Assembly (NCBI GenBank): GCA_017481925.1
Contig: JAFUOK010000005.1
Coordinates: 1 to 32,890 of the forward strand
Direction: 5' to 3'
Source: Alistipes sp.
GTDB lineage: Bacteria; Bacteroidota; Bacteroidia; Bacteroidales; Rikenellaceae
Length of the DNA: 32,890 bases
Of the stretch, positions 1 to 32,890 are shown piece after piece. Positions within the stretch are counted from its first letter, which is position 1; each line of letters starts with the position of its first letter. The notes beneath the pieces are model-generated. The model had not been told where the DNA came from. It made no database searches and saw only the letters and a program-made list of their open reading frames with translations. The translations under genes and the position numbers were made by a program.

Positions 1-445
1 CCTCTGCCATACGATGCATCTCCTCCTTACGCTTGAATGCAGCACCCTGCTGGTTGTAGGCATCAACAATCTCCGATGCGAGCTTCTCTGCCATTGACTT
101 GCCGGCGCGCTTACGCGAATAAAGGACAAGGTTTTTCATTGAAATTGAAACTTTGCGCTCCGGTCTAACCTCCGTAGGTACTTGGAAGGTCGCACCACCG
201 ATACGCTTTGACTTAACTTCGACTTGGGGTGTGATATTCTCAAGAGCCTGTTTCCAGATTTCCAGCGGAGATTTATCAGCATCCTTCATCTTCTTGCTTA
301 CCAACTCCAAAGAATCATAGAAGATGGTGTAAGCAATACTCTTCTTTCCATCCAGCATCAAATTGTTAACGAAACGAGTTACCTCAACATCGTTGAACTT
401 AGGATCCGGAAGTAGAATTCGCTTTCTAGGCTTAGCTTTTCTCAT
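1..445 (-). CDS. rpsG: 30S ribosomal protein S7, 3' end outside window
   Basis: Small-subunit protein that binds the 3' major domain of 16S rRNA and nucleates assembly of the 30S head. The reverse strand reads from an ATG at 445 as [19 protein letters not shown] and continues through the S7-typical stretches [33 protein letters not shown] and [20 protein letters not shown] before leaving the window. About 148 codons are present; the family is usually about 156-158 residues, so only the last few are missing. An AGGA-like site lies just upstream of the ATG. It follows rpsL by 34 bp on the same strand, the usual str-operon order, with fusA expected beyond the edge. Confidence 0.97.
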
Positions 446-479
446 TTTGTTTTCCTAATTAAATTTTTTTAGATCAATT

Positions 480-863
480 TTACTTCTTACCGGCCTTGGG
501 TCGCTTTGCACCGTACTTTGAGCGACGCTGACGACGACCGTCTACGCCTGCTGAGTCGAGCGCACCGCGCACGAGGTGATAACGAACACCGGGGAGGTCC
601 TTAACACGACCACCACGTACGAGCACGATTGAGTGCTCCTGCAAGTTGTGACCCTCTCCGGGGATGTAGGCATTGACCTCCTTGCCGTTGGTCAAGCGAA
701 CACGTGCCACCTTACGCATAGCCGAATTCGGCTTCTTGGGGGTGGTGGTATATACACGGGTACATACACCACGACGCTGGGGACACGCTGCGAGTGCAGG
801 CGACTTACTCTTGTCCACCTGATTTACTCGACCGTTTCTTACTAACTGTTGAATAGTTGGCAT
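480..863 (-). CDS. rpsL: 30S ribosomal protein S12
   Basis: Decoding-centre protein of the 30S subunit. It is 127 residues and full length, with N-terminus [12 protein letters not shown]. Conserved motifs include [30 protein letters not shown] and [13 protein letters not shown]. The streptomycin-contact residues are the ordinary ones (K43, K88, P91), so no resistance substitution is seen, and D89, the residue methylthiolated in some bacteria, is present. It is the first gene of the str operon here, followed by rpsG. AAAGGA lies about 11-16 nt upstream of the ATG. Confidence 0.98.
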
Positions 864-932
864 TGTAAAAACTTTTGTCCTTTAATGGTTAATTAAAAAA
901 ATTTCGTCTTCTAAAACGTCCAATTCGGAGTG

Positions 933-940
933 CAAAGGTA
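933..940 (-). promoter_or_regulatory. Bacteroidota -7 box for rpsL-rpsG
   Basis: The reverse strand reads TACCTTTG, a perfect TAnnTTTG box, about 70 bp upstream of rpsL. No clear TTG/TTTG -33 box was found at the usual 19-21 bp, so this rests on the -7 match and its position. Confidence 0.6.
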
Positions 941-1421
941 ATCAAAAAAATTTAATAACACTATATAGATGCATCTTTTTTCCGCATTTTTCAGCGATTT
1001 AGCCTCTTTCCGATTCTTTTTGCTTATCATTTCGGCGAAACTATAAGATTTCATTTATACATACGTCTTTATGAGCGTATTTTTCAGCACTTTACAATTA
1101 TTTAACATTAGCCGCAACAAATCGCCCAAACTGTAGTCGAAAAGTAACATTTTCGGTGCGAGAAGCGCATTTGAAGGGGGTTGTCAAAAAAGTAAGTTTT
1201 TCGTGAATTTGGTCGTTTGGCGAGGAAAACTACACTGAAAAAATCGGGGCAATTTTCGGCCCATTTTTGAGAAAAAAGCACCCCGTTTTGGCAAGTTTCG
1301 GGGATCACTTTACCTTCAATTTTTCGCAAAAAACGGAGCCTTTCGGGAACAAAAACCGACAAAAAAGAGGCGACTTTTCGGCAGAAGAAGAGGCAGAAAA
1401 AGAAGATATTTTCGCCCAAAA

Positions 1422-1453
1422 TTGTCGATTATTCAAAAAAAAGTTACCTTTAC
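1422..1453 (+). promoter_or_regulatory. Promoter for the DUF697 membrane protein gene
   Basis: TTG at 1422-1424, a 20-bp spacer, then TACCTTTAC at 1445-1453, close to the Bacteroidota TTG-N20-TAnnTTTG pattern but with A instead of G at the last -7 position. It sits about 40 bp before the ATG at 1492. Confidence 0.5.
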
Positions 1454-1491
1454 AAAAATAATTACACGCGCGTAGCACGCGCCCTCAAACT

Positions 1492-2400
1492 ATGAGCAAA
1501 AAGACTTTAATACTATGTGCCGTGGCGCTCTTTGCGATGGTCATCATCTCGCTCACGGGCAACATCATCACCATCGGCGACAAGGCGATGCAGATACACC
1601 CCTGGGTGGGCTGGGGTTTCTATATCGTGCTGTGGCTCTTCCTGTTGCGTTTTATCGTGTGGCCCACGCTGAAATTCCTCTTCACGCCCGAACTCAAGGG
1701 CGACGAGCGCGAGCGACTGGACGATATGGAGAGCGATGAGCTGGCCCGCTATGCCAAAAACCTCTCGATGAATCAGCAGGAGCTGGACCTCTACGCCGAG
1801 GCGGAGACACCCCTGCAGGGAGTGCGCAGGGTGCTGGATCAACGCGACAAGGAGGCGACGAGTGTGGTGCGCAAGGCGGCGCTCAATGTATTTATCGTAA
1901 CGGCAATAAGCCAGAACGGGTCGTTCGACATCATCACGGCTATGGGTATGAACCTGCAGATGATCAACCGCCTGGTGGCAATGCGTCACCGTCGTCCCTC
2001 GCTAACGCAACTCCTTGAGTTGTATGTAATTGTCATCTCTTCGACGCTCATCATCTCGCTGGCAGGCAACATCCTCGACGAGATCGACGCTAGCGAGTTG
2101 CTCGGTTCGGCTGCGAGTGGTCTGGCAAAGACACTGATAGCCTCGTCGGTAAATGGAGCTATGAACGCCTACCTCACGCTGCGCGTGGGTAAGATGACGA
2201 TGCGATACCTGGAGATGGGCAGCCGCCACTTCAAGCAGAACCGCAAAAAGATTCGCCGCGAGGTGCGCAAGAGCGCCTTCAAGGAGATTCCCGCCATCGC
2301 AAAAGATGGTCTGGAGACCATCTCGGGGGCGGTGAAGAGTTCGACGTGGGACAAAATCACAAGCCTCAACCCACTGAAAAAGAGTACGACACAGGAGTAA
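1492..2400 (+). CDS. DUF697 family inner-membrane protein
   Basis: A 302-residue protein of unknown function. It has two N-terminal membrane segments (about residues 5-27 and 37-65), then a charged cytosolic stretch. The DUF697-like core lies at about 125-240 and includes KAALNVFIVTAISQNGSFD, AMGMNLQMINRLVAMRHRRP, a membrane segment near 175-192, and a small-residue-rich helix with GSAASGLAK. The C-terminus is basic (residues 245-302). Related DUF697 domains occur in YcjF-type proteins and fused to GTPases; no GTPase domain is present here. It has its own promoter and is monocistronic, because the next gene has a separate promoter starting right after its stop. Family assignment is from memory. 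Confidence 0.75.
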   Translation: MSKKTLILCAVALFAMVIISLTGNIITIGDKAMQIHPWVGWGFYIVLWLFLLRFIVWPTLKFLFTPELKGDERERLDDMESDELARYAKNLSMNQQELDLYAEAETPLQGVRRVLDQRDKEATSVVRKAALNVFIVTAISQNGSFDIITAMGMNLQMINRLVAMRHRRPSLTQLLELYVIVISSTLIISLAGNILDEIDASELLGSAASGLAKTLIASSVNGAMNAYLTLRVGKMTMRYLEMGSRHFKQNRKKIRREVRKSAFKEIPAIAKDGLETISGAVKSSTWDKITSLNPLKKSTTQE

Positions 2401-2403
2401 TAT

Positions 2404-2434
2404 TTTGATATTTCGACTCAACGCACTATCTTTA
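2404..2434 (+). promoter_or_regulatory. Promoter for the S46 peptidase gene
   Basis: TTTG at 2404-2407, a 19-bp spacer, then TATCTTTA at 2427-2434, a near-consensus Bacteroidota promoter. It begins three bases after the stop codon of the preceding gene and about 35 bp before the next ATG, so the peptidase is transcribed independently. Confidence 0.65.
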
Positions 2435-2469
2435 CGCTCGAAAAGAATAATATAATATAAGGTAACAAT

Positions 2470-4551
2470 ATGAAAAAACTATTTTTAACACTCGCGGCAG
2501 TGGCACTCTCGCTCACCGCTATGGCAGACGAGGGTATGTGGCTGTTGCCCTATCTTCAGAAGATGAACATTAAGGATATGAAGTCCAAAGGCCTGAAACT
2601 CTCGGCCGAGGATATTTATTCGGTAAACAAATCTTCGCTCAAGGACGCTATCGTAATCTTCGGTGGCGGCTGCACGGGCGAGATCGTATCGGAGAAGGGT
2701 CTGATCTTCACCAACCACCACTGTGGCTACGGCTCTATTCAGGCGTTGTCATCGGTTGAGAACGACTACCTGAAGTACGGTTTCTGGGCGTCATCACACG
2801 CCGAGGAGCTGCCCGTGCCGGGCCTTTCGGTTCGCTTCGTAGTATCGATCGAGGACGTTACGGCTCAGATCCTTGGCAACGTGCCCTCAATTGCTGGCGA
2901 GGAGGAGCGTTCGAAGATCGTTGCGGAGAATACCGACGCCCTGGTAAAGAAGATGAATGAGGGTCTGCCCGAGGGTCAGCAGGCACAGGTTGTAGCCTTC
3001 TTCGGTGGCAACCAGTACTTTGCATTCGTTTATGAGACCTTCACCGACATCCGTCTGGTAGGTACTCCTCCCTCATCAATCGGTAAGTTTGGTGGCGATA
3101 CGGACAACTGGATGTGGCCCCGCCACACGGGTGACTTCTCAATCTTCCGTGTATATGCATCGAAGGACAACAAGCCCGCAGCATACTCAAAGGATAACGT
3201 ACCCTACAAGCCCAAGCGTCACCTCGAGATCTCGATCGCCGGCTACGAGGAGAACGACTTCGCTATGGTTATGGGCTTCCCTGGCTCAACAACCCGCTAT
3301 ATGACCTCATACGAGATCGACCAGATGCTGGAGGTGGACAACCCGCAGCGTATCTTCATCCGTGGCGAGCGCCAGGAGATTCTCTGGGAGGCTATGGAGG
3401 CAAGCGACGCCGTACGCATCAAGTACGCTTCGAAGTATGCCAGCTCATCAAACTACTGGAAGAACTCGATCGGTATGTCTAACGGTATCCAGAAGCTCGG
3501 CGTGAAGGCACAGAAGCAGGCTGAGGAGCGCGCATTCCAGCAGTGGGCCGACAAGAACACCCTGCCCGAGGAGCGTTACATCGACGCGCTGCCCAATATG
3601 CAGAAGGTAATCGAGGCTATCACACCCATCGAGGGCTCTATGCAGTACTTGCAGGAGGCATTCCTGCGTGGCGTGGAGATCATCACCGCAGCACGCACCG
3701 CGACGGCTCGTCTGGATGCGTTCTACAAGGATTATGAGGTGGAGCTCGACCGCAAGGTAGCAAAGCGTATGCTCACCATCGCCAAGGAGAATATGGATCC
3801 CAAGTATCTGCCTTCGATCTATGCAGAGGTTATCGACACGCAGTTTGGCGGCAACATCGAGCAGTATGTTGATTGGCTCTATAACAACTCGGCATTCTAC
3901 TCACTGGAGCGTGCAAAGGCTCTCACCGACGAGGCTCGCACGCAGGATCCCGCATACGTTCTGGCGCAGTCGGTAATCAAGAGCTACAACTCTCTCGTTC
4001 CCGAGTATCAGGCTCTCAACCCCCGCTACAACGAGGCACACCGTCTCTACGTGGATGGCCGCATGAAGATGGAGCCCGAGAAGGCGTGGTATTCTGATGC
4101 CAACTTCACCATCCGCCTCACCTACGGTCAGGTACTGCCCTACAACCCCTCGGATGCTGTGACCTACAACTACTTCACCACGCTGGAGGGTGTAATAGCC
4201 AAGGAGGACAAGTCGAACCCGCTGGAGTTCACCGTAGAGGAGAAGCTCAAGGAGTTGCACCGCACAAAGGACTACGGCCCCTACGCCGATAAGGATGGTC
4301 GCCTGCACGTAGGCTTCCTGGCTAACCTCGACATCACGGGCGGTAACTCTGGTTCACCCGTTATCGACGGCAAGGGTCGCCTGATAGGTCTGGCGTTCGA
4401 CGGCAACTGGGAGGCTATGTCGGGTGACGTGGCATTTGAGCCCGCACTGCAGCGTTGTATCGCTGTGGATGTACGCTATGTGTTGTTCGTGATCGACAAG
4501 TTCGCCGGCTGCAAGCACATTATGAGCGAGCTGGACATCGCAACAAAGTAA
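2470..4551 (+). CDS. S46 family dipeptidyl-peptidase, DPP7-type
   Basis: Periplasmic serine exopeptidase that releases dipeptides from the N-terminus of oligopeptides, feeding peptide nutrition. It is 693 residues with a signal peptide (MKKLFLTLAAVALSLTAMA, cleavage after residue 19). The chymotrypsin-type triad is visible: H84 in TNHHCGYG, D222 in PRHTGDFSIFRVY and S627 in GGNSGSPV. The position that sets P1 preference in the family, Gly in DPP7 and Arg in DPP11, lies 18 residues after the catalytic Ser and is Gly645 here (AFDGNWEAMSGD). This predicts hydrophobic rather than Asp/Glu P1 residues. Length fits the family. It has its own promoter and terminator. Confidence 0.93.
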   Translation: MKKLFLTLAAVALSLTAMADEGMWLLPYLQKMNIKDMKSKGLKLSAEDIYSVNKSSLKDAIVIFGGGCTGEIVSEKGLIFTNHHCGYGSIQALSSVENDYLKYGFWASSHAEELPVPGLSVRFVVSIEDVTAQILGNVPSIAGEEERSKIVAENTDALVKKMNEGLPEGQQAQVVAFFGGNQYFAFVYETFTDIRLVGTPPSSIGKFGGDTDNWMWPRHTGDFSIFRVYASKDNKPAAYSKDNVPYKPKRHLEISIAGYEENDFAMVMGFPGSTTRYMTSYEIDQMLEVDNPQRIFIRGERQEILWEAMEASDAVRIKYASKYASSSNYWKNSIGMSNGIQKLGVKAQKQAEERAFQQWADKNTLPEERYIDALPNMQKVIEAITPIEGSMQYLQEAFLRGVEIITAARTATARLDAFYKDYEVELDRKVAKRMLTIAKENMDPKYLPSIYAEVIDTQFGGNIEQYVDWLYNNSAFYSLERAKALTDEARTQDPAYVLAQSVIKSYNSLVPEYQALNPRYNEAHRLYVDGRMKMEPEKAWYSDANFTIRLTYGQVLPYNPSDAVTYNYFTTLEGVIAKEDKSNPLEFTVEEKLKELHRTKDYGPYADKDGRLHVGFLANLDITGGNSGSPVIDGKGRLIGLAFDGNWEAMSGDVAFEPALQRCIAVDVRYVLFVIDKFAGCKHIMSELDIATK

Positions 4552-4573
4552 CGTGCGAATACATATATATAAT

Positions 4574-4603
4574 AAAGGGCTACCTATGCGGGTAGCCTTT
4601 TTT
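4574..4603 (+). terminator. Rho-independent terminator after the S46 peptidase
   Basis: Stem GGCTACC (4578-4584), loop TATGCG, GGTAGCC (4591-4597), then six Ts. It starts about 25 bp after the stop codon. Confidence 0.88.
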
Positions 4604-4657
4604 ATTCGTGGCAGATACAAAAACGGGCGATCGGTACGTTACATTAAAAAAAAGTAT

Positions 4658-4665
4658 TATTTTTG
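4658..4665 (+). promoter_or_regulatory. -7 box for the DUF2490 gene pair
   Basis: TATTTTTG matches TAnnTTTG, 42 bp before the ATG at 4708. No good -33 box is visible. Confidence 0.45.
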
Positions 4666-4707
4666 TGATTATGCGCCCCTCGGGCGAAGAACAAAATCAC
4701 AAATCGT

Positions 4708-5487
4708 ATGAAGAAATATTTACTGCTCCTCGCAACCTCTCTTATTGCCCTTGGTGCCGTGGCGCAAAATTCAATACCGCCGCTGGCAGAGTCCTCGGAC
4801 AGCGACCTGCAGGCACGTGTGAAGGCTGCCATAGAGTTTCCACTATCGGAGAAGTGGTCGCTCACGTGGGGCGAGCAGCTGCGACTGAAGGATTCATTTG
4901 GCAAGATTGACAAGGTGCTATCGAGCCTCACGCTCGACTATGAGCCGTGGCGATTTCTGGAGGTGGGCGCAGAGTATGCCTTCGTGAACGAGAGAAAGGG
5001 CACAGACGACTGGCGCATAAAGCACCGCATAAACTTCAACGTGACGGGAAAACTATCCATCGGTCGCTTCGACCTCTCGCTGCGTGAGCGCATACGCTTT
5101 GTGGTGCGCAGCTACGACACGAACGAGTACGAGACACCCGACCCCTTCACTACGTTGCGTACACGATTAAAGGCCGCCTATAACACGCCCACGCGCTGGA
5201 AGCCCTATGCGTACGTTGAGTTATACACCACGCTCAACGCCCCCGAGGTGGTGGAGAACTACCTGCGTGATCCGCTCGAAAGAGATAACTACATCAACCG
5301 CGTGCGACTGGTCTTTGGTAGCGAAGTGAAACTGAGCGACAAGCACAAGATGGATCTGCACTATATGATCAACTTCAACCGTTCGTACAAGCCGGGGTAT
5401 GATTCGCAGACGGGCGATGTGGAGAAGTGGGCACTCGAAAAGTTATGCGCGCACGTTATTTGCGTGGAGTACAAATTTAAATTATAA
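4708..5487 (+). CDS. DUF2490-type outer-membrane beta-barrel protein
   Basis: A 259-residue exported protein with signal peptide MKKYLLLLATSLIALGAVAQ. The rest alternates polar and hydrophobic residues in strand-like stretches (for example EKWSLTWGEQLRLKDSFGK, FLEVGAEYAFV, FDLSLRERIRFV, HKMDLHYMINFNRSYK) and ends in a strand with a terminal hydrophobic residue (CVEYKFKL), as expected for an outer-membrane barrel. Layout and length fit DUF2490, a Bacteroidota family of unknown function. Its stop codon overlaps the next start (TAATG at 5485-5489), so the two are probably translationally coupled. Confidence 0.75.
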   Translation: MKKYLLLLATSLIALGAVAQNSIPPLAESSDSDLQARVKAAIEFPLSEKWSLTWGEQLRLKDSFGKIDKVLSSLTLDYEPWRFLEVGAEYAFVNERKGTDDWRIKHRINFNVTGKLSIGRFDLSLRERIRFVVRSYDTNEYETPDPFTTLRTRLKAAYNTPTRWKPYAYVELYTTLNAPEVVENYLRDPLERDNYINRVRLVFGSEVKLSDKHKMDLHYMINFNRSYKPGYDSQTGDVEKWALEKLCAHVICVEYKFKL

Positions 5488-6071
5488 TGAGAAGATTTAA
5501 CATAATCATCCTCTTTTTTACCCTACTTCTTGCGCTCGGCGCTGAAGAGCGTGCCGTGGCGCAGGTTTTCACGCCACGCCTGCCTATATATATTGTCAAT
5601 GGTGAGCGTATGGACGAGGAGACCGTGCGGGCCATCGACCCCGAGGATATTGTATCGAATGAGTTGCTGCCTGCCGACGAGACCACCATCGAGAAGTATG
5701 GTCAGGATGCCGCCAATGGAGTGATCCTCATAACGCTCCGTTACGACACGCAGGCACGCTTTGAGGTGGAGGGCGAGGAGACGAGTTTCAGCAACTACAT
5801 AGCACGCCGCATCAAGTGGGGCGAGATGGACCCCATAGCGCAGGTGGTGATGACCCTTGAGGTAGGCCCCGACGGAGTAGTCAGAGAAAAGGAGTTATTG
5901 GAGTCGTCGGACAGAAAACTCCTCAAGCGCATACGCGCAGCACTTGCCGAGGCACCCCGCTGGGTGGCAGCCAAGAAGGATGGCAAGGGGATAACGACGG
6001 AGCATATACTCCGCATCACGCTACCCATAGGTAGCCGTATGCCCTACGAAAGAGCGATACTCATTAGATAA
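5487..6071 (+). CDS. Small secreted protein with TonB-plug-like and TonB-C-like segments
   Basis: A 194-residue protein with an N-terminal signal (about residues 1-25, AVAQ at the cleavage site). Residues 33-84 (PIYIVNGERM, then IDPEDIVSNELLPADE, then YGQDAANGVILITLR) resemble the plug motif of SusC-like TonB-dependent receptors. Residues 118-180 (AQVVMTLEVGPDGVVREKEL to APRWVAAKKDGKGITTEHIL) resemble the C-terminal domain of TonB energy transducers. No barrel and no TonB transmembrane anchor or proline-rich spacer is present. The gene overlaps the DUF2490 gene by one base, so the pair may work together at the outer membrane. Function unknown; the domain reading is pattern-based. Confidence 0.75.
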   Translation: MRRFNIIILFFTLLLALGAEERAVAQVFTPRLPIYIVNGERMDEETVRAIDPEDIVSNELLPADETTIEKYGQDAANGVILITLRYDTQARFEVEGEETSFSNYIARRIKWGEMDPIAQVVMTLEVGPDGVVREKELLESSDRKLLKRIRAALAEAPRWVAAKKDGKGITTEHILRITLPIGSRMPYERAILIR

Positions 6072-6078
6072 CAAATTA

Positions 6079-6115
6079 TAAAAAAAGGTTGCCTCTGCGG
6101 GCAACCCTTTTTTTT
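6079..6115. terminator. Bidirectional terminator between convergent genes
   Basis: GGTTGCC (6087-6093), loop TCTGCG, GGCAACC (6100-6106), flanked by an A-tract (6079-6086) and a T-tract (6108-6115). It serves the plus-strand gene ending at 6071 and the minus-strand gene whose stop codon is at 6114-6116, inside the T-tract. Confidence 0.88.
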
Positions 6116-6641
6116 ATAGCCACTTAACTCGCTCCTCACCCTCATACTCAGGCAGGGGCTTAGGTTCATAGTCCGAATAGCCGAGAGCCACAGCGCACAA
6201 GATACCGTAGTGGGCAGGAATGCCGAGCAGCGAACGCAGGTAGTCGTCAGCCTTGGCACCCTCGGGCTCATCCTTCAGACGGGGGCGGTCGTTCACGTGC
6301 ACCCAGCACGATGCCAGCCCCTCATCCACCACAGCGAGTTGAATGGTGGTGGCGGCAATGGCGCAGTTGTCGATCCAGAGGTCGGTGGTCTGCCTGTCGC
6401 CCGCCACGACGATAGCCGCCGCAGCATCCTTCATAAAGGCTGAACCATAGTCACGCATCTGCGACATACGCTCCAGCGTAGCCTTATCCTGCACGACGAA
6501 GAAGCGCGTAGAGCGCGTATTGCGCGAGGTGGGAGCCACCATTGCCGCATCGAGGATGCGCTGCAACTTCTCTCGCTCGACCGTCGTTGCGAGGAACTTA
6601 CGCGTCGAACGACGACGCGAGATAATCTCTTTGAATTCCAT
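6114..6641 (-). CDS. Nitroreductase family protein
   Basis: FMN-dependent oxidoreductase of the NfsA/FrhG-type fold, using NAD(P)H on nitro or quinone-like compounds; the substrate cannot be told. It is 175 residues, normal for short family members. The N-terminal FMN-binding signature is visible (ISRRRSTRKF, then LDAAMVAPTSRNTR), as is the middle region with AIAATTIQLAVVDEGLASCW and the C-terminal LLGIPAHYGILCAVALGY. No signal peptide. It is the last gene of the long minus-strand run, 19 bp after the PKD-like lipoprotein gene. Confidence 0.93.
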   Translation of the reverse strand: MEFKEIISRRRSTRKFLATTVEREKLQRILDAAMVAPTSRNTRSTRFFVVQDKATLERMSQMRDYGSAFMKDAAAAIVVAGDRQTTDLWIDNCAIAATTIQLAVVDEGLASCWVHVNDRPRLKDEPEGAKADDYLRSLLGIPAHYGILCAVALGYSDYEPKPLPEYEGEERVKWL

Positions 6642-6660
6642 ACTCTTCTATATTTTTGTT

Positions 6661-8325
6661 TTACATATTTTCATCCTCTATGGCGAGTACCTCGGTCGAG
6701 ATCTCACCCAGCGCACCCGCCGTGTGGTTGATGCCCGACTGCACCTTCACAAAATCGATATACTGCAATGCCGCAGCCTCGCCGTCAGCCGTAACGGCCT
6801 CCGAGATCTTAAAGAAGTTCTTCACCGCCTCGCCCGACGTGCCCACCTCGCTATCCGAGCCTTGATTGTCGGCATAGCCCCACGCGTAGGCTTTATTCAC
6901 TTGATTGCCCGTCGAGGCATCAACCTCGGTATTAGCGTTAAGTCGTGAGCCATAGAGCGTTAGAGTGGTCTGCTCCCAGGCCGGGTAGTAGTAATCCTGC
7001 ATGTGGGTGGTATTGCGGCTTATTACACCACTCGCGCCACGATTGTCGCGCCACTGCACGCCCATACCTGCATACGAGGGGCGATAGTAGGTGACGGCAT
7101 AGCCCTGCGAGTGGTTATCGGTGCCCCACTCCGAGCCACGCAACTCGTACCACACATCATCGGGCAGGCCGTTGCCGTTCGAATCCTGCATAACCCACAC
7201 TATGCCCGCCTCGGACGAACCCTCGTGCATATTGCCCGAAATGCTGAAGTCGTAATCGTCACCGGCTGCCACACTATGGTCGAAGCCCACAACAACGTAA
7301 CCGCCCCAACCGCCAAGCGAGAGATACTTGCCCTCCTCCAGGCGTCGCTCGGCATAGGCTACAGCCGCGGCGGCGCTATTCTCGCCCTCGAAGCCCGACT
7401 GCTGTTCGTTGATAAACTGACCCGCTGCAGGACTATACTCAAAGACCTTGTTGCTACGCGCCTCGCTCTGGGCCGTTGCAGCACGGCGGAAAGTGCCCTC
7501 CGCAGGTGTGCAGAGAATGGTAAACGAACGCGTGAGCGTATAGCCATCCGCATCGGTCAGCGTAAGGCTCGCCTCATACTCGCCCTCGGCCGTGGGGGTG
7601 AAGGCAAAGACATCCTCCGTAGAGGTAGTGCCCGCCGCCTGCCAGCGATAGGAGGCCGCCGAGAAGTGCCACAGCGTGGCATCCACCTTGAGCGTACGGC
7701 CCAACGGAATGGTGTAGCAATCGGAAATATACACCTCACCCTCAAGTCGTTGCACAACGTTGAGCGTCAGGCGTTCTTCGGCTACGCCATCCTCATTCTC
7801 GACCTTCAGCTGAAGCGTGTGCTCGCCCTCGGAGGTAAGGTTCAGCTCACAGGTGGGGGTAGTTGCCACCTCCTCGCCATCGAGTAACCAGCAATACTCA
7901 GCCCCGTCGCCATAGAGCACCTCGGCCGAGAGGGTATGCTCGCCAATGGGGAGCGTGAGGGTGCGGTCGTCGCCCACAGCAAATGAGATAAGCGGCGGCT
8001 GCAGAGCCTCGACATCGATGCGTAACTCCTGCTCGCTGCTGCCCGTAGCATTGGTGGCTCGGAAGGTGATGTATTGAGTACCCACACGTGAGGCCGTAAA
8101 GCTATACGACGCAGAGGTGGAGAGCGTCACACCATCGGCAATCCACGCAAACGATAGGCCATACTCTACACGCGGAGCGAGTGTCAGCGACTGGCCCACC
8201 TTTACGGTGTAGTGGTTACCCTGCTCGAAATCTATCGTAGGCAGTGGGTCGGTAACGATCTCATTGTGAGAGTTACACGCCACACAAAGCATAAGTGACA
8301 ACAGAAAGAAAAAAAGTCTCTTCAT
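6661..8325 (-). CDS. Surface lipoprotein with PKD/Ig-like repeats
   Basis: A 554-residue probable lipoprotein: MKRLFFFLLSLMLCVAC with the modified Cys most likely C17. About three PKD/Ig-like domains follow (roughly residues 25-108, 110-190, 195-275), each with the pattern of a strand, a W or Y-containing core and a closing TLxV-type strand. The C-terminal region (about 290-554) carries LSLGGWGGYVVVGFDHSV and a DSNGNGLPDDVWYELRGSE segment that looks like a calcium-binding loop. This architecture is common in Bacteroidota surface proteins of unknown ligand. It starts two bases after the stop of the amidohydrolase gene. No specific function is assigned. Confidence 0.8.
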   Translation of the reverse strand: MKRLFFFLLSLMLCVACNSHNEIVTDPLPTIDFEQGNHYTVKVGQSLTLAPRVEYGLSFAWIADGVTLSTSASYSFTASRVGTQYITFRATNATGSSEQELRIDVEALQPPLISFAVGDDRTLTLPIGEHTLSAEVLYGDGAEYCWLLDGEEVATTPTCELNLTSEGEHTLQLKVENEDGVAEERLTLNVVQRLEGEVYISDCYTIPLGRTLKVDATLWHFSAASYRWQAAGTTSTEDVFAFTPTAEGEYEASLTLTDADGYTLTRSFTILCTPAEGTFRRAATAQSEARSNKVFEYSPAAGQFINEQQSGFEGENSAAAAVAYAERRLEEGKYLSLGGWGGYVVVGFDHSVAAGDDYDFSISGNMHEGSSEAGIVWVMQDSNGNGLPDDVWYELRGSEWGTDNHSQGYAVTYYRPSYAGMGVQWRDNRGASGVISRNTTHMQDYYYPAWEQTTLTLYGSRLNANTEVDASTGNQVNKAYAWGYADNQGSDSEVGTSGEAVKNFFKISEAVTADGEAAALQYIDFVKVQSGINHTAGALGEISTEVLAIEDENM

Positions 8326-8327
8326 AG

Positions 8328-9449
8328 TTATATTATTCTGCGAGCCGTGGCCTCTGCGGTCAGCGACTCGCCTGTAAATCCTTCAATGAGCACCAATCCC
8401 GGGCGCTTGCCAACCTCCACCGAGCCCAGATAGGCATCCATACCCAGAGCACGTGCACCACCCATCGTAGCCCACTCTATACGCTCGGCCAGAGGCACCT
8501 CGGCAAGGCGTTTTACCTCCTCCAGCATCGAGAGGTTGTCGTTCGAGGCGAGCGAGTCGGTACCCAGACATATCAGGGCATTGTGGCGTCGCAACAGCTC
8601 CACGGGCGGGCGTAAGCCCGAAATATAGTCATTCGACTGCGGACACAAAACCCACGCTATGGGGTTCGCGAAATACTCCTCCAGCAGTGTCACATCCTCC
8701 TCCCCGACACAGCAGGCGTGCACCAGCATAAGGCGCGCCGAGCGAGGCAGGGACTCTACAAGACGTCGTGCGGGCGAGCCATAGTGCAGAAAATCGCACT
8801 GCCACCCCATACGCTCATACCACGCCGCAAGCGAACCTTCGCCCCGAAAGAGAGCCTGCTCGTCGGGCGACTCCATAAAATGAATCGAGAGCGGAGCATC
8901 GCCCGCTTGAGCCGCCACACGGCGAAACGGCGCATCCTGCAACGAGTAGATAGAGTGCGGTGTAGGCGTAGTGTCGCTCTGACCAACGAGCGACGAGATG
9001 CTATCCACATCGGACCGTAAGCCAAACAATTCGGCAAAGGAGTGGTAGCGGATCCTGCTTTGCTGCTTCATCGGGTAGGATGTAGTGCCGTTCACTATAT
9101 CGCCCACAGCCTGCACGCCCTCCTGCCACATCTGCCTATCGGCGGCACAGAGTGCCTGCACCCGCTCCTCATCCGAGTAGAGGCCACGCACCTGACCTAT
9201 GGCACGGGCAAAGCCTGCAAAGCCTGTTCCGCGGGCGATAGCACCACGCAGGTAGGATAGCTCTATGTGGCAATGGGCATTGACAAAACCCGCCGTGAGG
9301 GCACCCGAATAGAACTCCGTATGTGGCATTGCATCCAGCCGCTCCCACTGCTCCACGCCCACAATGCGGCCATCGTCATCGAGCGTAATGATGGGGCGCG
9401 CGGTGATGCGACGGCGATCAATGAGGTAGTGGGCTGCTATACGGCGCAT
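8328..9449 (-). CDS. Amidohydrolase family deaminase (possible aminodeoxyfutalosine deaminase-like)
   Basis: Metal-dependent hydrolase of the amidohydrolase superfamily, 373 residues from the ATG at 9449. Active-site motifs: HxH in NAHCHIEL (H59, H61), TPHSIYS (H165), HFMESPDE (H190, E194), LVHACC (H244) and the metal Asp in GTDSLASN (D298). This set is typical of the deaminase branch that includes 6-aminodeoxyfutalosine deaminase of the futalosine menaquinone route, but the substrate is not proven. The reading frame extends back to 9539, but that extension lies inside the upstream gene. The ATG at 9449, one base after the upstream stop, fits the family start. Confidence 0.85.
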   Translation of the reverse strand: MRRIAAHYLIDRRRITARPIITLDDDGRIVGVEQWERLDAMPHTEFYSGALTAGFVNAHCHIELSYLRGAIARGTGFAGFARAIGQVRGLYSDEERVQALCAADRQMWQEGVQAVGDIVNGTTSYPMKQQSRIRYHSFAELFGLRSDVDSISSLVGQSDTTPTPHSIYSLQDAPFRRVAAQAGDAPLSIHFMESPDEQALFRGEGSLAAWYERMGWQCDFLHYGSPARRLVESLPRSARLMLVHACCVGEEDVTLLEEYFANPIAWVLCPQSNDYISGLRPPVELLRRHNALICLGTDSLASNDNLSMLEEVKRLAEVPLAERIEWATMGGARALGMDAYLGSVEVGKRPGLVLIEGFTGESLTAEATARRII

Positions 9450-9450
9450 A

Positions 9451-10296
9451 TTACTTACGGGCTTGTGTTTCGATGATATTGATAAGCGAATCGGAGAAGA
9501 TACGCATCTGCGCCTGTTCGTTGAAGAGCAGACGAACACCCTCCTCGACGGGAGGCGTGTAGGTTATCTTGATGTCGTGAATGGTCATCTTGGGCACCTT
9601 GCGAGTCTTGGGCTCGCGGTTATAGTGGAACAGATCCACCACCAGACGGCGCTTGGTGCTGTCGCCCTCCTCGATAGTGTAGGTCTGCGAGAAGGTGGCC
9701 TTATCACGGCGCTGCAAGGCTCCATTGAGAAGTTGCTGGCGGGTGCTGTCCTGCTTCTCGAAGTAGATATACATACGGCGGTTAGGCTCCCTGTCGAGCG
9801 AGTCGAGCGTATATGACCCCGTGACAGAGTAGTCGCCCGGGCGCTGGGCTATCACCTCAAAGCGCAATAGCAACGAGTCGGCACTCTCCTTGACAACGAT
9901 GGTGGAGTCGGAGAGTAGCGTATAGCGTGACGTGCGACGTGCCACATTCTCGATAGTATCCTGGCGGATGACCTGAGTATTCAGCGAGTTGGCCTCCTGC
10001 TCCAGCAGGCCGATCATATACTCGGCCACATCGCTCAGGCGGATACTCTTACGACGTGAGAAGTTGTTGATCGTATATTGCACATCCTCGGTGGTGTAGC
10101 CATAGTGGGCGAAGATAGGCTCGTAGATATTCATCGAGTCGATCTTGAACTCGGTGTTCACGTTAAGGTAGGCATTCACCAACATAGCATCGTGAAAGAT
10201 CTGTCCCAATACGGCATCAGGCACCTCCTTGGGTTTATTGCAGGCTACGACGAGCAGAGCGCCGAGCAGAAATAAGGCTGATATTATACGTTTCAT
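9451..10296 (-). CDS. DUF4296 domain lipoprotein
   Basis: A 281-residue probable lipoprotein: MKRIISALFLLGALLVVAC with lipobox Cys19. The first 110 residues (VLGQIFHDAMLVNAYLN, then YGYTTEDVQYTINNFSRR) match the DUF4296 pattern, a Bacteroidota family of unknown function. The C-terminal half is strand-rich with repeated DSLL/DSTR stretches. It lies 4 bp after the LolC/E-type permease gene, and DUF4296 lipoproteins are often found beside envelope genes. Function unknown. Confidence 0.8.
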   Translation of the reverse strand: MKRIISALFLLGALLVVACNKPKEVPDAVLGQIFHDAMLVNAYLNVNTEFKIDSMNIYEPIFAHYGYTTEDVQYTINNFSRRKSIRLSDVAEYMIGLLEQEANSLNTQVIRQDTIENVARRTSRYTLLSDSTIVVKESADSLLLRFEVIAQRPGDYSVTGSYTLDSLDREPNRRMYIYFEKQDSTRQQLLNGALQRRDKATFSQTYTIEEGDSTKRRLVVDLFHYNREPKTRKVPKMTIHDIKITYTPPVEEGVRLLFNEQAQMRIFSDSLINIIETQARK

Positions 10297-10300
10297 CTAT

Positions 10301-11515
10301 CTAAATATTTTCACGCATCACAGCGCGAACAGTAAGGTTTACAACTATAAGCGACACGGCCACATAAGCCACAACGGTAAGCACAACGTCCGTCAGGTGC
10401 ACCTCCACGGGGTAGACACTCACGCTGAGCGTCGTGGAGTCGATGCCCACAAAGCCGAAGTGCTGCTGCCCCAGAGCAAGACCGGCACCCAGCACCAGGC
10501 CCAGCGCAAGGCTCAGCAGAGCCATCACACGACCCTCGGCGATGAAGATTCCACGCACAAAGTCGCTGCGTGCGCCCATCGTGCGCAGGGTCTGCACGTC
10601 GTGACGCTTGTCGATAATCACCATAACGAGCGTACCCACAATCGAGAGCGAGGCGATGATCATCACCACCACCGCAATGCCGAAGACACCCCACTTTTCG
10701 AGTGCCATAAGGCGATAGATGGAGTTGCGCTCCTCGCGTGTGCGCACCTCGAACTCCTCTCCCACGGCTTGCTGCACCGCTTGGGCAAGGTTTTCGACAG
10801 AGATCCCCTCATCGGCCTTGATCTCTACGGCCGAGGCACGGCCATTATAATTAAACAACTCCTGCGCCGCCGCAAGCGACGTTACAAGGAGCGAGCGGTT
10901 ATCCTCGTCGATGGAGTAGATACCTGCGACCGCCATATCGCGACGTGTGTAGCCGCCCACGGGCACGAGTGTCGAGATGCGGGCACGATTGATGGCATAA
11001 AGGCGCATATTCTCGCCCACAACCGTCGAGCGCAACGCCCCCAGGTCCTGCATCGCTCCATGTGCCGCCACAACCCTATGGCCCTGCTCATCGCTCAGGG
11101 TAAAATCGCCCAGAATGAGGTTACGCGCCAACGGCACCACCGAAGTATAGCTCTCGTCCACGCCCTTGACACGCACCACCGTGCGACGCTCGCCCATCTC
11201 GGCAAGGGCGCTCTGCTCCAGGGTGTAGGAGTAGCGAGCAATGCCCTCCGCGCCCTCGAAGAGTGATCGGGGCAGAGCCTCAACCGAAAAGGTTGTACCC
11301 GCACGAGGCGAGACGACGAGATCGGAATCGACGCTTTTCAGGTTCTCCAGAGCCATAGTCTCCAAACCGTTAAATATCGAGAGCAGCAGTATGATAGCCG
11401 CCACGGGCACGGCCATAGCCACGATGCTCACCGCCGAGATGATGTTGATCACCGAGTGCGACTTCGGCGAACGGACATAGCGGGCGGCAATGAGATATTT
11501 AAGATTCAGCGACAC
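10301..11515 (-). CDS. FtsX/LolC-E family ABC transporter permease
   Basis: Inner-membrane permease of the lipoprotein-export (LolCDE) type, 404 residues. TM1 lies near residues 23-47 with NIISAVSIVAMAVPVAA and IFNGLE. A large periplasmic domain follows, then three C-terminal membrane segments including MIIASLSIVGTLVMVIIDKR, RTMGARSDFVRGIFIAEG and LALGLVLGAGLALG. A start at GTG (11515) is chosen because homologues begin with a short segment equivalent to SLNLKYLIAARY; the open frame reaches 11653 but that extension overlaps rbfA antiparallel in composition and looks random. An AAGGAG lies about 15 nt upstream inside the end of rbfA. No ATPase gene is adjacent. Confidence 0.88.
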   Translation of the reverse strand: MSLNLKYLIAARYVRSPKSHSVINIISAVSIVAMAVPVAAIILLLSIFNGLETMALENLKSVDSDLVVSPRAGTTFSVEALPRSLFEGAEGIARYSYTLEQSALAEMGERRTVVRVKGVDESYTSVVPLARNLILGDFTLSDEQGHRVVAAHGAMQDLGALRSTVVGENMRLYAINRARISTLVPVGGYTRRDMAVAGIYSIDEDNRSLLVTSLAAAQELFNYNGRASAVEIKADEGISVENLAQAVQQAVGEEFEVRTREERNSIYRLMALEKWGVFGIAVVVMIIASLSIVGTLVMVIIDKRHDVQTLRTMGARSDFVRGIFIAEGRVMALLSLALGLVLGAGLALGQQHFGFVGIDSTTLSVSVYPVEVHLTDVVLTVVAYVAVSLIVVNLTVRAVMRENI

Positions 11516-11526
11516 GGCAGACGGTG

Positions 11527-11874
11527 TTACTCCTTGAGCAGCGAGTCGATATTCTCGATATACTCGAGCGAGTCGTCGAGGAAGAACTGCAACTCGGGCA
11601 CGATCTTGAGCTGGTTGCGTATGCGGCGACCCAGCTCGCGGCGGATAAACCAATTATTCTTCTCCAACTCCTCCATAACGGCCTGGTTGCGCTCGAAGGG
11701 GAAGATACTGAAATAGACCTTCGCATAGGCAAAGTCGGGCGATACGCGCACCGTTGTGACCGTGATCATAGCACCCGCACCCAAGCCACGACACTCCTTC
11801 TGAAGTATCTCGGCAATATCGCGCTGAATCTGTCGCGCAATCTTCTGCTGACGTGTTGTTTGCTGTTGTTCCAT
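11527..11874 (-). CDS. rbfA: 30S ribosome-binding factor A
   Basis: KH-fold assembly factor that binds the 30S subunit during maturation of the 16S 5' end and in cold adaptation. It is 115 residues with typical features: RQQKIARQIQRDIAEILQKE at the start, MITVTTVRVSPDFAYAKVYFS in the middle, and IRRELGRRIRNQLKIVPELQFFLDD-type C-terminus ending in IDSLLKE. It sits 11 bp before the permease gene on the same strand. rbfA followed by a LolC/E-like permease recurs in Bacteroidales, from memory. Confidence 0.95.
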   Translation of the reverse strand: MEQQQTTRQQKIARQIQRDIAEILQKECRGLGAGAMITVTTVRVSPDFAYAKVYFSIFPFERNQAVMEELEKNNWFIRRELGRRIRNQLKIVPELQFFLDDSLEYIENIDSLLKE

Positions 11875-11941
11875 ATTATTTATTCGCTTTTTATGCTTAA
11901 TGTGTATATCTCTAACTATTCTTTCTTATCATCGCATACCT

Positions 11942-12042
11942 TGCGGACACGGTCCGCATTTACAAGTCTGACCCACCCCCAACCCCCGCCTCAGGCAGGG
12001 GCTTTGGTCGCCGCAAGCGGCTCCGAAGCGGAATGACCAAAG
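11942..12042. repeat. Cluster of perfect hairpins between rbfA and the barrel gene
   Basis: Three stem structures in about 100 bp. The first is TGCGGAC-ACG-GTCCGCA at 11942-11958. The second is CCCC-GCC-TCA-GGC-(A)-GGGG at 11984-12001. The third is branched: CTTTGGTC (12002-12009) pairs with GACCAAAG (12035-12042) and encloses GCCGC-AA-GCGGC and TCCG-AAG-CGGA. No T-tract follows on the transcribed strand, so it is not a standard terminator. It is loosely like the repeat family at 17855 and 32694. Confidence 0.6.
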
Positions 12043-12065
12043 GTTATACGGTTTTCCTTACTCTT

Positions 12066-12893
12066 TTAACTACCTGATGTAGAGGTTCCCTGCTGGTAGC
12101 GGAACTCTCTGTTCGAGCGGTCACGCTTGGGAGGCTTGTAGAACCACTCCGTGAAGCCATCCTTATTGAAGCGGAAGGCCAGCGTGACGCTGATATTGAT
12201 ATTATCCAGCGGCGAACGCAGAGGCGTCGAGCGGAAGGGATTCTCCGCGCCATCGGTTGCGTTGTCGTAGTATTTGTTCATATTGCGCATCAGGTCGGCA
12301 TAACCAAAGTAGTAGCGGGCTCGCACACCCAGCTCGTAACGACCAAACAGCAGCGCAAAACCTCCACCGCCCGCAAGGCCGTAGTTCCAGCGGTTGTCGC
12401 GCTCCAGACGCCAGTCGTAGTCGCCCTTAAGGCCCGTATCCTCATACTCGTAGTCGCCACCGAAGTTATACGAGAAGGTGAGCGCAGCCTCCAGATACAG
12501 ACGCACGTGGTGCTTGGCAAGATAGACGTGCGGCTGCCACACCAGAGGCAACATAATGGAGTTCAGACGCCGCGTGTAGAAGTTGTAGTCGCGTATCTCC
12601 TCGCCCTTGTCGTTGGTCGTGGCGGAGTAACTGTAACCGAACGAGAAGCCTCGCTGCATATACTCCAGATCGACACCTATGGCACCGACATATCGCGGCA
12701 GAGAGTAGTAACGCCACGACAGACCGAAGTTAGTGCCTCCCAGGAGCATCTTCATCTCCTGCTGGGGATAGAAGCGTGCCGTTGAGGAGCCTAAACCTCC
12801 CGACACACCGAAGGTATGCTGTGCCCTGGCGGAGAAGCCCGCCAAAGCAAAGAGCAGGATGAATGTTAGTCGTAATATCTTCTTCATAATCAT
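12066..12893 (-). CDS. PorT-like outer-membrane beta-barrel protein
   Basis: A 275-residue exported protein with signal peptide ending ARAQ (about residue 25). The body is a series of alternating strands with aromatic girdles (TNFGLSWRYYSLPRYVGAIG, VRLYLEAALTFSYNFGGDY, YELGVRARYYFGYADL, NINISVTLAFRFN), which fits the small 8-strand PorT-type barrels of Bacteroidota. Some of these serve the type IX secretion system, but that cannot be inferred here. Either ATG (12893 or 12887) could start it; both keep the signal peptide. It follows the Ig-like lipoprotein gene by 9 bp, so co-transcription is likely. Confidence 0.82.
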   Translation of the reverse strand: MIMKKILRLTFILLFALAGFSARAQHTFGVSGGLGSSTARFYPQQEMKMLLGGTNFGLSWRYYSLPRYVGAIGVDLEYMQRGFSFGYSYSATTNDKGEEIRDYNFYTRRLNSIMLPLVWQPHVYLAKHHVRLYLEAALTFSYNFGGDYEYEDTGLKGDYDWRLERDNRWNYGLAGGGGFALLFGRYELGVRARYYFGYADLMRNMNKYYDNATDGAENPFRSTPLRSPLDNINISVTLAFRFNKDGFTEWFYKPPKRDRSNREFRYQQGTSTSGS

Positions 12894-12902
12894 ACTTTTT
12901 CG

Positions 12903-15005
12903 TTAGCGGCCACCCATCGAATTGATGGTCTGACGTGAGGCTGAGTTGCCTCCTCCAAGGCCACCCATACCGCCCATCATACCCGAGCCCATGGAGCCCA
13001 TACCCATCGAGCCCTGGTTGTGGTTATGGTTGTGGTCGTCGCCCGACTGCGCCTGCTTGCGGCGCTCCTCGGCCTCCTTCTGCAGGCGTACCTGCTCGCG
13101 ACGATCCAGTCGCTGGATGAGTTGCTCCATAGTCACGGGAGCAAACAACGATGCCATATCGAGCGAGAACTCAAACTCCCAGCCCGCCTTCATCGTGAAG
13201 AGCTCCTCCTCCTGTTCGTTCTTGTAGAGTTCGGCACGCTCGCTCTGGCGACGCTCTACCAGATTACCCGAATCCCAACGGCCATTGTCGTTCAGATCCT
13301 CAACGATGCGCATGCGCAGATCGCCCGTAGGAACGTAGTTGATGGTATGCACGCCGGCACCTATATGGGGGAACTCGCGCTGCACGCTGTTACGAGAGTC
13401 GAGCAGCTGGATGATATATGTCGCACCCTCGGTGCGGGGCTTTACGTCAAGGCGCAGTGTGGCGAACTTTGCTATATCCGAGACGGTGAAGTTGAGCATC
13501 AGCGAATCGTTACCCTCGCCCGTGATGTCAGCCAGCGCATCGGTGGGTATGCGCAGACGATACTGGCGATCGGCGAGCCAGCGTGAGTGCATACGCCACT
13601 TGCGGGGCGACAGAGAGTCGGGCCTGAACGAAATCTTCTCACGCACCGTGTCGCGCTTCTCGCTCCACGAGATAAGCTCCAGAGCCGTAGAGTCGAAACG
13701 TGTAAGCGGCGTGGGGAACTCAAACAGCAGATCCTGCTCGGGGTTTATCTCCGTGCGGTCGGTGGGGGCCACAAGGCGGAACGTAGAGGGTTGTGCAGCC
13801 TCCTGCCACTCTCTGCCCTCGGCCTCGGCACGGGCACGCTGACGCTCCAGACGTTCGCGCTCGCGCTCCTGCTCGCGCGTCTCCACCCTTCGCCACGCCA
13901 GGCGCAGCTCCTCGGTCTCGGGACGCAGCACACGCACCGAGTCGTGCTTGAGGTAGGTGATAGAGCCTCGTATGGTGTCGGGCAGCAGCTCCGACTCAAC
14001 ATCGAGCCACAAGGCCATAGAGTCGCGCTCGTCGCTCAGGTATTCGTAGATAATCTTATCCGAGGGTATGCCCTCCAACATAAGAGAGTCGATCTGGGGA
14101 CGGCCACCACCAAACGAGAGGATGATCTTATGCTGCTCGGGGCGCAACTTCTCGCGCAGGGTCTGACGGCGGAAACTCACATCGGTGAACATACGCAGGT
14201 AGATCTGCGGATCGGCCGAGGGGTAACGACGCACCGAGTCGTACCAGATGGCGAAGGGTGGCATCTCGGTGGGGTTGTATGTACCGTCGAGGAAGCCCAC
14301 CTTATCGATCGAGGGCTCGTACGACTGGTTCTCGTTCTTATCCTCGTAGGCATACACACGGTAGGCCACGGGCTTGAGGTTCTGCGCAATGAAGATACCG
14401 TTGCGCTGCGAGCGTGCAATCTTCGAGGGGCGGAAGTTGAACATCGTAGAGTCATACTCCCTTGGCTCGGGCACCGAGTCGGCCTCGAAGAAGCAGATGT
14501 AGGTGCGACCCAACGAGTCAGAGGTCTCGCTATCCTCGGTATAGCCCGACATATAGAGCGAGTCGATCTCGTCGCCCGTAGAGAAGACGTAGCGCAAGCC
14601 GTGCAGGGGGTTACCCTCGTTGTTGTCGGCCACCGAAGCGCCAAACTCAATGGCATAGGTGGTGTTGGGTTCGAGCGAGTCGGCCTCCAAATCGATCTGG
14701 ATGCCACGGCCTCGCACCGCAACGGTGGGCTTCTTCTTCATTGCAGGCGAGGTGTAGAGCTCCTTCTGCAAATCCTTCAGCTGCACATACTCATCGAAGG
14801 CCATATAGATGCGGTCGTCGTTGAAGCGTGTGGCGTTGAGCATAGGTGTCACGGTGACCACCGTGGGTGAGAGCGAGTCGCGCGGACCGCCCGTAGGGTT
14901 ACCTATCGAAGCACAACGCGTGAGAAACGCTCCGCCGAAAAGGAGTAGCACGGCAGCCGTCGCAAAGCGCTGCAAGGGTGTAGTATGGTGTTTTATCTTC
15001 ATCAT
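12903..15005 (-). CDS. Large Big_5/Ig-like domain lipoprotein with His/Met/Gly-rich tail
   Basis: A 700-residue exported protein. The N-terminal hydrophobic segment is followed by C31 in LTRCASIGNPTGGPRDSLSP, the typical start of a Bacteroidota Ig-like (Big_5) lipoprotein, although Arg at -1 is unusual for a lipobox. Residues about 42-145 form the Big_5 domain (FDEYVQLKD, NTTYAIEFGASVADNNEGN, YVFSTGDEIDSLYMSG). The middle holds strand-rich repeats, with a charged coiled-coil-like stretch near 370-395 (ETREQERERERLERQRARAE). The C-terminal 60 residues run from a Glu/Arg/Gln helix into a DDHNHNHNQ stretch and a Gly/Met-rich low-complexity tail. It is probably surface or periplasmic; function unknown. 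Confidence 0.82.
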   Translation of the reverse strand: MMKIKHHTTPLQRFATAAVLLLFGGAFLTRCASIGNPTGGPRDSLSPTVVTVTPMLNATRFNDDRIYMAFDEYVQLKDLQKELYTSPAMKKKPTVAVRGRGIQIDLEADSLEPNTTYAIEFGASVADNNEGNPLHGLRYVFSTGDEIDSLYMSGYTEDSETSDSLGRTYICFFEADSVPEPREYDSTMFNFRPSKIARSQRNGIFIAQNLKPVAYRVYAYEDKNENQSYEPSIDKVGFLDGTYNPTEMPPFAIWYDSVRRYPSADPQIYLRMFTDVSFRRQTLREKLRPEQHKIILSFGGGRPQIDSLMLEGIPSDKIIYEYLSDERDSMALWLDVESELLPDTIRGSITYLKHDSVRVLRPETEELRLAWRRVETREQERERERLERQRARAEAEGREWQEAAQPSTFRLVAPTDRTEINPEQDLLFEFPTPLTRFDSTALELISWSEKRDTVREKISFRPDSLSPRKWRMHSRWLADRQYRLRIPTDALADITGEGNDSLMLNFTVSDIAKFATLRLDVKPRTEGATYIIQLLDSRNSVQREFPHIGAGVHTINYVPTGDLRMRIVEDLNDNGRWDSGNLVERRQSERAELYKNEQEEELFTMKAGWEFEFSLDMASLFAPVTMEQLIQRLDRREQVRLQKEAEERRKQAQSGDDHNHNHNQGSMGMGSMGSGMMGGMGGLGGGNSASRQTINSMGGR

Positions 15006-15016
15006 CGAATAAAAAA

Positions 15017-15526
15017 TTAGTTCTCTTCACTCTCGGCCTTAAAAAAGTCGTTCTTCACAAGCCATCCCGACGAGGAGTGTGTTCCGCGCCACGAGGCCAT
15101 ATAGAGTTTTGTATCTACCGTTGCAAGGTTGATGGGTAGTTCGTACTTACGATAAGCATATAGGCGTAACGTAGGGTTCACCAGCACAAGCATCGATATG
15201 GGCTGCTCCAGCCTCACCGAGGCGGGATAGGGCAACGCGACGTCGAACGTACCCTCCACATCGGGTGTCGAGCGCACCTCGCCAGTGGTTTTGTTGGTGA
15301 TGCGGCGGGCAAGGGCATCCTCATACGTGAGGACACTCCACTCGGTGGTATCGACATAGTAGGCGTAGGTCTCAACTGCCGTAGCGGGCGTAAACTCGCC
15401 ATCGGCCACCGACTGGTCATAGACGGCGATGTTGAAGTCCGTATAGGATACTACATCCTTAAAGCAGGAGTGCAGGAGCACGGCGCCCAGCACCACGAAG
15501 GCTATATGTTTTAGTCGTTTCATCAT
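15017..15526 (-). CDS. Small lipoprotein of unknown function
   Basis: A 169-residue probable lipoprotein, MMKRLKHIAFVVLGAVLLHSC with the modified Cys at position 21. The rest is strand-rich with many Tyr (TYAYYVDTTEWSVLTYED, RLYAYRKYELPINLATVDTK) and no motif I recognise. The ATG overlaps the end of folK (ATGATGA, 15526-15520 reading down), pointing to translational coupling. It precedes the Ig-like lipoprotein gene by 11 bp; the two may belong to one envelope function. It may be restricted to close relatives. Confidence 0.72.
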   Translation of the reverse strand: MMKRLKHIAFVVLGAVLLHSCFKDVVSYTDFNIAVYDQSVADGEFTPATAVETYAYYVDTTEWSVLTYEDALARRITNKTTGEVRSTPDVEGTFDVALPYPASVRLEQPISMLVLVNPTLRLYAYRKYELPINLATVDTKLYMASWRGTHSSSGWLVKNDFFKAESEEN

Positions 15527-16011
15527 TTGCTTTTTAACTCACTATAAATATCTTGCAGGCTCCGCTGCAATACGGGATGACAATAGTCGCCCATAATCTC
15601 GCACAGCGGCTCCAGGGCAAACTCACGCTCGTGCAACAGAGGATGCGGCACACACAGACGTGGCTCGCTGATTATCTCATCGTCGCAGAACATCACATCC
15701 ACATCCACCACGCGTGAGGCATATCGCTCGCCCGTGAGGCTCTTCTCCCAAGCCTCCTGCGCCCTGTCGCGTCCCACTATCTGCTCCACCTCCAAAGCTA
15801 CATCCAGCACCTGCATCGGTGTAAGCGAGGTCCTTAGGCGCAGAGCCTGATTGGCAAAGGGCTCCTCGGCCGAAAAACCCCACGCCTGCGAGGAGTAGAT
15901 GCGCGAATGTGCCACCACCTCGCCTATACGCTCGGCAAGCAACGTAGCCGTACGCTGCAGAATCTGCTCACGCTCGGGGGCATTGCTGCCCGTTAGGAGG
16001 GTTGCGATCAT
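15523..16011 (-). CDS. folK: 2-amino-4-hydroxy-6-hydroxymethyldihydropteridine pyrophosphokinase
   Basis: HPPK transfers pyrophosphate from ATP to the pterin in folate synthesis. It is 162 residues from the ATG at 16011, which overlaps the holB stop by one base (TGATG); a GTG three bases earlier is possible. Family motifs: TGSN near the N-terminus, SRIYSSQAWGF, FANQALRLRTSLTP, the GRDR segment, the two Mg-binding Asp in RVVDVDVMF, and VPHPLLHEREFALEPL. No fused folB or folP domain. It lies between holB and a lipoprotein gene, overlapping both. Confidence 0.93.
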   Translation of the reverse strand: MIATLLTGSNAPEREQILQRTATLLAERIGEVVAHSRIYSSQAWGFSAEEPFANQALRLRTSLTPMQVLDVALEVEQIVGRDRAQEAWEKSLTGERYASRVVDVDVMFCDDEIISEPRLCVPHPLLHEREFALEPLCEIMGDYCHPVLQRSLQDIYSELKSK

Positions 16012-17147
16012 CACTTCAGGCGGTTAATCTGTTTGCTCACCGCCAGAGCGAAGTGAGTGAAGATTATGCGGGGGTTACCATTCTGGCTCACCTGACGCAT
16101 AGCCTGCTCAATCTCCGAGATGAGGTACTCAATATTCTGGTTGCCGATGAAGGGTGCAAACTTATTGCAGAATGCAGCCTTCTCGCCCCACAGATAACTT
16201 ATCTGTCCCAAGCCTGCGTGCAGCATATAACTCTCACGCAAAAGGCGCGCCGCGTGGCGCAGCATCGAGCGTTGCTGCTCGCGTGTAAGGGTAGCCACCT
16301 CGTCGGCCCAGTCGATGAGTTCGAGGTGTTTATCGTTATACGAGAGGCGCATAAGACGGCAGAAGAGATCAAAACTATCCCTTCGCACCTCATCCTCCTC
16401 GCCACCCGCGAGGCGACGCATCTCGATCAGATCGCCAGCGGCCAGGCGTGCCGTATTGCGACGCTGCTGCTCGTCACCCTGAGCCATAGGCATCAGATCC
16501 TCAACCGTAAGGCGTGGCACGGCCACCTCCTGCGTACGCGAGAGGATGGTCGAAAGCAACAGGTCGGCACGCTCGCTCACGAGCAGGAAGACGGTCTTCT
16601 CCCACGGCTCCTCAAGGATTTTGAGAATCTTGTTGGCGGCCTCGTCGTTCATCGTCTCGGGGAGCCAGATAAGCATAATCTTATACTCGGACTCGAACGA
16701 CTTGAACGAGAGGCGACGGATAATCTCGTCGGCCTCCTTTGCCGAGATCATACCTCGCAGCGTCTTGCCCAGATCCAGACGGTCGTACCACTGCTGGGGC
16801 GTGAAGTAACCGCCCGTAGAGGCTACGCACTCGCGCCACTGCGGCATAAACTCTGCGCTGAGAACCACCTCGCCCGACTTCTTGCCCTGCTTATTGACGG
16901 GGAAGACAAAGTGCAGGTCGGGGTGCGCCAGCGAAGCGATCTTCACACAGCTTGGGCATACGCCACACGAGTCGCCATCCTTGCGGTGGGGGCAGTTCAG
17001 ATATTGGGCGTACGCTATGGCCAACGGCAAAGCTCCCGTGCCCGCAGCACCCGTAAACAGCTGGGCGTGGCTGATACGGCCACGATCAACACTCTGGGCA
17101 AGGTGGCGCTTGAGCTCCTGTTGTCCTATGATATCGGCAAAACGCAT
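16011..17147 (-). CDS. holB: DNA polymerase III delta' subunit
   Basis: Clamp-loader subunit, AAA+ fold, 378 residues. The N-terminus MRFADIIGQQELKRHL and SHAQLFTGAAGTG are typical. The Walker A position reads GAAGTGALPL, where the Lys of GxxGxGK is replaced by Ala39, consistent with delta' not hydrolysing ATP. The zinc-binding Cys set is C52, C61, C64, C67 (CGVCPSC). The KIMLIWLPETMNDEAANKIL and KILEEPWEKTVFLLVSE segments carry the sensor-like region of the AAA+ domain, and LLSTILSRTQ is present. It starts 2 bp after the PPIase stop and overlaps folK by one base. Confidence 0.92.
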   Translation of the reverse strand: MRFADIIGQQELKRHLAQSVDRGRISHAQLFTGAAGTGALPLAIAYAQYLNCPHRKDGDSCGVCPSCVKIASLAHPDLHFVFPVNKQGKKSGEVVLSAEFMPQWRECVASTGGYFTPQQWYDRLDLGKTLRGMISAKEADEIIRRLSFKSFESEYKIMLIWLPETMNDEAANKILKILEEPWEKTVFLLVSERADLLLSTILSRTQEVAVPRLTVEDLMPMAQGDEQQRRNTARLAAGDLIEMRRLAGGEEDEVRRDSFDLFCRLMRLSYNDKHLELIDWADEVATLTREQQRSMLRHAARLLRESYMLHAGLGQISYLWGEKAAFCNKFAPFIGNQNIEYLISEIEQAMRQVSQNGNPRIIFTHFALAVSKQINRLK

Positions 17148-17149
17148 TT

Positions 17150-17857
17150 TTATTCAATTATCTCCTTAACACTTAAAATACGAACATCTTCCACGGGACG
17201 ATCCAGCGAGTCGGTGGCCGTACGCTGAATCTTATCAACCACATCCAGACCGCTCACCACGTGACCAAAGACTGTATATTGGCCATCGAGATGGGGCGTG
17301 CCGCCCGTAGTCTTATAGACCTCACGAATCGAGTCGGGCAGAACCACCGTGCCACCCGTAGCACGTGTGATGCGCTGCTGCTGGGCATCGAGCGTCTGAT
17401 CGTCGAACGTGCGACCCCAGACGATGTAGAACTGCGTGCGTGAGGAGCGACGCTGGGGGTTCACATCATCGCCCTCGCGGGCTGCCGCCAGAGCACCACG
17501 CTTATGGTAAAGCGTAGGAAAGTTTATCTCGGCGGGTATATCCTCCCAATAACGGGGATCGCCCGTCTCCTCGCCATCGGCAAAGAACTCGCTGCCCGAA
17601 ATATCGCGGGTGCGGGGGTCACCGCCCTGAATCATAAAGTTCTCGATGACACGGTGGAACAGCAGCGAGTCGAAGTAGTGCTCCTCGACAAGCTGCATAA
17701 AGTTATCGCGGTGGATGGGCGTGAGATCGCTCAACTCAAGCACAATATCTCCCATCGTGGTCTGCATCTGCACGCGACGGGGCTGTGTCGGATTAGTCTG
17801 CTGACCGCAACCGACAAAGATTGCTGCGGCGATGATTGCAAAAAATATCTTCTTCAT
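17150..17857 (-). CDS. Cyclophilin-type peptidyl-prolyl isomerase lipoprotein
   Basis: A 235-residue envelope protein: MKKIFFAIIAAAIFVGC with lipobox Cys17. A cyclophilin domain follows: TTMGDIVLEL, DNFMQLVEEHYFDSLLFHRV with the catalytic Arg69, ENFMIQGGDP, and GQYTVFGHVVSGLDVVDKI near the C-terminus. It catalyses cis-trans isomerisation of prolyl bonds during folding of exported proteins. An insertion of about 40 residues (PRYWEDIPAEI to GDDVNPQRR and beyond) is usual for Bacteroidota members. Its start codon directly abuts a copy of the 107-bp structured repeat, which therefore forms its translation-initiation region. Confidence 0.93.
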   Translation of the reverse strand: MKKIFFAIIAAAIFVGCGQQTNPTQPRRVQMQTTMGDIVLELSDLTPIHRDNFMQLVEEHYFDSLLFHRVIENFMIQGGDPRTRDISGSEFFADGEETGDPRYWEDIPAEINFPTLYHKRGALAAAREGDDVNPQRRSSRTQFYIVWGRTFDDQTLDAQQQRITRATGGTVVLPDSIREVYKTTGGTPHLDGQYTVFGHVVSGLDVVDKIQRTATDSLDRPVEDVRILSVKEIIE

Positions 17858-17974
17858 TTTGAATTTTGAATTTTAACCCTGCTTCGCAGGCTTTTCCTCC
17901 TCGCGGCTCGGCATAATCCAAGTAAGACTTGGCTTCTGCTCTCGCTCCGCAGCGTCGGTTGAATTTTGAATTTT
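17855..17974 (-). repeat. Structured intergenic repeat, copy A
   Basis: From 17855 to 17961 this is base-for-base identical to 32694-32800. A 16-bp direct repeat, TTGAATTTTGAATTTT, flanks the core at 17859-17874 and 17959-17974, exactly 100 bp apart. Inside are hairpins CCTGC-TTC-GCAGG (17878-17890) and CCAAGT-AAG-ACTTGG (17918-17932), with GCGG (17903-17906) able to pair with CCGC (17947-17950). One end abuts the ATG of the PPIase gene and the other touches the dut stop. It is probably transcribed on the minus strand. Confidence 0.88.
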
Positions 17975-17977
17975 GCA

Positions 17978-18409
17978 TTACTTGCCCGTAGAGCCAAAGC
18001 CGCCGGCGCCACGCTCCGTTGAGCTGAGCTCCTCCACGGCCTGCCACTCGATCTGCTCGTAGCGTGCCACAATCATCTGTGCAATGCGCTCGCCCGCCTC
18101 GATGGTGAAGGGCTCATTGCTCAGGTTCACCAGGATAACCTTGATCTCGCCACGATAGTCGGCATCGATGGTGCCAGGAGAGTTCAAGACCGTGATGCCG
18201 TGCTTGGCCGCAAGACCACTGCGGGGACGTATCTGCATCTCGCAACCCTCGGGAAGCTCAACGAAAAGTCCCGTAGGAATCATAGCACGCTCCAGCGGGC
18301 CAAGGGTTACGCTCTCATCGAGGTTGGCACGGATGTCCAAACCGGCCGAGAGGGGTGTCTGGTACTCGGGAAGCGCAAAGCGCGAATTGTTTACGATTTT
18401 TACTTTCAT
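17978..18409 (-). CDS. dut: dUTP diphosphatase
   Basis: Trimeric dUTPase, 143 residues, hydrolysing dUTP to dUMP and PPi. All five motifs are seen: SAGLDIRA (motif 1), [12 protein letters not shown] (motif 2), [15 protein letters not shown] with the catalytic Asp82 (motif 3), GERIAQMIV (motif 4) and the C-terminal Gly-rich lid [11 protein letters not shown] (motif 5). No signal peptide. It sits 18 bp after the flippase gene on the same strand and ends 3 bp from the structured repeat. Confidence 0.97.
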
Positions 18410-18427
18410 AGTATCTTAGTTTTAGTC

Positions 18428-19906
18428 TTATCTTCTGCGTAGTGCCGAGCCTGCAAGAGCCCGCACATCAATCTTCTCGCGCCACACGGCATAGGCCACA
18501 AAGAGCAGGAAGATCACGATATTCATTCCATACTCCACAACGCCACTCACATGCGGCAGCAGCGCCTCGCTCACAAAGAACAAAGCCACACCCAGCACCA
18601 CATACTCTGCGATACGGCGCACATCGTAGGGCGTAGGGAAGAAGCGGCGATTCAGATAATAGCTCACCGCCACCATAGCCGCCTCGGCCACAAAGCGTGC
18701 CCACGCAGCACCGTAGTAACCCCAGCGGGGCAGTAGCGCGACATTGGCCACAACGGTTACGACCAGTCCCACAAAGGTGACATAGACAGCGAAGCGGGTC
18801 TTCTCCTCACGTTTATACCAGAACGAGAGGTTGAGCCACACGCCCGCCAGCACATTGGCACCCAGGATAACGGGCAGGATGAAGATACCCTCGCGGAAGT
18901 CACGGCCCACAATCAGCGCAAACAGATCGCGGAAGAGGGCGATACCGAGGAAAATCATCATCGAGGCCATCATATAGTACTTGAGCGCAGCGGCGTTGGA
19001 CTCCACAAACTCCTCCTTCGAGAAGTTGGCCAGAAAGAAGGGCTCGGCCGCGAGGCGATACATCTGCGTGAAGAGCGTCATCACAACGGCAATCTTCGTG
19101 ATAGCACCGTAGATGCCGAGCTGCGCCATCGATATATCCTCGGGCAGGAGGTACTTGATCATCTGGCGGTCGATGAACTCATTGGCTGTGCCTGCAATGC
19201 CACCCACCAACAGCGGCAGCGAGTAGGCCAGGATACGGCGCAGTTGAGATCGGTCGATACGGGGTACGGTGCGCTCCGTAGTGGGCAGGATAAGCAGGAA
19301 CGTGGCAACACTCGCCACAAGGTTTGTCACAAAGACCCAGCCCACGCCAAAGGCCGACTCAAAGAGTCCCGTAGCCTGAAACACCACCGCGAGTGTGACG
19401 TTGATAACCACATTGCACGCCTTCAGCGTGACGAACTTCAAGGCCCGACCCTGCTCACGCAGACGCGAGAAGGGAATCATCGTAGCCACATCGAAGAGGA
19501 TGATCGTAGCTACCAGCACCACATACAATTCGTTGCCCACGTACGCATCACCCATCCAGCGGGCAATCGTCGAGCGGAACAACACCACCAGTACAAAGAA
19601 GATACTCGAGGCCACCAGCGTAGCACCCCACGTTGTAGCGAAGAGGTGGCGTTTCTTCACCCTTATCTCCTCATCGCTGCCCCCCTCGGCCTCGGCCTTG
19701 GCGGCAAAGCGGAAGTAGCTCGACTCCATACCCATCGACAGCAACACCAGCGCAAAGGGTATGAGCGCATAGACATCGGTCACAACGCCGTAGGCTGCCT
19801 GACCGAACACACGCGTATAGAGCGGCGTGAGCAGGTAACTCAGCAGTCGCACGACAATGGTGCTGATGCCATAGATGGCTGTCTGTTTGGCTAACTTTTC
19901 AAGCAT
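18428..19906 (-). CDS. Polysaccharide flippase of the Wzx/oligosaccharyl MOP superfamily
   Basis: A 492-residue multi-pass membrane protein, with about 12-14 hydrophobic segments, that moves lipid-linked glycans across the inner membrane. The start LEKLAKQTAIYGISTIVVRLLSYLLTPLYTRVF is typical of the family. Later features are GVVTDVYALIPFALVLLSMGM, SYFRFAAKA and LAYSLPLLVGGIAGTANEFI. The frame reaches 20074, but the extra 56 residues lack family features. The ATG at 19906 has AAAGGAAG 8-15 nt upstream. It is the first gene of the long minus-strand run. No glycosyltransferases adjoin it, so the substrate is unknown. Confidence 0.9.
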   Translation of the reverse strand: MLEKLAKQTAIYGISTIVVRLLSYLLTPLYTRVFGQAAYGVVTDVYALIPFALVLLSMGMESSYFRFAAKAEAEGGSDEEIRVKKRHLFATTWGATLVASSIFFVLVVLFRSTIARWMGDAYVGNELYVVLVATIILFDVATMIPFSRLREQGRALKFVTLKACNVVINVTLAVVFQATGLFESAFGVGWVFVTNLVASVATFLLILPTTERTVPRIDRSQLRRILAYSLPLLVGGIAGTANEFIDRQMIKYLLPEDISMAQLGIYGAITKIAVVMTLFTQMYRLAAEPFFLANFSKEEFVESNAAALKYYMMASMMIFLGIALFRDLFALIVGRDFREGIFILPVILGANVLAGVWLNLSFWYKREEKTRFAVYVTFVGLVVTVVANVALLPRWGYYGAAWARFVAEAAMVAVSYYLNRRFFPTPYDVRRIAEYVVLGVALFFVSEALLPHVSGVVEYGMNIVIFLLFVAYAVWREKIDVRALAGSALRRR

Positions 19907-20025
19907 TCTTCTACTTCCTTTGGTCGTGGCACTCCCATAACCCGATTCTTGCAGTGTGCTCGCGTACGTGTACGATGCGCGGGATTCGCGGGCGGGCGCA
20001 CGCGCACAATGCGCGCTATGACTTG

Positions 20026-20033
20026 CAAAGTTA
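20026..20033 (-). promoter_or_regulatory. -7 box for the flippase-led minus-strand run
   Basis: The reverse strand reads TAACTTTG, matching TAnnTTTG, about 120 bp upstream of the flippase ATG. No clear -33 box. Confidence 0.45.
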
Positions 20034-20204
20034 CAAATATTATTGGAATTACGGTGCGTTTTCGCCGATTTCACCGCTTTTGGCGAGAAAAGGACAATTT
20101 TTGTGTAAAAATTTTATCTCTGCCATCCCTGCTGAAAAAGAGCCGATTAGGTTAAAAGGGGTTAAATATTTTGATAAATTATTGAATTTTTATTGTTAAA
20201 ATAC

Positions 20205-20235
20205 TTGACAAACGCTTTTTGATGTATTATATTTG
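20205..20235 (+). promoter_or_regulatory. Promoter of the phage-like structural cassette
   Basis: TTG at 20205-20207, a 20-bp spacer, then TATATTTG at 20228-20235, a full match to the Bacteroidota housekeeping promoter pattern. Transcription should start near 20240. It is host-type rather than phage-specific. Confidence 0.75.
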
Positions 20236-20241
20236 CACTGT

Positions 20242-20310
20242 CGTTAGTCACCGCGAGAGAGCAACAAGAGAACGATTTTGAAGATTTACGGGTTCTCGCG
20301 GGTGACAACG
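20242..20310 (+). ncRNA. Long 5'-terminal stem-loop in the cassette leader
   Basis: CGTT-A-GTCACC-GCGAGA (20242-20258) pairs with TCTCGC-G-GGTGAC-AACG (20294-20310), giving 16 base pairs with two single-base bulges and a loop of about 35 nt. It begins at the expected transcription start. It has no T-tract and so is not a terminator. It may stabilise the mRNA, bind a regulator or be a small RNA; the sequence does not decide. Confidence 0.6.
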
Positions 20311-20342
20311 GCCATTCGTTAAATCATTGAACTATTACAACT

Positions 20343-20393
20343 ATGATGCACCAACCACTAAGACTTCTGCCACAGGCGGGCCCATTCCCGTAA
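20343..20393 (+). CDS. Possible 16-residue leader peptide ORF
   Basis: ATGATG opens a 16-codon frame (MMHQPLRLLPQAGPFP, then TAA) just downstream of the leader hairpin. It is rich in Pro and Leu. No Shine-Dalgarno site is seen. A second mini-frame (MNISTTELHL) lies at 20408-20440, and both stop codons are embedded in GTAACGCA. They may be chance ORFs or a translated leader controlling the cassette. Confidence 0.25.
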   Translation: MMHQPLRLLPQAGPFP

Positions 20394-20604
20394 CGCAAAC
20401 GGCGGTTATGAACATATCAACAACGGAATTACATCTGTAACGCAGGTTTTTCAACAACAAAAAATTTTCGTTATGCGACTGATACTCCGCAGATTAACAC
20501 ATAGCCGTCAGAACTTATCAACATACAAACACACCAACTTAACAATTTTATCAACACTACAGGAGCCGAAATTTCGGTTCCCGACCCCTAACACCCCTAA
20601 CACA

Positions 20605-21009
20605 ATGAACAGAACACATCTTCTACAAGCCTTCTCCCGCACGGCAACCGCCGACGGCTACCACTTCCACTCCACCGACGACCGCTACATTCCGCAGCTC
20701 GTGACTGCCTACCCTGCTCTGTGGCTCTCGCCACCCGAGTTCAAGCAGATCAAGGGGCGCAAGCACGGAACAATAACCTACAACATCACGGCACACGCCC
20801 TCGATGCGGGCGCAAAGCTATCGCCCACGGAGCGCACGGCACGCCACACGGCGCTGGAGGAGGAACTCATAAAAGTATTCTCCTCGCTCTCGGAGGAGGA
20901 GTTCGTAGTGGCGGTAGAAAACCTCTCGATTCGCCACTCCTCGCAGACGCTCACGTCGGCAGGCGAGGTGGCAGCAACGGCTACCGCAGAGGTAATCACA
21001 TTTTTCTAA
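20605..21009 (+). CDS. Small phage tail-completion-like protein
   Basis: A 134-residue soluble protein, first gene of the cassette. The ATG at 20605 (MNRTHLLQAFSRTATADGYH) is preferred over an in-frame ATG at 20473 because the extra 44 residues are low-complexity Thr/Asn-rich. The order is an N-terminal helix, DDRYIPQLVTAYPALWLSPP, then LEEELIKVFSSLSEEEFVVAVENLSI and a strand-rich Thr/Ala end. Size and fold pattern resemble tail-terminator or completion proteins next to tail genes in Bacteroidota prophages; this is inference. It lies 25 bp before the next gene. Confidence 0.6.
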   Translation: MNRTHLLQAFSRTATADGYHFHSTDDRYIPQLVTAYPALWLSPPEFKQIKGRKHGTITYNITAHALDAGAKLSPTERTARHTALEEELIKVFSSLSEEEFVVAVENLSIRHSSQTLTSAGEVAATATAEVITFF

Positions 21010-21034
21010 GTTTAACTAATAATACCCTGAAAAT

Positions 21035-22009
21035 ATGAAATTTACATCTATACCCGAAGCCTACTCATCGTTTCGGGAGCCACTCCTCTACACCTTCAAC
21101 ACCGAGAGCACAACTCCGCGTGACGTAGAGCTGAAGATCATCAACCGCACCACGGGTGAGGAGATAGGTCGCAAACGACTCTACAACGTAACCACGGGCG
21201 AGGTGGATATTGCGCCCTACCTGCGCTCGGCAGCTCGCACTACGCTTCCCTCAAGCATCGAGGAGTGTGGCGAGGTGAGCGTCGGCACGACCATAAAGGT
21301 GGTGGTCGAGGCCGAGGGCGTGACATCCTCATCGCGCAACTTCATCGCCGCAACCATCGACCGCGATGCGCTCTTCACGCTGCTCACCACGCAGCAGCGA
21401 CACCGCACGATGGAGCGTGATGAGTTTGATCTTATCTCCTACTTCACCTGGCCCGACATCGTCGTATCGTTCGATGTGGAGTTCATCGGCAGCGGCACCG
21501 ACCTCATCACCATAACCCCTCCCTCGGGCGGCCAGCGAACCGTGGCGGTGACGGCCCGAGGTAGAGAGGGGGTGGATACCATACGCGTAAGCATCAAGGT
21601 CGATGACCAGGTGCAAGAGGAAATCGAGTACGACCTGATGCCCAACATACGGGGCTCGCACCGTGTGGCGTGGCTCAACACACATCGCTCACCCGAGGTA
21701 TATACCTTCCCGCTACGCAAGAGTGTCCTCATCGAGGCTACACGCCGCCATATAGAGAGCGTGTGGGGTCGCGAGGCGGCAGCGGTGGAGGGTGCCAGCG
21801 AGCTGAAACTGCTCTCGGCATACGAGCCCGAACACCAGCTAAAGGCCCTGGCCGAGATACTCCATTCGCCCCGTGTGTGGCTCGTCGAGGGTTTGACGGT
21901 GCAGGATGTGATGCTCACCACCGACCGTGTGCTGCTCTCACCCAACGAGGAGATGGGAATCATCGAGGTTGACATACGAGCCGCAGAGGAGGGCGTGCAG
22001 CTATGGTAG
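21035..22009 (+). CDS. Phage-like tail/baseplate protein of unknown exact role
   Basis: A 324-residue soluble protein with no signal peptide or membrane segment. It is mostly beta-strand, with Thr/Val-rich stretches such as DVELKIINRTTGEEIGRKRL and DLITITPPSGGQRTVAVTAR, and a C-terminal section with FPLRKSVLIEATRRHIESVW and LAEILHSPRVWLVEG. I do not recognise a named family. Its 7-bp overlap with the next gene (ATG at 22003, stop at 22007-22009) shows tight coupling to the 773-residue tail protein. A distal-tail or baseplate role is inferred from context only. Confidence 0.55.
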   Translation: MKFTSIPEAYSSFREPLLYTFNTESTTPRDVELKIINRTTGEEIGRKRLYNVTTGEVDIAPYLRSAARTTLPSSIEECGEVSVGTTIKVVVEAEGVTSSSRNFIAATIDRDALFTLLTTQQRHRTMERDEFDLISYFTWPDIVVSFDVEFIGSGTDLITITPPSGGQRTVAVTARGREGVDTIRVSIKVDDQVQEEIEYDLMPNIRGSHRVAWLNTHRSPEVYTFPLRKSVLIEATRRHIESVWGREAAAVEGASELKLLSAYEPEHQLKALAEILHSPRVWLVEGLTVQDVMLTTDRVLLSPNEEMGIIEVDIRAAEEGVQLW

Positions 22010-24324
22010 AGATCTTCATTGACGACAAGCGTTGCGATGTGGAGGTAGGCTACAAGCCCAACGAGGATATCTTCACCTTCGATGCCGAGGCATTCTCCTC
22101 TCTTGACAAGGCACGCACGGGACGCAGCACCACGCTGCGTCTGCCCCTCTCGCCCACGAACGACCGCATAATGGGCTTTGCCGCCGACCCTGCCACGGGC
22201 TCTCAATTCAACTCCTCGCTGCATCGGGGACGTGTGGTGGTGGATGGCGTGGAACTGCTCGCCGGCGTAGCCACACTCCTCGCCATCGAGGGAGAGGATG
22301 GCGCAGGGCATTACGTTGTCAGCATACGCGACGGCGCAGGCGAATGGATCGACACTATCGCCTCACGCTCGCTGCTCGACACCCCGCTTGACTTTGCTGC
22401 AACACTCGACTATTCACTTATCGAGCAGAGCTGGCAGGGCGACAGGACGGTGCGTTTTCTGCCCGTACGTTATGACGACTACCGCGAGCCCTACGACAAC
22501 ACATCACTCTACGCCCCGCAACGAGTGATGACCGTGGGCGACTACCACCCCTTCATCTCGGTGGAGAAGATGCTGCGTGCCATATTCGAGGGCGTGGGCT
22601 ACACCGTTGAGAGCCGTCTGCTCGAGAGCGACGAGTTCAGAAAACTACACTTCAGCGGCTGCTACCCCAAATCGGGTGCCTCGCTCACGCGTCTGGATAA
22701 CTCCTCGGGTTTCAAGGCAGGCAGAACATCCGATGCAACTACGACTGCCGACGTGATGGGTCGTGTGTGGATGACGCCGCTGGTGCTCACCTCTTCGGTA
22801 GGCAACTTCGTTCAGACCACCGAGGGCGGAGAGCTCTACAACAACCGTGGCGTGTTGCAGATTACAGACCAGGGTGTGGAGTATCACCCCTCGGTGGAGG
22901 TGAGTGTGAGCTGGGAGATTTTTCTCAAATACACCACCGACTACCGCATTGTCTCAAGCCAACGACTGCAAGGCTTCGATGCGCTCTACGTCGATACGGG
23001 TTGCGATATGGAGATCCCGCTGGCAAACCCCTACAAGGATCGCCGCACAAGCCTCACGGCAGGGGTGCAGTACAAGTGCTTTGTCTTTGACCTTGCGAGC
23101 GGGGAGGCCCTGCGCCTGATCTATCGCAGAGCAAGTGGCGACACGCTGCTGAAGAGCATCACGGCCGAGGAGAGCTCCTTCACGATGCCCTCGCTTAGCG
23201 GTGGCGAGTGTCTGCTGCTCACCTCCAGCGGCGAGGAGTATGCGGGCGACTGGGCAATATATGATGGTTATGTGGAGCGCACGGGACAGACCGATGTGGA
23301 GATAACGTTACTTACGCCACCCGAAAGGCTAACCCCCTCGAAGGGTAAATCGTTTACAAAGATGTACTTGCACGGAGCCGAGCAGGGTCAGCGTCTGACG
23401 TTATCATCCCACTCGACGTTGCGTCCCCGCTTCTCCTCATCGCCATCGCTGGGTTCGGCGCTCACCACGGAGAGTTTTCTCAACCACGATGCCACGCAAG
23501 CCGACTTTGTGGAGGCCATCCAGCAGATGTTCAACCTGCGCATTGCCACCTGCGAGGAGAGGAAGACAGTCTGCATCGAACCCTACGACGACTTCTACGA
23601 TGGCACGCTGCGCGAGGTGAGCATCTATGCCGACCGCAAGGCTCCGATGCGAGCCTCGGATCTGGCTTGCGAGCAGCGTAAGAGCCTCACGCTATGCTAT
23701 CGGGCCGAGGGCGACGGGGCCGTGGCACGCCACAATGCGCAGACGGGCGAAGTGTTCGGGCAGTGGAGTGCGACCAGCCCCTCCTATGCGGCAAAGATGG
23801 GTCGCAAACGACTTGCCAACCCTCTGTTCTGCCCCACCATATCCACATCGGGCATCCACGCCTCGGCACCCTCGGCGATGATTATGCAGGTGGGCGACCG
23901 TGACGCCGACACTGTGGGAGAGGTGTCGATGCGCATCGTGCGCTACGAGGGTATGCGTCCCCTGCCCGCGGGCGAGAGGTGGGGAGCACCCTCATTTGGC
24001 GAGGAGTATCCCTTTGCGGCGTTCCACTCGGCGGGGGAGTTCACGCTCTGCTTTGAGGATAGGGACAGTGTGCAGGGGCTGCACCGCTACTACGACCGCG
24101 AGTGGCAGGAGCGGAGCCTGAGGCGTAGTCTCTCGCTATCGCTCACCCTGCCCCCACACGCCCTGCCGGCACTTGCAGATGCATCACAGGGAGGAGGAGC
24201 ACGCGACATCTACCGTCTGAGCATTGCAGGTCAGCGAGCCTCGTACTACCTGCACCGCATCACGGGCTACGATGTGGCAACACGCCGTGCGCGGTGTCAG
24301 ATCATTCGCACGGCAGAAGATTAA
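22003..24324 (+). CDS. Large phage-like tail/baseplate protein
   Basis: A 773-residue soluble, strand-rich protein, the largest in the cassette. The N-terminus (VEIFIDDKRCDVEVGYK, FSSLDKARTGRSTTLRLPLS) resembles tail proteins I associate with Bacteroidota prophages. So does a segment near residues 500-530: FVEAIQQMFNLRIATCEERK, followed by VCIEPYDDFYDG. No enzyme motif is seen. It overlaps the preceding gene by 7 bp and precedes the prohead protease by 30 bp. The assignment to tail hub or baseplate is inference and should be tested by structure comparison. Confidence 0.6.
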   Translation: MVEIFIDDKRCDVEVGYKPNEDIFTFDAEAFSSLDKARTGRSTTLRLPLSPTNDRIMGFAADPATGSQFNSSLHRGRVVVDGVELLAGVATLLAIEGEDGAGHYVVSIRDGAGEWIDTIASRSLLDTPLDFAATLDYSLIEQSWQGDRTVRFLPVRYDDYREPYDNTSLYAPQRVMTVGDYHPFISVEKMLRAIFEGVGYTVESRLLESDEFRKLHFSGCYPKSGASLTRLDNSSGFKAGRTSDATTTADVMGRVWMTPLVLTSSVGNFVQTTEGGELYNNRGVLQITDQGVEYHPSVEVSVSWEIFLKYTTDYRIVSSQRLQGFDALYVDTGCDMEIPLANPYKDRRTSLTAGVQYKCFVFDLASGEALRLIYRRASGDTLLKSITAEESSFTMPSLSGGECLLLTSSGEEYAGDWAIYDGYVERTGQTDVEITLLTPPERLTPSKGKSFTKMYLHGAEQGQRLTLSSHSTLRPRFSSSPSLGSALTTESFLNHDATQADFVEAIQQMFNLRIATCEERKTVCIEPYDDFYDGTLREVSIYADRKAPMRASDLACEQRKSLTLCYRAEGDGAVARHNAQTGEVFGQWSATSPSYAAKMGRKRLANPLFCPTISTSGIHASAPSAMIMQVGDRDADTVGEVSMRIVRYEGMRPLPAGERWGAPSFGEEYPFAAFHSAGEFTLCFEDRDSVQGLHRYYDREWQERSLRRSLSLSLTLPPHALPALADASQGGGARDIYRLSIAGQRASYYLHRITGYDVATRRARCQIIRTAED

Positions 24325-24354
24325 CCAGAATTATTAACCACTAAAAACGTAAAA

Positions 24355-25347
24355 ATGCAAACCAAGATCACTATCAGAAATGAAGCCCACACCTGTTACA
24401 TCGACATCGAGGGCACGATAGGGGTACCCGAGCAGCATCAGTTTGAGAACGCCTCGACACGCATTGCCACCTTCGACAGGTTCCGCGAGGAGGTGGCCCG
24501 CATAGCCGAGATCGCCGCCACGAAGGTGGTGGTGAACATCCGCTCGACGGGAGGCGACGTGAACGATGCACTGCTCATCTACGACGCCCTGATGAGCCTC
24601 GATGCCCACATCACCACACGCTGCTACGGCTACACCGCCTCGGCAGCCACGATCATCGCACAGGCCGCCAACGACGGCTGCCGTGAGATTTCGAGCAACG
24701 CTATGTACCTGATTCACAAATCGACCTGCTCGATCGAGGGTAACGCCTCATCGCTCGATGCGCGTGCCGACCTGCTGCGTAAGACCGACGAGCGACTGGC
24801 TTCGCTCTACGCCCTGCACTCGGGTCGCGATGCACAATACTTCGCCGACCTGATGGCCGAGAACGATGGCGAGGGTCGCTGGCTCACAGCCGAGCAGACC
24901 GTGGAGGCAGGCCTTGCCGACCGCATCACCGACAGCCTTATCACGGGTGTGCTTGTACCCGAGGCGGAGGATACCCTGCCGCAGGATACGGCAATGCCCG
25001 AGGTGGTAAACTCGGCCGCCAGCGAGATCATCCGCTACCTGCTGGGGCGTCTGGCCTGCCGCATCGAGGAGTGGCTGGAGCACCTGCACGAGAAGCACAT
25101 AGCCAAACGTGAGGCAAAGCGAGCCGAGAAGCAGGCCCAGCACGACGAGGAGTCGTTGCAGGAGGAGTCCCTGCCACAGGCTGTGGCACAGACACCCTCG
25201 CACTCGACAATCCTCTTTGAGGAGGGACAGCGCCGTTACACCTCGTCGCAGGTCAAGCCGGCGGAGGACCCCTCGATGAATCAGCCGCTACTCCGAGGCA
25301 ACGACGAAGCCTACGCCGACGATGCAAAAGCATTCGGCAGATATTAA
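24355..25347 (+). CDS. ClpP-fold prohead maturation protease with possible scaffold tail
   Basis: A 330-residue protein whose first 200 residues follow the ClpP/S14-type head protease. The oxyanion-loop region is STGGDV (residues 64-69), the nucleophile region is YGYTASAATIIAQAA with likely Ser96, and LIHKS carries His121. The 25-residue Ser-His spacing is as in ClpP. The C-terminal 130 residues are charged and helical (HEKHIAKREAKRAEKQAQHD), like an internal scaffold released on maturation. It sits 43 bp before the capsid gene, the usual protease-capsid order. It should cleave capsid or scaffold during assembly. Confidence 0.85.
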   Translation: MQTKITIRNEAHTCYIDIEGTIGVPEQHQFENASTRIATFDRFREEVARIAEIAATKVVVNIRSTGGDVNDALLIYDALMSLDAHITTRCYGYTASAATIIAQAANDGCREISSNAMYLIHKSTCSIEGNASSLDARADLLRKTDERLASLYALHSGRDAQYFADLMAENDGEGRWLTAEQTVEAGLADRITDSLITGVLVPEAEDTLPQDTAMPEVVNSAASEIIRYLLGRLACRIEEWLEHLHEKHIAKREAKRAEKQAQHDEESLQEESLPQAVAQTPSHSTILFEEGQRRYTSSQVKPAEDPSMNQPLLRGNDEAYADDAKAFGRY

Positions 25348-25390
25348 TCACTCAAAAAACATTTTTATTCACTAAAACACTCAACTAATT

Positions 25391-26383
25391 ATGTCAAGTA
25401 TCATTGTAAACCCCAAGAACTATTCAGGTCACGAACTCGAGACCATCTTCTTCCGTCCTCTTTTGACCGGTCCTTCGGCCGAGTCGCTCGGAATCCGCAT
25501 CCTCTACAATATGCCTATGCCCACCGTCGTGCAGATCTGGGACCGCAAGGGCAATGTCCTCGCGCCCTACGATGAGGCATCGGGCTGGAGCGGCAGCCAG
25601 AAGACCACCCACTACCAGAAGACCATCCCCATGTCACGCGTGAAGGCCGAGAACGCCTTCTCGGCGAGCGACTACTTCTCAACCATCTTCGAGTTGATTA
25701 CCAACCGCTCGGACGTGAATATGGAGGATCTCTCGGGCACAGAGTTGGAGGCTGCCGAGACCGAATTGTTCCGTCGCGCCATTGCCGAGTCTATCCGCAT
25801 GAACCTCTGGCTGGGCGATAAGGGCGGCACGCTGAACACCGGCTACACAAGCTTCGACGGCCTGCTCAAGCTCATCAACGAGCGTGTGAAGAGCGGCGAG
25901 ATTGCCAACTCATCGAAGGAGTTGGAGACCCTATTGAGCGATATGAGCCTGGGCGAGATCTTCTCCGACATCGTGAACGACGCCAGCCCCCGCCTGAAGG
26001 GTCTCTTCCCCGAGGGTCAGGTAGCATTCTTCGTGTCGCCCCGCATCTACGCCTACTACCAGAACTACCTCGATAGTTCGTACGGCGCCGCATCATACCA
26101 GGATTGCCAAACAGGTCGTCCGCAGTTGATGTACCGTGGCTTCCCCGTCATCGAGGTGAACGTAGATCCCGCCATCGGCGACTCATCGCTCTCGAAGGAC
26201 TTCATCATCTTCACCGACCGTCGTAATATGGTGATGGCCGTGAACACCGCCGATAGCCCCGGCTCGGAGATCCGCATGTGGTACAACCCCGACGAGATGG
26301 AGAACCGTCAGAGAGCCGTATTCGCTATCGGCTGCGAGATCCTGGACGAGGAGTTGGTGACGGCATATATCAACGCCGAGTAA
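25391..26383 (+). CDS. Probable major capsid protein
   Basis: A 330-residue soluble protein. Pattern elements fit HK97-fold capsid subunits: an N-terminal arm, a region with ASDYFSTIFELI, a long alpha/beta middle, then PRLKGLFPEGQVAFFVSPRI, MYRGFPVIEVNV and a closing FIIFTDRRNMVMAVNT plus RAVFAIGCEILDEELVTAYI. The position directly after the protease and before a portal-type gene supports the call. I cannot name a family by sequence alone. The leader before its ATG is A-rich, as expected for a highly translated gene in this phylum. Confidence 0.75.
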   Translation: MSSIIVNPKNYSGHELETIFFRPLLTGPSAESLGIRILYNMPMPTVVQIWDRKGNVLAPYDEASGWSGSQKTTHYQKTIPMSRVKAENAFSASDYFSTIFELITNRSDVNMEDLSGTELEAAETELFRRAIAESIRMNLWLGDKGGTLNTGYTSFDGLLKLINERVKSGEIANSSKELETLLSDMSLGEIFSDIVNDASPRLKGLFPEGQVAFFVSPRIYAYYQNYLDSSYGAASYQDCQTGRPQLMYRGFPVIEVNVDPAIGDSSLSKDFIIFTDRRNMVMAVNTADSPGSEIRMWYNPDEMENRQRAVFAIGCEILDEELVTAYINAE

Positions 26384-26396
26384 AACCCCACGCGCT

Positions 26397-26846
26397 ATGA
26401 CCGAGAAGAGATTTAAACCCGTGGGCGGAGTGGCCCACGCAGAACTATTCGCGGTACACAGCCTTGGCGGAGTGGAGGATATCGTATCGGGGCAGGGCGT
26501 GGCCGTGCCGCTTATGGACGACGGCTCGCACTACGACGAGCAGATCGAGGCCTCGGGTCTTCCGGTGAGCGTAGAACATACGCTCACCCTCTGCTCCGAC
26601 CGTAACCTCTCCGAAGGGTGGCGCGACAAGGAGTTTTTGCGGCACGCAGCCGCCGAAGGCGTTGTGGCACACATCACCCTGCTCACGGGCGAGAGGCTTA
26701 TGGTAGGATGGAGCCCCCACTTCGGCTTCGAGCAGGCACTGCGCCTGCGCTCGCTCACCTTTCACTCAGGCTCGCGACCCGCAGAGCAACCGAAGGTGGT
26801 GCTGACACTTGCGTCACGCGACACCACATCGGCATTGGATCAGTAA
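26397..26846 (+). CDS. Small protein between capsid and portal, unknown
   Basis: A 149-residue soluble protein, 13 bp after the capsid gene and 14 bp before the portal gene. It begins TEKRFKPVGGVAHAELFAV and contains EHTLTLCSDRN, GVVAHITLLTGERLMVGWSP and LRLRSLTFHSGSRP, ending in VVLTLASRDTTSALDQ. The strand-rich pattern could suit a tail-tube-like or capsid-decoration protein, but I recognise no family. The frame is intact and the composition is that of its neighbours. Confidence 0.6.
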   Translation: MTEKRFKPVGGVAHAELFAVHSLGGVEDIVSGQGVAVPLMDDGSHYDEQIEASGLPVSVEHTLTLCSDRNLSEGWRDKEFLRHAAAEGVVAHITLLTGERLMVGWSPHFGFEQALRLRSLTFHSGSRPAEQPKVVLTLASRDTTSALDQ

Positions 26847-26860
26847 AAAAATAAATCATT

Positions 26861-28084
26861 ATGGAAAAGAGAAAAACAAAGAGTATGGTGGCCGTCACAA
26901 ACCGCAAGGCCGACTCGCTCTTCACGCTCTCGTCACGTGCCGTGCAGAGCGAGAAGTTCTGGCGCTGGGGCGACGACAATATGCTCCCCTATGCCCTCTC
27001 GCTCATGTCGCGCCGCTCGACCACCCACCGACGAATAATCAACGACAAGGCCGACTACATAGCCGGCAAGGGTTTTTCGTTCGACGAGCAGGAGCCTCTG
27101 CTCAGCTCCTTTGTCGAGCGAGCCAATGGCGAGGGCGACTCGCTCCGACGTGTGCTCTACCGCCTGGCCTTCGACAAGGCTCTGATGGGCAACGCCTTCC
27201 TCGAAGTGGTGACCGACGAGGCTCACTCGTTCCTCTCGCTCCACCATCAGGATGCCTCGCGTTGTCGCCTTGCGCGTGACAACTCTCACGTGCTGCTGCA
27301 CCACGACTGGAGTGCCTTCCGCAGTGAGGAGGCGCGCTCGCTGCCCCTCTATCCTCTGTTCGAGAAGCAGGAGGATGGCTCGTTGCGCACCATCATCCAC
27401 TACAAGGAGTATGAGCCTATGTTCACCCACTACGGCGTGCCGAAGTACATAGCCGGCATGGGTGTATCGGCCATAGCCTACAAGACCGACTGCTGGAACA
27501 TCTCGCGTCTGGACAACTCATTCCAGCTATCGGGCATTATGATGCTCGACACCGAGATGGAGAGCGAGGCCGAGGCAGAGCGACTGGTGCAGACAGCCGA
27601 GAAGCGTTTTGCAGGCACTCCCGGACAGGTGATGTTTGTCGTAGGTGGCGGCGAGGAGGGTAACTCCTCGCGTTTCATACCCCTCGAGTCGAACAACGAG
27701 GGCGACTGGAGCACGCTGCACGACCAGGCCACAAGCGATATAGTGATTGCCCACTCGTGGTTCCGCTCACTGAGTGGTCTGGACTACTCGGCAGGCTTCA
27801 GCGCCGAGCGCATCCTGCACGAATATGAGGTGGCACTCAACACCGTAATCCTGGCCGAGCAGGAGGAGTTGCTCGCACCCATACGTCGCATTATGCACGA
27901 GGTGGCTGCCATCGACTGCTCGTCGCTCGAGATTGTGAACCGCCCGCCCACACGCTCAAAACCCATCTATATGAAAGTGTGGGAGGCACGCAAGGCCGAC
28001 GGCCTGGAGTACGACGCCGAGGACGAGAGCCAGCAGGCCTACCTGTCGGAGATCACGAAGTACAACGTAACTAAAATCAACTAA
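26861..28084 (+). CDS. Phage portal protein
   Basis: A 407-residue soluble protein. Portal-type features: KFWRWGDDNMLPYALSLMSR near the N-terminus, then RRIINDKADYIAGKGF, LYRLAFDKALMGNAFLEVVT and FSAERILHEYEVALNTVILA in the stem/crown region. The portal forms the dodecameric ring at one capsid vertex through which DNA passes. It is downstream of the capsid gene here, whereas most tailed-phage clusters run portal, protease, capsid. It is followed by the connector gene after 2 bp. Length is in the normal range for HK97-like portals. Confidence 0.82.
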   Translation: MEKRKTKSMVAVTNRKADSLFTLSSRAVQSEKFWRWGDDNMLPYALSLMSRRSTTHRRIINDKADYIAGKGFSFDEQEPLLSSFVERANGEGDSLRRVLYRLAFDKALMGNAFLEVVTDEAHSFLSLHHQDASRCRLARDNSHVLLHHDWSAFRSEEARSLPLYPLFEKQEDGSLRTIIHYKEYEPMFTHYGVPKYIAGMGVSAIAYKTDCWNISRLDNSFQLSGIMMLDTEMESEAEAERLVQTAEKRFAGTPGQVMFVVGGGEEGNSSRFIPLESNNEGDWSTLHDQATSDIVIAHSWFRSLSGLDYSAGFSAERILHEYEVALNTVILAEQEELLAPIRRIMHEVAAIDCSSLEIVNRPPTRSKPIYMKVWEARKADGLEYDAEDESQQAYLSEITKYNVTKIN

Positions 28085-28086
28085 CT

Positions 28087-28566
28087 ATGGCACAAAATAT
28101 TATTACACCCGCCGAGGTCATTGCCATAGCCTTCAGCGATGGCGAGTACGTTGCCACGGAGGTGGTCACCGACACCGACATCACCACAGCCATCGAGCGG
28201 TGGATCATCCCCATCACGGGGCGGGCGCTGCTCGATGCCGTTAGAGAGGGTAAGTACGCAGACCTCAAAGAGGAGTACATCACGCCTGCCGCGGCACTCT
28301 GCACGCGTCTTGTGGTTCAGCCACGTCTGAATGTGCAGACCTCGCAGCTGGGGCTTTCGGTTCCTATCGGCTCCCACCGCCGAGCAGCCGATGCGAAGGC
28401 ACGCAAGGAGCTGAAGCGAGCCCTTGTGTTGCGTGCGCAGACAATGCGCAAGCGACTGTCGGCATACCTGGAGCAGCACGCCGCGGAGATTGAGGAGTAC
28501 CGCTCAGAGGATAACATCCTTAACAGATGTTCGTGCGAGGGAGGCCTGGTGCAAATCATTAAATAG
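28087..28566 (+). CDS. Head-tail connector-like protein
   Basis: A 159-residue soluble, largely helical protein starting AQNIITPAEVIAIAFSDGEY. A helical core with IERWIIPITGRALLDAVREG and ITPAAALCTRLVVQPRLN resembles gp6/DUF6712-type head-tail connectors in Bacteroidota phages. A basic C-terminal helix (KARKELKRALVLRAQTMRKR) follows. It lies directly after the portal gene, the expected place for a connector. The exact family is from memory. Confidence 0.7.
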   Translation: MAQNIITPAEVIAIAFSDGEYVATEVVTDTDITTAIERWIIPITGRALLDAVREGKYADLKEEYITPAAALCTRLVVQPRLNVQTSQLGLSVPIGSHRRAADAKARKELKRALVLRAQTMRKRLSAYLEQHAAEIEEYRSEDNILNRCSCEGGLVQIIK

Positions 28567-28573
28567 AGAGAAT

Positions 28574-28975
28574 ATGAGCCGAGGAATAGAAAACTGCAAC
28601 CCGGGCAACATACGTCGCTCGCGGGTGCGCTACAAAGGCGAATGTCACCCTTCGACAGATCCGCTCTTCAAGCAGTTTGAGACGCTGGCGTGGGGCTATC
28701 GTGCAATGTTCATACTGCTCGACACCTATCGTGTGCGCTATGGGCTGCAGACCCTGCGTGAGATGATCACACGCTATGCCCCACCCACCGAGAACCACAC
28801 GGCACTCTACATTGATGCGGTGTGCGATGCCACGGGCATACGCCCCGACGAGCGGATAGATACCCGTTCACGTCGGGTGATGGTGCCCATCGTGGCGGCT
28901 ATGTCGCGTGTGGAGAATGGATGCGCGGCACGACGCTCGGAGGTAGAGCAAGGTTTTGACCTGACAGGATTTTAA
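28574..28975 (+). CDS. P5-like peptidoglycan-acting virion protein
   Basis: A 133-residue protein, last gene of the cassette, 7 bp after the connector gene. It opens SRGIENCNPGNIRRSRVRYKG, the NPGNIR start typical of structural protein P5/muramidase-like phage proteins. WGYRAMFILLDTYRVRYG, MITRYAPPTENHTALYIDAV and the C-terminal RRVMVPIVAAMSRVENG follow. Members are thought to help the particle or its DNA pass the cell wall. No signal peptide or membrane segment is present, and no holin is nearby. The stop codon lies inside the hairpin at 28965-28980. The in-frame region before 28574 belongs to the connector gene. Confidence 0.8.
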   Translation: MSRGIENCNPGNIRRSRVRYKGECHPSTDPLFKQFETLAWGYRAMFILLDTYRVRYGLQTLREMITRYAPPTENHTALYIDAVCDATGIRPDERIDTRSRRVMVPIVAAMSRVENGCAARRSEVEQGFDLTGF

Positions 28976-29027
28976 TCCTGAATTTGTTTCGGGTGCGACG
29001 GAAAAATCATCTGTCGCACCTTTTTTT
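28965..29027 (+). terminator. Terminator of the phage-like cassette
   Basis: GGTGCGAC (28992-28999), a 13-nt loop, GTCGCACC (29013-29020), then seven Ts. A smaller perfect hairpin, CAGGAT-TTTA-ATCCTG (28965-28980), lies just before it over the stop codon. The pair closes the transcription unit started at about 20240 and separates it from comEC. Confidence 0.88.
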
Positions 29028-29053
29028 GTCATTTTTTGAGTAATTTTATTGTT

Positions 29054-30589
29054 ATGAAACCCTTCGTCGACAACATCCTGCGTCATCTCAAGCAGGCCCC
29101 TATGCTCTGCGCCCTCTGCCCGCTCATCGTGGGCATTGTCGTAGCGGAGTGGACGGGTATTGGCGTGGGGTATGCTGCCGTGGCGCTACTGCTCTTCATC
29201 CTCCTCACGCTATGGCGTGGTGGCGACGGCTGGCTTATGGGCGCAATCATAGCCGCCGGGGCATTGAGTGTCGCGCTACGTTCGACGCCCGCACTACCCT
29301 CGCAGGGCGAGATGGAGATCGAGGTGGGACGCATCGTGCGCGAGGATGCAGATGTGAGCATAGCCGAGGCCCGCATAGTGGCATATATGGCCGATGGAAA
29401 AGTTCATCGCAGCCGTGCCGATGTGCGTCTGCACGCCTCGGGAGTGGCCATTGAGCAGGGCGATAGGCTGCGGGCCATAGCCTCAATAAGGCGCTACACC
29501 GACGAAAACGACTACACACGTTATATGGCTGCGCAGGGCATTGTGGCACAAGTGTTTATCTCGCACGAAAACATTTTATTGCACAGCCATTCCGAGCCCT
29601 CTCTCATCGCTCGTCTGCAACACTACGCCCTGCAACGCATCCAGGCCCTGCACCTTACGCCCGATGCCGAACGCCTGACACGCACGGCAGGCATAGGCGA
29701 CAGGAGCTCCCTATCGAGCGATATGCGCAGAGCCTACACCCTCAGTGGCGGGGCGCACCTGCTCTCGGTGTCGGGTCTGCACGTGGGTTTTATCTGCATT
29801 GTGCTGAACGTGCTCTTTGCCCTGCTGACGCTGCTGCGTGGCGGGCAGGTTGTGCGGAGTGTGCTGGTCGTAGGGGCGATATGGCTCTATGCCGCTATGG
29901 CAGGCTTCTCGCCATCGGTGGTGCGTGCCGCAACGATGTTTTCTATCGTGCAGATTGCCACAACGTTATACTCCTCCTCGCGAGGACTTAACACACTCGC
30001 CTTCACGGCCTTTGTAATGCTTACGGTGGATGCCCGCACGATCCACGATGCAGGTTTTCTGCTCTCGTTCCTTTCGGTGGCGGCTATCCTTGTGTGGGTG
30101 GCACCCTACGCCCGTGCACGGCGGCGACTGCTACCCTCGCACAGCCTGTGGCGTGATGTGGTGCAACGCATGGCCTTTCGGCTGCTGATGGCTATCGAGG
30201 TAAGCATAGCGGCTACGGCTATGACGCTGCCGCTGGCAAGCTCCCTGTTCGGCACAATAACACTGTGGGGCATCCTCCTGAGCCCGATACTTGTGCCGCT
30301 ATGCGGTGTGCTGGTCGGCGTAACCATACTATGGGTTGTACTGCCCATTGCGCCTCTGCAAACACTCGTAGGGTGGATACTGGAGCATACAGCCACGACG
30401 ATGAACTCACTGTCGGAGTGGGCGGCTCAGAGTGGCTATCTCACGGCGGAGGTGGGTATAAGTCAGGGGTGGTGCTACGCAATATATGGGGTGTTTTTGC
30501 TGCTGACCCTTGTGTTGTGGGCTCTGCCTGCACCCCGCGAGAAGATAGTTTTTGATTTTGCCGTGCGCAATGAGCCACAAGGAGAATAA
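29054..30589 (+). CDS. comEC: ComEC/Rec2 family DNA-uptake channel protein
   Basis: Inner-membrane channel that carries single-stranded DNA into the cytosol in transformation. It is 511 residues from the ATG at 29054 (a TTG at 29036 is possible). The order is N-terminal membrane segments with a DUF4131-type soluble domain (about 25-165), then the Competence domain with ten or so membrane segments and the signature HLLSVSGLHVGF near residue 235. PSVVRAATMFSIVQ and DAGFLLSFLSV follow. The C-terminal metallo-beta-lactamase domain of Bacillus ComEC is absent, as in many Bacteroidota versions. It is read away from the cassette terminator; no clear promoter was found in the 26 bp between them. Confidence 0.92.
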   Translation: MKPFVDNILRHLKQAPMLCALCPLIVGIVVAEWTGIGVGYAAVALLLFILLTLWRGGDGWLMGAIIAAGALSVALRSTPALPSQGEMEIEVGRIVREDADVSIAEARIVAYMADGKVHRSRADVRLHASGVAIEQGDRLRAIASIRRYTDENDYTRYMAAQGIVAQVFISHENILLHSHSEPSLIARLQHYALQRIQALHLTPDAERLTRTAGIGDRSSLSSDMRRAYTLSGGAHLLSVSGLHVGFICIVLNVLFALLTLLRGGQVVRSVLVVGAIWLYAAMAGFSPSVVRAATMFSIVQIATTLYSSSRGLNTLAFTAFVMLTVDARTIHDAGFLLSFLSVAAILVWVAPYARARRRLLPSHSLWRDVVQRMAFRLLMAIEVSIAATAMTLPLASSLFGTITLWGILLSPILVPLCGVLVGVTILWVVLPIAPLQTLVGWILEHTATTMNSLSEWAAQSGYLTAEVGISQGWCYAIYGVFLLLTLVLWALPAPREKIVFDFAVRNEPQGE

Positions 30590-30606
30590 CTTTACGAAAA
30601 AAAGAG

Positions 30607-30614
30607 TATATTTG
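30607..30614 (+). promoter_or_regulatory. -7 box for the DUF486-methyltransferase pair
   Basis: TATATTTG matches TAnnTTTG, 30 bp before the ATG at 30644. The -33 region overlaps the end of comEC and shows no good TTG at the usual distance. Confidence 0.55.
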
Positions 30615-30643
30615 CCGCCCGAAAGAGTTATAATTAAGTCGAA

Positions 30644-31012
30644 ATGAAAGCATTGTACACCATTCTGCTGCTCGTCGTGTCGAATGTCTTTATGACCTTC
30701 GCCTGGTACGGCCATCTGAAGTTGCAGCAGATGAAACTTATCGAGTCGTGGCCCCTGTATCTGGTCATCCTCTTTTCATGGGGCATTGCCCTTGCCGAGT
30801 ATTCGTGTCAGATTCCGGCCAACCGCATCGGTTTTGTCGATAACGGAGGCCCCTTCACGCTGATGCAACTCAAAGTGATGCAGGAGGTTATCACGCTCAT
30901 TATCTTCACCGTCTTCACCACCGTATTCTTCCGTGGCGAGGCACTGCACTGGAACCACTTGGCGGCCTTCGTGTGTCTGATTATGGCCGTATATTTTGTC
31001 TTTATGAAGTAA
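30644..31012 (+). CDS. DUF486 (DMT-like) small membrane protein
   Basis: A 122-residue inner-membrane protein with four hydrophobic segments (about 3-22, 37-55, 83-100, 104-121). Conserved family stretches are NVFMTFAWYGHLK, FSWGIALAEYSCQIPANRIG and FTLMQLKVMQEVITLIIF. DUF486 proteins look like half-size DMT transporters and their substrate is unknown. The stop overlaps the methyltransferase start by one base (TAATG at 31010-31014), indicating translational coupling. Confidence 0.9.
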   Translation: MKALYTILLLVVSNVFMTFAWYGHLKLQQMKLIESWPLYLVILFSWGIALAEYSCQIPANRIGFVDNGGPFTLMQLKVMQEVITLIIFTVFTTVFFRGEALHWNHLAAFVCLIMAVYFVFMK

Positions 31013-32160
31013 TGACGCGCGAGGAACTCTCTACGCTTCTACAGCCCGAGGTACGACAAGCCATCGAGGAAAATATCGAACGTGACCCGTTGCAGGTGGC
31101 GCTCGATCGGGGCATCGTGCACGCCCGCGAGGTGGCCTCGCAGGTGAAGTATCTGCAGCGTGCCCGCACAAAATTGCCACGTCTGTATGAGGCTCGCGCA
31201 ATCATCCCGCAGCGTGCCTTCGAGCAGTCGTCAAGCGAGGAGTGTGCCGCCGCAAAGCGTATGCGGGGCAGCAGGCTGCTCGACCTTACGTGCGGTCTTG
31301 GCATGGATGCGGTGGCTATGGCCGAGCGTTTTGAGCGTGTGGTGGCCGTAGAGCGTGATGAGGTGCTGGCCGACGTGGTGAGGGAGAATCTGCACCGTAT
31401 GGGCGTTGAGAATGTGGAGGTCGTAACAGCCTCGGCCGAGGAGTATGTCTCTTCGTGCGAGGAGCATTTTGACTGGGTCTATGCCGACCCCGACCGCCGC
31501 ACCGCCGAGGGCAAGCGTGTAGTAAGGTTGGAGGATTGCTCGCCCGATATGGTGGCATTGTACCCTGCACTTGGTCGTATCACGGAACGCGTGGCGATAA
31601 AGAACTCGCCGCTGTTCGATGTCGAGGAGGCGTTTCGTCTCTTTGGCGACTGCACGGTGGAGGTGCTCTCGCTGGCGGGCGAGTGCAAGGAGGTGAATAT
31701 ATATGTTGACGGCCGTGGGGCTCGCATCGTGGCCGAGGCTGTGGGTCGAGAGCGTGTAGAGTATGCTCGCGAGGAGGTTGTGGATAGCCCCTGCGAGGGT
31801 GATTTCGAGGCCGAGGAGTACCGCTACCTCATCGTCCCCGACGTGGCGTTGCAGAAGGCACGTCTTGTGCAGCACGCGCTGCGTAGCAAGGCCGATGTGT
31901 GGAGCAATAACTCGTTTGGCTTTGCACGCGAAAAGGTCGAGGGCATATTGGGCCGTGTGGAGGCGATCGAAAGGATAGAAAAATTCGACCCCAAGGCCCT
32001 TAAACGCGAGTTGCGAGGCGTTGGAGTCGATATCCTGGTGCGAGAGTTCCCTATGTCGGTAGATCAGGTGCGCCAGCGCACGGGGATGCGTAGCGGTGCA
32101 CAGCGCAGAATAGCCCTTACGCGAATCAAGGGGCAGGCTTATACGATATTTCTGAAATAG
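31012..32160 (+). CDS. Class I SAM-dependent methyltransferase with THUMP-like C-terminus
   Basis: A 382-residue cytosolic enzyme. The SAM-binding motif I is LLDLTCGLGMDAVAMAERF (about 89-107), followed by VVAVERDE. The motif IV region is DWVYADPDRR (about 154-163), then KNSPLFDVEEAF. The C-terminal 70 residues (FDPKALKRELRGVGVDIL, RQRTGMRSGAQRRIALTRIK) match the THUMP-like domain of this Bacteroidota family. An RNA substrate is likely but unproven. The ATG at 31012, coupled to DUF486, is chosen over an upstream start at 30973 that would lie inside the DUF486 gene. Confidence 0.9.
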   Translation: MTREELSTLLQPEVRQAIEENIERDPLQVALDRGIVHAREVASQVKYLQRARTKLPRLYEARAIIPQRAFEQSSSEECAAAKRMRGSRLLDLTCGLGMDAVAMAERFERVVAVERDEVLADVVRENLHRMGVENVEVVTASAEEYVSSCEEHFDWVYADPDRRTAEGKRVVRLEDCSPDMVALYPALGRITERVAIKNSPLFDVEEAFRLFGDCTVEVLSLAGECKEVNIYVDGRGARIVAEAVGRERVEYAREEVVDSPCEGDFEAEEYRYLIVPDVALQKARLVQHALRSKADVWSNNSFGFAREKVEGILGRVEAIERIEKFDPKALKRELRGVGVDILVREFPMSVDQVRQRTGMRSGAQRRIALTRIKGQAYTIFLK

Positions 32161-32189
32161 GTGTTATAGGTGTAATAGCACCTGCTGAA

Positions 32190-32696
32190 TCAATACAATT
32201 CTATATACTCGTAAGAGTTTCCTACGGCCGTGAGGTAACGCTGGAACATCTCCTGCGAGATGACCACCGTGGCGGTGTTGTCGTTGGGATGAAAACTCAG
32301 CGACTCCTGCTCACGCAGATTGGCATCGAGGAAGAGATGCACATGGTTTTCCTCGTCATTGACCAAGCCGAAGGGCGACACCGAGCCGGGCTTTAGACCC
32401 AGCCACTTCTCCATACGTTGCTCCGAAGCGAAAGATAGTTTTCCCTGATGCAGGCGCTGCTCCAGGTCGTGTATGGCCATCGTCTGCTCGCTGTCGAAGA
32501 CCACCAGGTAGTGGCGGTTGCCCTTATGGTTGCGGAAGAAGAGGTTCTTGCAGTGCTTCGAGCCATCCGCGCGCCAATACTGACGGGCAATCTCGATGGT
32601 CGGCGCCTCGGGATGCTCATAAACCGTATATTCTATGTCGTGCGAGTCAAGAAAATCGAATACCCGCTCACGACGAAAAAAATTTTCTCCACTCAT
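32190..32696 (-). CDS. YbaK/PrdX-type aminoacyl-tRNA deacylase
   Basis: Trans-editing enzyme that frees mischarged tRNA(Pro), 168 residues. Family signatures: KHCKNLFFRNHKGNRHYLVV with the conserved Lys50, GKLSFASEQRMEKWLGL, GSVSPFGLVND, LFLDANL and SFHPNDNTATVVIS. It fits the prolyl-tRNA-synthetase-associated (PrdX/ProXp) branch rather than short YbaK; whether it edits Ala-, Cys- or other tRNA(Pro) cannot be told. It converges on the methyltransferase gene across 29 bp with only a weak hairpin (AGGTG-CACCT at 32168-32183). Its ATG abuts repeat copy B, just as the PPIase ATG abuts copy A. Confidence 0.9.
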   Translation of the reverse strand: MSGENFFRRERVFDFLDSHDIEYTVYEHPEAPTIEIARQYWRADGSKHCKNLFFRNHKGNRHYLVVFDSEQTMAIHDLEQRLHQGKLSFASEQRMEKWLGLKPGSVSPFGLVNDEENHVHLFLDANLREQESLSFHPNDNTATVVISQEMFQRYLTAVGNSYEYIELY

Positions 32697-32800
32697 TTTG
32701 AATTTTGAATTTTAACCCTGCTTCGCAGGCTTTTCCTCCTCGCGGCTCGGCATAATCCAAGTAAGACTTGGCTTCTGCTCTCGCTCCGCAGCGTCGGTTG
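32694..32800 (-). repeat. Structured intergenic repeat, copy B
   Basis: These 107 bases are identical to 17855-17961, including the CAT of the neighbouring gene's start codon. The same hairpins are present: CCTGC-TTC-GCAGG and CCAAGT-AAG-ACTTGG. The copy forms the region directly upstream of the YbaK/PrdX-type gene and is followed at once by copy C in the same orientation. Confidence 0.88.
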
Positions 32801-32890
32801 CATTTTAACCCACCACAAGGGTGGCTTTTCCTCCTCGCGGCTCGGCATAATCCAAGTAAAACTTGGCTTCTGCTCTCGCTCCGCAGCGTC
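32801..32890 (-). repeat. Structured intergenic repeat, copy C, running off the right edge
   Basis: A tandem partner of copy B, truncated by the window end. The conserved body from CTTTTCCTCC onward differs by one base (loop AAA instead of AAG in the CCAAGT hairpin). The hairpin near its start is entirely different in sequence, CCACC-ACAAG-GGTGG at 32810-32824, yet still forms a 5-bp stem, and the GAATTTT units are shorter. More units may follow outside the window. Confidence 0.8.

Follow-up and report, generated by a model that had tools for sequence, protein, structure and literature searches.

A phage-derived cassette and an unlinked terminase locus suggest a vertically inherited, GTA-like element of Rikenellaceae

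RcGTA has a tail with a tape measure, and host factors, among them CtrA and GafA, control it. It is not known to be under a linked phage-type repressor, whereas the Alistipes element described here has an S24 repressor gene at the locus of its large terminase (TerL). Gene transfer agents (GTAs) are defined in PMC9662315 by caudoviricete-derived particle proteins, endogenized genes that often occupy multiple loci, mostly vertical inheritance, packaging of mostly random host DNA without full packaging of their own genes, and delivery to cells. As portrayed there, RcGTA and the other alphaproteobacterial type I GTAs resemble the Alistipes element in being caudoviricete-derived, multi-locus, vertically inherited and co-diversifying. 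FpGTA of Faecalibacterium prausnitzii is likewise similar in gene content; PMC12946183 describes a gut host and two unlinked operons with capsid, portal, terminase, holin and endolysin genes and no identifiable tail. However, the same paper assigns its host to the Bacillota and places its TerL with the capsid genes and its lysis genes in the second operon, whereas the Alistipes TerL lies apart, together with the S24 repressor; it also presents DNA-filled particles, whereas those of the Rikenellaceae element are predicted. Among the TerL matches listed were the Bacteroides fragilis siphophages B40-8 and B124-14 (44-46% identity over 92-96%), but these are phages with their own genomes, in which the Alistipes capsid is unmatched. 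No report of an element of this kind was found in the open literature.

Organization of the cassette and its phage homologues

We analyzed a 32,890-nucleotide stretch of Alistipes sp. DNA (the window), for which a sequence-only reading had proposed nine intact, closely packed plus-strand genes between a promoter and a terminator. The ORF check confirmed nine open, plus-strand ORFs at 20605-28975 with intergenic gaps of -7 to 43 nt, and the promoter-like sequence (11/12 consensus) and the terminator stem were recovered where they had been placed. The start of g1 was moved from 20473 to 20605, where the alignment of relatives begins; the P5-like gene itself stood, with its start set to the start codon at 28574. 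The features are as follows.

20173..20188, plus strand: operator-like site 1, 5' of the cassette promoter; top-scoring site in the whole window
20205..20233, plus strand: promoter TTGACA-N17-TATATT(TG), kept in relatives
20240..20312, plus strand: 5' leader hairpin; RNA fold -27.7 kcal/mol, z -4.3
20318..20333, plus strand: operator-like site 2, 3' of the promoter; second-ranking site in the window
20448..20556, plus strand: TTWTCAACA repeat array, copies at 20448, 20515 and 20548
20605..21009, plus strand: g1, 134 aa; tail-region protein by position only, no library match
21035..22009, plus strand: g2, 324 aa; homologues sit immediately 5' of g3 in related phage contigs
22003..24324, plus strand: g3, 773 aa; in related phages its homologue precedes the tape-measure gene
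24355..25347, plus strand: g4, ClpP-like prohead protease, 330 aa; PF00574 3.7e-26 (above cut-off), phrog_94 7.5e-38
25391..26383, plus strand: g5, candidate major capsid protein, 330 aa; weak phrog_1623 (2.1e-5) and phrog_212 matches, position, phage homologues
26397..26846, plus strand: g6, head-region protein, 149 aa; phage-contig homologue lies between capsid and portal
26861..28084, plus strand: g7, portal, 407 aa; phrog_11226 7.2e-20, TIGR01540 2.2e-14 and PF04860 1.7e-8 (the latter two under cut-off)
28087..28566, plus strand: g8, DUF6712-like head-tail connector candidate, 159 aa; PF20459 4e-4 (under cut-off; 8e-11 in a relative, L044)
28574..28975, plus strand: g9, P5-like peptidoglycan-degrading protein, 133 aa; phrog_873 1.9e-41
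28991..29021, plus strand: intrinsic terminator, 12-pair stem with T run

Sequence profiles clearly identified the ClpP-type protease, the portal and the P5-like lysozyme that had been named earlier, and with TerL these profiles indicate caudoviricete-derived proteins. g5 is a candidate major capsid protein: its profile matches are weak, and its position and its homology to phage genes adjoining protease and portal agree with the label. We infer that g3 may be a tail-tip protein; the tail labels given to g1 and g2 went unconfirmed in every library and PDB profile search. PDB sequence and profile searches with the capsid, g1, g2, g3, g6, portal, TerL and repressor gave no useful match; TerL alone matched anything, a TALE-repeat chain at 5.8e-5, and we regard this match as spurious.

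The gene order, which had been called unusual, agrees with that of related phages over the part covered by each contig. IMG/VR contig L084 reads g2-g3-tape measure-protease-capsid-g6, contig L086 reads g2-g3-tape measure-capsid-g6-portal-g8 (its protease unmatched) and contig L271 reads protease-capsid-g6-portal-g8. Elizabethkingia phage TCUEAP1 matches g3 and the protease by sequence, but differs in that TerS/TerL lead its operon and its capsid and portal are unrecognised by Alistipes profiles; in profile-profile comparison g3 was significant and g1, g2, g5, g6, g7, g8 and TerL were not. Furthermore, L084, L086 and TCUEAP1 have a tape measure of 1010-1496 aa, located in the phages between the g3 and protease homologues, whereas the Alistipes cassette has none: g3 and protease are 30 nt apart in the window and at most 791 nt apart in 72 relatives. 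No tape measure was found in the cassettes examined, and phrog_1272, the only tape-measure family searched, had matches under 1e-20 in five genomes out of 19 and one of 8.5e-4 in the window's own genome. With no tape measure and probably no tail tube, any particle would have a very short tail or none.

A holin (PF05105 1.5e-10 in one relative) was present in 63 of 80 Alistipes/Rikenellaceae loci and full length in 62; these are the best 80 of 227 loci with a capsid match, and the full-length counts given below refer to them. The window has no holin, and the nearest relative has one. Among the 80, locus L129 of the isolate A. muris DSM 112343 carries g2-g5, g7, g8 and P5, with g1, g6 and holin unmatched. 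Outside Alistipes, P5 was detected in 0/10 loci and a holin in 2/10, and TerL, capsid, portal and protease are retained in three deep genomes in which none of our lysis or tail profiles matched at the locus. The element does not carry lysis genes throughout the family.

The scanned flanking genes were host genes, in agreement with the chromosomal neighbours noted earlier; comEC directly follows the cassette 3', and the position between Wzx/HolB and ComEC was kept on at least one side in 32/50 loci and on both in 13/50. The reported lack of terminase, integrase and repressor genes in the window held for the nine cassette and 20 flanking ORFs scanned, among which we found no integration or replication genes with att sites beside the structural module, as an active temperate phage would have. 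No tRNA or flanking direct (att-like) repeat was seen in the examined parts of the window, an Rfam search of 18000-30000 gave no match, and neither did PADLOC.

Terminase locus and operator-like sites

The claim that the cassette is self-contained did not hold at genome scale. A search for an unlinked terminase located TerL in the same genome on a different contig (G000:C47:1925-4445, locus 2), where the gene has intact motifs, is ATGA-coupled to a 98-aa gene and is divergent from a gene for a LexA/CI-like S24 repressor (HTH and Peptidase_S24, 3.4e-13). The TerL motifs PPQHGKS, DDL, TDxAD and ESNNGGRG were kept in 28/28 rows of an alignment that leaves out four prophage-like loci. The fitting terminase family, phrog_38, was traced through deep relatives; phrog_2 gave a common weak match of ~330 aa in 20 genomes and matches below 1e-20 in four, all judged irrelevant. 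No small terminase was identified, and c2 is without an assignment.

TerL adjoins the capsid genes in deep genera and is far from them in Alistipes. Portal and TerL shared a contig in 26 genomes; by manual measurement they were 2-3 kb apart in 6, 8-18 kb in 8 and above 20 kb in 12, and all six of the closest cases belong to two deep genera (genus labels g8 and g14). A terminase adjoining the cassette in relatives, which would have spoken for a phage, was seen in part, in the deepest genera; where checked, these genomes had one portal match each, their neighbouring genes having been scanned in part. The genes are endogenized and multi-locus, on different contigs or far apart, with no integrase among the scanned ORFs and no att-like repeats.

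We also analyzed the cassette's upstream region. The promoter block TATATTTG recurs 5' of g1 in 31/38 upstream regions of relatives (four redundant regions and the short L095 were excluded, as for the leader repeats), while as classes neither promoter-like sites (6 in the window vs a shuffle mean of 4.5) nor terminator-like sites (5 vs 6.9) were enriched. A fold is likewise predicted for the leader of L088, the closest relative (z -2.3), in which altered bases still pair. An operator matrix was trained on S24-repressor/TerL intergenic regions, of which 11/15 were kept and four dropped for weak or misplaced sites (an earlier version used all 15). Its best match fell 5' of g1 in 22/32 loci and elsewhere in 10/32, compared to a mean of 7.9 and a maximum of 17 for column-shuffled matrices (0/200 reached 22); this result is tempered by imperfect half-sites, an AT-rich promoter region and kinship among the 32 loci. 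Searched as a near-palindrome, the operator gave two matches in the window, at chance level and none at the cassette. Of six genomes, three have the paired leader repeats once, at the cassette, G116 has them once at another place and two lack them, and the reversed control pattern occurred twice in G112, so that reading the repeats as DnaA boxes of an origin is not supported.

Distribution and inheritance in Rikenellaceae

Gene content, intactness, co-inheritance, co-occurrence and conserved motifs could be followed directly across the family. A portal relative was present in 131/150 genomes (95/99 of high quality), as a single match in 126 of the 131; among the five genomes with two matches, two second matches were 21-25% identical and two were gene pieces. 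TerL was found at E<=1e-100 in 129/150 genomes (93/99 of high quality). Both genes occurred in 124 genomes, portal alone in 7, TerL alone in 5 and neither in 14 (Fisher p 6e-11, ignoring kinship of the genomes). Nine of the 14 come from five genera without a positive member, and the other five are MAGs at most 70% complete.

Distances correlated with those of the host gene HolB (r 0.83 for portal, 0.53 for capsid, 0.82 for TerL and 0.65 for repressor; Mantel-type comparison with this one host gene, 22-25 genomes, 0/1000 permutations each), and the portals of the family group in a single clade (support 0.96), to which phage contig L271 is sister. Both results support mostly vertical inheritance and co-diversification with the hosts. 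Gene order was conserved across species, as the sequence-only reading had anticipated for a domesticated element, and among the best 80 of 227 loci the capsid was full length in 80/80, g8 in 76/76, P5 in 67/67 and the portal in 77/79. The low dN/dS it had also anticipated was observed in the closest pair (0.07 between the window and its nearest relative, for capsid and portal); selection was less clear in wider pairs (dS 0.05-1.2), since medians were 0.23-0.59 and maxima exceeded 1 for g1, g2 and g6 and reached 1.00 for the capsid. Sporadic presence with att sites was not seen: the element is widespread, with no att-like repeats. The portal is dispensable, as it is missing from G046 and G115, two highly complete genomes of the genus that keep TerL; one of the searches behind this had no positive control. 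G115 has an in-frame deletion joining g4 to g8, G046 has no portal, capsid or g3 match, and in G087 a transposase gene lies between g3 and g2.

A probable GTA-like element and its alternatives

The cassette has the look of neither a prophage nor a decayed remnant, given a portal in 131/150 genomes that is mostly single, mostly intact and tracks a host gene. A chromosomal cassette with its motor elsewhere, both kept by most relatives, suggests a DNA-carrying particle of the bacterium's own making and not a resident virus. Synteny, dN/dS in the closest pair, the unlinked TerL and the lack of att-like repeats likewise support the earlier proposal of a host-kept, GTA-like particle over an active prophage. 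We consider it probable that this is a vertically inherited, phage-derived GTA-like element of Rikenellaceae with genes dispersed over two loci, and its best reading from the genes is that of a putatively SOS-repressed, split, short-tailed or tail-less one.

A defective, PBSX-like device that kills competitors or its own cell, with packaged DNA incidental, would fit the portal's sub-cut-off match to the PBSX portal model TIGR01540, an S24 repressor suggestive of SOS induction, and the holin and P5-like genes of Alistipes relatives. However, PBSX-type killing particles need a tape measure, and we found no complete tail with one, in the cassettes or conserved genome-wide by phrog_1272; with the three deep genomes lacking lysis and tail matches at the locus, this makes such a device unlikely. 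The lack of a tape measure in the cassettes examined, and genomes of the two deep genera in which nothing but head genes and TerL was recognised, are compatible with an encapsulin-like compartment carrying protein or no DNA, an improbable reading given that 124/150 genomes co-conserve a portal and a motif-intact TerL, neither of which an empty or protein-filled shell needs.

An old prophage in slow decay with frames still open would account for the absent tape measure and probable tail tube and for the disruptions in G115, G046 and G087, but nearly all genes are full length among the best 80 of 227 loci, portal matches are single, the genes are congruent with the host gene and the unlinked TerL co-occurs, leaving very little room for it. 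Least probable of all is a capsid-forming satellite or an active phage family reinfecting its hosts. Short fragments do occur among viral contigs, and in G292, which belongs to another family, a 3.3 kb locus has g3-like sequence after a truncated capsid; against this stand the absence of integrase among scanned ORFs and of att-like repeats, the conserved place between Wzx/HolB and ComEC, and the eight closest viral-contig matches, which span 4-13 kb and share 62-81% identity with the host portal.

For the GTA-like element, locus 1 would contribute the protease, capsid, portal, connector, adhesion/tail-tip-like proteins and wall hydrolase, with a holin in most Alistipes relatives, and locus 2 the large terminase, the small coupled protein and the LexA/CI-type S24 repressor. 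We infer that the repressor would hold both loci off in growing cells and cleave itself upon DNA damage, after which the capsid would assemble on the portal, TerL would fill it with host DNA, and lysis proteins would release the particles for uptake by kin. The element's own genes would likely not be fully packaged, as they are dispersed over the chromosome. It is possible, if doubtful, that this is an independently domesticated, family-wide Bacteroidota GTA that lost tape measure and tail tube, scattered its motor and is governed by one SOS repressor in trans, its tail-less capsids passing DNA on through lysis, with the competence channel encoded by comEC taking it up.

Because the terminase is unlinked, a single-contig search would overlook such systems. 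The intermediate states, with TerL linked, near or far and tail genes present or absent, may make steps of domestication readable on the tree. If the GTA-like reading is true, one more phylum would join the short list of known GTAs. Gut communities are rich in Rikenellaceae, which PMC12946183 places in the top three families of donors' total DNA by abundance; if most of them do encode a GTA-like particle, gut bacteria would have a native means of exchanging genes.

Gene content and surroundings of the cassette

The assembly behind the window is 84% complete at 1.9 Mb, and the window is the entire contig C50 (32,890 bases). As the sequence-only reading had proposed, the nine cassette genes (g1 to g9) are uninterrupted frames on one strand, spaced by gaps of -7 to 43 nt and bounded by a promoter on one side and a terminator on the other. 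Profile scans confidently predicted a ClpP-like head maturation protease (g4), a PBSX-type portal (g7) and a P5-like lysozyme (g9, here P5), and weakly a capsid (g5). The connector candidate g8 matched DUF6712 below the cut-off, and scans of g1, g2, g3 and g6 gave nothing informative. Consistent with the proposed chromosomal neighbours and lack of att-like repeats, the flanking ORFs that were scanned are host genes and no direct repeat brackets the cassette; no tRNA was found at the cassette.

Immediately 3' of the promoter the leader forms a predicted stable hairpin (window 20240-20312, z -4.3); folding covered the window and its relative L088, whose hairpin also folds (z -2.3) with paired base changes. 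A TTWTCAACA repeat array lies on the plus strand at window 20448-20556, and relatives have the same leader. Its spacings bunch near multiples of 11-11.5 bp, and 0 of 500 random sets were as phased, a comparison uncorrected for kinship of the loci. Among six genomes examined, the paired repeat at the cassette was the sole one in the assembly in the window's own genome (G000), G125 and G132.

Conservation and intactness in relatives

The best 80 of 227 capsid relatives carry the record names Alistipes, Rikenellaceae or Bacteroidales, the nearest among the matches listed being Alistipes sp. RGIG894 (95%). Within the family, 131 of 150 genomes have a portal relative, as a single match in 126 of these. 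Across 247 genomes of the order the capsid profile matched eight, three from Rikenellaceae; one from another family (G292) gave a 95-residue match, a truncated capsid with g3-like sequence after it, and the remaining four matches were weak (E 6e-12 to 3e-7).

The anticipated synteny was observed: the order g1-g2-g3-protease-capsid-(g6)-portal-g8-(holin)-P5 is retained in most of 20 relatives, with g1 and g6 undetected in six Alistipes among them. In the 10 loci outside Alistipes P5 was detected in none and the holin in two, and in three deep genomes protease, capsid, portal and g8 were the only cassette genes detected. We surveyed intactness in 80 Alistipes/Rikenellaceae loci, the best 80 of 227. 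Full length was found for capsid in 80/80, g8 in 76/76, P5 in 67/67, holin in 62/63, portal in 77/79 (the other two cut by contig ends) and g3 in 69/72 (one short, two cut), while the protease fell below 90% of the window protease length in 15/76. The expected position between flippase and comEC held in part: among 50 loci with long flanks, 32 had at least one flank as in the window, but only 13 had both. Likewise, the dN/dS well below 1 expected of domestication was seen between the window and its nearest relative (0.07 for capsid, 0.07 for portal, 0.13 for P5, 0.18-0.27 for the others), but was less clear in broader pairs (medians 0.23-0.59).

Individual loci varied. Most Alistipes relatives have a holin gene separating g8 from P5; the window lacks it (28566-28574), and it was also not found in loci L091 and L093. 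In G115 (L282 7828-8820) capsid and portal are gone through an in-frame deletion that leaves the protease fused with the last part of g8, and the large terminase (TerL) and repressor are still there. The G087 cassette is conserved apart from a transposase gene (L036 13446-14525) lying between g3 and g2. G103, an assembly with 3% contamination, has two full-length portals on contigs C22 and C84 (69% and 66% identical to the window portal), reflecting either two cassettes or a mixed bin.

A distant terminase locus with a predicted repressor

The sequence-only reading had suggested looking for a terminase elsewhere in the same genome, and one was found: TerL lies at C47:1937-3328, on a contig other than the cassette's. 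Of 31 genomes chosen for a phrog_38 family search, 28 yielded a terminase; the three negatives (G009, G029, G021) are also without portal. TerL was present in 129 of the same 150 family genomes (portal and TerL 124, portal only 7, TerL only 5, neither 14). The two shared a contig in 26 genomes, at 2-3 kb in six, 8-18 kb in eight and >20 kb in 12, the largest distances being 2.0 Mb in G087 and 2.6 Mb in G101. The six closest cases belong to the deep Rikenellaceae genera g8 and g14 (not to be confused with gene g8), and in two deep genomes, G013 and G007, a TerL of phrog_38 adjoins the protease. In the alignment, the TerL motifs that we take to be ATPase and nuclease are invariant in 28/28 rows. 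From its genomic position, the predicted packaging motor is unlinked from the cassette.

A repressor-like gene (c1) is divergent from TerL in 25 of the 28 terminase loci, and a ~96-aa gene immediately precedes TerL in 20. In the own genome, this 98-aa gene (c2, L198 3331-3627) and TerL (469 aa) share an ATGA overlap. No family match was found for c2, possibly a TerS that lacks a DNA-binding domain. Both c1 members scanned have HTH and Peptidase_S24 domains, and most, not all, of 26 repressor rows retain the GDSMYP and VKY segments and a GTAG site, presumably a LexA-type dyad and cleavage site. An operator matrix was built from the DNA between repressor and TerL, with no cassette sequence among it. 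Its two top sites in the window, 20173 and 20318, flank the cassette promoter, and across 32 loci its best site fell 5' of g1 in 22 (shuffled matrices, mean 7.9). These imperfect sites, in related and thus non-independent loci, are moderate evidence that the repressor may control the cassette in trans.

Probable tail loss and the proposed gene transfer agent reading

Phage relatives place a tape measure where the cassette is short. Phage contig L084 reads g2-g3-tape measure-protease-capsid-g6; in L086, TerL is followed by g2-g3-tape measure-capsid-g6-portal-g8, and the protease profile gave no match there; and the isolate Elizabethkingia phage TCUEAP1 is annotated TerS-TerL-...-g3 homologue-...-tape measure-...-protease-...-portal. 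The g3-protease gap is 30 nt in the window and at most 791 nt in 72 relatives. A tape-measure profile, which also matches control archaea, gave matches <1e-20 in 5/19 genomes and nothing better than 8.5e-4 in the own genome. Together, these gene orders, the short gap and the profile results make loss of the tape measure a well supported prediction. In the phage contig L271, sister to the family clade, the gene right after g8 matches major tail protein families, largely via Ig domains, whereas here P5 or the holin occupies this place; tail-tube loss is thus only probable. g3 was not found anywhere in 6/6 genomes of genera g8 and g14. Among the 72 loci, at least 37 have a conserved ~86-aa ORF, with a motif like CCSYEKVR, in the g3-protease gap (e.g. 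L154 8738-8998); the window has none, and two members scanned gave no tape-measure match and no family match above the cut-off.

Among described systems, FpGTA of Faecalibacterium, likewise with two operons and apparently tail-less, comes closest (PMC12946183); in that paper, GTA-like packaging is reported mainly in Ruminococcaceae and Oscillospiraceae, and Rikenellaceae are named once, as abundant in total DNA. The Bacteroidetes entries in the portion of PMC7947584 considered are Salinibacter viruses, and searches of an open-licence library of published papers turned up no GTA described from Rikenellaceae or Alistipes.

The comEC gene (window 29036-30589) is directly 3' of the cassette terminator, its first possible start 60 nt past P5. 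ComEC/THUMP/YbaK relatives lie on the P5 side of the cassette in 29/60 loci; four Alistipes loci had a ComEC match, with only 32-42% protein identity. ComEC is required in RcGTA recipients (excerpt of PMC10883770), and its place next to the cassette is suggestive only. Set against the published GTA definition, as far as the relevant part of PMC9662315 gives it, the cassette and TerL locus, known here from their genes, have the features that sequence can address, namely phage-derived proteins, several loci and vertical inheritance, and in these respects would be a candidate GTA.
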